Shown here: positions 1-64,000 of the stretch, in pieces
How positions within the stretch are numbered: the stretch's first letter is position 1
Layout of the letters: each line of letters opens with the position of its first letter
Source: Commensalibacter oyaizuii
Lineage (GTDB): Bacteria > Pseudomonadota > Alphaproteobacteria > Acetobacterales > Acetobacteraceae
DNA: 64,000 nucleotides
Reading direction: 5' to 3'
NCBI RefSeq assembly: GCF_029953265.1
Contig: NZ_JASBAO010000001.1
Span: forward strand, 1,054,001-1,118,000
The notes under the pieces: model-generated
Databases searched by the model: none
Told to the model about the DNA's origin: nothing
Seen by the model: only the letters and a program-made list of their open reading frames with translations
Position numbers and translations under genes: made by a program

Positions 1-278
1 GGTAAACCAGCACGTATTTTGAAACCAGCAATGGCTTTCTTTGTAAGTGTTTTAACTGGTTTTTGACCTGCAATCAAGGTCATTTCTTCATATGCTGCAT
101 CTAATTTTTTTTGATCAGCAGCAGCTTCACCAACACCCATGTTTAAAACGATTTTTTCAAGACGCGGAATTTGCATCTCGTTTTTATAACCGAACTGCTC
201 ACGTAAGCCATTACGTAAATCATTTTTATAGAGAGTATAAAGGCGTGCTTCAGACTGCCCTTGATTATTTCCTGACAT
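1..278 (-). CDS. rplE: 50S ribosomal protein L5 (3' part cut by window edge)
   Basis: This is the N-terminal part of ribosomal protein L5, which binds 5S rRNA in the central protuberance of the large subunit. The ATG at 278-276 opens a frame that stays open for 92 codons to the left edge. It contains the typical L5 stretches [12 protein letters not shown] and [20 protein letters not shown]. The C-terminal half lies outside the window. It directly follows rplX in the spc part of the ribosomal block, 11 bases after the rplX stop, and a GGAGAGAGAGG purine run serves as its ribosome binding site. The identification rests on these motifs and on synteny. Confidence 0.95.
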
Positions 279-289
279 TCCTCTCTCTC

Positions 290-610
290 CTAGCTTTCAA
301 TCACTTCGCCAGTAGCTTTGGCAACACGAACTTTACGTCCGTCTTCCAAAATTCGGAATCCAACACGGGTTGGCTTTCCAGATTTTGGATCGACAAGCTT
401 CAGGTTGGATAAATGGACTGGCTTTTCACTTTCAATGATACCACCAGCTTCACCCATACGAGTAGGCTTTTTATGATGTTTTGCTACTGCAACACCACGA
501 ACGACAGCCTTATCTTCAGCAGGAAGTACAGAAAGTACCTCCCCTTTAACACCTTTATATGGGCCAGTAATAACTACTACTTGATCGCCTTTTTTAATAC
601 GTGCGGCCAT
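290..610 (-). CDS. rplX: 50S ribosomal protein L24
   Basis: L24 is an early assembly protein that nucleates folding of the 5' domain of 23S rRNA. The 106-residue protein has the KOW motif near the N-terminus ([20 protein letters not shown]) and the family's conserved middle around HHKKPTR and [14 protein letters not shown]. Its length matches the family. The ATG at 610 overlaps the rplN stop by one base (TAATG), which suggests translational coupling. It lies between rplN and rplE, as in most bacterial spc operons. Nothing is unusual. Confidence 0.97.
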
Positions 611-978
611 TATAAAACCTCCGGAGCTAAGGAGATAATTTTCATAAATTGGCGTGCACGTAATTCTCTGACCACTGGGCCAAAAATACGTGTTCCAATA
701 GGTTCGTTCTGCTTATTTATCAACACAGCTGCGTTTTTATCAAAACGAATAGATGTACCATCAGCACGACGTACAGGATAACTGGTACGTACGATAACTG
801 CCTGGTGCACATCACCCTTTTTCACTTTGCCACGAGGTATTGCCTCTTTGACAGAAACGACAATCACGTCGCCGACCGAAGCGGTTTTCCGCTTTGAACC
901 GCCCAGCACCTTAATGCACTGCACCTCTCTTGCGCCTGAATTATCAGCCACGGTAAGGTTGGTCTCGGGATGGATCAT
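610..978 (-). CDS. rplN: 50S ribosomal protein L14
   Basis: L14 sits at the subunit interface of the 50S particle and contributes to intersubunit bridges. The 122-residue product begins [19 protein letters not shown] and carries the conserved [20 protein letters not shown] and [13 protein letters not shown] segments, so it is full length. Its stop shares one base with the rplX start. The gene follows rpsQ with a 12-base gap. Assignment is by sequence motifs and by position in the spc gene order. Confidence 0.98.
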
Positions 979-990
979 GTCTAGCCTCCC

Positions 991-1269
991 TTAAACTTCT
1001 ACGCTGGAAACTTGTACGGCATCTCCAATAGGAGCACCGTTACGAGAAATCACAGCCCATGATTTTCTTTTAGATATTGGAGGAGATTCGATAATACGAA
1101 CGGTATCCCCAATTTTACATTCATTTAATTCATCGTGCGCTGCATATTTCTTTGAACGACGAATGAATTTTTTATAAAGTGGATGCATAACTCGACGAAC
1201 AACCAGTACTGTTACTGTTTTGTCCATCTTATCGCTAGTCACCCGACCTGTAAGAACGCGCCTTGGCAT
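991..1269 (-). CDS. rpsQ: 30S ribosomal protein S17
   Basis: S17 is a primary 16S rRNA-binding protein of the small subunit with an OB fold. I chose the ATG at 1269 ([10 protein letters not shown]) over an in-frame TTG three codons upstream. The only good ribosome binding site, AAGGAG, overlaps the rpmC stop and lies about 10 bases from the ATG but only one base from the TTG. This gives 92 residues. The conserved [13 protein letters not shown] and KKYAAHDE segments are present. It is flanked by rpmC and rplN in the standard order. Confidence 0.96.
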
Positions 1270-1283
1270 CGCCCACAAACTCC

Positions 1284-1523
1284 TTAGGACTTGCCGGTGG
1301 ATGCAGATGCACCCACGGCGTTTTTGTTAACCAATTCACCCATAATGGTTTTAATCCGTGCAATATCACGACGAATTACACCCACACGGCTGATCCCTTC
1401 ATTTTGACCTGTCGCACGTTGGAACCTCAAATTAAACTGTTCACGCTTTAAATCAACAAGCAATGTTTTCAGTTCATCTATGGTTTTGGCGCGCAGATCA
1501 GCTGGCTTAAGTGCCTTTGCCAT
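1284..1523 (-). CDS. rpmC: 50S ribosomal protein L29
   Basis: L29 is a small helical protein near the polypeptide exit tunnel of the 50S subunit and part of the docking area for nascent-chain factors. The 79-residue product shows the family pattern: an N-terminal helix with [26 protein letters not shown], followed by the [11 protein letters not shown] helix. A short Ala/Ser-rich tail makes it slightly longer than the 63-70 residues seen in many bacteria. It follows rplP by 2 bases, and its stop codon overlaps the ribosome binding site of rpsQ. Confidence 0.96.
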
Positions 1524-1525
1524 TC

Positions 1526-1942
1526 TTAGGCCTCTCCTATACGGGTTACAAATTTTGTTTTAATAGGCAACTTTGCCGCACCGAGCGTCAAAGCTTCCTT
1601 TGCAATTTCAGGTGAAACACCTTCAATTTCGAACAAAATGCGACCAGGTTTAACACGAGCAACCCAAAATTCAGGAGATCCTTTACCAGATCCCATACGA
1701 ACTTCAGCAGGTTTGCTAGAAACTGGAAGGTCTGGGAAAATACGAATCCATACACGTCCCATACGCTTCATCGCACGAGTAATCGCACGACGAGATGCTT
1801 CAATTTGACGCGCAGTGATACGTTCAGGTTGCAGAGCTTTTAAACCATAGGTTCCAAAGTTAAGCTCCGTTCCACCTTTGGCCATTCCGTGAATACGGCC
1901 TTTATGAGCTTTGCGGAACTTAGTCCGCCGCGGAGATAGCAT
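1526..1942 (-). CDS. rplP: 50S ribosomal protein L16
   Basis: L16 lies near the A site of the large subunit and supports tRNA positioning and late 50S assembly. The 138-residue protein starts [19 protein letters not shown] and contains the conserved [19 protein letters not shown] and [18 protein letters not shown] stretches. It is full length. It follows rpsC after a 61-base spacer, the longest gap in this part of the S10-spc block, and precedes rpmC by 2 bases. Confidence 0.98.
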
Positions 1943-2003
1943 TATTTAATATCCTCATGCGTTGTAATAGTTTACTTATAACTATTAAACTACCATTAAT
2001 CAA

Positions 2004-2681
2004 TTACCGTTGTGGCACTTGATCAGCAGCGCGGCGATCTTGAGCCAATGGATCATGGGCCATAATTTCACCCTTAAAGATCCAGACTTTCACACCGCAT
2101 TTACCATAAGTCGTATGTGCTGCTGCCACACCATAATCAATATCAGCCCGTAACGTATGTAAAGGAACGCGCCCTTCACGATACCATTCCACGCGTGCGA
2201 TTTCAGCACCACCTAGACGACCACTACAATTAATACGAATGCCTTGTGCACCTAAACGCATCGCAGATTGAACTGCACGTTTCATAGCACGGCGAAAAGC
2301 TACACGTCTTTCTAGTTGTTGCGCGATATTTTCAGCAACAAGAGTCGCATCAATTTCGGGTTTACGAATTTCAACAATATTTAACGCAACATCTGCATTA
2401 GCCATCGTTGCTAATTCTTTACGTAAACTGTCAATATCTTGACCTTTTTTACCGATGACAATACCAGGACGTGCTGCATAAATCGTCACACGAGGTTTTT
2501 TTGCAGGACGTTCGATAACAACGCGGGAAACACCAGCGCCTGCTAATTTTTTACGCAGATGATCACGAAGTTTGAAATCTTCAAATAGCAATCTGGTATA
2601 ATCTTCATCAGCATACCAACGACTGTCCCAAGTGCGATTAATGCCTAGACGCAAACCAATTGGATTAACTTTTTGACCCAT
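2004..2681 (-). CDS. rpsC: 30S ribosomal protein S3
   Basis: S3 forms part of the mRNA entry channel of the 30S subunit and has helicase-like activity together with S4 and S5. The 225-residue product begins [16 protein letters not shown]. It has a type II KH domain with the GKKG loop at about residues 77-80, followed by the C-terminal S3 domain ([27 protein letters not shown], shown in full because it fixes the family; the key part is [11 protein letters not shown]). It follows rplV by 2 bases. The length and both domains are normal. Confidence 0.97.
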
Positions 2682-2683
2682 TT

Positions 2684-3079
2684 TTATGCAGCCTTTCCTT
2701 CATCGTTGTCTTCACGTTCTGCAACCACGATCTTTATATGACTAAAGAACTTTTGAATTTGCGCTGAACGCCCACGACCTCTTGCATGAAAACGACGCAT
2801 AACCATGGCCTTACCAACTTCTGCACGATGTACGACCAAACGATCAACATCAAGCTGATGATTATTTTCTGCGTTAGCGATCGCACTTTCTAGCACAGTC
2901 TTAACCTGTTGAGCAATTCTGCGCTTAGAAAAGCTTAACTTTGCTAGAGCATCAGATACAGGTTCATTACGTATTAACCCTGCAACTAAATTTAACTTAC
3001 GTGGACTTGTTCTGATATTACGACCGATAGCCTGCGCTTGATTTTCAGCAAGTGCACGTGGATGCTTTGGTTTACTCAT
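2684..3079 (-). CDS. rplV: 50S ribosomal protein L22
   Basis: L22 lines the nascent-peptide exit tunnel and contacts all six domains of 23S rRNA. The 131-residue protein has the family core: [23 protein letters not shown], and the long hairpin loop ending in [12 protein letters not shown] that reaches into the tunnel. Both ends are slightly extended compared with the E. coli protein (110 residues), which is common in Alphaproteobacteria. It sits between rpsS and rpsC with 2-base gaps on both sides. Confidence 0.97.
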
Positions 3080-3081
3080 AA

Positions 3082-3360
3082 CTAGCCCCGCTTTGCTTTT
3101 TTATCTGCAGCATGCCCATTGTAAGTACGAGTAGGAGAAAATTCACCAAATTTATGTCCTACCATATTCTCACTAACTTGCACTGGTAAAAATTTATGAC
3201 CATTGTAAACACCGAAAACCAAACCAACGAATTGTGGTAAAATGGTTGAACGGCGTGACCAAATTTTAATCACATCATTACGACCAGAAGCACGAGCTGC
3301 CTCAGCTTTTTTTAATAGATACCCGTCTACAAACGGGCCTTTCCAGACGGATCTTGCCAT
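3082..3360 (-). CDS. rpsS: 30S ribosomal protein S19
   Basis: S19 sits in the head of the 30S subunit, pairs with S13 and contributes to the bridge with the 50S subunit. The 92-residue product has the standard start [20 protein letters not shown], the [12 protein letters not shown] segment and the C-terminal [14 protein letters not shown] motif, all expected for the family. It follows rplB by 15 bases and precedes rplV by 2 bases. No anomalies were seen. Confidence 0.98.
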
Positions 3361-3375
3361 CTATAATTTGCCCCT

Positions 3376-4206
3376 TTACTTGCCTGTCTTACGGCGACGG
3401 ATAATTAAACTGTCCGTACGCTTATTGACTCTTGTTTTGTAACCTTTTGTTGGTTTACCCCATGGGGTAACTGGATGACGACCACCTGAAGTACGACCTT
3501 CACCACCACCATGTGGATGGTCAACTGGGTTCATCACGACACCACGGTTATGAGGACGACGTCCTTTCCAGCGGGTACGACCAGCTTTACCAAAATGTTG
3601 GTTCATATTATCCGGATTAGATACGGCACCAACAGTTGCCATACATTCACCACGGATCAAACGCAATTCATTTGATTGCAACTTGATTTGTGCGTACCCA
3701 GCATCTTTACCAACCAATTGCGCATAAGTTCCAGCAGAACGTACTAGCTTACCGCCAGCACCTTCTTTAAGTTCAATGTTATGAACAATAGTCCCAACAG
3801 GAATAGCAGCCAAAGGCATTGCATTGCCAGGTTTTACATCTACACGTTGACCGGCAACAACAACATCCCCAACTTTTAATCGTTGCGGAGCTAAAATATA
3901 AGATAACTCACCATCCTCATACTTAATCAAAGCAATGAAGGCTGTACGATTTGGATCATATTCCAAACGTTCTACAGTCGCGGGAACATCAAATTTGCGA
4001 CGTTTAAAATCGATATAACGATAAGATTGCTTATGACCACCACCAATAAAACGTGATGTAATTCTACCATTATTATTACGACCACCAGTCTTATTCTTAC
4101 CTTCTGTAAGAGTTTTAACTGGCTTACCTTTCCAAAGCTCCTTGCGATCAATTAAGATCGTTCCACGAAGACTTGGAGTAACTGGATTAAAATGTTTTAA
4201 TGCCAT
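3376..4206 (-). CDS. rplB: 50S ribosomal protein L2
   Basis: L2 is a core 50S protein required for subunit association and peptidyl transferase activity. The 276-residue product has the N-terminal OB-like domain ([15 protein letters not shown]), the SH3-like domain and the C-terminal [12 protein letters not shown] motif, whose histidine is the residue implicated near the peptidyl transferase centre. The basic tail [14 protein letters not shown] is also intact. It lies between rplW and rpsS in the S10-operon order. Length and motifs are normal. Confidence 0.98.
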
Positions 4207-4223
4207 CAGTTCCTACCCTACGC

Positions 4224-4559
4224 TTAAACCAGCTTAGTGGTCAAATCAATAGATTGACCTTCTGCAAGCTGAACAAACGCTTTTTTAACATCAGAACGAC
4301 GCCCCAAACGACCTTTAAATCTTTTGGTTTTTCCCTTTAAAACAAGGGTATTAACGCCGAGCACCTTAACACCAAACAAGGTTTCAATAGCAACTTTAAT
4401 TTGTGTCTTTGTTGCGTTAGGTGCGACTTTGAATGCAATCTGATTTTTCTCAGACAACATTGTTGCTTTTTCTGTGATTAATGGCGCACGAATGATATTA
4501 AACATCGCTTCACGAGACATTTTTTCTGCTTTACGACGAAGTGCAAGAATATTTGTCAT
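4224..4559 (-). CDS. rplW: 50S ribosomal protein L23
   Basis: L23 borders the exit tunnel and is the docking site for trigger factor and SRP. The conserved core begins at [20 protein letters not shown] and includes [12 protein letters not shown]-like sequence and the loop rich in Lys/Arg. I kept the ATG at 4559, 13 codons before the core methionine, because it forms an ATGA overlap with the rplD stop and has AAGGA about 9 bases upstream. The inner ATG at 4520 lacks a clear ribosome binding site. The 111-residue form is a little longer than most L23 proteins, so the inner start remains possible. Confidence 0.93.
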
Positions 4560-5170
4560 ACTAAGCGTTCCTTCAATCCATCAATTGCTGCACGTGTGAT
4601 TGCTAACACTTCATGATTCAAAATGTCATAAACATTTGCACCCACAGTCGGAAGAACATCAATTGAATGAATATTTCTTACTGCGCGACCGAAATTTTCA
4701 TCAACAACAGCATCTACGATTAACGCAGAATTCCAACCTAGGACTTTTAATTTTGCAGCAAGCTCAGAAGTTTTTGACGCACCATTGGCTTGGTCAATAA
4801 CCACCAATTTACCTTCTGACAACTTTTGAGACAAAGCAGAAATTAATCCAAGTCTTCTGATCTGTTTTGGAAGGCTATAACCATGGTCACGCACAACTGG
4901 CCCATGAACGATACCACCAGTTCGGAACTGAGGGCCACGCAAAGACCCTTGACGGGCATGACCAGTACCTTTTTGACGATATGGCTTCTTAGTTGTTCCA
5001 GAAACTTCGCCACGGCCTTTTACTTTATGAGTTCCTGCACGACGCTTTGCAAGCTGCCAATGCACTACTCTTGCCATAATATCAGCGCGAGGTTGAATCC
5101 CAAAAATTTCATCTGGGAGTGTGATGTTACCAGCACTTCCATTATCGAGGGTTTTGATTTCTACATCCAT
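4556..5170 (-). CDS. rplD: 50S ribosomal protein L4
   Basis: L4 reaches into the exit tunnel of the 50S subunit; in enterobacteria it also represses its own S10 operon. I start it at the ATG at 5170 ([11 protein letters not shown]), 5 bases after the rplC stop and about 9 bases from an AAAGG purine run. An in-frame TTG at 5179 overlaps the rplC stop and is less likely. The 204-residue product has the tunnel-loop sequence [17 protein letters not shown] and GGIVHGP. Its TGA overlaps the rplW start (ATGA). Confidence 0.96.
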
Positions 5171-5175
5171 TTCCC

Positions 5176-5865
5176 TCAACCTTTCTCTGCAACCGTTGCT
5201 AATGCAGCAGGAAATGGTGCATCCGCATGACGGGCTTTCTTGATCGCATCACGTACGAGGACAAAGCTATTCTTTGCGCCAGGCACTGAACCTTTAATCA
5301 TGATCAAATTTTTCTCAACATCTACAGCAGCAACTTCTAAATTTTGAGTAGTGACTCTTTCATCACCCAAATGTCCTGCCATCTTTTTATTTTTAAAAGT
5401 TTTACCAGGATCTTGACGATTACCTGTGGAACCATGGGAACGGTGACTAATTGAAACACCATGGGTTGCTTCCAATCCTCGGAAGTTCCAGCGTTTCATC
5501 GCACCAGCAAAACCTTTACCTTTACTGGTTCCTGTCACGTCAACTTTTTGACCAGCAATAAAATGTGCTGCGGTCAATGTTGATCCTGATTCAAGTAATG
5601 CATCCTCAGAAACTCTAAATTCAACAAGTTTCTGTTTTGGTTCAACTTTCACTCGGGCAAAATGACCACGGTTTGGTTGACTAACGTTTTTCACCTTAGC
5701 TTTACCAATACCAAGCTGTACAGCGGTATAACCATCGCGGTCTTGTGTACGAGTATCTACAACTTGCACTTCATCTAAGTGCAAAACAGTGACCGGCACA
5801 TGAGTGCCGTCCTCTTTAAATAGTCGGGTCATCCCCAACTTTTTTGCGATCAATCCGGTACGCAT
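5176..5865 (-). CDS. rplC: 50S ribosomal protein L3
   Basis: L3 is an assembly initiator of the large subunit whose loop approaches the peptidyl transferase centre. The start is the ATG at 5865 ([16 protein letters not shown]), 10 bases after the rpsJ stop. The frame is open further upstream, but that part lies inside rpsJ. The 229-residue protein carries the conserved [14 protein letters not shown] and [16 protein letters not shown] stretches; the latter holds the glutamine that is methylated in other bacteria. It precedes rplD. Confidence 0.96.
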
Positions 5866-5875
5866 CGTCTGGACC

Positions 5876-6184
5876 TTATAGCTTAATCTCGACATCCACG
5901 CCAGCGGCGAGGTCAAGTTTCATTAGAGCATCCACGGTCTGCGGGTTGGGCTCAACAATATCTAACAAACGTCGGTGCGTTCTGATTTCGAACTGCTCAC
6001 GACTCTTCTTATCAATATGGGGTGAACGATTAACCGTGAATCGTTCAATATGCGTTGGCAGAGGAATTGGTCCTCGTACCTGTGCCCCCGTACGCTTCGC
6101 TGTATTTACAATTTCTCTGGTGCTGTTGTCAAGCACTCGATAATCATAAGCTTTAAGGCGAATACGGATATTTTGGCTTTCCAT
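5876..6184 (-). CDS. rpsJ: 30S ribosomal protein S10
   Basis: S10 is a 30S head protein that doubles as NusE in transcription antitermination. The 102-residue product has the family signature [20 protein letters not shown] followed by [18 protein letters not shown]. It is full length. It opens the S10 section of the block and is separated from tuf by 108 bases that contain a stem-loop. The first methionine ([19 protein letters not shown]) is the usual one. Confidence 0.98.
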
Positions 6185-6242
6185 CTTCTATTTGCCTAAT
6201 CTGAATAACGGATCTAAAAAGCCAGATCCTAAATAGCAACAA

Positions 6243-6272
6243 GATTCCCAGCCAAATTCTTGACTGGGAATC
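6243..6272 (-). terminator. Stem-loop between tuf and rpsJ without U-tract
   Basis: A perfect 9-bp inverted repeat, GATTCCCAG / CTGGGAATC, with a 12-base loop lies 21 bases after the tuf stop and about 60 bases before rpsJ. The strand that would be transcribed has no run of Us after the stem (TTGTTGCTATTT follows). It may be a weak terminator, or a processing or stability element that sets different mRNA levels for tuf and the S10 section. The pairing is certain; the role is inferred. Confidence 0.5.
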
Positions 6273-6292
6273 CGAACTTAAACACTACGGAA

Positions 6293-7483
6293 TTATTCGG
6301 TGATTTTAGAAACCACACCAGCTCCAACTGTACGTCCACCTTCACGAATAGCAAAACGTAGACCTTCATCCATAGCAATAGGAGCAATCAGCTCTACATC
6401 CATTGCAGCATTATCGCCAGGCATAACCATTTCTACACCTTCTGGAAGATGCACAACACCTGTTACGTCAGTTGTACGGAAATAGAACTGAGGGCGATAA
6501 TTGGTAAAGAATGGTGTATGACGTCCACCTTCTTCTTTAGTAAGAATATAAGCTTCAGCTTTAAACTTATTATGTGGCTTAATGGTTCCTGGTTTAGCAA
6601 GAACTTGACCACGTTCAACATCTTCGCGCTTTGTACCACGAAGAAGTGCACCGATATTATCCCCAGCTTCCCCACGATCAAGAAGCTTACGGAACATTTC
6701 AACACCAGTAACCGTTGTTTTTGTTGTAGGGCGAATACCTACAATTTCAACTTCTTCACCAACGTTAACTTCACCACGTTCAACACGGCCTGTAACAACG
6801 GTACCACGACCAGAAATTGAGAACACATCTTCAATTGGCATCAAGAAAGGACGATCAACTGGACGTTCTGGTTGAGGAATATATTCATCAACAGCATTCA
6901 TAAGATCAAGAATACGGTTTTTACCTAATTCAGCATCACCATCTTCAAGAGCTACTAATGCAGAACCTTTAATGATGGGAATATCGTCACCAGGGAAATC
7001 ATATGAAGAAAGCAATTCACGAATTTCCATTTCAACCAATTCAAGAAGTTCTGGATCGTCTACTTGGTCACATTTATTCATGAAAACAACAAGAGCAGGA
7101 ACGCCAACCTGACGTGCCAGCAAAATGTGTTCACGAGTTTGAGGCATTGGACCATCTGCCGCAGACACAACAAGAATTGCACCATCCATCTGAGCAGCAC
7201 CAGTGATCATGTTTTTAACGTAGTCAGCGTGGCCCGGACAGTCAACGTGAGCATAGTGACGTTTGTCAGTTTGATACTCAACGTGGGCTGTTGAAATGGT
7301 AATACCACGAGCACGTTCTTCAGGTGCTTTATCGATCATATCATATGCAGTGAATTCTGCACCACCAGCTTCTGCCAATACTTTTGTAATCGCAGCAGTT
7401 AGTGTTGTTTTACCATGGTCAACGTGACCAATAGTTCCAATATTACAGTGCGGCTTATTCCGCTCAAATTTAGCCTTTGCCAT
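6293..7483 (-). CDS. tuf: Elongation factor Tu
   Basis: EF-Tu is the GTPase that carries aminoacyl-tRNA to the ribosomal A site. The 396-residue product has the G1 box GHVDHGKT at about 19-26, the DCPGH box, the NKCD guanine-specificity box and an intact C-terminal beta-barrel region ([10 protein letters not shown]-type sequence, here [16 protein letters not shown]). It follows rpsG by 66 bases. In most bacteria fusA lies between rpsG and tuf, but here it does not. Whether a second tuf copy exists elsewhere cannot be seen. Confidence 0.98.
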
Positions 7484-7524
7484 TTTCTCTCTCCGTTAAC
7501 TTGGACTAGACCAAGAAATTCGCT

Positions 7525-7548
7525 TAAAAGATTAATAAAAATCTTTTA
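7525..7548 (-). terminator. A/T stem-loop just after rpsG
   Basis: A 9-bp inverted repeat (TAAAAGATT / AATCTTTTA, 6-base loop) starts one base after the rpsG stop and precedes tuf. It is AT-rich and has no following U-tract, so it is a poor intrinsic terminator. It may instead mark the former or functional boundary between rpsG and tuf. The repeat is visible; the function is a guess. Confidence 0.35.
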
Positions 7549-7549
7549 C

Positions 7550-8038
<489 letters not shown>

Positions 8039-8041
8039 TCA

Positions 8042-8413
8042 TTATTTTGGACGTTTAGCACCATACAAAGAACGACGTTGACGTCGCTTTGCAATACCTT
8101 GTGTATCCAGGACACCACGTAAAATATGATAACGCACACCTGGTAAATCTTTAACACGCCCGCCGCGTATCAAGACCACACTATGTTCTTGCAAGTTATG
8201 ACCTTCACCAGGAATATAACTCACCACCTCGTAACCGTTTGTCAGACGTACCTTTGCAACTTTACGCAATGCTGAGTTCGGTTTTTTAGGTGTTGTTGTA
8301 TAAACACGAGTACATACCCCTCGTTTTTGCGGACATCCCTGCAAGGCAGGAACCTTATTGCGCTTGGCTGCAGGTTCGCGGCCTTTAGCGATTAATTGGT
8401 TAATGGTCGGCAT
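8042..8413 (-). CDS. rpsL: 30S ribosomal protein S12
   Basis: S12 sits in the decoding centre and controls translational accuracy. The 123-residue product is standard: [34 protein letters not shown] and the [13 protein letters not shown] loop. The two lysine sites where substitutions give streptomycin resistance (the PKKPNS motif and the RVKDLPG loop) are both lysine, so the sequence is of the sensitive type. It is the first gene after the 388-base gap that separates it from rpoC. Confidence 0.98.
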
Positions 8414-8801
8414 TCGCCTTTCCCGATCCTTACTATTACTAGGTTAAGCAATATAAACTTACTTAACGGTCATTTACAACAATTGATACCTAATTTGCAT
8501 TAGATATTACTCATTCTCAATACATCTAGTCTGCTATTTTGCAAAGCTTTTTTATTTTGCCAATAGTTTACAGACATATTGTTCTCAACAAACATTAATG
8601 CTTGTTTTAACAATAACCCTACCGATTTGCAAGGTAAAATTTGCGTATCGCAAAATCAGTGCAAACCCGTTAAGGCTTCGTTTTCAAACAAAGCATTTTA
8701 TTTCCGCCAAAAGACGAAAAAGTCCCGTATTTTCATAAATTGGATGGATATGCTCCATCCAATTTGTATTAGAATCGCTCTTTTATAACGTATTTCTACA
8801 T
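8414..8801. other. Gap between rpoC and rpsL: terminator-like hairpin and probable rpsL leader
   Basis: This 388-base AT-rich stretch holds no convincing gene. Near the rpoC end is a perfect 12-bp hairpin (listed separately). On the rpsL side the minus strand has a possible promoter: TTGTAA, an 18-base spacer, then TATATT, ending about 40 bases before the rpsL ATG. A 69-codon plus-strand frame across the gap has no ribosome binding site and runs through the hairpin, so I do not count it. The spacing suggests that rpsL-rpsG-tuf has its own promoter. Confidence 0.5.
8737..8765 (-). terminator. 12-bp perfect hairpin downstream of rpoC
   Basis: AAATTGGATGGA and TCCATCCAATTT form a perfect 12-bp stem with a 5-base loop, 36 bases after the rpoC stop. 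The transcribed strand continues ATGAAAATACGG without a clear U-tract, so termination may be partial or need Rho. Its position fits the end of the rplK-to-rpoC transcript. Confidence 0.55.
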
Positions 8802-13089
<4,288 letters not shown>

Positions 13090-13121
13090 TAAAGATAACA
13101 CTTACAACCTAAAACAAACGA

Positions 13122-16100
13122 TCATTCAACGTTTTGTTCTAGCTCAACATTTAAACCGAGCGATTTCAGTTCTTTAATCAACACATTAAAGCTTTCTGGA
13201 ATACCAGCTTCAAAATCATCTTGATCCTTGACAATGGCTTCATAAACTTTTGTTCGACCTGAAACGTCATCGGATTTTACCGTTAACATTTCCTGAAGTG
13301 TATACGCTGCGCCATAAGCTTCCAATGCCCAAACTTCCATTTCCCCAAAACGCTGACCACCAAATTGGGCTTTACCGCCCAATGGCTGTTGCGTAACCAA
13401 AGAATACGGACCGATTGAACGTGCGTGGATCTTGTCATCAACCAAGTGATGTAATTTCAACATGTAGATATAACCAACCGTGACAGGACGTTCAAAAACC
13501 TCACCTGTTCGGCCATCAATCAATGTGCTTTGCCCAGAAGGATTCAATCCAGCTTGCGTTAACATACCTTCAATATCTGGAATACTAGCACCGTCAAATA
13601 CTGGCGTCATGATAGATACCCCTTTACGGATATCCTGACAGAATTCAATCAGCTCGTTTTCATCAAGGGTCGCGATTTTTTCATTAAAAATCTGATCACC
13701 ATAAATTTGTTTCAAACGATCTAACAATTCCTGCTTACGCTCTCCTTGACGCATATATTGATCAACCACTTGACTGACTTGTTTACCAACATTGGCACAA
13801 GCCCACCCCAAATGTGTTTCTAGAATCTGACCAACATTCATACGTGAAGGCACACCCAAAGGATTTAACACGAGATCAACGGAAGTTCCATCTTCAAGAA
13901 AAGGCATATCTTCTACAGGAACAACACGGGAAACGACCCCTTTGTTACCATGACGGCCAGCCATTTTATCCCCAGGTTGCAACTTGCGTTTTACAGCAAT
14001 GAAAACTTTAACCATTTTCATTACACCTGGTGGCAATTCATCACCGCGCTGTAGCTTCTCAACTTTATTGTTAAAACGGGCTTGAACACCAGCAACTTCA
14101 CGATCAAAATCGCGTTTTACGGCTTCAATATTTGCCATGACTGCATCATCAGCCACAACAATATTACGCCACGCTCCCTTAGGATGTTCCGCCAATACTT
14201 CTGATGTCAACACGGTTCCAGAAGAAATCCCCTTAAATCCGACACCAGCAGTTTGATTTAACAAATTCTCTCTGAGACGGTTGTAAAAAGAACGTTCTTG
14301 AATAGCCAACTCGTCATCACGGTCCTTACTTAACCGTTCGATTTCAGCACGTTCAATCGCCATAGCACGTTCATCTTTGTCAATACCACGACGAGAGAAC
14401 ACACGAACATCAACAATCGTACCACTGGTCCCAGGAGGAAGTTTTAAAGAAGTATCCCGAACATCAGAGGCTTTTTCACCAAAGATAGAACGAAGTAGTT
14501 TTTCTTCTGGAGTCATTGGACTTTCACCCTTAGGGGTGATTTTACCAACTAGAATATCTCCAGGATTTACCTCAGCACCAATATAGACGATACCTGCCTC
14601 GTCAAGGTTACGCAGCGCTTCTTCGCCAACATTTGGAATATCACGAGTAATTTCCTCTTGACCCAACTTAGTATCACGCGCCATCACTTCGAATTCCTCA
14701 ATATGAATTGAGGTAAAAACGTCATCACGAGCAATACGTTCGGAAATCAAAATTGAATCTTCGAAATTATACCCATTCCAAGGCATAAATGCGACCAATA
14801 CGTTGCGCCCCAATGCCAATTCGCCTAACTCGGTTGATGGACCATCGGCAATAATATCACCTGCGTTAATATGATCACCAACATAAACCAACGGACGTTG
14901 GTTGATACAAGTTGATTGATTCGAACGCGTATACTTACGAAGGCGATAGATATCGACACCTTGCGTTGCACCATTTTCATCAGTTGCTCGCACAACAATA
15001 CGTGCACCATCAATTTGGTCTACAACACCACCACGTTTTGCAACGATCGTTGCACCAGAATCACGAGCCACAGCAGCTTCCATCCCAGTACCCACTAATG
15101 GTGCATCAGAGCGAATCAAGGGTACTGCCTGACGTTGCATGTTTGATCCCATCAATGCACGGTTTGCATCGTCATTTTCAAGGAACGGGATCAAAGCAGC
15201 AGCAACCGATACCAATTGTTTTGGCGATACGTCGCAAGCAGTAACATCTTCAGGTTTTACAAGATGAAAGTCCCCGCTTTTACGAACAGACACTAAATCA
15301 TCCGTTAGATTGCCATCAGCATCTTGCTTTGCATCAGCCTGTGCCACGATCAATTTATCTTCTTCCATTGCAGAGAGATATTTCCATCCATCTTGCAACT
15401 TGCCATCTTGCACCAAGCGATAAGGAGTTTCGATAAACCCGTATTTATTTACCTTAGCATAAGTTGATAAAGAGTTGATCAACCCAATATTCGGACCTTC
15501 AGGGGTTTCAATCGGACAAATACGACCATAGTGTGTTGGATGAACGTCACGAACTTCAAACCCCGCACGTTCGCGGGTTAATCCACCTGGACCCAAAGCA
15601 GATAAACGACGTTTATGCGTCACTTCTGATAATGGATTTGTTTGATCCATAAATTGTGAAAGCTGAGAAGACCCAAAGAATTCGCGTACCGCTGCAACAG
15701 CAGGTTTAGCATTAATCAGATCATGAGGCATGACCGTATCAATATCAACAGACCCCATACGTTCACGAATTGCACGTTCCATTCTCAATAACCCAAGGCG
15801 ATATTGATTTTCCATCAATTCACCCACGGAACGCACACGACGGTTTCCTAAGTTGTCAATGTCATCGACACTGCCATGACCGTCTTTCAATTCACACATA
15901 ATCTTAATTGTGCGTAAAATATCGATTTTGCGTAATACACGAATGGTATCTTCTGCTTCGACACCCAAACGCATATTCATTTTTACACGACCAACGGCGG
16001 ACAAATCGTAACGATCATAATCAAAGAATAGACCGTGCAACAAAGATTCAGCAGTTTCAGCAGTTGGAGGTTCACCAGGACGCATGACCCGATAAATATC

Positions 16101-17294
16101 CACCAAAGCATCATCTCTAGAGGTATTTTTATCCGTTACCAACGTGTTTCGAATCCAAGGACCTGTCGCGTTGTCAATTGCCAACGTTGGAATTTCATCT
16201 AACTTTAATGACTCTAAAATATCAAGCGTTGCCTCGGTTAGCTCTTCGCCTGCCTCGGCATAGATTTCGCCTGTATTTTCGTTAACTAAGTCATGTGCAA
16301 AATAACGACCGACCAAATCTTCACGACGAACCAAGACACGTTGCGTTTTTTCAGCAATTTTACGAACAGTGCGCGCTGTTAATTTTACATTTACATCGGC
16401 AACAACTTTCCCTGTATCAGCATCTACCAAAGGTGCCAATAATTTCATATTACGGAAAGCTTCTGACTCGAAATCACGCGCCCAACCACCATCAACCTTT
16501 TTAAAGGTTACAGTATTATAAAAATAAGAAAGAATTTCATCATCATCCATTCCGCGCACAGGAACGGAATCTATATCACCACCCTCTTTTACTTTTGCAT
16601 CACGTAAAGCAATAGAGTTTGCACCTTCAAGTGCGTATAATAATGTTGTAACTGGAAATTTACGTTTGCGATCAATACGAACATAAATTAAATCTTTACT
16701 GTCAAATTCGAAATCCAACCAAGAACCGCGATATGGAATAATTCTGGCTGTAAATAAAAACTTGCCCGAAGCGTGCGTTTTTCCACCATCATGGTCAAAA
16801 AACACCCCTGGACTACGGTGCATTTGTGATACAATAACGCGTTCAGTACCATTCACAATGAAAGTACCATTTTCCGTCATTAAGGGCATATCACCCATAT
16901 AAACGGGTTGCTCTTTAATATCACGAATGGAACGTGACCCTGTATCTTCGTCAATATCCCAAACAATCAAACGAAGGACAACCTTTAACGGTGCCGCGTA
17001 GGTCAATCCACGCTGAAGACATTCTTCAACATCATATTTCGGTTCTTCAAATTCGTAATTTACAAATTCGAGACGGCCATTACCTGCAAAATCATTGATT
17101 GGAAAAACTGAACGAAATACTTCTTCCAATCCTGTTAATGTACGGTTCTCTGGCTTTACATCGCGCTGTAAAAAAGCCTCATAACTCGCCCGCTGCACAT
17201 CAATAAGATTTGGCATCGGTGCGATCTCTGGAATCCGTCCAAAATTTTTGCGAATGCGCTTGCGTCCCGTGAACGATTTGCTTACCGCGTTCAT
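13122..17294 (-). CDS. rpoB: DNA-directed RNA polymerase subunit beta
   Basis: The beta subunit contributes the RNA polymerase active-site cleft and the rifampicin pocket. The 1390-residue product shows the family landmarks: [23 protein letters not shown] at about residues 545-567 (rifampicin region, with the usual Asp, His and Ser residues, so wild type), [25 protein letters not shown] and the C-terminal [24 protein letters not shown] stretch (key part GEMEVWALE). It starts at [19 protein letters not shown]. It lies downstream of rplL after 278 bases with a stem-loop and upstream of rpoC. Confidence 0.98.
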
Positions 17295-17484
17295 CGTGTA
17301 TTGTGCCCCATCGCCTGTTGCCTGATATATTCGCTTACTTTATTTAAAATCAGCAAAACAAATAATCTGGCTAATGATAACTACATGTAATCCTGACTAT
17401 ATCAAGATTACGCCCACCCCTAAACTATATAGGGAATCTATACATATTTTAGGTCACTTAAAGAATTTTCTCTTTAACGACCAA

Positions 17485-17518
17485 GCAGGCGGATACCCAA
17501 ATATGGGTTCCGCCCTGC
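17485..17518 (-). terminator. Imperfect GC-rich hairpin in the rplL-rpoB spacer
   Basis: GCAGGGCGGAACCCA and TGGGTATCCGCCTGC form a GC-rich stem with one bulge and one mismatch and a short AAATA-type loop, about 55 bases after rplL on the minus strand. In E. coli the rplL-rpoB spacer carries a partial attenuator and an RNase III site that lower rpoBC relative to rplL. This hairpin is in the equivalent place. It has no strong U-tract. Confidence 0.5.
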
Positions 17519-17572
17519 CAAAATCAAACCGAACAGTATGAAGAAAGCCCCACCACTGTTTGATTTACAATC

Positions 17573-17947
17573 TTATTTAAGTTCGATTGTAGCACCTTGC
17601 TCTTCAAGAGTTTTCTTGATTTTTTCAGCTTCATCTTTACTTACGCCTTCTTTAAGAGTTTTTGGCGCACCTTCAACCATATCTTTAGCTTCTTTCAAGC
17701 CAAGACCTGTGATTGCACGAACTTCTTTAATGACGTTAATTTTTTTGTCACCAGATTTAGCAAGAATTACATCAAATTCTGTTTTTTCTTCAGCAGCGGC
17801 ACCGCCAGCAGCTGGTGCAGCAGCTGCAACAGCAACAGGAGCAGCAGCAGAAACGCCCCATTTTTCTTCTAATAATTTAGAAAGCTCAGCAGCTTCCAAA
17901 ACAGTCAATGCAGATAATTCTTCAACAATTTTAGCTAAATCAGCCAT
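17573..17947 (-). CDS. rplL: 50S ribosomal protein L7/L12
   Basis: L7/L12 forms the multi-copy stalk of the 50S subunit that recruits translational GTPases. The 124-residue protein has the N-terminal dimerisation helix ([21 protein letters not shown]), an Ala/Gly/Pro hinge at about residues 34-55 and the C-terminal domain [21 protein letters not shown] through GATIELK. All parts are normal. It follows rplJ by 89 bases. Confidence 0.98.
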
Positions 17948-18036
17948 GATATCTATCCTATTTATATACTAATAAGTGGCTCAACACAAGCCCATTGAAA
18001 CATTCAACAGACCAATAAATATTAAAACGCTTAGTC

Positions 18037-18555
18037 CTAAGCCGCTTCACCTTTGTCCGCATAAGCGCCAAAAACCCGTGCCAATTGTCCAGCAGGAGCT
18101 TGAACAACACCAGCAATACGTGTAGCAGGTGTAGAGATAAGCCCAACCAGCTGTGCACGCAAGACATCCAATGAAGGCAATTCAGCAAGAGCTTTAACTT
18201 GATTTAAATCAAGCATTTGCCCATCTAAATTACCACCAAGAATTTCCAGTTTATCATTGGTTTTGGCGAACTCGACGGCTACTTTCGCAACTGAAACTGG
18301 ATCTTGTGCCCATGCAAGAGCAGTAGGTCCAGTTAACAATGGGGTAATAGCTTCGAATGGGGTACCTTTAGCGGCGAGGGTGACCAAGCGGTTTTTTCCA
18401 ACTCTGTAAGTTGCACCAGCAGCGCGCATACGACGACGCAATTCTGTAACAGCAGCAACGTCCAATCCTTTGTTACGTGTAACAACGAGCATTGACGTAT
18501 TTGCGAAAACAGATGCCATGGAAGCAACAAACGCTTGTTTTTCCGTGCGGTCCAA
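18037..18555 (-). CDS. rplJ: 50S ribosomal protein L10
   Basis: L10 anchors the L7/L12 dimers to the 50S stalk base; in many bacteria the L10-L12 complex represses its own mRNA. The 172-residue product starts MDRTEKQAFVASM and has RNKGLDVAAVTELRRRMR and the YRVGKNRLVTLA segment, ending in the helix that binds L12. The start codon is TTG at 18555, supported by GGAG seven bases upstream and by agreement with family N-termini. The 280-base leader upstream contains stem-loops. Confidence 0.95.
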   Translation of the reverse strand: MDRTEKQAFVASMASVFANTSMLVVTRNKGLDVAAVTELRRRMRAAGATYRVGKNRLVTLAAKGTPFEAITPLLTGPTALAWAQDPVSVAKVAVEFAKTNDKLEILGGNLDGQMLDLNQVKALAELPSLDVLRAQLVGLISTPATRIAGVVQAPAGQLARVFGAYADKGEAA

Positions 18556-18835
18556 ATCCCGTCTCCATTTTGATCAGTCAAAAAAAAATGACTTTTCAGG
18601 TTGCCATTTAAGTTATATCCATAAAGATATAACTCGGTTCGCCTGTCCTAAACGGTATCACTAGCACATAAACAGATTACTAAAACCTATAATATACCAG
18701 CCCCGCCTCCCGTTCGCAGCAATAAATACTTTTAAAATAAAATTACGCACGGTCTTGGACAGGTTGGGGCAAATTAAACTTGCCCCGTATATACGTTATT
18801 TTATACAATAAAACAACGATAACTCAAATATCATA
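18556..18835 (-). promoter_or_regulatory. rplJ leader with two perfect stem-loops
   Basis: The 280 bases between rplA and rplJ hold no gene. Two perfect inverted repeats stand out: AGTTATATC / GATATAACT at 18611-18634, close to the rplJ start, and GGGGCAA / TTGCCCC at 18766-18786, just after rplA. The minus strand between them has a TATATTATA stretch that could be a promoter -10. In E. coli the rplJ leader binds the L10-L12 complex. A similar role for the inner hairpin is plausible but unproven here. Confidence 0.4.
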
Positions 18836-19531
18836 TTATCCAGCGTTAACACTAGAAACATCAACTTCAACACCAGGACCCATCGTAGAAGAAAGATAAA
18901 TCTTCTTCATATAGGTACCTTTAACACCTGTAGGACGTGCTTTTTGCACTGCATCCACGAATGCACGGATATTTTCACGAAGATTGTCAGCGTTAAAAGA
19001 TGCTTTACCAACACCAGCATGGACAACACCGCCTTTTTCAGCACGGTATTCCACCTGACCTGATTTAGCAGCTTGTACAGCCCCTTTAACATCCATGGTT
19101 ACGGTTCCTAATTTAGGATTTGGCATCAGACCACGTGGCCCAAGAACCTTACCCAAACGACCAACCAAAGCCATCATATCAGGGGTTGCAATACAGCGAT
19201 CAAAATCAATTTGACCAGCTTGAATTTTTTCAGCTAAATCCTCATCACCAACAACATCGGCACCAGCTTCTTTTGCTTCTTCAGCTTTTGGTCCACGAGC
19301 AAAAACACCAACGCGCAATGTTTTACCTGTTCCATGAGGAAGAGACATCAATCCACGAACCATTTGGTCAGCATAACGAGGATCTACACCCAAGTTGATT
19401 GCAATTTCGATCGTTTCATCAAATTTTGCTTTAGCATTTCCAAGGACTAGTGCAATTGCTTCTTGTAGAGAATAAACTTTATTCCGTTCCAAAGTAGCTT
19501 GAGCCGCAGCAAGACGTTTATTTTTAGCCAT
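18836..19531 (-). CDS. rplA: 50S ribosomal protein L1
   Basis: L1 forms the mobile stalk at the E site and, in many bacteria, represses the rplK-rplA mRNA. The 231-residue product has [25 protein letters not shown], the [20 protein letters not shown] signature and the C-terminal [16 protein letters not shown]. It is full length and follows rplK by 3 bases. A GGGGCAA / TTGCCCC hairpin lies 50 bases after its stop. Confidence 0.98.
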
Positions 19532-19534
19532 GTC

Positions 19535-19969
19535 TTAAGACTCCTCTACTTTCAAGCCCATTGAACGTGCAGAACCAACCAACATGCGAACTGCACCATC
19601 GACATCATTCGCATTCATGTCCTTCATTTTTTCAGCAGCAATTTCACGCAATTGACTCATTTTAACAGTACCAACTGTTGCACCTTTACCAATTACAGAC
19701 GCCCCTTTGGAAAGCTTGGCTGCTTTCAACAAGAAATAAGTGTTAGGGGGTGTTTTGGTAATAAAGCTAAATGTACGATCTGCATATGCTGTAATCACCA
19801 CAGGAATTGGCATTCCTGGCTCAAGATTTTGCGTTGCAGCATTGAATTCTTTACAGAATTGCATAATATTCAAACCACGTTGCCCCAATGCTGGACCAAC
19901 TGGTGGGGATGGATTTGCCTTCCCCGCAGGAATTTGTAATTTAATGTAGCCAACAATCTTTTTGGCCAT
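19535..19969 (-). CDS. rplK: 50S ribosomal protein L11
   Basis: L11 sits at the GTPase-associated centre of the 50S subunit and is needed for RelA activation. The 144-residue product starts [20 protein letters not shown] and has [24 protein letters not shown] and the C-terminal [11 protein letters not shown]. It is normal. A GGAG ribosome binding site precedes the ATG. It is the first gene of the ribosomal block. The usual upstream genes secE and nusG are not next to it; a promoter-like sequence and an unrelated gene are. Confidence 0.98.
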
Positions 19970-20079
19970 ATCCGGGTCTCCTTAAAATTTTCTACCCAGA
20001 CCGCGGTTCACACGAAAACCCCAAGGAAACATCCCTTAATGATTAGAGTATTCTCCCGCGTTCCGATTAAGAACTTGTT

Positions 20080-20108
20080 TATTTGCTTTCTTTTTAAGAT
20101 TTTGTCAA
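20080..20108 (-). promoter_or_regulatory. Probable promoter of the rplK operon
   Basis: On the minus strand a perfect TTGACA (20108-20103) is followed after 17 bases by CAAATA, about 110 bases before the rplK ATG. The -10 match is weak, but the -35 element, the spacing and the lack of any upstream gene in the same operon all point to a transcription start here. The long leader downstream (with GGGTTTTCGTG and CGCGGTCTGGG) could carry an L1 or L11 control site. Confidence 0.5.
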
Positions 20109-20144
20109 GTCTTTTAAACTTTTTTTATGTAAAATTTTAATTAC

Positions 20145-21398
20145 TTATAACACCGACGGGGCATCAATCGTCTTTATTAAATCAACAACGAAGTCCATAT
20201 TAAAACTATCATCTATGGTTCCACCAATTTTTTGTAATAAGGAGTCTCTAAAAGCAATCTTTTTACTCATATAAAATTTTCTGACTGTTTCATTATAAGA
20301 AGATGATAACTCAATTAGATAAGATATTTTCTCTGAATCCAAAAAAATATTTGTGGCTTCATCAAGATTACATACTTTCCATAAGCTTCCCATGATATTT
20401 ACAGAATTATGCTTAACGTCGTAGTAGTGATGATTGGACACAGCAATCCCTTTGCATCCCCATAATGATGCAATAAGGTGAAAGTGATAGCGGCTTGTAA
20501 TATAAAAACTATGTTTATTGACTGGCAACCCCTGTTCGATTAGGGCGTAATGATCAATATTAGTCACCGTCATACCAAACGATTGAATTCTGTCCAATGT
20601 TGCTTGATCTTGAATTTTAACATCGTCTTCCATAGCGGAAATGATTTTAATGTTTTTAATGTTTTTATTTATATATACAGATAAACAATCGTCTGATAAA
20701 ATCTTGTCAAGAAAACCGTATCCTTCAAATAAGTCATTTTGTAAACAAATTACGATCGACGGATCGTCTTCCTCATTTACCAATATATTTTTATCCGCAC
20801 AAAAAGCCAAAAGAACATCATCGCCAGAAAAACTGATCGCAGATGAATTGCAAAGTGATGATAATAAATTAAAACTTTCCTTATCTCTGACATCAAGATC
20901 TATAAAATATTCCAATAATTTAAGAAGATTATGATTCTTGGGATCGCAAGGTAATACCCCTAAACCAGAAGCAAATACAGGAATTTTAGCTTCTAAACCC
21001 ACCAATAAAGAAGAAATGATCAAACCATAATTATGTTTCCATAAAGAATTTAGATAACCGCCCCCAAAAAGATGAATGGATTCCGTTTCAAATTCCCTTA
21101 AATTTTTAGCAATTAATTTGATCGTTTTTTTATAATGATCGATATCCCGAATGGCTACTTTGCTTCCAGTATAATCAAAATATCCAACCGTACTATAAAT
21201 ACTTTGTAACTCTGACGCAACATGAACATTTTGCACGCGACTTTGATCAATACATTTTTTTAAATTTCTGCCTGGACCATCACAAAATATTATTCTGTCA
21301 TGCAAAACCTGTTGATAATTATCAATCCAAACACGCATTATTGCTTCATCACCAAAATTGGGATGTCCAACGGATCCAACCAGTAAACATGACTTCAT
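20145..21398 (-). CDS. Polysaccharide pyruvyl transferase family protein
   Basis: The 417-residue protein resembles the polysaccharide pyruvyl transferase (CsaB/WcaK-type) family, which adds ketal pyruvate to sugars of cell-surface polymers. Visible family features in order are: GHPNFGDEAIM near residue 12, HLFGGGYLN in the middle of the N-terminal half, FASGLGVLP, a VRDKESFNLL segment, FSGDDVLLAF, and the late ITSRYHFHLIASLWG motif with the conserved RxH. There is no signal peptide, which fits cytoplasmic action. It stands alone, with no other polysaccharide genes nearby, between rplK and an efflux operon, and it is very AT-rich. The acceptor sugar is unknown. Some members of this fold are not pyruvyl transferases. 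Confidence 0.8.
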   Translation of the reverse strand: MKSCLLVGSVGHPNFGDEAIMRVWIDNYQQVLHDRIIFCDGPGRNLKKCIDQSRVQNVHVASELQSIYSTVGYFDYTGSKVAIRDIDHYKKTIKLIAKNLREFETESIHLFGGGYLNSLWKHNYGLIISSLLVGLEAKIPVFASGLGVLPCDPKNHNLLKLLEYFIDLDVRDKESFNLLSSLCNSSAISFSGDDVLLAFCADKNILVNEEDDPSIVICLQNDLFEGYGFLDKILSDDCLSVYINKNIKNIKIISAMEDDVKIQDQATLDRIQSFGMTVTNIDHYALIEQGLPVNKHSFYITSRYHFHLIASLWGCKGIAVSNHHYYDVKHNSVNIMGSLWKVCNLDEATNIFLDSEKISYLIELSSSYNETVRKFYMSKKIAFRDSLLQKIGGTIDDSFNMDFVVDLIKTIDAPSVL

Positions 21399-21453
21399 AC
21401 AATGATATCCCTTTTGAAATAATATTATTTTATATTATATTAAACATATTATC

Positions 21454-23022
21454 CTATTCATCGTTTTTAAGATTATAACTTGATGATTGTTCTTTTTGCT
21501 CATACCCAGGGAATTGATGAGCGTTTCTAAGATTCTGATATTGAAATACCCCCACAGATTCTAAATTCTTTGCGGGCAATTCCTTTATATCCCAACCCCC
21601 ACCTAATGCCCGAATTAATCCAACCGAGGCCTGCATCAAACTGGTTTTTGTCTCAACCTCTGCAATTCGGGCTGTTAAAGCAGCATTTTGGGCAGTCACA
21701 ACATCTAGATAATTCGTTAACCCCCCCGTATATAAAGACATGGCCATACTTTGCGTACGTAATGCAGCATTTACAGCCTCTTTATTTTGTTGCAACTTTG
21801 TGGTCATTCTTTGGGTTAAGGTTAAATTATCTGCAACTTCTTTAAATGCATTCAATACAACAGAACGATAATTATCCTCTGTCTGACGATATTGTGACCA
21901 GCTTCTTTGCAATGTTGCCCTACGCAGACCACCTTGAAACAAGGGCAACGTGGCTTGGACAGCTGCAGACCACATACTGTTGGGCATATTAGCCAATCCA
22001 AAGCCTTTATCCTGAAATCCGCCAACCGCATTAATTGTAATATCAGGATAAAAAGCAGCTTTTGATACGCCAATTGCACGATTAGCAGCAGCCATTTGAC
22101 GTTCAGCACTGGCAATGTCAGGTCGGCGCTGTAATAAACTGGACGGAATACCCAAAGGCACCTTAGGCACCCTCATCGCTTCATTTGACTTTATAGGGGC
22201 AATATGAAAACCCATTGGTACTTTGTTAACCAAAATTGCAATAGCATGCTCAGTAATATCGCGTTGTGCTTGCACCTCTGTTTGTTGTGCTTTAGTCATC
22301 TCCAACTGATTCTCGGCCCTTGAAACATCAATCCCCGCGGCAATTGCCCCCATTTGGCGCATACGCGTTACATCAACCGCGGCTTCGTAATATTGAATGG
22401 ACTCTTTTAAAACTTCGTTTTGCGCATCATATCCCCGCAAAATCATATAATGTCGTGCCAAATCTGCCTGTAAACTTAATTTAGCAGACTGATAATCTGC
22501 AGCACTAACCTGTGCTAAACTGCGTTGCATTTTGATTTGATTGCGAATGCGCCCCCACAAATCAATTTCCCATAATGCAGCCCCCTGATATTCTGTATTG
22601 GTTTCAGTAATAGGTCCATTACTAGTAGAGCTTCGAAATAAACGGTTTTCAGATTGTTTATATTTCCCCCCACCTGCTTGCAAATTTAATTGAGGATATA
22701 ATTGTGACTTAACCTCGCTTAAAATTGCTCTGCTTTGCATAAAAGTTTCAGCCGCAGCCTGCAAATCAGGATTATTTTGATTAAGCTGTTCTTCTAACTG
22801 ATTTAACACAGGATCATTAAATACTGTCCACCAAGTGCCTTTTGGAATTTCATCTGCTGGATTAGCAGGAAAAAAAGGTTTTGTTCCCTGCCAACTATCG
22901 GGCAATGCAAATTGAACAGGCTTATATTTGGGTGCAAGATCACAAGCTGATAATAATAAACAACTTGTGACTAAACAGACGGTTGCTTTTTTATATTTGT
23001 TGTAAGTATAATTAGAAATCAT
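21454..23022 (-). CDS. NodT-family outer membrane efflux lipoprotein
   Basis: This is the outer-membrane channel component of a tripartite efflux pump. The 522-residue protein has a lipoprotein signal ending in LLLSAC with the lipid-bearing cysteine at residue 27. Two OEP repeats with long coiled-coil helices follow, and the family's VPLGIPSSLLQRRPDIASAE motif (key part LLQRRPDI) lies between them. Its ATG overlaps the adaptor stop by four bases (ATGA), so it is translationally coupled as the last gene of the RND operon. It has an extended C-terminal tail after the second repeat. The substrate cannot be told from the sequence. Confidence 0.92.
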   Translation of the reverse strand: MISNYTYNKYKKATVCLVTSCLLLSACDLAPKYKPVQFALPDSWQGTKPFFPANPADEIPKGTWWTVFNDPVLNQLEEQLNQNNPDLQAAAETFMQSRAILSEVKSQLYPQLNLQAGGGKYKQSENRLFRSSTSNGPITETNTEYQGAALWEIDLWGRIRNQIKMQRSLAQVSAADYQSAKLSLQADLARHYMILRGYDAQNEVLKESIQYYEAAVDVTRMRQMGAIAAGIDVSRAENQLEMTKAQQTEVQAQRDITEHAIAILVNKVPMGFHIAPIKSNEAMRVPKVPLGIPSSLLQRRPDIASAERQMAAANRAIGVSKAAFYPDITINAVGGFQDKGFGLANMPNSMWSAAVQATLPLFQGGLRRATLQRSWSQYRQTEDNYRSVVLNAFKEVADNLTLTQRMTTKLQQNKEAVNAALRTQSMAMSLYTGGLTNYLDVVTAQNAALTARIAEVETKTSLMQASVGLIRALGGGWDIKELPAKNLESVGVFQYQNLRNAHQFPGYEQKEQSSSYNLKNDE

Positions 23023-24269
23023 TGTTGCACCTCGCTCGGTTGCACAGCATTCTTTTTCAATGATTCATTTTCATGTTTGGATGTAACATGTTCACTATTT
23101 TGGAAATCATCATTATAACCTGGCGTGCTGTCCACAACCTTCACCAATTGCCCATCCAACAACCCTGCCGAAGGATTATTAACAATCCTATCTGTCTTAC
23201 TAATCCCTGACAAAATTTGAACTGACTTTCCTAGATTATTTCCCAATTGAACATTGTGCATGCGAACACGATTATCAGGGCCAACAACGGCGACCTGCAT
23301 TCCTTGGGCCCTGAAAATCAAAGCTTGTTCTGGAATAATCAGAATATCTGGATCTGCTGGGGCGATAAAATGCACCTGTACAAATGTTCCTGGCCATAAC
23401 AAGTGCGATGCATTATCTACGGTTAACTCTGTCGTAACAGTCCGTGTTGTTGTGTTAAAAGCGCGCGCTGAAGTCAAATAGTTCGCTTTGAAAATTTTAC
23501 CAGGATACTGAATAGTTGTTAATTCAACATTTAATCCAGGCTTGAGAATAGAAGCATAATCTTGAGGAACATCAACAAATACCCGCAAACGCTGAATATC
23601 TGCAACCGTAAATAATTCTGTTGCCTTACCATGACGACTTAGATCACCATTATCATTTACGAAATCACCAATATCAGTCAAACGTGAAGTCACAACACCA
23701 GAAAAAGGGGCGCGAATATTTTTAAAACCTTGTAATGCCTCATATCGTGCTACGTCGTGACTAGCTGCATCAACCAACGCCTGTTGTACTTTGGCGTTTG
23801 CAGCTTGAACATCAACCTCTTGCTGAGAAACCGCCTTTGTTCCTGATAAAGCTTGCCATCGCTTTGCAGTAACTTTGGCCAATTGATATTTTGTTTGCGC
23901 AACCTTTAAATTTGCCTTGGCAGCTTGATATTGTGCGTCCAGCCCAGGTGTATCGATTGTTGCTAGCAAATCACCAGCCTTAACGTCAGCACCATAATCC
24001 TTATACCATCGCTGCACGTATCCGGAAACTTGTGCGTAAATTGGTGCTTGGTACCAGGCGGTCACGTTCCCTGGTAATGTTAGATTTCTTACCGAAGGGC
24101 CCGTCTGGGGGTGAATATATTGCACCCTTGGGATTGAATCCTCTTTTGCCTGTTTTGTTAACTCATGCACATGCTGTTGGCGTTGGATAATTTCAAACCC
24201 TGTATAAACAACTACCCCAATAATCACCACACCAAAAATCGTTTTTGTTTTTTTAGAAAAGCCCGACAT
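23019..24269 (-). CDS. RND efflux periplasmic adaptor subunit
   Basis: This membrane-fusion protein links the inner-membrane RND pump to the outer-membrane channel. I start it at the ATG at 24269 (MSGFSKKTKTIFG), which overlaps the stop of the pump gene by one base (TAATG); the open frame continues upstream into the pump gene. The 416-residue product has an N-terminal membrane anchor at about residues 9-27, a lipoyl half-motif around APIYAQVSGYVQRWYKDYG, a coiled-coil hairpin, the FKNIRAPFSGVVTSRLTDIG second lipoyl half and a beta-barrel. A charged tail of about 40 residues follows the barrel. Confidence 0.93.
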   Translation of the reverse strand: MSGFSKKTKTIFGVVIIGVVVYTGFEIIQRQQHVHELTKQAKEDSIPRVQYIHPQTGPSVRNLTLPGNVTAWYQAPIYAQVSGYVQRWYKDYGADVKAGDLLATIDTPGLDAQYQAAKANLKVAQTKYQLAKVTAKRWQALSGTKAVSQQEVDVQAANAKVQQALVDAASHDVARYEALQGFKNIRAPFSGVVTSRLTDIGDFVNDNGDLSRHGKATELFTVADIQRLRVFVDVPQDYASILKPGLNVELTTIQYPGKIFKANYLTSARAFNTTTRTVTTELTVDNASHLLWPGTFVQVHFIAPADPDILIIPEQALIFRAQGMQVAVVGPDNRVRMHNVQLGNNLGKSVQILSGISKTDRIVNNPSAGLLDGQLVKVVDSTPGYNDDFQNSEHVTSKHENESLKKNAVQPSEVQQ

Positions 24270-27200
24270 TACACGGTTTCCTTTTTTTGATTTTTTCGAT
24301 GATACACCACGGCAAATATACATGGAACAAATAACAAGGTTGCAATCGTTGCAATCGTTAATCCACCCATAACGGCTCGTCCTAAAGGTGCATTTTGTGT
24401 ATTGCTAAGTGACATGGGCAACATCCCAATTACCATGGCAGAGGCTGTCATAATCACAGGACGAATACGACCATATCCAGCCTCTAACGCTGCCAAAATT
24501 GCATCTCCATGTTCAGCCAATCGTTCACGTGCATAAGATACAACCAAAATAGAATTGGCGGTTGCAGTCCCCATACACATAATTGCCCCTGTCAACGCTG
24601 GCACAGATAACGAACCATGGGTCAAAAACAAGCTCCAAGCAATACCAGCCAAAGCACCAGGTAAAGCTGTAATAATAATAAAAGGATCCAACCAAGACTG
24701 AAAATTAACAACAATAATCAGGTAGACCAACAAAATTGACATAGCTAGCCCACCCAGCAACTGACCATACGCATCGTACATTGTTGTTGCCTGCCCTCGT
24801 ATTGCCAAGGTTGATCCTCTGGGTAATTGCGGGGTAACGTCTTTAACAATTTGCTTTACATCTTTGGTCACCGCCCCTAGATCACGTCCTTCGTTACTGG
24901 CGTAAATTTCAAAAACAGGCATAATATTGTAATGTGATATTTCACCCCCAGTGCCTGTTTGAGAAATATGGCTTAACGCACCCAATATTTGCGTTTTTGT
25001 TTTTCCTGATGCCCCATCAGGGCCATTGATGGGAATAGTTTCCAGATCATTCATAGTTTGCAAATTTGACTGTGGGGTTTGTATATTCACCAAATGTGAT
25101 ACGCCCGTTTTCGTATCCAACCAATAAGTTGGGGCGACTTGACCACTACCTGATAAAGTTGCCAAGGCATTATTTGCAATATCAGATTCTGTAAGTCCTG
25201 TATTTAATGCAAAAGTACGACGTGTGTTAATCATCAATGTCGGCGTTGTAACCGTTTGCTGTACTCTGACATCTGCAATACCAGGGATACGTTTTAATTT
25301 GGATGCTACATGTTTAGCAAACTCGTAATTACTGGATAAATTACGACCAACAATTTGCACATTAATCGGAGCAGGCAATCCAAAATTCAAAATTTTTGCT
25401 GTAATATCACCAGGCATAAAGGCAAAATCTGTCCCTGGAAATTTATCCCTTAACCCGTTTCTTAAGATGCGTCGATACTCTGAAATAGGGGATTCAGGAT
25501 TATTTAACGAAATAGTCATATCACAATCTTGGGATCCAATTGTTGGTGTGGCGATAAATGCTTGATTTAAACTACTAAATGGCAGTCCACAATTATTCAC
25601 TATTCCCTTGACCTGACCTGGAAGCAACCGTTCAATTTCTTGATTAACTAAATAGGATATTTTACCTGTTTCTTCGATACGCGTTCCTAAAGGGGCACGC
25701 ATGTGCAGGTCTAACTCTGCTGATTTAATCTCGGGGAAAAAATCTTCCCCGATAAAATATAATAATCCCATAGATAAGACAGAAAAAGACAAGAAAATAA
25801 TGATAAAACGTTTTCGTATAGACAACAAATGCGCCAATAAATTTTTATAACGCTGTCTGAACCGCTCAAACCCCGCATCAAAACGATCCAGACCTTGCTG
25901 AAACCAAGATTTTTTACGATCATGATTGGCGTGTTCTGCAATTTGCGCAGGCAGCAAATAATAAGCCATCGTTGGAACCAAAGTTCGTGATAAAATAAAA
26001 GAGGCTAACATCGCAAATATAATTGCTTCTGCCATGGGCATGAATAACCATCCACCAACCCCTGTTAATTCGAATAATGGGAACCACACAATACAAATGC
26101 ATAATGTTGCTACAAAAGTCGGAATAACAATCTGATTGGCAGCATCAATAATGGCAGTATATAGATCTTTTCCCATTTCGATGTGCGTATCAATATTTTC
26201 GATCATCACGGTGGCATCATCCACCAAAATTCCAACTGCTAATGCCAATCCGCCCAGTGTCATCACATTAATTGTTTGCCCCATAAGTTCCAACCCAATT
26301 AAAGCTGATAAAATAGCCAACGGAATAGATGTCGCAATAATTAACGTAGAACGCCACGATCCCAAAAATAAAATAACTACAATGCTGGTTAACAATCCCG
26401 CCGTAATCATTTCATGAACCACGTCATGCACAGATTCTTTTACAAATGTCGATGCATCAGAAATAACCTCTACCTTTACCCCTGGGGGCAACGTTTTTTG
26501 AACTTGCGGTAATAGTTTTTTTATGCCAGAGACCACACTTAATGTGGATACATTCCCAGTCTTCATCACGACCATTAAAATGGCTTTATGTCCCTTAACC
26601 AAAACCAAGTTGGTTTGGGGTGGTCCCCCCCGATGCACCCATGCCACATCTCGTAAATAAACCGTGGCGTTTCCAACCTGTTTGATTGGAATATTATTAA
26701 ATTCTTCCACTGCTCGAGGGGTGGCATTTGTTTGCACCATAAAGTCAATCGCCCCAATTTTTTGATCACCAGCAGGTAAAACAATATTTTGTTGGCTCAA
26801 TGCATTACCAATATCTGTAGCGGTTAATCCATGGGCTAATAAACGTGTTTGATTTAAATCAACCTGCACATAACTAGATACCCCACCATAAGGCGATGGT
26901 AACGCCGCCCCAGCGACAGATACCAACGATGGGCGAATAAGATTAGAGGCCATGTCATATAGCTGCGAACCTGTCAGCGTATCTGAAGAAACTTTTAGCA
27001 TTAATACTGGAATTGAAGAAGCATTATAGCTCAATATTAATGGGGGCGTAATCCCCCTTGGCATTTGCTTTAAAACCGTCTGAGAGACTGAAGTAATCTG
27101 CGTTTGTGCTTCTGCGACATTTGTCCCAGGTTGAAAGAAGATTTTAACGATACCCCGCCCGTAAAATGAATTACTTTCGATATGCTCGATATTATCAACG

Positions 27201-27424
27201 GTTGAAGTTAACGCTCGCTCATAATAATATACAACCCGTCCAGACATGTCCTCGGGCATCAATCCTGTATAATTCCAAACCACTGCAACAACTGGTATTT
27301 TAATATCAGGGAAAATGTCTGTTGGGGTACGAAAAATCGATAAAATACCGAAAATTAAAATTAAAATAGCTAATACAACAAATGTATACGGGCGTTTTAA
27401 TGCCGTAATAACGATCGCATTCAC
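24269..27424 (-). CDS. RND-family efflux pump permease (AcrB/MdtB-like)
   Basis: This is the inner-membrane proton-driven pump of the tripartite system. The 1051-residue product has the expected layout: TM1 at about 13-32, a large periplasmic loop, TM2-6 with the proton-relay motif GGLALAVGILVDDATVMIEN (the two adjacent Asp), a second periplasmic loop and TM7-12. It is full length for the HAE1-type family. It is the first gene of a three-gene operon with the adaptor and the outer-membrane channel. No regulator gene is adjacent. The substrate is unknown; drugs, solvents or organic acids are all possible. Confidence 0.93.
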   Translation of the reverse strand: MNAIVITALKRPYTFVVLAILILIFGILSIFRTPTDIFPDIKIPVVAVVWNYTGLMPEDMSGRVVYYYERALTSTVDNIEHIESNSFYGRGIVKIFFQPGTNVAEAQTQITSVSQTVLKQMPRGITPPLILSYNASSIPVLMLKVSSDTLTGSQLYDMASNLIRPSLVSVAGAALPSPYGGVSSYVQVDLNQTRLLAHGLTATDIGNALSQQNIVLPAGDQKIGAIDFMVQTNATPRAVEEFNNIPIKQVGNATVYLRDVAWVHRGGPPQTNLVLVKGHKAILMVVMKTGNVSTLSVVSGIKKLLPQVQKTLPPGVKVEVISDASTFVKESVHDVVHEMITAGLLTSIVVILFLGSWRSTLIIATSIPLAILSALIGLELMGQTINVMTLGGLALAVGILVDDATVMIENIDTHIEMGKDLYTAIIDAANQIVIPTFVATLCICIVWFPLFELTGVGGWLFMPMAEAIIFAMLASFILSRTLVPTMAYYLLPAQIAEHANHDRKKSWFQQGLDRFDAGFERFRQRYKNLLAHLLSIRKRFIIIFLSFSVLSMGLLYFIGEDFFPEIKSAELDLHMRAPLGTRIEETGKISYLVNQEIERLLPGQVKGIVNNCGLPFSSLNQAFIATPTIGSQDCDMTISLNNPESPISEYRRILRNGLRDKFPGTDFAFMPGDITAKILNFGLPAPINVQIVGRNLSSNYEFAKHVASKLKRIPGIADVRVQQTVTTPTLMINTRRTFALNTGLTESDIANNALATLSGSGQVAPTYWLDTKTGVSHLVNIQTPQSNLQTMNDLETIPINGPDGASGKTKTQILGALSHISQTGTGGEISHYNIMPVFEIYASNEGRDLGAVTKDVKQIVKDVTPQLPRGSTLAIRGQATTMYDAYGQLLGGLAMSILLVYLIIVVNFQSWLDPFIIITALPGALAGIAWSLFLTHGSLSVPALTGAIMCMGTATANSILVVSYARERLAEHGDAILAALEAGYGRIRPVIMTASAMVIGMLPMSLSNTQNAPLGRAVMGGLTIATIATLLFVPCIFAVVYHRKNQKKETV

Positions 27425-27993
27425 GTTACTAAATGCTCCATTTCTTTAATCTTTAAATATAAACATAATTTTTTAATAGTATAGCTCTTTTAATCTATTG
27501 AACCTTAAAGGTAAAACATAAAAAAACATTAACAAATATGACGACTTCTTGATCAAAAGTAACCATTAAATCTGGTCCACGACAATCTTTTTAAACTATA
27601 GAGGGTTTTATAATTTTGTAAGACAATTAGAAATAAGATTAAAAATAATGGTCGAAACCAACATCCAATATTTTTAATGCTTTTATTTTAACGTTAACAA
27701 ATATCCCTCAAACCAATAATTACCAATCAAGGCGGGATTAAGGCAAAATTTACAATATTGCTAGGACAATAGGAAAATTTTAGTGGCTAATATTTACTGA
27801 TCTTAATTACTCTATATCCAATATTTGGATCAACATCTGTGCCAATACAAAAATAATATTATTCCCACCGATAATGATTTTTATTGATTTAAACATATAC
27901 TACGATCAAATACCCATTTGCTTGTGCAGATATGTTCAAAATAGAAAACAATACTTTTCACAAATTTGATAATAAAAATAGCATATTCAAAAG
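27425..27993. other. 569-base AT-rich gap without a recognisable gene
   Basis: The stretch lies between the end of the YhdP-like gene and the start of the RND operon, both on the minus strand. I see no open frame worth calling, no tRNA and no strong hairpin; only a 6-bp repeat, ATCCAA TAT TTGGAT, stands out. It must hold the efflux operon promoter and the 3' end of the upstream transcript, but I cannot place either with confidence. Confidence 0.6.
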
Positions 27994-30900
27994 TTAAAAT
28001 AATTTTCTTAAAGCACCAGGCGTTAAAATTCGAGATGGGTAGATATCAAATTGCGGATCGGAAAAGCGTCCCTTAATGTCAAAAGGTACCGCAATGAAAC
28101 CTCCCCCTTTTTCAGGGCTTAACCATTTGCCGATACCTGGCAATCTCCCAAAAAGTCGGTTAATTGCGTAAGCAGGAACAATCGTACCTTCTAAATCTAA
28201 AGAGGAATGATCAAAGCTAATACCACCTTCTAAAGTTGCTCCTAGTTCTGCGTTATAAACTAAACCATCTATTATTTTTAATCGCCCCTCATCGAAAAAA
28301 AGTTTACCTTTCAACTCATCTAGAACAATTTCTTTATTTTTACGGGTTTTAAATAATCCGTAAATAGACGCATCGCTTAGTTTACGCATCGCATAAGGGG
28401 CATGTTTTAAAGTGAAATCTTTAATATTAACACTTCCTGTAAAAGGTGCTGATGGATTGGAATCGTTAAATTTTCCTTCAAAAACTGCATCTCCTCCTTC
28501 GAACTGCGTTGTTATGCCAAATGTTTGTAGTAATTGACCGAAATCCCTAGCTTCTAAATAAAAATAGCGATACTGATTTTTAGGAAATAAAGAGGCCGTT
28601 ACTAAAAAAGGTTTACGCATCCCATAAGATAGACGCATCAAGCGTACCCCATTATATTCCATATATGCGGTAACAGCACTTAGGGATTGATTTTGACTAT
28701 AGTAAATTTCTTGTGCTTGTAAGTTAACGACCCATCTGCGACCTTTAGGACCTAAATAGCGACCTGTTGCAGCAACAGGAACCTGGTATTTTTTACCCTT
28801 TTTACTATTTGCTGCTTTTGTTTGATCGTTACCTATATATTTTTTAATAAATGGCACTGCGTCAAGTATCTTTGCCTTAATAGATAATCTGATATCGCCT
28901 TTTGATGGGTTATCGATAGCAGCCTTGGTCATAGGAAAATTTAACGTAGCTTGTCCAACAGATCGTCCTATTTTAAAAGATGTGATATTAAGTTGTTGAG
29001 GAATATGTTGATATACATTTATATTGGCAACGACCGATAAATCAGTGCCTTTAGCATAAAGATTTTGTATACTGATAAGCTGATTTTTATAAAGAGCAAT
29101 ATCCCCTGCCATAACGCTATATTGACCAATAGGTTTTTGCCAAATCGGCAGTTTAATCTCCGCTTGGGTTAAATCAAATTTCAATTTAACCCAAGAACGT
29201 CCATCATATAACTTTTTATAATCTACCAATAATTCTGTCACGCCGCTTAGATCACCCACAGTATCAACACCCATTTTTTTTAAAGTTGCAGGTGTTATTT
29301 CCAACTTAGCTTGTGCATTTTCCACCAAACTATTATTTTGTTGATGATAAAAATTTTGTGCATAACTCAATGTTACAGGAAAAACAGAAAAGATTCCTTT
29401 TCCTGTTAGTTCTAAATGCTTGGAATCTACATCTATAACCAAGGATGTCTGCTTCAAATCTTTACCCAGAGCAACATCCCCTAAATAAGCATTTTTGATT
29501 ACATTATGCCCGTGAATTAAGACTTGTTCGATTTTAACTTTCTTTTTTAATGGCAGCTCTACACGCAATTGAGTCGTAACATCCCCTGATGGATTTTTAA
29601 AGGGAATAGGATGACGCGATAGTAATCGTAGTCTTGGTTCTGACAATAAAGCCAAAACGTCTTGTAAACGTCCTTGAATAGTAGGGGTAATAATTCCCGT
29701 CTCTTGATGGTTATTTAATCCTGTAATCCACATTTCCCCTTGTGGCACTAATAATTTATGGAACTGTTCTGTTGGTTTATTATTGGGATAAACGACTTGA
29801 TATCCCCCTTGATACATAATTTTTATTCGATCAGTATCTACGAACTCTAACTGTGCCGACATTTTTTGCAAAGGTGGTACAGGACGCAGCCAATGAATCT
29901 CAACGTCTTTGGCATTCTGAATACCTCCACTTAGATGAGTCAATTCTAAATGATGCAATCCTGTATGACTGGACAAACCTACATCAATATTAAAGTCACT
30001 TGTAATCCCTTTTGTGATGTTCTCTGTAACCCAAGCGTAAGCCCCTTTGGCCACTGTGGCAGGCCAATATTTCTTAATAGTGGCAAAATTCAATGTTGGG
30101 CTAAACGCTGAAAAAGAAATATCAACGTCTTTTGTTTGTACAAGACTTGATAATCCAATATCTCCTTTAAATTGAAAGAAAGGACCACTTTTATCGTCAT
30201 TTAAGGTTTCAGGATCGCGTAATTGCAACACAATTTTTTGAATCTCTGCATGAACTGGCTTATGCAGATCTGGTGGCAACGTTACATGAATGCGCCCTTG
30301 CACAGCAGAAGGGTATAAGGCCTGATTATTAACAGCTACTTTACCCCTTCCCATTTTCACATCAAGTAGCACGTCATAAGGGGTGAATATAGATTGATTT
30401 TTCTGAATATTAAATCCAATTATCGCTGTCGTTGAAATAGGAAGATCAATATCCTTTAATGAATTTAATGAAGGCATAATTTCAGCAAAATCGGCAGGAT
30501 TTACTTCGTCCAATTTAATCTGCCATTGCAGTGTTCTGTTTTGCTTTAACGATTGATGCGTTATTAAGGTATTTGGGTCTTGCTGGCTGCTGGCTTGAAT
30601 ATCGACTTTACGACCATTTATATCAAATTGCATCCTTATCTGCCCTATGACAGCCAATGTATGATCAACATAAAAAGGATTTAAATGAATATCAAAATTT
30701 TGTAATTTCAAGGTTCTATGATCAATTTCATCAATAAACCGAACATATCCTTGTTGTGCATTGACCTGACGCAAATGCATTAAATTAAAACGAATAGAAG
30801 AAGATTTAGAACCATTTCTTTGTTCAGAAAGGTCTAATTGAATTTTCTTATCTGAACCTCGTTTTAAATGTAATTTTACTCCAGAAATATATACAGATAG

Positions 30901-31314
30901 GGGTTCTATTGTTTTGTGCAATAATGCCTTAGCAGATATGACAACTTGCCCTTGATTCAAGCTATCTTGAACAACACCCTTGGCATCTAATAACTTTAGA
31001 CCTTCAACGTCAATGTAAAGAGGTGCAGACAACCCTTGCTTTTGCACAGGCCACGTAACAACAAGTTTATCGAACGTCAGTCTTCCTGCTGGATGGGCTT
31101 TATCTGCCCCCATAATAATTGGTAAAGGTAACCATCGATGTACAATCGAGGTAATATCGATAGGTTTAGACGTAATATATGTTCCAATAACCAATAAACT
31201 CAGTCCAAAAAAACCAATCAACAATCCAAGAACTAATAGAAAGTTTTTCATCCATCGTATAAGATTGTTCTGTTTAATTATCGTCTTTGATTTATGGTTT
31301 TTTTCTGGCTGCAT
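27994..31314 (-). CDS. YhdP/AsmA-like large envelope protein (DUF3971 type)
   Basis: The protein (1106 residues from the ATG at 31314; a GTG seven codons earlier is an alternative) has one N-terminal membrane segment at about residues 22-45 and then a long beta-rich periplasmic part. The C-terminal block with ARDFGQLLQTFG, FEGKFNDSNPSAPFTGSVNIKDF and IVPAYAINRLFGRLPGIG is typical of the AsmA/YhdP group. These proteins are thought to bridge the two membranes and move phospholipid to the outer membrane. The role is transferred from the family. It is divergently transcribed from glnE, with starts about 60 bases apart. Neither candidate start has a clear ribosome binding site. Confidence 0.85.
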   Translation of the reverse strand: MQPEKNHKSKTIIKQNNLIRWMKNFLLVLGLLIGFFGLSLLVIGTYITSKPIDITSIVHRWLPLPIIMGADKAHPAGRLTFDKLVVTWPVQKQGLSAPLYIDVEGLKLLDAKGVVQDSLNQGQVVISAKALLHKTIEPLSVYISGVKLHLKRGSDKKIQLDLSEQRNGSKSSSIRFNLMHLRQVNAQQGYVRFIDEIDHRTLKLQNFDIHLNPFYVDHTLAVIGQIRMQFDINGRKVDIQASSQQDPNTLITHQSLKQNRTLQWQIKLDEVNPADFAEIMPSLNSLKDIDLPISTTAIIGFNIQKNQSIFTPYDVLLDVKMGRGKVAVNNQALYPSAVQGRIHVTLPPDLHKPVHAEIQKIVLQLRDPETLNDDKSGPFFQFKGDIGLSSLVQTKDVDISFSAFSPTLNFATIKKYWPATVAKGAYAWVTENITKGITSDFNIDVGLSSHTGLHHLELTHLSGGIQNAKDVEIHWLRPVPPLQKMSAQLEFVDTDRIKIMYQGGYQVVYPNNKPTEQFHKLLVPQGEMWITGLNNHQETGIITPTIQGRLQDVLALLSEPRLRLLSRHPIPFKNPSGDVTTQLRVELPLKKKVKIEQVLIHGHNVIKNAYLGDVALGKDLKQTSLVIDVDSKHLELTGKGIFSVFPVTLSYAQNFYHQQNNSLVENAQAKLEITPATLKKMGVDTVGDLSGVTELLVDYKKLYDGRSWVKLKFDLTQAEIKLPIWQKPIGQYSVMAGDIALYKNQLISIQNLYAKGTDLSVVANINVYQHIPQQLNITSFKIGRSVGQATLNFPMTKAAIDNPSKGDIRLSIKAKILDAVPFIKKYIGNDQTKAANSKKGKKYQVPVAATGRYLGPKGRRWVVNLQAQEIYYSQNQSLSAVTAYMEYNGVRLMRLSYGMRKPFLVTASLFPKNQYRYFYLEARDFGQLLQTFGITTQFEGGDAVFEGKFNDSNPSAPFTGSVNIKDFTLKHAPYAMRKLSDASIYGLFKTRKNKEIVLDELKGKLFFDEGRLKIIDGLVYNAELGATLEGGISFDHSSLDLEGTIVPAYAINRLFGRLPGIGKWLSPEKGGGFIAVPFDIKGRFSDPQFDIYPSRILTPGALRKLF

Positions 31315-31372
31315 GTTGAACAAACTATCAATCACTTTACAATTTAAAAAACAACAGGAAACATACCGTCAT

Positions 31373-34300
31373 ATGCCAACATCGTCCCCATCACATACCC
31401 CATGGTTTCACAAAAATTGGCCTAAACCAACGGATCAACGTTCTGCTGATATTCTTCTTGAGGATATAAAGAAAATATGGATACAACAAGAAAAAGATCC
31501 TTTGGTGTTAAGTCACGATAAGGTCATAGAATTAATCCATGGAATTGGTGGGAACAGTCCCTATTTATCAGATTTAATCCTAAAAGACATCGAATTCTTT
31601 GATTTTCTACTGCAACACGGTCCAGACGAAGCATGCAAAACCACTTTTGCACAGCTACACGCTTTTTCTACACAAGAATCACGCCAAGCAACCGCCAGAA
31701 TATTACGAATTACCAAGCAAAAAATTGCCCTTAGCTGTGCCATTGCGGATATCGGTAATCTTTGGTCTTTACAAGAAATAACCTTAACCCTTAGTAATTT
31801 AGCCCAAGCAACCTTAAATCTGGCTGTTAATCACCTTTTATTACAACTGCATCAAAGCAAAAAAATCACCCTACCCCATCCTGAAACACCTGATAAAAAC
31901 AGCGGTTTTATTGTACTTGGCATGGGAAAATTAGGTGCAAAGGAGCTTAACTATTCTTCTGATATTGATCTGATTATTTTGTATGATCCTGACTTATATC
32001 CTGATAATGACGAGTTAAATACGATTTTTGTTCGCATGACCCGACAGCTTGTGACTTTAATGGAAGAACGCGATGAAAACGGATATGTCTTCCGCACAGA
32101 TTTACGACTGCGTCCTGATCCATCGTCGTCGCCCCTTGCCGTATCATTGCCTGCAGCGATTACTTATTATGAAAGCCTTGGTCAAACATGGGAAAGAACT
32201 GCAATGAGCAAAGCCAGACCCATTGCAGGGGATATTGCCGCAGGTTATGCATTTTTAGAAGCTATCCGCCCCTTTATCTGGCGCAGGCATCTAGATTTTA
32301 CCGTCATTGACGATATTCATGCGATGAAAAATCGTATTGACCAACATAAAAAAATTGGCAAATGTAATCTCTCCCAACTCCCTCCCAATCTTGCCGATGA
32401 TCTTGCTTTAGAGTGGTTGACTGGCCAAAATATTAAATTAGGACATGGTGGAATTAGAGAAATTGAATTCTGCCCTCAAACAATGCAATTGGTTTGGGGG
32501 GGACGTTTTCCTGAATTACAGGACTCTACCACTGTCGGGGGGCTAAAAAAACTCGTTGAAAAAGATCTAATTCCTTCGGCTTCAACCCAAAAATTAATCA
32601 ACGCTTATGAATTGCTACGTAAAACAGAACACCGCTTGCAAATGCAAAATGACTATCAAACGCACTCCCTTCCTGATAATTTAGAGGAGGTAAAAAAATT
32701 CTCAGTCTTTATGGGATATGATAACCCAGAACAATTTGCTCGTGAATTGTTTCCTCTAATGCATCACGTACGTATAACATTTGATGGTCTTTTCGCTGCT
32801 CCAGAGCATAAAGAACGATACGTCTTGGATATGCCTACCCACGAATTAAAAGAATATCTTAATAATAAAGGTTTTCCTGATGAAGCTGCAACTATTCTAC
32901 AATCGTGGAACGGCAGTGGTCCCAGGGCCCTAAGAACAGCAAAAGCAAGAACGATTTTAACCAATGTGTTACCTCAAATTTTAGATGCCTTTGCTAACGA
33001 AAGAAACCCTTTACTTATTTTACAGCGATTTGATACTTTGTTGGCACGTCATCGTGCAGGTATACAATTGCTTTCTTTGTTTGAACGAAACCCTGCCTTA
33101 ATTAAACGGCTTTCATCTATCATAGGAACATCACATTTTATAGCAGAATATATTGCAAATAATCCTTCAGCACTGGATGCTTTATTAGAAGTAAATATTG
33201 TTAAAAGCCGCTTTAATTTGCAAAAAACTATTCGTGATTATTTGAAAAATTCTGAATCTTACATTGATGCATTACCAGCATTGCACAGCTTGGTTCACAG
33301 TGAAGAATTCAGATTATCAGTTGCACGTATTGAAAATCAACTAGGGTTAAATAAAACCCATATTTTACGTACGGCCATGGCCAATACCATCATGAAGGCA
33401 TTACTTGATAAAGTTACTAAAGAACATCAACAGAAATACGGTATTGTTCCCGATGGTGGTATTTGTATTGTTGTTTTAGGTAAAGCAGGTTCGTGGGAAA
33501 TGGCTTCGGGATCTGATCTGGATTTAATGTTAATCTTTGATCACCCCACCGAAACATATGAAAGTGTCTGCACCCCAAACGCAATCCCAGCCCAGCGATC
33601 TTTATCGACAAATAATTATTATATCCGTTTAACCCAAACATTTATCACAGCCATTACCAATGCTGGAACAGCTGGCCCATTATACGAGGTTGACATGCGT
33701 TTGCGTCCCTCTGGCAGTAAAGGTCCAGTTGCGGTTTCCCTTTCCTCTTTTGAACGATATCACAAAGAAGAAGCATGGACATGGGAACGGATGGCTTTAA
33801 CGCGCGCACGCGTTATTGGTGGCTCTGTTCAGTTACAAAAACGCGTTATGGCTGCAATTAATCACGCCTTATCAACCCCCCCGCATCAATATAGCAACCA
33901 AGCTATCTTACAAGATGTTGCCAACATGAGGGCACGGTTATTACGTGATGCCCCCCCTTCCAGTCCGTGGGACATCAAGCATCTAACAGGTGGGTTGATG
34001 GAAGTTGAATTTATTGCCCAAGCCTTACAATTAACTGCTCGCGATGCGGTAGTACGCCATCCTTGCACCCGTATTGCTTTGCGTCGATTGGCAAATCATG
34101 GATATTTATCCCCCAAAGAAGCAAAAACTTTAATCAAAGCAGATCACTTTTGGCGCAATACACAAAGTTTACTACGAATCTTTTTTGGAAAACATCCACC
34201 ACAAGATTTATCAAATGAAGTTACCCCAACCATCATAGAAGTATTATCCAGAGATTTATTAAAAAAATCCAAAAGACATACTGATAACCCTCTACAAACC

Positions 34301-34375
34301 ATACAAGAAAAAGCCCACAAAATTGGTCAACAAGTTCGTAAGATTTTTATTAAAACTGTTGGGCCTTTACCATAA
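31373..34375 (+). CDS. glnE: Bifunctional glutamine synthetase adenylyltransferase / adenylyl-removing enzyme
   Basis: GlnE attaches and removes AMP on glutamine synthetase in response to PII signals and so controls nitrogen assimilation. The 1000-residue product (ATG at 31373, after AGGAAA) has both nucleotidyltransferase halves. The N-terminal removase domain has GMGKLGAKELNYSSDIDL at about residue 183, and the C-terminal transferase domain has GKAGSWEMASGSDLDLMLIFD-like sequence at about 703 (key residues SDLDL). The linkers RTAMSKARPIAG and WERMALTRARVIGG are present in both halves. The second motif has GKAG where many GlnE proteins have GMGKLG. It is divergent from the YhdP-like gene and is followed by bcp. 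Confidence 0.95.
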   Translation: MPTSSPSHTPWFHKNWPKPTDQRSADILLEDIKKIWIQQEKDPLVLSHDKVIELIHGIGGNSPYLSDLILKDIEFFDFLLQHGPDEACKTTFAQLHAFSTQESRQATARILRITKQKIALSCAIADIGNLWSLQEITLTLSNLAQATLNLAVNHLLLQLHQSKKITLPHPETPDKNSGFIVLGMGKLGAKELNYSSDIDLIILYDPDLYPDNDELNTIFVRMTRQLVTLMEERDENGYVFRTDLRLRPDPSSSPLAVSLPAAITYYESLGQTWERTAMSKARPIAGDIAAGYAFLEAIRPFIWRRHLDFTVIDDIHAMKNRIDQHKKIGKCNLSQLPPNLADDLALEWLTGQNIKLGHGGIREIEFCPQTMQLVWGGRFPELQDSTTVGGLKKLVEKDLIPSASTQKLINAYELLRKTEHRLQMQNDYQTHSLPDNLEEVKKFSVFMGYDNPEQFARELFPLMHHVRITFDGLFAAPEHKERYVLDMPTHELKEYLNNKGFPDEAATILQSWNGSGPRALRTAKARTILTNVLPQILDAFANERNPLLILQRFDTLLARHRAGIQLLSLFERNPALIKRLSSIIGTSHFIAEYIANNPSALDALLEVNIVKSRFNLQKTIRDYLKNSESYIDALPALHSLVHSEEFRLSVARIENQLGLNKTHILRTAMANTIMKALLDKVTKEHQQKYGIVPDGGICIVVLGKAGSWEMASGSDLDLMLIFDHPTETYESVCTPNAIPAQRSLSTNNYYIRLTQTFITAITNAGTAGPLYEVDMRLRPSGSKGPVAVSLSSFERYHKEEAWTWERMALTRARVIGGSVQLQKRVMAAINHALSTPPHQYSNQAILQDVANMRARLLRDAPPSSPWDIKHLTGGLMEVEFIAQALQLTARDAVVRHPCTRIALRRLANHGYLSPKEAKTLIKADHFWRNTQSLLRIFFGKHPPQDLSNEVTPTIIEVLSRDLLKKSKRHTDNPLQTIQEKAHKIGQQVRKIFIKTVGPLP

Positions 34376-34431
34376 GTTTTGTATGATAAGCTTAATCAGT
34401 CTGTATAAATACAACCTTGCAAGGAATAACC

Positions 34432-34899
34432 ATGACTCAATTAACCGAAGGTGCAAAAGCACCCGATTTCAATATGCCTACGCAGTTAAATAATTCAATC
34501 TCTCTTGCTTCGTTACAGGGAAAGAAATTTATTCTTTATTTTTATCCAAAAGCCGATACATCAGGATGCACCAAAGAAGCATGTGCCTTTGAAGAGAATT
34601 TAGCTGCTTTAAATGATTTAAATATCCCAGTCATTGGGGTTTCCAAAGACCCAGTAAAAAAATTACAAGCCTTTGCCAACAAATACAACCTAACATTCCC
34701 CCTAGCCTCTGATGAAGGGGGAAGTGTCACTGAAAATTATGGTGTTTGGGTCGAAAAATCCATGTATGGACGCAAATATATGGGTATTGAACGCACAACC
34801 TTTTTAATTGATGAGCAGGGTAAAATTCTTAAAATCTGGCCTAAAGTTAAAGTTACAGGTCACGTTGAAGAGGTTTTACAAGCCGCAAAAACAATATAA
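34432..34899 (+). CDS. bcp: Thioredoxin-dependent thiol peroxidase (Bcp/PrxQ peroxiredoxin)
   Basis: Bcp reduces hydrogen and organic peroxides with electrons from thioredoxin. The 155-residue product starts at the ATG at 34432, preceded by AAGGA at six bases; a TTG five codons upstream is rejected because it precedes that site. The peroxidatic cysteine is C46 in TSGCTKEAC and the resolving cysteine is C51, as in the atypical 2-Cys PrxQ class. YPKADTSG and ERTTFLIDEQGKI are also typical. The gene lies 56 bases after glnE and converges on the next gene. Confidence 0.95.
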   Translation: MTQLTEGAKAPDFNMPTQLNNSISLASLQGKKFILYFYPKADTSGCTKEACAFEENLAALNDLNIPVIGVSKDPVKKLQAFANKYNLTFPLASDEGGSVTENYGVWVEKSMYGRKYMGIERTTFLIDEQGKILKIWPKVKVTGHVEEVLQAAKTI

Positions 34900-34918
34900 C
34901 CTATAACATTAATCTTTT

Positions 34919-36163
34919 TTATGGATGTGCTGGTGCCAATTCTTTCAAATTGGTCGGCACATTAAATAATTTAGAATCTTGCGGTGCATACGCTACTTTC
35001 AATGCTACCACTAATGGGATGTTATTACGAACAACCCTTAACATAACCCCGTCATCTGTGTAACAAATATCATTGGGGTTTCCCTCGCTATCAACAATTT
35101 GCCATTCGTTACAATGTTGCCCTGCAACCGTTGCTTCGCCCACTTTGATATAATCACCAGATGGTTTTTGACCAGGTGCTAAAATGGCATCCCCAGGTGC
35201 AGGCATCGTAGTTTTTTTCCTAAGCTCTGGATTTAAAACAACCAATTCACGTTTACGATAATCAGTAATCATATACGTATCAACGCCTTGGGAATCTATA
35301 CGTTGTTTCCATTCGCCAACCGACCACCGCATCCGTTGATGAAACGGTGGTAACCCAGGCATTGCAGCGGCAATTGCATAAACAACATCCACATCACGTT
35401 GTGGGGTGATAAATGGATTTTCATTTGCATTTACCTTAACCCCCTTACTTGGATCAAGAGGTTGTGCCTTTATTGGACTTAAAGGTTGACCATTACTGTT
35501 GGGGGTAACCAATGCAGGGACGTCCCCTTTTCGTTCAGGTAACTTGATTTGTTGATAACCAACAGGCACCTGAAAAGTAGATGCGGGTAAAGCATTATAA
35601 TCGACGGAAATGGCAACCGTTTTTCCCTCTTGACCATCAGCGTCAACGCCCTCTTGCTGTAATAAAACTCCATCTTTTGTAATACAAACGTCAGATTTAC
35701 CTTTACTGCCGGTAACCTTCCAACGATCACATAAAATCCCAGCAACCCGATCTGATCCTTTTTTCACAAATTTCATATTATCATCTAAAAACAAACCAGA
35801 TTGCCCAGACTTACTGGGAATGACTGTATATACTTTGGATTTATTGGCAATCACGATGGCCGTTTTTTTTGCTGAATCAACGATCGTCATTCCAATATGA
35901 TTTGGACCATCAATTCGTAAGGTGTTTCCATTGCCAGAGAAATATATTTTGCGTGTTTGTACTAAGGGTGAATTTTCAGGTTGCACAGCATAAACGACCG
36001 TCGCATCCCGCGTTGGCATAAATAAAGGTCGTTGCATTGTATCTTGTGCCATACCATCAAAAGTCACAAAAAAAGATCCAAAAGATCCCAAGGCAGCAAT
36101 CATCCCCGTCCCAAGCGATATCAAATGATGTTGTTGAATAATTTTTTGCAAAGGTGATGGCAT
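34919..36163 (-). CDS. Exported protein with two tandem copies of one domain, function unknown
   Basis: The 414-residue protein has an N-terminal hydrophobic segment (about residues 14-36) ending near DGMAQD, like a signal peptide or anchor. The rest is two related units. Unit 1 (about 52-210) begins RDATVVYAV and contains AGILCDRWKV, DVCITKDGVLL and PASTFQVPVGYQ. Unit 2 (about 255-410) begins RDVDVVYAI and contains AGQHCNEWQIVD, DICYTDDGVMLR and SKLFNVPTN. A Pro/Gly-rich linker joins them. The paired Cys in each unit (GxxC...W and DxCxTxDGV) may form disulfides. The fold resembles DUF4412-type proteins. I do not recognise a function. Confidence 0.75.
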   Translation of the reverse strand: MPSPLQKIIQQHHLISLGTGMIAALGSFGSFFVTFDGMAQDTMQRPLFMPTRDATVVYAVQPENSPLVQTRKIYFSGNGNTLRIDGPNHIGMTIVDSAKKTAIVIANKSKVYTVIPSKSGQSGLFLDDNMKFVKKGSDRVAGILCDRWKVTGSKGKSDVCITKDGVLLQQEGVDADGQEGKTVAISVDYNALPASTFQVPVGYQQIKLPERKGDVPALVTPNSNGQPLSPIKAQPLDPSKGVKVNANENPFITPQRDVDVVYAIAAAMPGLPPFHQRMRWSVGEWKQRIDSQGVDTYMITDYRKRELVVLNPELRKKTTMPAPGDAILAPGQKPSGDYIKVGEATVAGQHCNEWQIVDSEGNPNDICYTDDGVMLRVVRNNIPLVVALKVAYAPQDSKLFNVPTNLKELAPAHP

Positions 36164-36241
36164 TTCTTTTCCTTAAGATAATAAAATCACAACCGTTATT
36201 ATGATTTTTCCGACGATAGATCTATATATAATGAACAATTA

Positions 36242-36910
36242 TTACATTTGCCAAGCAGAGGCACGCATTGCTTTGATTTCTTGAAAAATATCGGCTTTCC
36301 ATTGATTATCCAACCATTGTGCAGATTGGCAGATTGATCTTTTTAAACGATAATCATATTCAATTTCGTCAATTTCATATCCACCGAATTGCGTCAGGTG
36401 TGTTGTCATGAATTGTGTATCAAGTAACTGAAAACCACCCAACCGTAACCGAGCAACCAAATGCACCAATGCTATTTTAGAGGCATCCCGTTTACGTGAA
36501 AACATACTTTCACCAAAAAAAGCCTGCCCAATGGCTAAACCATACAGACCACCAATTAAATTAATACCGTCCCATACCTCGACTGTATGAGCGTATCCCC
36601 GTTCAAATAAATCAGAAAACAATAAACGTATAGGCTGATTAATCCATGTTTCCTCTCTCCCCTTGGCGGGGCAGGCACAACCGTCAATCACTGCCTCAAA
36701 ATTCGTATCAACTTTGACCTCATACAAATCAGCCAGCACCGTTCTAGCCAATCTTCTGGGAAGGTGAAATTGATCTAAGGGAATAATCCCTCTTTGTTCT
36801 GGACGATACCAATATAGTTGCGGATCATCCCTGTCGTCTGCCATAGGGAATATTCCTTCCTTATAGGCATTTAACAAAAGCTCTGAGGTTAATTGTGGTT
36901 TGTCTAACAT
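36242..36910 (-). CDS. aat: Leucyl/phenylalanyl-tRNA-protein transferase
   Basis: Aat adds Leu or Phe to the N-terminus of proteins beginning with Lys or Arg and so feeds them to ClpS/ClpAP degradation. The 222-residue product has the family motifs YKEGIFPMADDRDD, YWYRPEQRGIIPLD, GCACPAKGREETWI and GGLYGLAIGQAFFGESMFSR, followed by the LLDTQFMTTHLTQFGG segment. The length is normal. It follows the EcsC-family gene by 3 bases and is probably co-transcribed with it. Confidence 0.95.
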   Translation of the reverse strand: MLDKPQLTSELLLNAYKEGIFPMADDRDDPQLYWYRPEQRGIIPLDQFHLPRRLARTVLADLYEVKVDTNFEAVIDGCACPAKGREETWINQPIRLLFSDLFERGYAHTVEVWDGINLIGGLYGLAIGQAFFGESMFSRKRDASKIALVHLVARLRLGGFQLLDTQFMTTHLTQFGGYEIDEIEYDYRLKRSICQSAQWLDNQWKADIFQEIKAMRASAWQM

Positions 36911-36913
36911 AAA

Positions 36914-37753
36914 TTATACGGCAGAATACTGATTAAAACGCTGCTTACGGATAAATTCTATAGTTTCCTTGGCCAAAGGACCATGATTACGTTCCAAACG
37001 ACGGGCAATAAAATGCACGCGCGCCAAAGAACGATAATGAGCTAGGAATGCTGCATTTAACGATGCCCCACATAGCGCACTGACCACAGGCATCATTTGT
37101 AAACTAAGTTTTTGGGAAAGACTAAGTCCATATTGATAAGAAATATCTGCCATTAGTAAAACCATAGGGCGACCACGCAACATCAAACGTGCAGAAAAGA
37201 ATCCCAATTCACTTTCATCATGTGCCCGACCAATATTTCCAAATGAACGCAACGCAAAAACTTCTAAACATGCCCGTCTGGTTTCTTCACTATTTAAATC
37301 TTCCCCTTCTTCTTGAGCAATACAGGCGATTTCACGCATCAAAGCCAAGGTTGTAAAGCTAATATCAGGCAACATTCCTGTTAACCCAGCAAATCCACCC
37401 ACAGCCCCCGATGTTACGACCATTGCTTGTACAGCGGTATTACGTATCTTCTTGTATTTTTGGATGTCTTTGAACAAATTTAATTTAGGGTCCATCCCCA
37501 CAACCGCAACATCAAACGCACATTGAATAGCGTTATCAGCAAGGTTCTGTACCTTTTGTTGAAAATTTGCTGAAATCCCTAGGCTGCGGCCACCTAATTT
37601 GACAGCATGACCAACAGCCCCTCCCATAATATCAGCCAAACGTAATAGAACACTTCTTCCAGACTCTAATTTGTCCAAAGCAGCGTTTAATTCCTGAACT
37701 TCGTTATCCTTTAAAGCAATTGGCATTATACTGGTATGATTTTCTGTGCTCAT
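36914..37753 (-). CDS. EcsC-family protein
   Basis: The 279-residue protein matches the EcsC family, named from the third gene of the Bacillus ecs ABC transporter locus; its biochemical role is unclear. Visible features are the VGHAVKLGGRSLGIS stretch, a Gly/Ala-rich possibly membrane-associated segment around VTSGAVGGFAGLTGMLPDISF, and RACLEVFALRSFG. The start is supported by AAAAGG eight bases upstream. No ABC transporter genes are adjacent. It is the first gene of a two-gene unit with aat. Confidence 0.75.
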   Translation of the reverse strand: MSTENHTSIMPIALKDNEVQELNAALDKLESGRSVLLRLADIMGGAVGHAVKLGGRSLGISANFQQKVQNLADNAIQCAFDVAVVGMDPKLNLFKDIQKYKKIRNTAVQAMVVTSGAVGGFAGLTGMLPDISFTTLALMREIACIAQEEGEDLNSEETRRACLEVFALRSFGNIGRAHDESELGFFSARLMLRGRPMVLLMADISYQYGLSLSQKLSLQMMPVVSALCGASLNAAFLAHYRSLARVHFIARRLERNHGPLAKETIEFIRKQRFNQYSAV

Positions 37754-38002
37754 TGATCGTGCCTTTTATCTTAACATTTACAGAGTAATGATCTTATTTA
37801 TATTTAATCATAGTTTATAATATAAAATATGTTTAATTCCATAATTCGTCTTAAATATTTATATATCACCACTAAAATAATTTTTTAAAATATGACATAA
37901 AAACCATTTTTTAAAAAAAATCCTGTATACTGGTTCTTTATCATTGATAAACTAGGAAAAACACTTATTTGTTAAGTGACAGTAGGGAAAAGGATTAAAA
38001 AA

Positions 38003-38413
38003 ATGAAGATAATAAAAAAAACATTCTCACAAACTTTATTAAGTTTTTCAATTATCATAGGCAGTATGGGCTTAACTTCGGTTGGCATGGCACAAAACTC
38101 TCGTCCGGTTCCAGGGCCTGGTATGTCTCAATATCAACCCGTAGAAGATTATACCAGTTCTATGACTGCGACCCAATCTAATACTGTAACCTCTCAGCAA
38201 GGTCCAGGTTTACCAGGTTCAACACCAAGCCAATCACCAAACAGACCTTATAATGGTCCCTCTATTACCATCCCTGGAACGGGGATAAGGGCTTATTTCA
38301 ACGCACCAGTTTCGCCCCCTTACAACGCTGCAGCATCTTATGATACTTATGCTGGTCAACCAGGGGGTAATCGCAGCACAATATTACAACAAAGTGTGGG
38401 TGAAGGTTACTGA
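38003..38413 (+). CDS. Small secreted Gly/Pro/Ser-rich protein, function unknown
   Basis: The 136-residue product starts at the ATG at 38003, with AAAAGGA eight bases upstream; a GTG nine codons earlier lacks such a site. It has a clear Sec signal peptide (basic start MKIIKKTF, hydrophobic core, cleavage after GMAQ). The mature part is low-complexity and disordered, with runs such as RPVPGPGMSQYQPV, GPGLPGSTPSQSPNRP and NAPVSPPYNAAASYD, and no cysteines. I do not recognise a family. It stands alone between the EcsC gene (divergent) and rnhA (convergent) and is followed by a good hairpin. Confidence 0.7.
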   Translation: MKIIKKTFSQTLLSFSIIIGSMGLTSVGMAQNSRPVPGPGMSQYQPVEDYTSSMTATQSNTVTSQQGPGLPGSTPSQSPNRPYNGPSITIPGTGIRAYFNAPVSPPYNAAASYDTYAGQPGGNRSTILQQSVGEGY

Positions 38414-38466
38414 TAAAGTTTGATTTTAATGATCTATAATCTGCTTTATCTCTACTTTGCGAATTA

Positions 38467-38492
38467 ATGCTTTGACGCTCTTGTCAAAGCAT
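38467..38492. terminator. Bidirectional hairpin between the secreted-protein gene and rnhA
   Basis: ATGCTTTGAC and GTCAAAGCAT form a perfect 10-bp stem with a 6-base loop between two converging genes. Short AT-rich sequence follows on both sides (CAATATTAT on the plus strand, TAATTC on the minus strand). It could end transcription in both directions. U-tracts are weak. Confidence 0.5.
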
Positions 38493-38518
38493 CAATATTA
38501 TAACCGCACGTGTATTCA

Positions 38519-38989
38519 TTAGGAACCGGTAAGTTCTTGCCTAGCTAGCGTTGCTAATTCATCAACGCGTTCATTTTCAGCAACCCCCGCATGCCCCTTA
38601 ACCCAGTGCCAACAAACATCGTGTTTTTGAGCAGCTTGTTCCAAACGCTGCCATAAATCTACATTGGCTACTGGTTTTTTAGCAGCTGTCCTCCAGCCAT
38701 TTTTCTTCCATCCAGCCAGCCATTCAGTAATTCCACGTCGCACGTACTCACTATCTGTATAAAGTTCAACATGACATGGTCTGGTTAAGGTTTCCAAAGC
38801 CACAGCAGCGGCAGTAAGCTCCATACGATTATTCGTTGTTTCGAGTTCTCCACCTTTTATTTCACGCTCGGAACCACGAAACCGTAACAAAACCCCCCAC
38901 CCACCAGGCCCTGGATTGGGTGCGCATCCGCCATCTGTCCATATTTCAACAATCTGACCGGACGAAACCTGTGACACGATATTATCCAT
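38519..38989 (-). CDS. rnhA: Ribonuclease HI
   Basis: RNase HI cuts the RNA strand of RNA-DNA hybrids. The 156-residue product has the four catalytic carboxylates in context: Asp in [17 protein letters not shown], Glu in ETTNNRMEL, Asp in LYTDSEYV and Asp in NERVDELA. The flexible His sits in KGHAGVAEN. The ATG at 38989 overlaps the end of thrB by eight bases; a TTG two codons earlier is less likely. The ispH-thrB-rnhA order is typical of Alphaproteobacteria. Confidence 0.95.
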
Positions 38990-39935
38990 TAGCAACCAAG
39001 TTAAGCGTTTGATGATATCTTAATCGATATAAATAAGGCTTGGGATCTTTAGGAGTGACCAGTGCAGTTGAAGGGGTATGAATCCAATCATGCAACCGTG
39101 TTAATAAAAAACGTAATGCCGCCCCCATATTTAAAACTGAAAAATACTTTTTTTCAATTTCAGTTAAAGGACGAATCGTTTCATACCCTGCAATTAATGC
39201 CTGCACACAATTTGTTAAACATTGCCCATCTTCTGTAAAACACCATGCATTCAAAGCTATTGCTAAATCGTAGGCAAGTAAATCAGTACACGCAAAGTAA
39301 AAATCTATAAAGCCACTTAACTGATTATCTTTGAAAAATACATTATCAGGGAAAATATCTGCATGAATTTGACCTGTTGGTAATTGTTCCTGATCCGTTG
39401 GCCATTGAGCAAGAATATCCATTAATACAGGCTTTATCTCTTGCACTAAATCATCATGTCCAAGCCCAGTAATTTTTTCAAGTAATCCTAGCCAAGAGTC
39501 TGGCCCAACATTATTTTTACGATATTGTTCAAACCCCTCACCTGCCTTATGCAATTTTGCAATTGCCTTGCCCAAGGCAAAGCAATGATCAGGTGTAATT
39601 TCTGAAGTTTCTTTACCTTCTAAGAAGGTAACAATAGCCGCTGGACGACCAGCCAAAACAGTTAATGCATTTCCACGTTTGTCTTGCACTGGTAAAGGAC
39701 AAGATACTCCATTTTTAACCAAATGACCCATCAAATCCAAATACCAAGGCAATTCTTGTGGATCAACGCGTTTTTCATACAGTGTTAAAATATATTGCCC
39801 TGATGTCGTTTTTAACAAAAAGTTGCTATTTTCGACCCCTTGTGCAATTCCCTTGAGCATAACAAGCGTGCCAATATCATAATTTTTCAGACATTGGATC
39901 ACTTCTTGTTCGCTGACTTGTGTATAAACAGCCAT
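38982..39935 (-). CDS. thrB: Homoserine kinase (ThrB, aminoglycoside-phosphotransferase fold)
   Basis: This kinase phosphorylates homoserine, the penultimate step to threonine. The 317-residue product starts [12 protein letters not shown] and has the APH-type kinase features [12 protein letters not shown], the catalytic [11 protein letters not shown] loop (His-x-Asp...Asn) and the metal-binding [18 protein letters not shown]. It belongs to the alphaproteobacterial ThrB type, not the GHMP-kinase ThrB of E. coli. It follows ispH by 21 bases and overlaps rnhA. Confidence 0.93.
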
Positions 39936-39956
39936 GAGATAAGACCTAGTTCCTTC

Positions 39957-40940
39957 TTATCCTAAGGGTGCTGGCAAACTGAACGTAACATGTTCTTCTT
40001 TAACAATGCGTTCTTCAATATCCAATGTAAATTTTTGAGATAGTGCTTCAATAATCTCTTGAACCAATGTCTCTGGTGCAGAGGCCCCTGCTGTAATCCC
40101 CAAAACATTAACACCGTCCAATGCATCCCACTCTAAATTCTCTAATTTAGGAATTAATAAAGCTTTGGGTGCACCAGAACGTTCTGCAACCTCTCGTAAA
40201 CGCTGTGAATTTGATGAATTAGGCGATCCAATAACCAAAACCAGATCACATTCTGGAGCGATACGTTTAACTGCTTCTTGACGATTCGTCGTAGCGTAAC
40301 AAATATCTTCGCGTTTTGGCCCCTCTATTTTAGGAAAACGTTCACGTAAAATAGCAACAATTTCAGCAGTGTCATCAACCGATAAGGTTGTTTGTGTAAT
40401 AAATGCCAAACGATCGGGATTTTCTGGCTGTACTGTTCGGGCTTCGTCAGCATCCTTGATTAATGTTACAGCTCCAACGGGTAATTGCCCCATTGTGCCA
40501 ACAACTTCAGGATGTCCTGCATGTCCAATCATCAAAATATGACGGGAATTCGCCCCACCATCTGCAAAATGACGTTCGGCCTCTCTGTGTACTTTGGAAA
40601 CCAAAGGACAAGTTGCATCCAAATATAATAAATTCCGACGTACTGCCTCTAAAGGAACGGTTTTTGGTACCCCATGAGCTGAAAAAACAACATGTGCGTC
40701 TTCTGGCACCTCGTCGAGTTCCTCGACAAAGATAGCACCCTTTTTTTCTAAATTTTCAACTACGGTTCGATTATGGACAATCTCGTGACGTACGTATACG
40801 GGGGCACCATACCTGCGCAACGCCTCTTCAACCACACGAATGGCACGATCGACCCCTGCACAAAAACCGCGTGGTCCTGCCAACAAGACTTTTAATGCAC
40901 GAGAATGCTCAATAGAAGCATCAATATTTTGATTAGGCAT
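39957..40940 (-). CDS. ispH: 4-hydroxy-3-methylbut-2-enyl diphosphate reductase
   Basis: IspH carries out the last step of the MEP isoprenoid pathway and makes IPP and DMAPP at a 4Fe-4S cluster. The 327-residue product has the three cluster cysteines in [24 protein letters not shown] and ICYATTNRQ, plus substrate-binding HNRTVV, HAGHPEV and [11 protein letters not shown]. The length is normal. It is the first gene of the ispH-thrB-rnhA unit. Very AT-rich sequence lies upstream. Confidence 0.97.
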
Positions 40941-41118
40941 CGTTTTCCCAAATAACTAATAAAATTCTATATATATACTATATATTTCGACTTGCGCTGG
41001 TAAGCAAGAGACCATTAAACAATCGAACTTTAATATAAAGAACATATTTTACATTAAAGCATTTTGTTTTATGGTATGACACTCAGTGATCGTATAACAC
41101 TATATTGGCAGGAAAGTT

Positions 41119-41736
41119 ATGATTCTTTCAAACGCTCTTCATAAACAGACAATTAAATTATTATCTATCTCACTTGGTTCTAGCTTTTTCTTGTGGGGAT
41201 GTGCAGAACAAGTAACCTATGACTTTCCCCCCGCCTGCCCAAAAGTTTCTGTTGTTCCTACAGCTTCAGATTATTACGAATTTGCAGATCAAAAGGCAGA
41301 TATCTCTCATCTTGTGACCAGGGCCAGTATCTTAGGAGTCGAAGGAAGTTGTATTGATGATCCTAAAAATGCCAGTAAAGAAGAGAAAAAAAACAAAAAG
41401 AAACATTTTCAAGACAAAATCGATACAACGCTTAGTGTAACCATGCAAGTTCAACGCGGCCCAGCAGCCCAAGAGCGACACTATCGTATCCCCTATTTTA
41501 TCGCAACTTTCCGCAATGGTGCGATTGTCGAGAAAAAAAATCTGATCGCCACCGTCGATTTTCCTGACAATATTGATCAAACCAGAATAAAGTCAGATAA
41601 AATCTTATTTAAAATCCCTGCAACGCCTGCAAGAACCCCTGATGGATACGAGTTAATGGTTGGCTTTCAGCTAACCCCTGAACAATTATCTTTTAACCGT
41701 AATCATTTTAGATCTGTTCAATATACAACTTATTAA
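41119..41736 (+). CDS. Putative lipoprotein, function unknown
   Basis: The 205-residue protein has a lipoprotein signal with a hydrophobic core and FLWGC (cysteine at residue 28). The mature part includes a Lys-rich stretch at about 87-97 (KEEKKNKKKHF), then an all-beta-looking region with GPAAQERHYRIPYFIATFRNG and GYELMVGFQLTPEQL. I recall similar lipoproteins as conserved hypotheticals in Alphaproteobacteria, but no function. It precedes and converges with aarC. Its stop codon lies inside the first copy of a 27-bp tandem repeat, and AGGAAAG precedes the start. Confidence 0.8.
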   Translation: MILSNALHKQTIKLLSISLGSSFFLWGCAEQVTYDFPPACPKVSVVPTASDYYEFADQKADISHLVTRASILGVEGSCIDDPKNASKEEKKNKKKHFQDKIDTTLSVTMQVQRGPAAQERHYRIPYFIATFRNGAIVEKKNLIATVDFPDNIDQTRIKSDKILFKIPATPARTPDGYELMVGFQLTPEQLSFNRNHFRSVQYTTY

Positions 41737-41776
41737 GCTCTTTATTTGAATACAACTTATTAAGCTCTTTATTTGA
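41723..41776. repeat. Exact 27-bp tandem duplication across the lipoprotein stop codon
   Basis: The 27 bases at 41723-41749 are repeated without change at 41750-41776. The unit begins ATACAACTTATTAAG and ends CTCTTTATTTGA. The first copy contains the last codons and the TAA of the lipoprotein gene, so the protein is not changed. Identity of the two copies suggests a recent slippage or duplication event. Confidence 0.95.
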
Positions 41777-41898
41777 CCAACCGTTGCAAACTGTTTAAGG
41801 AAAATTAAACAGTTTCAAAGAGTAAATTGCTCGAAAGAATTGTGTAATTATCAATTAAATATTTAATAGATAATAAGTATCTTTCATATAAATTGCAT

Positions 41899-41939
41899 GT
41901 TCTATCGATTGATATTTCACGAATATTAATCGATAGAAC
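41899..41939. terminator. 12-bp perfect inverted repeat between converging lipoprotein gene and aarC
   Basis: GTTCTATCGATT and AATCGATAGAAC pair perfectly over 12 bp, and the inner sequence (GATATTTCACGAATATT) can extend the stem with a G-U pair. It lies 12 bases after the aarC stop and 160 bases after the lipoprotein stop. It is probably a two-way terminator for converging genes, though neither side has a strong U-tract. Confidence 0.5.
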
Positions 41940-41951
41940 GGTATACAGTTA

Positions 41952-43466
41952 TTATTTCGGCAACATCGTTCCTGTAGAAACAAATTTTTCATGCCATGAT
42001 AGTGCCTCTCTTAAAAAGTGAGGGGTTTGCATCGGCGTATTTTTTAACCCTAATTTATAATATTCCGTTAAAAGAGGTTTATAAGTGGGATGCGCACAAT
42101 TCTCAATAATAACCTTGGCTCGACATCTTGGGGATAGACCGCGTAAATCAGCTAGCCCTTGCTCGGTTACGATAACTTGCACATCTTGTGAAATATGATC
42201 AACCCTAGGAACCATGGGCACAATAGATGAAATATTCCCATCTTTAGCCAATGAAGGGGTCATAAATATAGATACATACGCATTACGCGTAAAATCACCA
42301 GAACCACCAATACCATTCATCATTCGTGATCCCATAATATGCGTTGAATTAACGTTCCCAAAAATATCAGCCTCAATAGCACCATTCATGGCAATACATC
42401 CAATACGGCGAATAACTTCGGGATGGTTACTAATCTCCTGAGGTCTTAAAATAATTTTTTGACGGAATTTTTGAATATTATCATTAAAATATTGTGCTTT
42501 TTCTGGACTTAACGAAAACGAAGTTGCCGAAGCAATACGCATTTTTCCCGTTTCCAACATACTAAGCATACCATCTTGTATAACTTCGGTATAAGCACTT
42601 AGATTTTCAAAGTGTCCCTGACTAAGGGCTTCCATCACTGCGTTAGCAACGTTCCCAATGCCGGACTGCAGTGGTAACAACTGCTGGGGCATTTTACCCT
42701 TTTTAATTTCATAATTAAAAAATTCCATTAAATGCCCAGCAATCGCACGGGCATTACCATCTGATGGGGAAAAAGGCGCATTGCGATCTGGGGCATTTGT
42801 TTCAACAATAGCCACCACTTTATCAAGATCCACCGTCATATAAGGGTTACCAATACGATCATGTGGATTAACAATAGGAACTATTTTCTGCGGGAAAGTT
42901 GGGGATACTTCCCAAATATCGTGCATCCCTTCTAATTCAGCCCGTTGCCAATGATTAACCTCTAAAATAACTTTTTTGGCACTATTTAACCATAATTGAT
43001 TATTACCCACCGCTGTTGATGCAACCAAAGTACCATCAGCACGAATGCTGGATAATTCAATAATCGCTACATCCATATCACCCAACGCACCGCTGCGATA
43101 TAAAGGAGCAACATAACTTAAATGCATATCTAAATAATTGGTATCACCGTCATTAATACGTTTACGCATCTTGGGATCTGTATTAAACGGGGTACGATAA
43201 GAAACACCATTAACTTCAGCCAAGACACCGTCAAGTTCAGGACCTGTAGATGCCCCTGTTAATAACTTTATTTTAAATTCTTTTCCCTGTTCATGGGCCT
43301 GTTTGATACGCGCTGCTAGTGCTCCTGGCACTATTTTGGGATATCCTGATCCTGTAAAACCGCTAGTTCCTATAATATCACCAGGATTGATCCATTGTGC
43401 GGCTTCTTCAGCACTGCAAACTTTACGTTGTAATCCTAAATGATGAATGCGTTTATCGTTACTCAT
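41952..43466 (-). CDS. aarC: Succinyl-CoA:acetate CoA-transferase
   Basis: AarC moves CoA from succinyl-CoA to acetate. In acetic acid bacteria this replaces succinyl-CoA synthetase and detoxifies acetate in a modified TCA cycle. The 504-residue protein has the class I CoA-transferase layout. The glutamate in SAYTEVIQD falls at residue 294, the number of the catalytic Glu described for Acetobacter aceti AarC, and the oxyanion/CoA motif GIGGSGDFTRNAY is intact. A citrate synthase and a SixA-like gene lie within 3 kb on the other strand, recalling the aar cluster of A. aceti. A generic acetyl-CoA hydrolase is the less likely alternative. Confidence 0.92.
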   Translation of the reverse strand: MSNDKRIHHLGLQRKVCSAEEAAQWINPGDIIGTSGFTGSGYPKIVPGALAARIKQAHEQGKEFKIKLLTGASTGPELDGVLAEVNGVSYRTPFNTDPKMRKRINDGDTNYLDMHLSYVAPLYRSGALGDMDVAIIELSSIRADGTLVASTAVGNNQLWLNSAKKVILEVNHWQRAELEGMHDIWEVSPTFPQKIVPIVNPHDRIGNPYMTVDLDKVVAIVETNAPDRNAPFSPSDGNARAIAGHLMEFFNYEIKKGKMPQQLLPLQSGIGNVANAVMEALSQGHFENLSAYTEVIQDGMLSMLETGKMRIASATSFSLSPEKAQYFNDNIQKFRQKIILRPQEISNHPEVIRRIGCIAMNGAIEADIFGNVNSTHIMGSRMMNGIGGSGDFTRNAYVSIFMTPSLAKDGNISSIVPMVPRVDHISQDVQVIVTEQGLADLRGLSPRCRAKVIIENCAHPTYKPLLTEYYKLGLKNTPMQTPHFLREALSWHEKFVSTGTMLPK

Positions 43467-43544
43467 AATATGCCCTCTTCAATTTTATATAATTTATATA
43501 GCCAACAGACCTCTTATAACCAGTCAAAAAAGCGATATATTCCA

Positions 43545-43583
43545 ACAAAAAAAAGTGAACATTAGATAAATCACTTTTTTTGT
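43545..43583. repeat. A/T-tract palindrome in the aarC / metallophosphatase divergent region
   Basis: CAAAAAAAAGTGA and TCACTTTTTTTG form an inverted repeat with a 12-base centre (ACATTAGATAAA) between the two divergent genes. On either strand it would look like a weak stem followed by a U-tract. Being upstream of both genes, it could be an operator, a bent-DNA element or an early terminator. The pairing is direct; the role is unknown. Confidence 0.45.
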
Positions 43584-43629
43584 AATTATATAGATGCAAA
43601 ATCGATGCTTTATTGTTAAATTGACGGTT

Positions 43630-44322
43630 ATGTCTGTTTTACCGTCCTCTTACCCTAAATCTATACGTATAATTGGTGATGTACATGGTGATATCCATGC
43701 CTTTCGTCATGCGATTAATACAAACCACTTTATTATTCAACTTGGCGATTTAGTAGATTACGGACCAGACAGTGGTAATGTCATGGCATTGATGATTAAA
43801 ATTCAAGAAGAAAAAAGAGGCCTGTTTTTAATTGGTAATCATGATCGTAAATTAGGATTATTTTTAAAAGGATACAGAGTACGCCGTGACAGCGCCCTTA
43901 ACACGACTATTGATCAAATCAAAAGTCATCCAGATAAAGAACTCCCTAACAAAATCTTGCAAGCATTAGAACAAGCACCTGCATGGTTAATCCTCAACAA
44001 ACTCATCTTTGTCCATGGTGGGTTTCATACGAGAATGTTAACCGAACCCTCTCCAAAACCATTAACCCCCATTACTTCTTTATTATCTCGTGCATTATAT
44101 GGCGAAACAACCAACAAAATGTATCATGATGGCTATCCTGTTCGTAAATTAAATTGGATTAATCATATCCCCGCTGGGTATACACTTTATTGTGGTCATG
44201 ACTGTCGATCAACAGATGGTCGTCCTTGGGTTCGCAAAGGATATGGTGGTGGGGTCGCTGTATTTATGGATACGGGTGCCAGCAAAGGGGGACATCTGTC
44301 TTGGGTTGATATTTCGCTATAA
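43630..44322 (+). CDS. Metallophosphatase (calcineurin-like phosphoesterase)
   Basis: The 230-residue protein (from the ATG at 43630; an ATG 12 codons upstream is also possible, and neither has a good ribosome binding site) has all motifs of the PPP-type phosphoesterases: GDVHGD, LGDLVDYGPDS, IGNHDRKLG, FVHGGFH and YCGHD. These bind the two metal ions. It resembles bacterial Ser/Thr protein phosphatases and symmetrical Ap4A hydrolases. The substrate cannot be told. It lies between aarC (divergent) and chorismate mutase. Confidence 0.8.
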   Translation: MSVLPSSYPKSIRIIGDVHGDIHAFRHAINTNHFIIQLGDLVDYGPDSGNVMALMIKIQEEKRGLFLIGNHDRKLGLFLKGYRVRRDSALNTTIDQIKSHPDKELPNKILQALEQAPAWLILNKLIFVHGGFHTRMLTEPSPKPLTPITSLLSRALYGETTNKMYHDGYPVRKLNWINHIPAGYTLYCGHDCRSTDGRPWVRKGYGGGVAVFMDTGASKGGHLSWVDISL

Positions 44323-44393
44323 ATATTTCTATTAAACTATCATTATAAATTCGTTATATCTATATTGTCATCTTTATTTAAAGGAATCGTGCT

Positions 44394-44711
44394 ATGACCT
44401 CATCTTTTACCCCAGAAGAAGCATTAGAACAGCTTAAAAAATTAAGATTAAGTATTGACAATATTGACAATGCATTAATCCATATTTTAGCAGAACGGTT
44501 TCGTTTAACTCAAAGTGTTGGCGAACTTAAGGCAACCTACCATATGCCAGCAGCGGACCATCAAAGAGAAGCACAACAAATTATGCGTCTGCGTGAAATG
44601 GCAAAATCTGCCCATCTAAACCCTGATTTTGCAGAAAAATTCTTAAATTTCATTATTAAAGAAGTAATTCAGCACCATAAAGCTATAGCAGAGCAAAAAG
44701 AAAAACAATAA
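44394..44711 (+). CDS. Chorismate mutase (AroQ class)
   Basis: The 105-residue all-helical protein converts chorismate to prephenate for Phe and Tyr synthesis. It shows the AroQ pattern: LRLSIDNIDNALIHILAERFRL (N-terminal helix with the Arg and the IDxID/LL register), VGELKAT and a third helix ending KEVIQHHKAIAEQ. AAAGGA lies eight bases before the ATG. The stop overlaps the start of the SixA-like gene (TAATG), so the two are coupled. It is a free-standing mutase with no dehydratase or dehydrogenase domain. Confidence 0.88.
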   Translation: MTSSFTPEEALEQLKKLRLSIDNIDNALIHILAERFRLTQSVGELKATYHMPAADHQREAQQIMRLREMAKSAHLNPDFAEKFLNFIIKEVIQHHKAIAEQKEKQ

Positions 44712-45220
44712 TGCCTTCTCCTACTCCATTAACCCTTTTCTTATTAAGACATGGCCAAGCAAACAAACAGGGAACTACGGATTTCGAACGATCTCTAACC
44801 CCGCACGGACAGCAGCAAGCCATCAGTCAAGGAAAGCTTTTAAAAAACATTGCATCTAAAATAGATGTTATTTTATGTAGTGCAGCATCACGCACGCAGG
44901 AAACATTACAATTTTTGAATTTAAATACCGTTTCATCTCGTGTGACAGTATCAAAAGACTTATATCTGGCCGATACCCAAACGTTATTGAAATATACGCA
45001 TCATGTTGAACAAGGCGACACTGTTCTAATTATAGGCCATAATCCCGGGTTACATCAATTTGCCTATGATTTACTTGCCCCAACGACAAAAAACAATGAC
45101 GCACAACATTTACTGTCAATATCTTTCCCAACATGTGCTTTGGCTAAAATAGAATTTTCATGCCAATATTGGTTTGAAATTGATTTTTACAAAGGTCGAC
45201 TTTCTGAGTATCATTCATAA
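44711..45220 (+). CDS. SixA-like histidine phosphatase
   Basis: The 169-residue protein belongs to the histidine phosphatase (RHG) superfamily, SixA type. The catalytic motif FLLRHGQAN puts the phospho-accepting His at residue 14, and the second His is in LIIGHNPGLHQF. SixA of E. coli dephosphorylates phosphohistidine in phosphotransfer proteins. As I recall, a SixA-like gene also accompanies the citrate synthase and aarC in A. aceti. The gene is coupled to chorismate mutase and lies 113 bases before citrate synthase. Confidence 0.85.
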   Translation: MPSPTPLTLFLLRHGQANKQGTTDFERSLTPHGQQQAISQGKLLKNIASKIDVILCSAASRTQETLQFLNLNTVSSRVTVSKDLYLADTQTLLKYTHHVEQGDTVLIIGHNPGLHQFAYDLLAPTTKNNDAQHLLSISFPTCALAKIEFSCQYWFEIDFYKGRLSEYHS

Positions 45221-45333
45221 AAACCTTAATCCCTCTCATAGACGTGAAAAGCGATAATTTCAGTTTTGCTATATTATTCTTGCGAGTAAAGTCTATACTT
45301 TTATTTTAAACAATTTATTTAAGGAGTACGTGT

Positions 45334-46665
45334 ATGACACAATCAACAACAAACACTCCATCCTTCCCCCCCCCACAAGACGAAGGATCCGTAACCATCA
45401 GCTATAAGGGCACAACAGCGACCCTGCCCGTTTTATCTGGAACCAATGGTAGTAGCGTTATCGATATTCGTAATTTACAAAAAGATATGGGGCTTTTTAC
45501 CTTCGATCCAGGACTGGGGACCACAGCATCGTGCGAAAGTAAAATTACATTTATTGATGGGGACAAAGGAGTTCTCCTTTACAGAGGATATCCCATTACA
45601 CAACTTGCAGAGCAATCAACTTTTCCAGAAGTTGCTTATCTTTTGTTGTACGGTAATTTACCTACACGTCACGAATATAATGAGTTTGTTACACGTCTAG
45701 AGGAAAAATCCTTACTCCATGAACAAATCCGCAATTTCTTTAATGGATTTCGTCGTGATGCACATCCTATGGCTATTCTTTGTGGCACGGTTGCTGGTCT
45801 TTCAGGCTTCTATCCAGAGGGAACTGATACCTCAAACGAAACAAGCCGTGATATTTCAGCTATTCACTTAATTGCCAAACTGCCTACTTTGGCGGCATGG
45901 GCTTATAAATACTCTCGTGGCGAACCTTTCGTTTATCCTAGAGCGGATTACTCTTATTCAGAGAATTTTTTGAATATGTTGTTTGCTCGTCCCGACACCC
46001 CTTATAAAATTAATCCCATCTACAGCCGAGCCTTAGATCGTATTTTAATTTTACACGCAGATCATGAACAAAACGCATCTACATCAACTGTCAGACTGAC
46101 TGGTTCAACAGGGGCACATCCTTTTGCTTGCATTGCTGCTGGTATTGCATCATTGTGGGGACCAGCCCATGGTGGGGCAAATGAAGCAGTTCTTAAAATG
46201 CTACATTCCATCGGTCGAAAAGAAAATATTCCTGATTTTATTGCAAAGGTTAAGGATAAAAACAGTGACGTTCGCTTGATGGGATTTGGTCATCGCGTTT
46301 ACAAAAATTTTGACCCACGTGCAAAAATTATGAAAAAAACATGCGATGAAGTATTACAAGAGCTAGGGATTGAAAATGATCCCTTACTTGAACTTGCGGT
46401 GGAATTGGAAAAGTATGCACTAGAAGACGAATATTTCGTGCAACGTAAATTATATCCTAACGTTGATTTTTATTCTGGCATTATTTTTAAAGCAATGGGT
46501 ATTCCAGAAAGTATGTTCACTGCCCTCTTCGCCGTTGCAAGAACAGTAGGTTGGGTCAGCCAGTGGAAAGAAGCTTTCAACGATCCTTTGCGCAGAATAT
46601 ATCGTCCGCGTCAGCTATATACTGGACCAGAAGAGAGGGATTTGAAAAGTTCAAAACAGTGGTAA
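45334..46665 (+). CDS. gltA: Citrate synthase (type II, AarA-like)
   Basis: Citrate synthase condenses acetyl-CoA and oxaloacetate and opens the TCA cycle. The 443-residue product has the type II layout with an N-terminal beta domain ([10 protein letters not shown] through [17 protein letters not shown]) and the catalytic regions [30 protein letters not shown] and [10 protein letters not shown], giving the His-His-Asp set. AAGGAG precedes the ATG. It is the likely counterpart of A. aceti aarA, given its closeness to the SixA-like gene and aarC. AarA in that species supports acetic acid resistance. Confidence 0.95.
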
Positions 46666-46686
46666 TGTAATCAATTACTTAATAAC

Positions 46687-46728
46687 AAAAGGGTATCAAA
46701 ACAGCTTAATGTTTCAGATTACCCTTTT
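46687..46728 (+). terminator. Possible terminator after citrate synthase
   Basis: AAAAGGGTA and TACCCTTTT form a 9-bp stem around a 24-base loop, 22 bases after the citrate synthase stop. The right arm lies within the 3' end of the converging small gene. The large loop and short U-run make it only a moderate candidate. Confidence 0.35.
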
Positions 46729-46966
46729 CGTCGCAATCGCATCCACGCGTTTTTTGGTGATTATTTTGATAAATGTGATGATCAATCCATTCTGAAACCA
46801 GCAATCTTGCCTCATTAATAGAGGCTTCTGGATGGTAGATTCGATATAAATTCGTACAACTTTGAAAAATTCGTATCTCACTTACACCAGCAGACTTTAA
46901 CTCTTGGTATGCTGTAATTACGGAACGTTCACAACGCCTTTGAATGTTTTTTTGTTGAATAACCAC
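46706..46966 (-). CDS. Small conserved-looking hypothetical protein
   Basis: The 86-residue protein has a helical first part (RCERSVITAYQELKSAGVSE), then YRIYHPEASINEARLLVSEWIDHH, and a short tail with CDCDEKGN. It has no signal peptide or membrane segment. I recall similar short proteins with the pattern CERSV-AY-EL and A-xxV-xWI in Acetobacteraceae, but no known role. It converges with citrate synthase and is divergent from pyrE. The pattern looks like real coding sequence rather than a chance frame. Confidence 0.65.
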   Translation of the reverse strand: MVIQQKNIQRRCERSVITAYQELKSAGVSEIRIFQSCTNLYRIYHPEASINEARLLVSEWIDHHIYQNNHQKTRGCDCDEKGNLKH

Positions 46967-47030
46967 ACGCCTATCCTAACCTACTTGTTTTATAACAATG
47001 AGAATAAGAAGCAAAAGCTAAAGAGTAAAG

Positions 47031-47104
47031 AGCAGTTATAACGTAAATATAACATTTTGTATTGGCTTTTGACATTTTAGACACGATAACTGCTGCTTTT
47101 TTTT
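47031..47104 (+). promoter_or_regulatory. Terminator-like structure in the pyrE leader
   Basis: AGCAGTTAT (47031-47039) and ATAACTGCT (47086-47094) are a 9-bp inverted repeat 46 bases apart. The right arm is followed by GC and eight Ts (47097-47104), 64 bases before the pyrE ATG. This looks like an intrinsic terminator with a large loop, so it could be an attenuator for pyrE or the end of a short leader RNA. The repeat and T-run are visible; regulation is inferred. Confidence 0.35.
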
Positions 47105-47167
47105 GTAAAAAGGTATATAAAAGCTTTACTTATTGTAAAACGTCTTGATTACAGAGCAAAAAAAATA

Positions 47168-47929
47168 ATGTCTCAAACAACTATTCCTTCATCTAGAAAA
47201 CAACCACGTTCCCCACGTGTCACAGAATGGGATCGTGACGCAGCCCTTATTACAGCAAGATTACTTTTGGAAATTAAGGCTGTGAACTATCGCCCAGAAG
47301 ATCCCTATCTTCTGACTGCGGGATGGCGATCCCCTGTCTATATCGATTGTCGAAAAATCATATTTTATCCCAGAGCTAGGGCAAAAATTATTGAATTAGG
47401 CGTTGAAAAAATTTGTCGTCACGTCGGATATGAATCTTTTGATGCTGTTGTCGGTGGCGAAACTGCGGGTATTCCCTTTGCTGCGTGGTTTGCTGATCGT
47501 ATGATGACCCCCATGGCTTATGTTCGTAAGAAGCCAAAGGGATTTGGACGAAATGCGCAGATTGAGGGGGATGTTCCTGAAAATATGCGAACCCTATTGG
47601 TTGAAGATTTAACCACAGACGGAATGTCTAAGGTTGGCTTTGCCAAAGCACTTCGTGACGCTGGCGCCATTGTGAATCATGCTTTTGTTGTTTTCTTTTA
47701 TGGTGTATTTTCTAGCACCTATCAAACCTTAAGTGAAATGGGGATTACCTTACATTCACTTTGTACTTGGTGGGATATTTTGGAAGTAAGCTCCGAATAC
47801 CCTTATTTTTCCAATGGAGATACGTCCGAAATTCGCCGTTTTCTTGAAGATCCTTGTGCGTGGTCAGCAAAACACGGTGGGGTCAGTAATGAAAAAGAAG
47901 CCCTAGCCTATAAGCAATCTCGCCTTTAA
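47168..47929 (+). CDS. pyrE: Orotate phosphoribosyltransferase
   Basis: PyrE joins orotate to PRPP, giving OMP in pyrimidine synthesis. The 253-residue product has the flexible-loop sequence YVRKKPKGFGRNAQIEGD, the FDAVVGGETAGIPFA motif and the PRPP-binding TLLVEDLTTDGMSK. It is longer than the roughly 213 residues of E. coli PyrE because of an N-terminal extension (SSRKQPRSPRVTEWDRDAA) and a C-terminal helix; similar long forms occur in other Alphaproteobacteria. It is followed by murI after 19 bases. The leader carries a terminator-like structure. Confidence 0.93.
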   Translation: MSQTTIPSSRKQPRSPRVTEWDRDAALITARLLLEIKAVNYRPEDPYLLTAGWRSPVYIDCRKIIFYPRARAKIIELGVEKICRHVGYESFDAVVGGETAGIPFAAWFADRMMTPMAYVRKKPKGFGRNAQIEGDVPENMRTLLVEDLTTDGMSKVGFAKALRDAGAIVNHAFVVFFYGVFSSTYQTLSEMGITLHSLCTWWDILEVSSEYPYFSNGDTSEIRRFLEDPCAWSAKHGGVSNEKEALAYKQSRL

Positions 47930-47948
47930 TCAAAGCAATATACATTAA

Positions 47949-48770
47949 ATGCCATATCATATTCTTGCATTTGATTCAGGGATCGGGGGTTTAGGCATCG
48001 TTCAAAACCTCCGTCAACAATTAATGGTGACGTCTGTCAAACCATCAATCGATTACCTGGCCGATAATTTAATCTTTCCCTATGGGGAACAACCTGATGA
48101 TTATTTAATTCAACGTATTGTTACCTTAATGGGTCATGCGATTGAAAAATTACAACCTGATTTAATTATTATTGCATGTAATACTGCCAGCACCATTGCC
48201 CTACAAGCTTTGCGCCAGCACTATCCCAAAGTTCCATTTGTTGGCTGCGTACCCCCCATTCGTTGGGCAGCACGTATTAGTCAAAGCAAACATATCGGCC
48301 TATTGGCAACACGAGCCACGGTAAAACGGCCATATCTTTACGAATTAAAACAGCAATTTGCGTCTGATTGCGAACTTATTGCTTATGGGTCCCCCCATTT
48401 AGCCAAAATCGCAGAGGCTGTATTTCGGCAAGAGCCTTTTGAAATTGCGCAAATACAACAAGAACTGGATACATTGTTGCAAATGCCCAATGCCCATAAA
48501 ATTGATACTGTTTGTTTGGGATGTACACACTATACATTTGTATTGGATATTTTACGCAAACTTTCGCCTTCACATATTGAATGGTTAGATCCAGCAACCG
48601 CTGTTGCAAAACATAGCATTGATTTACTTCTACAAAACGAGGTTCCAATTACGTCTCATGAAGTTAGAAATAACCATTTTTATTGCACAGCATTACCCAA
48701 AGAAGATGAAAGGCTTTTAAAGCAAATTACTTCTCTAGGTTATGATAAACTTTGTCATTTTCCTTTTTAA
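47949..48770 (+). CDS. murI: Glutamate racemase
   Basis: MurI makes D-glutamate for peptidoglycan. The 273-residue product has DSGIGGLGIV near the N-terminus, the first catalytic cysteine C77 in ACNTAST and the second, C192, in LGCTHYTF. Both are needed for two-base racemisation, so the enzyme looks intact. It follows pyrE by 19 bases. Its last four bases overlap, tail to tail, with the polyprenyl synthase gene on the other strand. Confidence 0.93.
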   Translation: MPYHILAFDSGIGGLGIVQNLRQQLMVTSVKPSIDYLADNLIFPYGEQPDDYLIQRIVTLMGHAIEKLQPDLIIIACNTASTIALQALRQHYPKVPFVGCVPPIRWAARISQSKHIGLLATRATVKRPYLYELKQQFASDCELIAYGSPHLAKIAEAVFRQEPFEIAQIQQELDTLLQMPNAHKIDTVCLGCTHYTFVLDILRKLSPSHIEWLDPATAVAKHSIDLLLQNEVPITSHEVRNNHFYCTALPKEDERLLKQITSLGYDKLCHFPF

Positions 48771-49798
48771 AAATGACGATTTACCGTATATTTGGCAATA
48801 TCTTGGAATAAATTACGTAATTCACTTTCTGGGAAGTGAGCCAATGCATCGCATGCTTTATTAGCAAAAACCATTGCTTCTTGTAATGTTGCCTCAATCG
48901 CGTGATGTTTACGAATTAACGAAAAAGCATGCAGCAAATCTTCTTCGTTTTGCTCACCTTTTTCAATGACACGTTCCCAGAATTTTTTTTCTTCGGCATC
49001 TGCTTTTTCATAAGCTATCAATACGGGATAGGTAATTTTACCTTCGCGAAAATCATCCCCAACCGTTTTGCCCAACTTTTCTTGATCAGCCGAATAATCC
49101 AATGCATCATCAACCAATTGAAATGCCATGCCTAGATTAGTTCCATACACGTCCAAGGCCTCTTCATCCTGAGACTTACATTCAGCAGCAAGAGCCCCAA
49201 CTCTGCAAGATGCTGCAAATAATGCCGCAGTTTTACCGTACACGACTTCAAAATAACGAGAGACAGAAGTCGATAAATCATTTTGCATCGTCATTTGCAA
49301 AATCTCACCCTCTGCAATCGTTGCAGAGGCCTGAGAGACAATTCGCATAACCTTTAAAGATCCATCTTCAGTCATTAATTGAAATGCACGGGCAAATAAA
49401 AAGTCCCCAACCAAAACAGAAGCCGAATTTCCAAATATTGCATTGGCACTGTCTGTCCCGCGTCGTAACATACTTTCGTCGATAACATCATCATGTAATA
49501 ATGTAGCTGTATGTAAGAATTCGATACATGCGGCTAGTCGAACATGACGGGGTTGAAGATCATTACTGTCTTGTTCGTATCCACATAAATGTGCAGAAGC
49601 CAAAGTTAACAAAGGCCGCAAACGCTTACCGCCAGCAACAATTAAATGTGCAGCCAGCTGTGAAACTAAATCCACAGAACTTTTCATTTTATCCATAATG
49701 ACGTGATTACACATGGCCATGTCTGCGGCCAGATAATCTAATAACTTTTGTAAAGGTTCTTCTTTATCCATGGAAACAGGCTTCTTACTCTCAACCAT
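48767..49798 (-). CDS. ispB: Long-chain polyprenyl diphosphate synthase (octaprenyl/decaprenyl type)
   Basis: This prenyltransferase makes the side chain of ubiquinone. The 343-residue product has GGKRLRPLLTL, the first Asp-rich motif LLHDDVIDESMLRRG, GDFLFARAFQLM, the KTAALFAASC segment and the second Asp-rich motif FQLVDDALDY. The DDxxD motifs bind Mg and diphosphate. Chain length (C40 or C50) cannot be read reliably. In acetic acid bacteria Q9 or Q10 is usual, so the symbol is by family. It is divergent from the methyltransferase gene. Confidence 0.9.
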   Translation of the reverse strand: MVESKKPVSMDKEEPLQKLLDYLAADMAMCNHVIMDKMKSSVDLVSQLAAHLIVAGGKRLRPLLTLASAHLCGYEQDSNDLQPRHVRLAACIEFLHTATLLHDDVIDESMLRRGTDSANAIFGNSASVLVGDFLFARAFQLMTEDGSLKVMRIVSQASATIAEGEILQMTMQNDLSTSVSRYFEVVYGKTAALFAASCRVGALAAECKSQDEEALDVYGTNLGMAFQLVDDALDYSADQEKLGKTVGDDFREGKITYPVLIAYEKADAEEKKFWERVIEKGEQNEEDLLHAFSLIRKHHAIEATLQEAMVFANKACDALAHFPESELRNLFQDIAKYTVNRHF

Positions 49799-49963
49799 TT
49801 ATTGAATTGGCTCTTTAATTCCAGACGACTATGTGTAACACTTAACACATCCCTTCTAAAACATAAGGCAAAATAATGGAACATATTTATCATTAACACT
49901 TCATCTGCAGTTAAGCTAGAATACATTTTACTTTGTTCAAAACATTATTTTGGTCCATGATTT

Positions 49964-50761
49964 ATGCAATTGCTACCTTCGTCCTTTCTTATACACCATA
50001 AATCAAAAAATACATCGGATGGAACTTTACTGGAAGGAAAGATTTTCTATCGACAATATCAAGAAGGGTACAGAACTGCCCTAGAACCAATATTAATGGC
50101 CGCATCTATCCCCGCTAAGTCGGGCCAAACTGTCATTGAAGGGGGCTGTGGTGCTGGTGCTGGATTAATGTGTTTAAATCATCGCGTTCCTGAAATTACT
50201 GGAATCGGTTTTGAAAAACATCCTGAAATGATTACCTTGGCCAATGAAAATTTTATGCTTAATAAGATGCCTAATCTCAAGGCTATAGAGGTCACCTTAC
50301 CAAAACTGCCAAAACGTCCATTTTCTTTTTTACCAAAAGGACAAGAACATGTAGACCATGTCTTTGCAAATCCGCCATGGCATCCCCATAATACTTGCCG
50401 CTCTCCTAATTCTAAAAAAGATCTAGCCAAAAGACTGCCAAAAGGATTTCTTGCAGAGTGGATATACGCCCTTACTAGACCTTTACGACAAGGAGGCACT
50501 TTGACATTAGCTTTATCTGCATCTCTTTATGCCGAGGCTAGTGCAACCATGCATCATTATAAATTAGGATCTATCATCTTATTTCCCTTATGGCCTAAAA
50601 TTAATCGTCCCCCACGAATCATTTTGTTACAAGGACGTATGGGTTCTACAGGGGGCGGTCATATCTCGCCAGGGTTAATTTTACATAATGATAGTGGGGA
50701 TTTTACAACTGAAGCAAATCATGTTTTAAGAGAAGGCAAGGCACTGCCATTACTGCCATAA
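49964..50761 (+). CDS. tRNA1(Val) A37 N6-methyltransferase-like protein (TrmN6/YfiC type)
   Basis: The 265-residue protein has an SAM-dependent methyltransferase core: motif I is VIEGGCGAGAGLMCL, and motif IV is the N6-adenine type ANPPWHPH. This places it with the YfiC/TrmN6 family, which methylates A37 of tRNA1(Val). The EGGCGAGAG motif I departs from the usual LGCGxG. The insert PNSKKDLAKRLPKGFLAEW after NPPW is also typical. It sits divergently beside the polyprenyl synthase, a common alphaproteobacterial pairing. Methylation of another RNA or of protein glutamine cannot be excluded. Confidence 0.78.
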   Translation: MQLLPSSFLIHHKSKNTSDGTLLEGKIFYRQYQEGYRTALEPILMAASIPAKSGQTVIEGGCGAGAGLMCLNHRVPEITGIGFEKHPEMITLANENFMLNKMPNLKAIEVTLPKLPKRPFSFLPKGQEHVDHVFANPPWHPHNTCRSPNSKKDLAKRLPKGFLAEWIYALTRPLRQGGTLTLALSASLYAEASATMHHYKLGSIILFPLWPKINRPPRIILLQGRMGSTGGGHISPGLILHNDSGDFTTEANHVLREGKALPLLP

Positions 50762-50817
50762 TTCTAAACTTATATCTTATTTTCATCTTATGTAAAACAT
50801 GCCAAAAAATAATCATA

Positions 50818-50911
50818 AAACAATATATGGTATATTTACTTTTATTTGACCACCATATATATAATAAATTATCTAAACTAAGAAAATAATCTATCATACT
50901 ATATATGGCAA
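50818..50911 (+). promoter_or_regulatory. Candidate NrdR boxes upstream of nrdB
   Basis: Three 16-base sites resemble the NrdR consensus ACACWATATATWGTGT as I recall it. The site at 50818-50833 (AAACAATATATGGTAT) matches 13 of 16 positions. The one at 50850-50865 (CCACCATATATATAAT) matches 11 and starts exactly 32 bases after the first, the known spacing of paired NrdR boxes. The third, at 50896-50911 (ATACTATATATGGCAA), matches 11. They lie 85-178 bases before the nrdB ATG. The AT-rich background raises the chance of false matches, but the spacing and the similar pair at nrdA support them. Confidence 0.5.
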
Positions 50912-50995
50912 TTTGCTTTATATATTAATTTGTTTTTCTCTTTGTTCAATATTAAATCTATGGCAAAGTTAAGGACGAATTTGCAAAGGAGACGC

Positions 50996-52009
50996 ATGTT
51001 GAGTACTGACAAGCAAAATAACGAAAATCATTATGATCTAATGACCTACAACCCTGTTTATAAACCTTTTCATTACCCATGGGCTTATGATGCTTGGTTA
51101 ACTCAACAACGTCTTCACTGGATCCCCGAAGAAGTTCCTTTGGCCGAAGATGTAAAAGATTGGCATAAAAAATTAAATACTGCAGAGCAAAATTTAATTA
51201 CACAGATCTTTCGTTTCTTTACGCAATCTGATGTAGAGGTCAATAATGCCTATATGAAATATTATAGTCAGGTCTTTAAACCCATTGAGGTTTTAATGAT
51301 GCTGTCTGCTTTTTCAAATATTGAAACCATTCATATCGCTGCTTACAGCTATCTACTTGATACGATCGGTATGCCAGAAATCGAATATTCAGCGTTCTTG
51401 AATTATAAAGCAATGAAAGATAAATACGATTATATGCAGAATTTTTCTGTTGATAATCCTTATGAAATTGCTAAGACAATGGCTGTATTTGGGGCTTTTA
51501 CCGAAGGGTTACAACTATTTGCCTCTTTTGCGATTTTGATGAATTTTCCTCGCTTTAATAAATTAAAAGGAATGGGACAAATCATTTCATGGTCAGTAAG
51601 AGATGAAACCTTGCATTGTTTATCCATTATCAAATTATTTCGTACCTTTATTCAAGAAAATCCATCCTTATGGACCCCTGAATTCCAACAAGAACTACGA
51701 GAAATTTGTGCCACGATTGTTGAGCATGAAGATGCTTTTATCGACCTGGCCTTTGAAATGGGGGATGTCGAAGGCCTAACTTCACAAATGGTAAAAGATT
51801 ATATTCGCTTTATTGCTAATCGACGTTTAACACAATTAGGCCTAGATAATCTATATCCTATCGACAGCAATCCCCTACCTTGGATGGACGAAATGCTAAA
51901 TGCTGTGGAACATACCAACTTCTTTGAAAATCGTTCTACTGAATATAGCCGTGCGGCAACGCAAGGAACATGGGAAGATGCTTTTGAAGATATGATTTTA
52001 GACGCATAA
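50996..52009 (+). CDS. nrdB: Ribonucleoside-diphosphate reductase subunit beta (class I)
   Basis: NrdB supplies the radical for ribonucleotide reduction. The ATG at 50996 (337 residues) is preceded by AAAGGAG; an upstream ATG at 50930 lacks one. Metal ligands are visible at D79 (QSDVEV), E110 and H113 (IETIHIAAY), E170 (AFTEGLQ), E204 and H207 (RDETLH). The radical tyrosine is Y117, four residues after H113. So it looks like a tyrosyl-radical class I enzyme. NrdR-like boxes lie upstream. The partner nrdA lies downstream in the opposite orientation, with one gene between. Confidence 0.93.
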   Translation: MLSTDKQNNENHYDLMTYNPVYKPFHYPWAYDAWLTQQRLHWIPEEVPLAEDVKDWHKKLNTAEQNLITQIFRFFTQSDVEVNNAYMKYYSQVFKPIEVLMMLSAFSNIETIHIAAYSYLLDTIGMPEIEYSAFLNYKAMKDKYDYMQNFSVDNPYEIAKTMAVFGAFTEGLQLFASFAILMNFPRFNKLKGMGQIISWSVRDETLHCLSIIKLFRTFIQENPSLWTPEFQQELREICATIVEHEDAFIDLAFEMGDVEGLTSQMVKDYIRFIANRRLTQLGLDNLYPIDSNPLPWMDEMLNAVEHTNFFENRSTEYSRAATQGTWEDAFEDMILDA

Positions 52010-52021
52010 TCCTATCAAATA

Positions 52022-52048
52022 AAAAGAGGTTATTGTATAACCTCTTTT
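52022..52048. terminator. Bidirectional terminator between nrdB and the aldo/keto reductase gene
   Basis: AAAAGAGGTTAT and ATAACCTCTTTT form a perfect 12-bp stem with a 3-base loop, 13 bases after the nrdB stop and 23 bases after the end of the converging gene. The A-run and T-run at the two ends make it usable on both strands. Confidence 0.8.
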
Positions 52049-52070
52049 CACAGCATCTTATCTAGAAGAA

Positions 52071-52910
52071 CTAAAATTCTTCATATTTAGCTGGGTCTTG
52101 TCCTTTTAAACGACCGTCTGGCTTATCCAAAGCACTAATCTTATCCATATCTGCCTGAGCCAACTGGAAATCAAACAAAGCAAGGTTTTCCTTTTGTCTG
52201 GCTTCTGATGTTGCTTTTGGAATAGGTAAAGCCCCTAATTGCACGTGCCAGCGCAAAATGATTTGTGCGATGGATTTATGATATTGATCTGCAATCTCTT
52301 GAATTATTGGGTTTTGCAACATATTATTTGCTCTGCCAATAGGACTCCAAGATTGCGTTACAATACCAAGCTTTCGATTGTAAGCACGTTGCGTTGCCTG
52401 AGAAAAATAAGGGTGCAGCTCGATTTGATTTATACAAGGGGTAACCCCTGTTTCTTTGATAATATGATCCAAATGCTCTGGTAAAAAATTACATACCCCG
52501 ATTGATTTAACCATGCCTCTTTTTCGAGCTTCGATCAGGGCCTGCCAGGCTTCAACATAATGACCCGTAATCGGATTGGGCCAATGTATTAGATAAAAAT
52601 CATAATAATCTAGCTGAGCACGATATAAAGATTCCTCAACGGTAACCAGTGCTTGATCATATTGATGGCGGCGACCTGGCAATTTCGAAGTTATTTGTAT
52701 CTTGTCCCTTGGCAGACCACATTGGCGTATAGCCTGTCCCACTGCACCTTCATTTTCATAATTGAAAGCAGAATCCAAGAAGTGATATCCATTGTGAATT
52801 GCTTTGACTATATTACTGGCACCTTCCCTGCCATTTAATTTGTAAGTACCAAAACCTACTGCTGGAACGGATACCCCATCATTTAAAGTTATCTGTGGAA
52901 TAGTTGTCAT
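52071..52910 (-). CDS. Aldo/keto reductase (2,5-diketo-gluconate reductase-like)
   Basis: This NADPH-dependent carbonyl reductase has 279 residues and a TIM-barrel layout. The catalytic tetrad is visible as D46 and Y51 in HFLDSAFNYENE, K76 in ITSKLPG and H109 in YLIHWPNP. The phosphate-binding region PIPKATSEARQKENL is intact. The pattern is closest to the AKR5-type enzymes that act on 2,5-diketo-gluconate or methylglyoxal. Acetic acid bacteria form ketogluconates, so a sugar-acid substrate is plausible but inferred. It sits between converging nrdB and nrdA. Confidence 0.88.
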   Translation of the reverse strand: MTTIPQITLNDGVSVPAVGFGTYKLNGREGASNIVKAIHNGYHFLDSAFNYENEGAVGQAIRQCGLPRDKIQITSKLPGRRHQYDQALVTVEESLYRAQLDYYDFYLIHWPNPITGHYVEAWQALIEARKRGMVKSIGVCNFLPEHLDHIIKETGVTPCINQIELHPYFSQATQRAYNRKLGIVTQSWSPIGRANNMLQNPIIQEIADQYHKSIAQIILRWHVQLGALPIPKATSEARQKENLALFDFQLAQADMDKISALDKPDGRLKGQDPAKYEEF

Positions 52911-52979
52911 TCGATATCCCTCTTACTTAAATTGTATTATAATGCTCTTTAGTATCTTATAAGAAAAAACAACGAATGT

Positions 52980-53012
52980 AAAAAAACCTCTATCTTTTTT
53001 AAGATAGAGGTT
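52980..53012 (-). terminator. Strong intrinsic terminator of nrdA
   Basis: On the minus strand AACCTCTATCTT and AAGATAGAGGTT form a perfect 12-bp stem with an AAAA loop, 30 bases after the nrdA stop. The stem ends directly in a run of seven Ts (plus-strand As at 52980-52986, partly paired). This is the clearest rho-independent terminator in the window. Confidence 0.88.
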
Positions 53013-53042
53013 ATATTGGCATTTAAATCTAGTTAATTAGTT

Positions 53043-54953
53043 TTACTGACAGGCAAGGCACTCTTCGTAGTTACTGCTTCCATTAGAAGAGTTTTCACCG
53101 GGCAATAGAACCTCTTCTTTTATGGCTAACTTACTGACATCATCCGCACGTTGCAGCGATAAAGAACGACAGTAATACAACGATTTAACACCTTTTTTCC
53201 AAGCTTGATAATGAATCTGATGCAAATCGCGTTTATGGACATTTGCTGGAACAAAAATATTAACAGATTGCGACTGACAAATAAACGCTGCACGATCGGC
53301 CGCATGTTCAATAACCCAGCGTTGATCCAATTCAAATGCCGTTTTGAACACATCTTTTTCATCTTGTGTTAAAAAATCTAGATGCTGAACACTGCCTTTA
53401 TTTAAAGTAATAGAAGACCATACAGCATCTGTATCTTGTCCCTTTTCTTCAAGTAAGCGTTTCAAATGACGATTTCGAACTGTAAAAGATCCCGATAATG
53501 TTTTTTGTAAAAATACATTTGCAGTAATCGGTTCAATTCCAGGGCTGGCATTCCCAGCAATGATCGAAATTGATGCGGTGGGTGCAATAGCCATTTTATT
53601 AGAAAACCGTTCATGAACGCCATAATCTTGCGCATCTGGACATGCCCCGCGCTCATCTGCCAACATTACGGATGCTTTATCAGCCTGTTGACGAATATGT
53701 TTGAACATTTTCTTGTTCCAAACTTTTGCCATTACGCTTTCAAATGGAATTTTATTAGCCTGTAAAAACGAATGGAATCCCATGACCCCCATTCCGACAG
53801 AACGCTCGCGCGCAGCAGCATAACGTGCACGTTCCATTTCATCGGGGGCATTGTCAATAAAATCCTGCAATACATTATCTAAGAACAGCATAACATCTGG
53901 AATAAACTGTGGATTTTCATTCCATTGATCCCAGTATTCCAAGTTAAGGGAAGATAAACAACATACGGCTGTTCTTTCTTTCCCTTTATGATCAATACCT
54001 GTTGGTAATGTAATTTCGGCACATAAATTCGATGTTTTGACCTCTAGCCCTGCCAATTTATGATGTTCTGGCCGCGCATTATTAACCGTATCAGAATATA
54101 TAATATATGGTTCGCCTTGTTCAATACGGGTTGTTAATAAACGTATCCATAGGGAACGTGCTGAAACTTTACGAATAATAGATTGATCTTTGGGGGAAAG
54201 CAGAGCCCATTCTTCGTTTTTTTCAACTGCGCGCATAAAAGCATCCGACACTAAAACACCATGATGCAAGTTTAATGCCTTTCGGTTAGGATCCCCCCCT
54301 GTCGGTCTACGTAATTCGATAAATTCCTCAATTTCTGGATGCCAAACTGGCAGATAAACTGCTGCTGATCCACGGCGTAATGACCCTTGGCTAATAGCCA
54401 ATGTCAAACTGTCCATAACGCGGATAAAAGGAATCACCCCCGAAGTTTTACCATTACGTTTAACATTTTCACCAATAGAGCGAAGATTACCCCAATAAGA
54501 GCCAATTCCACCACCACGAGAAGCCAACCATACATTTTCATTCCACAACTCGACAATACCTTTTAGGCTGTCTTCTGCTTCGTTTAAAAAACATGAAATT
54601 GGTAAGCCTCGTGCTGTGCCCCCATTTGACAAAACAGGCGTTGCAGGCATGAACCAATGCTGAGACATATAATCATACAAACGTTGTGCATGTCCTGCAT
54701 CACTGCCATAATAAGAGGCAACACGTGCGAATAAGTCCTGATAAGATTCGCCTTCCATCAGATAACGGTCGTCTAATGTTGCTTTACCAAAAGGCGTTAA
54801 CAGATCATCACGAGAATGCTTTAACTCTACCTGATAACGCCCGTATAACTGGATGTCCCCAGCCAATGCATCGGTAAAATTGAACATCGGTTGTTCAACT
54901 TTATTTCTGACTGTCGTAGAGGGCTTTTTTTCAAGTACATCAACAGGACTCAC
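53043..54953 (-). CDS. nrdA: Ribonucleoside-diphosphate reductase subunit alpha, no ATP-cone
   Basis: NrdA is the catalytic subunit that reduces ribonucleotides. The 636-residue protein has the redox cysteine C121 (PISCF), the active-site set N309, C311 and E313 (SNLCAEI), the second redox cysteine C331 (CCLSSLNL) and the C-terminal thiol pair CLACQ. TASISIIAGNASPGIEP is also typical. E. coli NrdA has about 760 residues with an N-terminal ATP-cone (activity site); here the sequence enters the catalytic part at about residue 24, so that cone is missing. Overall dATP inhibition is therefore unlikely. It is convergent with nrdB and has NrdR-like boxes upstream. Confidence 0.93.
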   Translation of the reverse strand: MSPVDVLEKKPSTTVRNKVEQPMFNFTDALAGDIQLYGRYQVELKHSRDDLLTPFGKATLDDRYLMEGESYQDLFARVASYYGSDAGHAQRLYDYMSQHWFMPATPVLSNGGTARGLPISCFLNEAEDSLKGIVELWNENVWLASRGGGIGSYWGNLRSIGENVKRNGKTSGVIPFIRVMDSLTLAISQGSLRRGSAAVYLPVWHPEIEEFIELRRPTGGDPNRKALNLHHGVLVSDAFMRAVEKNEEWALLSPKDQSIIRKVSARSLWIRLLTTRIEQGEPYIIYSDTVNNARPEHHKLAGLEVKTSNLCAEITLPTGIDHKGKERTAVCCLSSLNLEYWDQWNENPQFIPDVMLFLDNVLQDFIDNAPDEMERARYAAARERSVGMGVMGFHSFLQANKIPFESVMAKVWNKKMFKHIRQQADKASVMLADERGACPDAQDYGVHERFSNKMAIAPTASISIIAGNASPGIEPITANVFLQKTLSGSFTVRNRHLKRLLEEKGQDTDAVWSSITLNKGSVQHLDFLTQDEKDVFKTAFELDQRWVIEHAADRAAFICQSQSVNIFVPANVHKRDLHQIHYQAWKKGVKSLYYCRSLSLQRADDVSKLAIKEEVLLPGENSSNGSSNYEECLACQ

Positions 54954-55043
54954 GTCTCATATCCTCGCAAAACAAAATTAGGGGGTTTAAGGGATTTTAC
55001 ATCCCCAAATATACACCATCAATTTTAAACAAAAAATATTATT

Positions 55044-55090
55044 TCTCTATATATAGTATATATAAGATTATAAATATCTATATGATGATA
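55044..55090 (-). promoter_or_regulatory. Candidate NrdR box pair upstream of nrdA
   Basis: The 16-base site at 55044-55059 (TCTCTATATATAGTAT) matches 13 of 16 positions of the NrdR consensus as I recall it. A weaker half-site at 55075-55090 starts 31 bases away (TATCTATATGATGATA, 8 of 16). Paired boxes 31-32 bases apart are the known NrdR arrangement. They lie 91-137 bases before the nrdA ATG. The first site is good and the second is poor. Confidence 0.45.
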
Positions 55091-55112
55091 CAAAATCAAC
55101 ATAACAATAATC

Positions 55113-55290
55113 TTGACAGGAAATTATTTTATCCCTGTACAATTAGGACACATAAATTTGATTATAACGGTTAACATCGTTTTTATAACGAATTAAAAAG
55201 ATCGTTATTTAGAGCACATTTTCTCAAATGTGCGTATTTAATGTAATGAATTCGCTTACATCAAATCAATCATAATGCTGGTAAACAAAA
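55113..55290 (+). other. Gene-free stretch with promoter-like sequence and three stem-loops (possible small RNA)
   Basis: This is part of the 418-base gap upstream of nrdA. The plus strand has TTGACA at 55113-55118 and TACAAT at 55138-55143 (19-base spacer). There is no open frame after it, but three perfect inverted repeats follow: ATAACGA/TCGTTAT at 55185-55208, GCACATTT/AAATGTGC at 55214-55233 and ATGTAA/TTACAT at 55241-55261. A structured transcript is possible. No U-tract terminator was found, and the spacer is longer than ideal. Confidence 0.3.
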
Positions 55291-55371
55291 GCACTAGAAT
55301 TATCTACCTATAACGGTCAGATACTACGTGATTATCATAAAATATCCCGTAATCTCGTAATGAATTTAGAA

Positions 55372-55818
55372 CTACTGTTTTATATACTTTGATAACAGCA
55401 TCTCTAGCTGTTCAAAAGAAAATCTGATTTCTGGGCAATCTTTTTCAGCATAAATAAAAGATAAAATTACCAAACTAAAATCGAAATCAAAGCCTAGTTG
55501 GGTTAGGTTAAAAACTATTTTAGAATGCGTTTTTTCATAAAAATTATGAATGATCGCTTTGGCCATCTTTTTAGATAGATAATCTTTACATAAAAGATAA
55601 GATAATGTTTTTTTATCCTCCCACAAGATCACAATATTCTGCTTTCTTAATGTCTGTTCTATTGCCTCTATAGCAATATTCCAAAAGATCACCTGTTGTG
55701 AATGCGCTATATTATGAAGAATTATATGTATTCCATCCGAATCTGTCGGGTCACCAATCCATTCGGCTTGCCAATTCTTGTAATATGTGGGGGATAGAAC
55801 ATTACCTGTTTTATGCAT
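55372..55818 (-). CDS. Orphan hypothetical protein, AT-rich
   Basis: I do not recognise this 148-residue protein. It starts at the ATG at 55818 (MHKTGNVLSPTYYKNW) or a GTG two codons earlier; AGAAG lies about 10 bases upstream. It has no signal peptide, and mixed helix and strand look likely. Segments such as WIGDPTDSDGIHIILHNIAHSQQVIFW, summarised by GDPTDSDGIHIIL, and VFNLTQLGFDFDFSLVILSFIYAE look like folded protein rather than chance. It stands alone in a sparse, very AT-rich region next to a broken gene, which suggests an accessory or acquired locus. Confidence 0.55.
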   Translation of the reverse strand: MHKTGNVLSPTYYKNWQAEWIGDPTDSDGIHIILHNIAHSQQVIFWNIAIEAIEQTLRKQNIVILWEDKKTLSYLLCKDYLSKKMAKAIIHNFYEKTHSKIVFNLTQLGFDFDFSLVILSFIYAEKDCPEIRFSFEQLEMLLSKYIKQ

Positions 55819-56047
55819 AAGCACGTTTCTTCTATATATAAACGAATAACTTTTAACAAAACCTCGTCTTATCGTTATTTAAGGGAATTTTTTATCTTTT
55901 CATAAATATTTTTAAAATTTCAAGCTTAGCCATTTGGGCTATTCCAATAAATTTAATAACGATTAAATTGCGTTAAATGCCAATAAAGTAAATATACTTC
56001 CCTCTTAAATAAAATATTGTAAAATCATAAACTTAAATAATAATATA

Positions 56048-56265
56048 ATGAGGAAATATTTATTGCCTATCTCTGACCACAAGCTTGTAAATTTTAGTAA
56101 AGATTACGAACTCAACTATATCCTGAGAAAGTTTAAACTACCCTAACCCATTGGAAACAGAAAAAATTAGTGAAATATGGAAAAAAGGCAGAAGTAAAAC
56201 TAAATAAAAAAACACTTATTCATGATAAATTGCATAGTTATCTAATAGAAAACAAAATATTCTAA
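56048..56265 (+). pseudogene. Frameshifted DUF3606-like small gene
   Basis: From the ATG at 56048 the plus strand encodes 32 residues ending in a stop, including VNFSKDYELNYILRKFKL. Reading on in the -1 frame from about 56143 gives LTHWKQKKLVKYGKKAEV and ends at a stop at 56263-56265. Joined, the two parts follow the DUF3606 pattern (N-x-x-x-DYE-x-x-Y-x-x-x-KF, then a helix with KKxGxxAxxV). So this looks like one gene of about 70 codons broken by a single frameshift. A sequencing error or programmed frameshift is an alternative. No clear ribosome binding site precedes the ATG. Confidence 0.55.
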
Positions 56266-56269
56266 GATT

Positions 56270-56307
56270 TACTAAACTTCAGAAACATATTTATAGGAAG
56301 TTTAGTA
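56270..56307. terminator. 11-bp inverted repeat after the DUF3606 remnant and guaA
   Basis: TACTAAACTTC and GAAGTTTAGTA pair perfectly over 11 bp around a 16-base loop. The repeat starts 4 bases after the broken gene's stop and lies 36 bases after the guaA stop on the other strand. It may serve as a terminator for guaA or for the remnant. There is no long U-tract on either side. Confidence 0.45.
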
Positions 56308-56343
56308 TATGTAATACACTTCCCATAAATATTGATTATGATT

Positions 56344-57921
56344 TCATTCCCACTCGATGGTTCCAGGGGGTTTTGATGTTATGTCGTAGGTTACGCGATT
56401 AACGCCCCGCACCTCGTTAACAATACGCCCTGCAACCCGCGTTAAAAAAGCCATATCAAATGGATAAACATCGGCCGTCATTCCATCAACGCTAGTTACG
56501 GCTCGTAATGCACACGCATGGTCATATGTGCGACCGTCCCCCATAACACCCACCGTTCGTACAGGTAGCAAAACCGCAAAGGCCTGCCAAATAGCATCGT
56601 AAAGGCCTGCACTGCGTATTTCCTCTAAATAAATCGAGTCAATCTTACGTAATAAATCCAGTTTATCACGGGTAATATCACTTAGAATACGAATGGCAAG
56701 CCCTGGCCCTGGAAAGGGATGACGGCCTACAATATTTTCAGGGATACCAAGCTCTCGCCCCAAATCGCGCACTTCGTCTTTGAACAAATCACGCAGCGGC
56801 TCTACCAACTGCATATTCATTCTTTCTGGTAATCCACCCACATTATGATGGGATTTAATCGTTACAGAAGCCCCAGTAACACTGACGCTTTCAATAACGT
56901 CTGGATATAATGTTCCTTGTGCCAAGAAATCTGCACCACCTAATTTTTTGGCTTCTTCTTCAAACACTTCAACAAATAAACGACCAATCGTTTTCCGTTT
57001 TTTTTCAGGGTCGGTTACCCCTTCCAACTCTTTTAAAAATAAATCAGAAGCATCACGTTTAATCAAGGGAATATTAAATCGTCCTGTAAACGTTTTAACG
57101 ACCTCATCCACCTCGCCTTGACGCAACATGCCATGATCAACAAAGATACACGTTAATTGATCGCCTATGGCTTGATGAATTAAAACCGCAGCAACTGCAG
57201 AATCAACCCCACCCGATAGTCCACAAATAACTTTTTTATCGCCGACTTGTTGACGAATCCGCTCTATTTCTAAATCACGGAACCCTGCCATTGTCCAATT
57301 GCCGTGACAACCCACAATATTATGGGTAAAATTCTTTAATAATGCTGAACCATGTGGGGTATGGACAACCTCTGGATGAAATTGAACACCATATAAACGA
57401 CGTCCTTCATCTGCAATCATAGCATATGGAGCCCCTTCACTGGTTCCGATAACTTTGAACCCTGGCGGTAATTTTACGACACGATCACCGTGGCTCATCC
57501 AAACCTGTTCGCGACTGCCTCGGGCCCAAATCCCACGACAAAGAGCGCTATCTTCTACCACCTCGACATGCGCACGGCCGAATTCTCGGTGATCACTGCC
57601 CTCCACTTGACCACCCAATTGATGACACATCGCTTGTTCACCATAACAAATCCCAAGCACGGGTATATTTAATGCAAAAACCTCATCAGGGATACGGGGG
57701 GCATTTTCATCTGTAACACTTGATGGTCCACCAGAAAGAATAATCCCTTTGGGTGCAAAAGAACGAATCTTCTCATCTTTACTGGTATATGGCCATATTT
57801 CACAATAAACGCCACTTTCCCTAACGCGTCTGGCGATTAATTGTGTTACCTGGCTACCAAAATCAAGAATCAGAATCTTTTCTTCATGCAAAGATTGTTC
57901 AAGGTTACTTACTTGGGTCAT
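56344..57921 (-). CDS. guaA: GMP synthase (glutamine-hydrolysing)
   Basis: GuaA converts XMP to GMP with glutamine as nitrogen donor. The 525-residue protein has the class I glutaminase domain with the nucleophile C92 in GICYGEQAM and the His-Glu pair in QFHPEVVHT, then the ATP-pyrophosphatase domain with the P-loop [12 protein letters not shown], and the dimerisation domain ending PPGTIEWE. All catalytic residues are present. It is a single gene, divergent from a small lipoprotein gene, with the remnant region downstream. Confidence 0.97.
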
Positions 57922-58097
57922 TATACCAACTTCTTCATAAACTTATAGAAAAACATGTTTCCATATCACATAGGCGAAAAACATTTAGATAAAAAGGGAA
58001 TCATCTAAAAATAATTTACCTTTCTCCTTTATAAGGGTAAATCAATTTTGCCCTAAATACACTATATTGCTTTTATCGAATCTTGCAGGAGCTTTCT

Positions 58098-58535
58098 ATG
58101 ATTAAAAAGAAAATTAATTGTTTTTTTAAAAATGGGACTTTTTTTGGATTAACATTACTATTTGCAACCGCATGCAGCAGCAAATTAGCAGAAGATCACC
58201 CCCAAGGTCTTTGGTTGGGTAAATTAGAGGTCGAGCAAGGCACATGCCCAACGGATCGTATGGCAGCCCTGCGTATTGATAAGAAAGTTGTTCTTTTTTC
58301 CCCTGACAATGGTGCTTTAATTTTACGTGGCGATTTTGATAAAAAAGAAAGACCACGCCATTTCGTAGCAACTTTGCATAAATTCGATATGGAACATAAA
58401 CCCTATGATTTAGTATTCGAAGGTAAGGCACAAAATGAAAACATCATTGGTACTTATGGAACCCCTGACTGCCGGGCTCATATTACGTTCTATCGTCCTA
58501 ATCATTACGGTTTATCAGACGCCGTTGCACATTAA
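58098..58535 (+). CDS. Small putative lipoprotein, function unknown
   Basis: The 145-residue protein starts at the ATG at 58098, six bases after AGGAG. It has a lipoprotein signal with the motif ATAC, cysteine at residue 26. The mature part begins SSKLAEDHPQGLWLGKLEVEQGTCP and has GRYG-like IGTYGTPDCRAHITFY near the end, with two further cysteines that may pair. The GLWxGxL...GTCP...DC layout suggests a small beta-barrel-like domain. I do not recognise a family. It precedes tRNA-Arg by 64 bases. Confidence 0.75.
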   Translation: MIKKKINCFFKNGTFFGLTLLFATACSSKLAEDHPQGLWLGKLEVEQGTCPTDRMAALRIDKKVVLFSPDNGALILRGDFDKKERPRHFVATLHKFDMEHKPYDLVFEGKAQNENIIGTYGTPDCRAHITFYRPNHYGLSDAVAH

Positions 58536-58599
58536 TTTTCTAAAAATATAAAAAAAGACTTGCAGTCTGTAAAAAGATCCGATAAAAGCCATGTCAGAC

Positions 58600-58676
58600 G
58601 CACCCGTAGCTCAACTGGATAGAGCACCAGACTACGAATCTGGGGGTTATGGGTTCGATTCCTGTCGGGTGCGCCA
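58600..58676 (+). tRNA. tRNA-Arg (anticodon ACG)
   Basis: The 77-base sequence folds as a full cloverleaf. The acceptor stem is GCACCCG with CGGGTGC, the discriminator base is G, and CCA is encoded. The D-arm is GTAGCTCAACTGGATAGAGC and the anticodon stem is CCAGA/TCTGG around loop CTACGAA, which gives anticodon ACG. The T-loop is TTCGATT. The first anticodon base would be edited to inosine by TadA to read CGU, CGC and CGA. No integrase gene or attachment repeat is visible beside it. Confidence 0.97.
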
Positions 58677-58813
58677 ATAAATGACTATTAATAACAGTCT
58701 CAAAAAATTAATAAATAATTAATATTTACAAGAACACCCCTATATTATCAATCAATTTTTTGTTATAAGATTCAAAAATCATTTTTGAAAAATAACTGAA
58801 GATTGAATAGCTT

Positions 58814-59194
58814 ATGATACGCACCTCAACCTCTATTTTGATTATAGAAGACCAACAAGAAATATGTGATCTTATAGAATTGAGTTTATCAGACAAGGTC
58901 CCAACCATCTACTTTGCTAACTCCCTTGCCCAAGCATGCCATCTATACGCAAATCATACCTTTGATATAGCCATTGTTGACATTTGTCTTCCTGATGGTG
59001 ATCCTTACGTTCTAGTGGAAAAACTAAGCGAAAAAAATTGTCAAATTATATTAATGAGTGGAAATTTTGATTTAAATCAGCGATTAACACAATTACCTTT
59101 CCAACGAATTGACAAACCATTTAGAATCAAAACATTACTTGAAGCTGTAGAAACTGCCTGCAAGATCGGGACACCTGAAGCAATTGCAAGTTAA
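58814..59194 (+). CDS. Receiver-only response regulator
   Basis: The 126-residue protein is a single phosphoacceptor receiver domain. The acidic pair is E12-D13 (LIIEDQQE), the phosphorylated aspartate is D56 (IAIVDICLPDGD), the switch Ser is S82 (LMSGN) and the conserved Lys is K101 (IDKPF). There is no output domain, so it would act by protein-protein contact, as CheY- or DivK-type regulators do. No histidine kinase gene is adjacent, so the partner is unknown. It converges with the GT39 gene with 3 bases between stops. Confidence 0.88.
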   Translation: MIRTSTSILIIEDQQEICDLIELSLSDKVPTIYFANSLAQACHLYANHTFDIAIVDICLPDGDPYVLVEKLSEKNCQIILMSGNFDLNQRLTQLPFQRIDKPFRIKTLLEAVETACKIGTPEAIAS

Positions 59195-59197
59195 TAC

Positions 59198-60664
59198 TTA
59201 TTGTGCTGATGGCAACAGCATCGTATCTTGACCAATATTATTTATCAATCGAACTTTATATAGTGTATAAACTTCTGCAGTTTGATTATTTCTGAGGCGT
59301 TTTATTTCACCAACTTTCTGGATATCTTTAAAATATGCTGAGGAAGGTTGATCTTTTCGGCGTTGAGTACGAACTAAACAACCATACCCTTTCTGCTCGT
59401 TGCTATCATCATTCTTTTTAAAATATTTCCATCTTTGGTCAACAGAAATGATATGACGCTTAGGAATATAAAATGCCATCTCAGCCCCTAAGCCATATTC
59501 ATCTGTAAAAATAGATTGATCACTTGGGACTTGTCTATTTAACGTTTGGCTAAAATTTTGCCATCCACCAAGCCGCTTTAACGTAATATCCAATTTTGGC
59601 GGTACGGGAAAAAGTGCAAATGCTGCCTGAACATAAATAGGGATGACTAAAAGAAAACCAACAATAATCCCCACTTTTAGAAATTTATGGCTATAAACGG
59701 CAACAATAATCGCCAAAAATGGGTATAAAATCCCCACCCAATTTGCCTGAACGCGATCCCCAATTGCATGTTGAACAAAAATACATATTGGTATAAAGAC
59801 CATTAACCATAACAATAATGATTTTTGATCCCTTGTTTTCAAAACATTACGGGTTAAATAAGCAAATCCTAAACAAAAACAAATAAACAATACGGGGGTC
59901 GACAGTCCAATCTGCCCGCCCAATAATTCAGATAAGAATTGTACAGCACGCACAGGCCTCCAATCACCTGCTCTTCCTCCTTGCTTTAAAAAACTAATCC
60001 ATTGATGATGTGCATTCCAAAAAATCACAGGGGAAAAGACAAGGCAGCTTACCACTGCCCCTCCCCATAATTCTTTTGATTTTAAATAAGAGCGGCCTTG
60101 CGGGGTAAGGAAGCACCATATTCCCAATCCCATTACAGGTAAAAGCATTGTATATTTGCTTAATAATCCCAAGCCAACACTGACGCCAATCATCCACCAC
60201 CATTGTGGTATTTGTGTCCTAAGCAACCGACCACATGCCCATAAAAACATACAAATAAAAAATAATAAAGGCGTGTCGGGGGTCATCGTAACCGACCCCA
60301 CCCCCACAGCCAATGTTGCGTTTAAAGCCAGTACGGCATAAATAGCATTTTTCTTGGATTGCTGATTTAATAAAGAACCACTAAAATCAAAGGTGGCAAA
60401 ATAAATAAAAATGCTGCCTAATAATGCAGCAACTGCACCAAAAAACCGTATCCCTAAGGCAGTATTTCCCCATAAAAAACAGCCTGCTTTAATCCATAAT
60501 GCCACCATAGGGGGATGATCATAAAAACTATAATCTAGTCGTTGGGACCAAATCCAATAGTAAGCTTCATCAGGGGATAACGGAATATTTGCAGCAATGG
60601 CTACACGGACTATGGTAATTGCCATTAATCCCATACACATCCAAAAAAAAGGGGAATTCTTCAT
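59198..60664 (-). CDS. Glycosyltransferase family 39 membrane protein (ArnT-like)
   Basis: The protein has many membrane segments and uses a lipid-linked sugar as donor. The catalytic-type motif ANIPLSPDEAYYWIWSQRLDY, with Asp-Glu in the first periplasmic loop (key residues PDEAYYW), and DHPPMVALWIK are typical of the PMT/ArnT fold. I start it at the ATG at 60664 (488 residues); a TTG 18 codons upstream, preceded by AAGGA at 3 bases, is the alternative. The C-terminal part is a soluble periplasmic domain. It follows the GT2 gene closely, so the two probably supply and transfer one sugar to LPS, lipid A or another envelope target. Confidence 0.82.
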   Translation of the reverse strand: MKNSPFFWMCMGLMAITIVRVAIAANIPLSPDEAYYWIWSQRLDYSFYDHPPMVALWIKAGCFLWGNTALGIRFFGAVAALLGSIFIYFATFDFSGSLLNQQSKKNAIYAVLALNATLAVGVGSVTMTPDTPLLFFICMFLWACGRLLRTQIPQWWWMIGVSVGLGLLSKYTMLLPVMGLGIWCFLTPQGRSYLKSKELWGGAVVSCLVFSPVIFWNAHHQWISFLKQGGRAGDWRPVRAVQFLSELLGGQIGLSTPVLFICFCLGFAYLTRNVLKTRDQKSLLLWLMVFIPICIFVQHAIGDRVQANWVGILYPFLAIIVAVYSHKFLKVGIIVGFLLVIPIYVQAAFALFPVPPKLDITLKRLGGWQNFSQTLNRQVPSDQSIFTDEYGLGAEMAFYIPKRHIISVDQRWKYFKKNDDSNEQKGYGCLVRTQRRKDQPSSAYFKDIQKVGEIKRLRNNQTAEVYTLYKVRLINNIGQDTMLLPSAQ

Positions 60665-60724
60665 ATATAAAAAACCAGAAATACCGTGATTAGTTTCTTT
60701 TGTTTCATCTCTGATCAATATTCC

Positions 60725-61540
60725 TTAATCTTTTATTATATATTTAAAGCCAACCACACCTAAAATAAAAATAATTATTGTCACTAACAGCCGAACGGGA
60801 ACAAAACAAAGCCACAGTTTTTCAGCCATCATTAGAAGAAATTGCCACATAACCTTAAAATTAAGCTTACTTTCCCCTGACAAACGCTGTCTAAACCGAA
60901 AAGGAATTTCTTTTAAACGGATATTTTTTGGACAAGACATCACCAAATCTAGCAAGATTTTGAATCCAGTCCCAGATAAGCTAGGTAATAGCTCAATAAA
61001 TAATGCACGTCTTAGCAGGAAAAATCCACTCATCGGGTCATTTAGTTTTACAGGTAGAAACTTTTGTGACAGCCAAATACCGCTTTGCGAAATAACATGA
61101 CGCCAACGATTAGCAAGCCCAACAGAATCCCCACCCTGAACATGACGGCTTCCTACAGCAAAATCATAATGATCTTTTAAAACTGCATCTAACATTTCAG
61201 GTAAACAAGATTCATCATGTTGCATATCCCCATCAATAACAGCAACACACTGTGCAGAAGAGGCCAGTACCCCTTCAATCACCGCCGACGAAAGCCCGCG
61301 TCTGCCCACGCGCAATATGCCACGAATACGAGAATCTTGTTGAGCAAGCTCCCAAACACGCTGTATAGTCCCGTCAGGAGAATTGTCGTCAACGAAAATT
61401 GCTTCCCATCGTCGTCCCTCTAATGCCTTGATTAAAGCATGAAATAACGGTTCAACATTGCCGCATTCATTATAACACGGAACAATGACACTGAGTTCCA
61501 AACGAACATTTGATTCAGCGGAAGCATTCATACCAGTCAT
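60725..61540 (-). CDS. Glycosyltransferase family 2 (polyprenyl-phosphate sugar synthase type)
   Basis: The 271-residue protein resembles DPM1/ArnC/GtrB enzymes, which load a sugar onto a polyprenyl phosphate on the cytoplasmic side. The GT-A fold shows LSVIVPCYNECGNVEPL, the nucleotide-binding VDDNSPDGT and the metal-binding VIDGDMQHDE. A C-terminal hydrophobic segment (about residues 245-266) anchors it. GSRHVQGGDS and the DPMSGFF segment are also typical. It has one C-terminal TM, fewer than GtrB. It precedes the GT39 gene. Confidence 0.85.
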   Translation of the reverse strand: MTGMNASAESNVRLELSVIVPCYNECGNVEPLFHALIKALEGRRWEAIFVDDNSPDGTIQRVWELAQQDSRIRGILRVGRRGLSSAVIEGVLASSAQCVAVIDGDMQHDESCLPEMLDAVLKDHYDFAVGSRHVQGGDSVGLANRWRHVISQSGIWLSQKFLPVKLNDPMSGFFLLRRALFIELLPSLSGTGFKILLDLVMSCPKNIRLKEIPFRFRQRLSGESKLNFKVMWQFLLMMAEKLWLCFVPVRLLVTIIIFILGVVGFKYIIKD

Positions 61541-61576
61541 TGCGATCTGTAAAAAAACGAAATCATAATAAACAAA

Positions 61577-62062
61577 CTATATTTTATCCTCTATTTCCAA
61601 AGGAACGCCCTCACGTTGCAAACTGGTGCGTATAATTTGTAAGGTCTGCACCCTTGCAACATGTGGATTACTGGTTAATTCGTGCGTTAATCGATTCTCG
61701 TCTTCTGCGTCGCGGGCAATAAAGCGAATTAAAAAATCAACCCCCCCGCGCACCATGTGGCATTCACGCACTTCGGGCAGCTGAGCCATTTGAGTCTCGA
61801 ATTCTTTTAAAACAGCTTCCTTTTGACTGTCCAACCCTACCAAAACAAATACTGATAAAGACCAACCAACAGATAGAACATCAATTCTGGCGTGATAACT
61901 TTTAATCACCCCTAATGTTTCCAAACGTCTTACACGCCTTAAACAAGGGGGGGCTGATATACCCACACGTTGAGCCAAGTCAATATTCGTTATACGACCG
62001 TCTTTTTGCAACTCGTCTAAGATTAACCAGTCAATTTTATCAAGTTCTACTAATTGTGCCAT
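61577..62062 (-). CDS. Lrp/AsnC family transcriptional regulator
   Basis: The 161-residue protein has the N-terminal winged helix-turn-helix (LDKIDWLILDELQKDGRITNIDLAQRVGIS, key part LAQRVGISAPPCLRRVRRLE) and the C-terminal RAM domain (VFVLVGLDSQKE, ECHMVRGGVDFLIRF). It is likely a dimer or octamer that responds to an amino acid. It is divergent from trxB, with 135 bases between, and may regulate it or its own expression. Confidence 0.9.
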   Translation of the reverse strand: MAQLVELDKIDWLILDELQKDGRITNIDLAQRVGISAPPCLRRVRRLETLGVIKSYHARIDVLSVGWSLSVFVLVGLDSQKEAVLKEFETQMAQLPEVRECHMVRGGVDFLIRFIARDAEDENRLTHELTSNPHVARVQTLQIIRTSLQREGVPLEIEDKI

Positions 62063-62109
62063 ATGATTGTTATCCGCTCAACGCTTTGAATATACTTCTA
62101 TCAATATTA

Positions 62110-62140
62110 TTGTTAAATAATAGTCTTCTTTTTATATAAT
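62110..62140 (+). promoter_or_regulatory. Possible promoter of trxB
   Basis: TTGTTA at 62110-62115 is followed by TATATA (17-base spacer) and overlapping TATAAT at 62135-62140 (19-base spacer), 58 bases before the trxB ATG. The region also lies between trxB and the divergent Lrp-type regulator, so an operator for that regulator could overlap it. Confidence 0.4.
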
Positions 62141-62197
62141 AGACAACTTATATATAATTTTTGAAAAGTCACTACGATAAAAATCGGAACAGCTATT

Positions 62198-63157
62198 ATG
62201 ACAGAAACTTTTTTTACGGATTTGCTGATTATCGGTGCAGGTCCAGCAGGATATACGGCCGCAATTTATGGGGCAAGAGCCAACCTAAAACCTACATTAT
62301 TGACGGGTTTGCAACCTGGTGGGCAATTAACTATTACAAATGATGTGGAAAATTATCCAGGATTTGCAGAAGCCATTCAAGGTCCATGGCTTATGGAACA
62401 AATGGCAAGCCAAGCCAAGAATGTTGGTGCAAATATCGTCATGGATAGTATTGCTGAATGTTCTTTGTTAAACCCTTCTAAAGATGATGGATATTTTACC
62501 TTTCACACAGACTTGGGCAATATTTACAAAGCGCGCACAGCAATCATTGCGACAGGTGCACAAGCGCGTTGGCTTGGCTTAGAAGCGGAAGAACGCTTGC
62601 AAGGTTATGGTGTTTCTGCTTGTGCTACGTGTGATGGTTTCTTTTATCGCGGTAAAAAAGTTGCCGTTATCGGAGGGGGAAATACAGCTGTAGAAGAGGC
62701 TTTGTACTTAACAAATCATGCCTCTCACGTTACTTTAATTCATCGCCGTGACTCTTTACGTGCAGAGAAGATTCAACAGGATCGACTGCTGGCAAACCCC
62801 AAAATCTCTGTCATTTGGGATACTGTCGTAGAGGATATCCTTTCTGGTGGTAATCCTGCTGCTGTCACAAGTCTTGCATTAAAAAATGTAAAAACTAACG
62901 AAACCTCTACTCTTGAAATTGATGGGGTGTTCATTGCCATTGGTCATACACCCAATACATCCTTTTTTAAGAATCAAATACAGCTAGATGATGAAGGGTA
63001 TATTATTACTACCCCAGGAACACCTAATACATCCATTCCTGGAATTTTTGCGGCGGGTGATGTACAAGATAAACATTATCGTCAAGCCATCACGGCTGCT
63101 GGGTCAGGTTGTATGGCCGCATTAGAAGCCGAACGTTATATTGCGTCTATGAAATAA
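62198..63157 (+). CDS. trxB: Thioredoxin-disulfide reductase
   Basis: TrxB transfers electrons from NADPH through FAD to thioredoxin. The 319-residue product has the FAD-binding IIGAGPAGYTAA at residues 11-22, the redox pair C142-x-x-C145 in SACATCDGF, the NADPH-binding VIGGGNTAVEEALYL, and the C-terminal GIFAAGDVQDKHYRQAITAAGSG stretch, whose key part is AAGDVQD. All features are intact. It lies opposite an Lrp-type regulator and ends at a good terminator. It probably serves Bcp and NrdA, both in this window. Confidence 0.96.
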   Translation: MTETFFTDLLIIGAGPAGYTAAIYGARANLKPTLLTGLQPGGQLTITNDVENYPGFAEAIQGPWLMEQMASQAKNVGANIVMDSIAECSLLNPSKDDGYFTFHTDLGNIYKARTAIIATGAQARWLGLEAEERLQGYGVSACATCDGFFYRGKKVAVIGGGNTAVEEALYLTNHASHVTLIHRRDSLRAEKIQQDRLLANPKISVIWDTVVEDILSGGNPAAVTSLALKNVKTNETSTLEIDGVFIAIGHTPNTSFFKNQIQLDDEGYIITTPGTPNTSIPGIFAAGDVQDKHYRQAITAAGSGCMAALEAERYIASMK

Positions 63158-63167
63158 AATTACGTAT

Positions 63168-63191
63168 AAAAGTAGGTCTTTACCTACTTTT
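63168..63191. terminator. Bidirectional terminator between trxB and manC
   Basis: AAAAGTAGGT and ACCTACTTTT form a perfect 10-bp stem with a 4-base loop, 10 bases after the trxB stop and 3 bases from the stop of the converging gene. The outer A and T runs make it active on both strands. Confidence 0.8.
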
Positions 63192-63194
63192 ATG

Positions 63195-64000
63195 TCAATC
63201 TAAACGGTTGTATGTATCTTCTAAACGAACGATATCATCTTCTGCCAAATAAGACCCTGATTGGATTTCAATAACTACTAAAGGAATACATCCAGGATTC
63301 TTTAAACGATGCAAGGTACCAAGAGGTAGATATACACTCTCATTTTCTTGAACCAAAATGACCTCATCCCCTCTTGTAACTTCGGCGACCCCAGAGACAA
63401 CAACCCAATGTTCAGAACGATGATAATGCTTTTGTAAAGAGAGCTGAGCACCAACACTGACTACCAGCTGCTTAACTTGAAAACGATGTCCGCTGGCTAA
63501 CGTTTCATAATATCCCCAGGGGCGATAACATCGATTATGGGCAAATGCCTCTTTTTGATTGGCTGCTAGCAACTTTTCTACGATCTTTTTGACATCTTGG
63601 GATTTGCTGCGGTGCGTTACTAAAACAGCATCACCTGTCACTACGACAACCACATCATCCAATCCATTTACGGCAGTGACAACATCTTCAGATCGCACGT
63701 AACTGTTATGGGTATTTTCCAAAAAGACCTTCCCCATAGATACATTGCCCTGTTCATCCTTATTACTGATATCCCACAAACCGTCCCAGCTGCCTATGTC
63801 TGACCACGTTAAGTCAGCAGCAATCACAGCCATATGTTCAGTTTTTTCAGCAATAGCATAATCAATTGAAATATCGGGAACCTTAATAAAATCTTCTAGA
63901 TGAATTCGTTCAAAACACAGGTCGGTTTTGCGACGATCTATAGCAGTTTTTACTGACGACAATAATTCGGGTGTATGTAATTGCATTTCTTGCAGCATGG
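63195..64000 (-). CDS. manC: Mannose-1-phosphate guanylyltransferase / mannose-6-phosphate isomerase, C-terminal part
   Basis: This bifunctional enzyme makes GDP-mannose for surface polysaccharide. The window holds about 268 codons of the C-terminal part; the N-terminal nucleotidyltransferase signature is beyond the right edge, and the ATG at 63998 is an inner methionine. Seen are FERIHLEDFIKVPDISIDYAIAEKT (key part SIDYAIAE), DLTWSDIGSWDGLW, and the cupin isomerase domain with RPWGYYETL, LSLQKHYHRSEHWVVVSG and YLPLGTLHRLKNPG. The HxH and His residues bind metal. The symbol algA/xanB would be equally valid. Confidence 0.9.
   Translation of the reverse strand, partial: MLQEMQLHTPELLSSVKTAIDRRKTDLCFERIHLEDFIKVPDISIDYAIAEKTEHMAVIAADLTWSDIGSWDGLWDISNKDEQGNVSMGKVFLENTHNSYVRSEDVVTAVNGLDDVVVVVTGDAVLVTHRSKSQDVKKIVEKLLAANQKEAFAHNRCYRPWGYYETLASGHRFQVKQLVVSVGAQLSLQKHYHRSEHWVVVSGVAEVTRGDEVILVQENESVYLPLGTLHRLKNPGCIPLVVIEIQSGSYLAEDDIVRLEDTYNRLD

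Follow-up and report, generated by a model that had tools for sequence, protein, structure and literature searches.

DUF3606 (PF12244) and several plasmid proteins annotated only as hypothetical are the described sequences that come closest to the locus reported here. Like the family treated below, DUF3606 comprises short lone genes with a similar 24-residue motif, but the family gave no significant Pfam match and its C-terminal part is unmatched. According to an excerpt of PMC6823313, the DUF3606 ORF of a P2-like phage is a lone ORF between non-coding DNA. The plasmid 'hypothetical proteins' WP_223582814.1, WP_114271281.1 and WP_164925943.1 (Shewanella oneidensis MR-1) belong to the same family as our locus, are full length and have the same start motif. 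The plasmid members, of about 69 amino acids, are intact, whereas the reading of the copy described here is interrupted by a stop in frame and by a change of frame. We consider it highly probable (about 0.9) that this copy, found in a 64,000-nucleotide stretch of Commensalibacter oyaizuii DNA (the window, to which coordinates refer unless stated otherwise), is a decayed pseudogene that belongs to a protein family without a name, whose members have about 69 residues.

Two-frame coding in the guaA flank

A 519-base gap between a 150-aa frame (55372-55824, minus strand) and a 525-aa frame, which we take to be guaA (the name given in the preliminary description), carries two peptides on the plus strand. 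In the frame of 56048 the peptide ...VNFSKDYELNYILRKFKLP is closed by the first TAA listed in Table 1, and in the -1 frame the peptide ...KKLVKYGKKAEVKLNKK... runs to the second. Stops at 56134 and 56263 bound the -1 frame, and the frame overlap permitted by stops is 56134-56146 only.

Table 1. Positions of the features of the decayed gene and its surroundings in the window
Feature	Position	Strand	Basis or remark
GAGGA, Shine-Dalgarno-like (putative)	56050..56054	+	8 bases before TTG 56063; read from the sequence
Decayed gene, codons 1-33, read in the frame of 56048	56063..56161	+	Profile and frame scoring; start TTG aligns with residue 1 of the family
TAA stop in frame at codon 28 of the family, presumed first lesion	56144..56146	+	
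Run of six A, best-scoring net -1 frame change, presumed second lesion	56161..56166	+	67.9 bits
Codons 36 to end of the decayed gene, -1 frame	56167..56265	+	Stop TAA 56263-56265
AT-rich inverted repeat between convergent genes, terminator-like	56267..56310	.	Self-match on the opposite strand (query 443-486); role presumed
guaA (presumed), convergent neighbour	56344..57921	-	525 aa

The whole genome was searched with the profile of 27 intact relatives (the A3 alignment). Two matches were obtained at E<=10, both at 56048-56265: one at 56066-56218 with stops read through (E 3.2e-11), and one at 56137-56256 in the -1 frame (E 0.013). No intact second copy of the family was found in this genome with the same profile and threshold. 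Within the window, the N part (profile positions 1-25) ranked first of 127,852 positions with 61.5 bits, where the next best had -15.3, and the C part (positions 36-66) ranked first of 127,816 with 21.2 bits against -9.9. In 400 random gaps of similar composition, the C part never scored as much as 16.4 bits. Since both halves match the profile of the relatives, the earlier claim that the gap encodes one protein in two frames is confirmed, with a predicted product of about 69 residues split over 56048-56265. The proposed length of about 70 codons agrees with the single open frame of 67 to 73 codons in the relatives.

The N-terminal half of the family, SDHxYVNFSxDxELNYxLxK, is recognised in the window copy by the stronger profile match, and the C-terminal half, NRxxL...G...K...TH.EF..Y, by the -1 frame match, although neither K26 nor K44 is retained. 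Interrupted by a stop and a change of frame, the window copy lacks the one open frame, and we therefore regard it as a pseudogene of the family and no working member.

To locate the frame change, every family position was scored in each of the two frames against a position matrix built on 22 non-redundant rows, with a stop penalty of -4 bits that we chose. The highest-scoring place to leave the original frame for the -1 frame was after position 33-35, at the run of six A. The advantage of this place is due to the highly conserved N32 and R33, whose codons follow the TAA at codon 28 but keep to the original frame; the frame change is thus placed after this TAA, and the two look like separate lesions. 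In the pairwise DNA alignments with two congeners, the gap lay at the A-run with one (G002) and near 56132 with the other (G008).

The preliminary description had joined the frames near 56143, and a single frame change in 56134-56146, of which the TAA would be merely a consequence, is the simplest account since it needs one lesion. Residues T29 and H30 agree with the family when read in the -1 frame, and the G008 gap lies close by. However, a switch at position 25, the site of that join, scored 58.6 bits against 67.9 at the A-run, the -1 frame of 56137-56163 scored no better than chance and does not contain N32 and R33, and the overlap permitted by stops is confined to 56134-56146. We hold a single frame change there to be unlikely. 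A frame change at the A-run, as predicted from the frame scores, fits better than one near 56143.

Relatives of the gene and the resemblance to DUF3606

The intact copy that the preliminary description had proposed to look for in sister strains was found beside guaA in the congener G002. Like the window copy, this 79-codon open frame belongs to the family and adjoins the 3' end of guaA in convergent orientation. Unlike the window copy it is intact, and its other neighbour is a frame that we presume to be aldo/keto reductase-like, in place of the 150-aa gene. As in the window, an inverted repeat, terminator-like for convergent genes, separates the small gene of G002 from guaA (L060 after 1710), but the two repeats differ in sequence. 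When nine genomes of the genus were searched by tblastn with the G002 protein, intact relatives with 49% identity were found in G006 (E 2.4e-16) and G008 (E 1.7e-16), and the N part of the window copy itself was matched with E 0.004. A match in G005 (E 0.35) was weak and was disregarded.

Outside the genus the family is widely scattered. In the wider taxonomic family a match was present in 4 of 397 genomes, all of this genus, and among Alphaproteobacteria, where the protein is rare, in 3 of 385 genomes, again all of this genus, with Thalassospira in addition. A scan of species genomes gave eight loci, seven of them outside the genus (Onishia, Kosakonia, Gamma proteobacterium IMCC1989, Erwinia, Pantoea, Thalassospira and Serratia). 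Two plasmid searches gave overlapping sets of 24 and 23 records, which include three records (two of Proteus, one of Fusobacterium) that are as large as chromosomes but filed under plasmids. A family member was also found on one viral contig, and searches of phages gave one weak match (E 0.2) with one query and none with the second. We collected 28 relatives in all; the A3 alignment has 27, with the Commensalibacter melissae copy entered once. None of the 28 has an internal stop and each is one open frame. The consensus is MxxSDHEYVNFSEDxELNYHLxKVxKxQSxxNRxxLRxMGxELKxxLxKxxLTHxEFHxYIxxxLxRL.

The gene had initially been described as DUF3606-like, and on that reading it would be a diverged member of that family. 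An hhalign comparison of A3 with 12 DUF3606 sequences aligned 24 columns with a probability of 18.5% and E 0.0013 (a single comparison), over a motif of the type [VI]N-x-x-E-D-Y-E-L, and DUF3606 genes too can be lone ORFs. But the assignment did not hold in the profile search proposed for the two fragments. The N fragment scored 11.9 bits against a gathering cut-off of 24.3 and covered positions 8-30 of the 54-column profile, and the second fragment matched DUF1583_N weakly, with 14.1 bits against a cut-off of 22.9. PF12244 gave no match in the whole genome at E<=10, and only 1 of the 27 intact relatives matched DUF3606 at E<=1 (E 0.18). The alignment ends after its 24 columns, which leaves most of the DUF3606 profile unmatched and the C-terminal third with no counterpart. 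At E<=10 a control search for DUF3606 gave hits in 10 of the 14 known genomes, and results at this level therefore mean little. Of 299 genomes of the taxonomic family, 22 had a DUF3606 match at E<=0.01 and 11 had one over the cut-off, with none in the genus among the matches listed. We regard membership in DUF3606 as unlikely. The resemblance that was noticed by eye is a true one in the 24-column motif.

The family has no curated name and stands outside the protein-family libraries tried (Pfam, NCBIfam, PHROGs and PADLOC). No Pfam family was common to more than 2 of the 27 members, and at E<=0.1 any one family of NCBIfam, PHROGs or PADLOC was matched by at most two, three and two members, respectively (best E 0.0078, 0.0072 and 0.0028). 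PBECR3 (E 0.0017), UMP1, DUF885, DUF16, Cas9 (PADLOC, E 0.0028) and XOL-1 were each matched by one or two of the 27, which we ascribe to chance. One plasmid member (KJ631730.1 6729-6950; L073:2395-2616) is labelled 'ParE' in its record, a name that found no support, as no relative matched a ParE family in Pfam or NCBIfam. A pseudogene as such is ordinary, and the unnamed family is a mild surprise: a broken gene spotted by eye served as a pointer to a scattered family of small proteins.

The AlphaFold2 model has three helices (pLDDT 85.4, pTM 0.67). A search of the PDB by sequence gave a best E of 0.067, and a search by fold gave seven matches with a best E of 6.2, so that no solved fold in the PDB fits. 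The only notable structural match was A0A8S5TM79, a 73-aa phage protein of Caudovirales sp. ctBpc6, with a TM-score of 0.72 over 64 columns. At E 0.0092 and 26% identity it is a possible structural relative, a relation that is unproven. Its listed name, IMP-specific 5'-nucleotidase, is unlikely for a protein of 73 residues.

Probable decay and origin

The start codon is likely to be TTG 56063 rather than ATG 56048, as suggested by the alignment to the family and by the position of the GAGGA motif, which ATG 56048 overlaps. Translation from this TTG would meet the premature TAA after 27 codons. At the strictly conserved sites of the C part (26, 33, 44 and 54) the window copy breaks two of four (26 and 44), whereas intact members break at most one in leave-one-out comparison. 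At the 90% level it breaks four, one of them solely through the early stop, and the worst intact member breaks three. These counts suggest, not strongly, a relaxed constraint on the window copy.

Of the three explanations first offered, a fresh pseudogene, a sequencing error or frameshifting, we retain the pseudogene, with two lesions in place of one event; the other two are not favoured. A second lesion at the TAA favours a pseudogene in decay over a single slip in sequencing and over programmed frameshifting. We infer the loss of function, the exact place of the frame change and the order of the two lesions. An intact gene misread in sequencing or assembly would fit the run of six A, a kind of spot prone to length errors, and we saw one assembly of the species. 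But an indel error does not create the TAA if the two-lesion reading is right, and two conserved residues of the C part are changed too, so that we regard such an error as improbable. Programmed frameshifting to a full-length protein would be consistent with two halves that are still recognisable, but it is most improbable, as all 28 relatives are read in one frame with no conserved frameshift, TTTAAAC at 56132-56138 is out of phase for a -1 slip by our reading, and under the two-lesion reading readthrough of the stop would be needed as well.

A decayed pseudogene may have arisen as follows. A small lone gene of the kind that moves from bacteria to bacteria (on plasmids, mainly of Gammaproteobacteria) would have reached the genus, probably by horizontal transfer, and would have come to lie convergent with guaA. 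Its inactivation in this species would then be due to the TAA after 27 codons and to a -1 change in the run of six A, which put the C-terminal half of the gene in another frame. The window copy shares 22 to 23 of 56 residues with the congeners and up to 27 of 56 with plasmid members. Because it is no closer to the congeners than to the plasmid members, a single common arrival, or descent from the copy of the congeners, is not established.

The guaA end in the window contains the core GAGTGGGA, which is reported in an excerpt of PMC7775301, and a 14-mer of this end has no second copy in the window. The DNA of the 519-base gap matched 19 of 40 genomes at E<=1, with only short AT-rich matches off its own locus (best E 1.3e-4), which were uninformative.

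The stretch downstream of guaA (L052-L059 and window 53000-56343), up to a gene that we presume to be ribonucleotide-reductase-like, varies among the nine congeners. G001 has a KAP family NTPase there (Pfam E 3.2e-47), G007 an HNH-like frame recognised by eye, G004 and G005 other frames, and G003, G006 and G008 little. The 150-aa frame at 55372-55824 had no Pfam match, and its only relative among the nine genomes is in G004 (52% identity), also beside guaA. The stretch looks like a cargo spot.

Gene setting and possible function

We fetched 22 plasmid regions, 20 of them annotated. A same-strand annotated gene within 300 bp was seen in none of the 20, a count in which the upstream DNA of two regions (L082, L086) and the gene table are incomplete. 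Four chromosomal copies (L065, L068, L070 and G002) have a same-strand frame within 200 bp upstream. Toxin-antitoxin pairs are listed nearby in 10 of the 20 annotated plasmid regions (L077-L079, L086, L089, L093-L097), some of which are near-identical plasmids. We do not assign the gene to such a pair, as no pair is common to the plasmid regions. A regulated promoter was considered but not upheld: the 100 bases upstream were more conserved than the gene in one of five informative pairs and less conserved in four. In the pair L075/L079 they were 78% identical against 65% for the gene.

The intact protein may be a small soluble three-helix protein with its own promoter and a nucleic acid or protein as binding partner, serving mobile elements as a regulator or as an accessory factor. 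We put this forward tentatively, at somewhat less than even odds, because the protein is lone, soluble, small and helical and is carried on mobile elements. More speculative is the idea that the family, undescribed and made of small lone genes carried by tiny mobilizable plasmids, by large conjugative ones and in rare cases by chromosomes, is a host-directed or plasmid-maintenance factor with its own regulated promoter. On this view, the dead copy would be what is left of an element that had at some time come into the guaA flank. If the family does serve plasmid upkeep or host control, small lone genes on resistance-free and resistance plasmids would be easy to test.

The 87 bases before the gene on an Enterobacter plasmid (L077:2923-3009) are 82% identical to the leader of an unrelated 'protein L' on an E. 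coli plasmid (L098:1501-1587). A shared promoter or operator at these two leaders is possible from the alignment. The match to this leader came from 1 of 5426 genomes.
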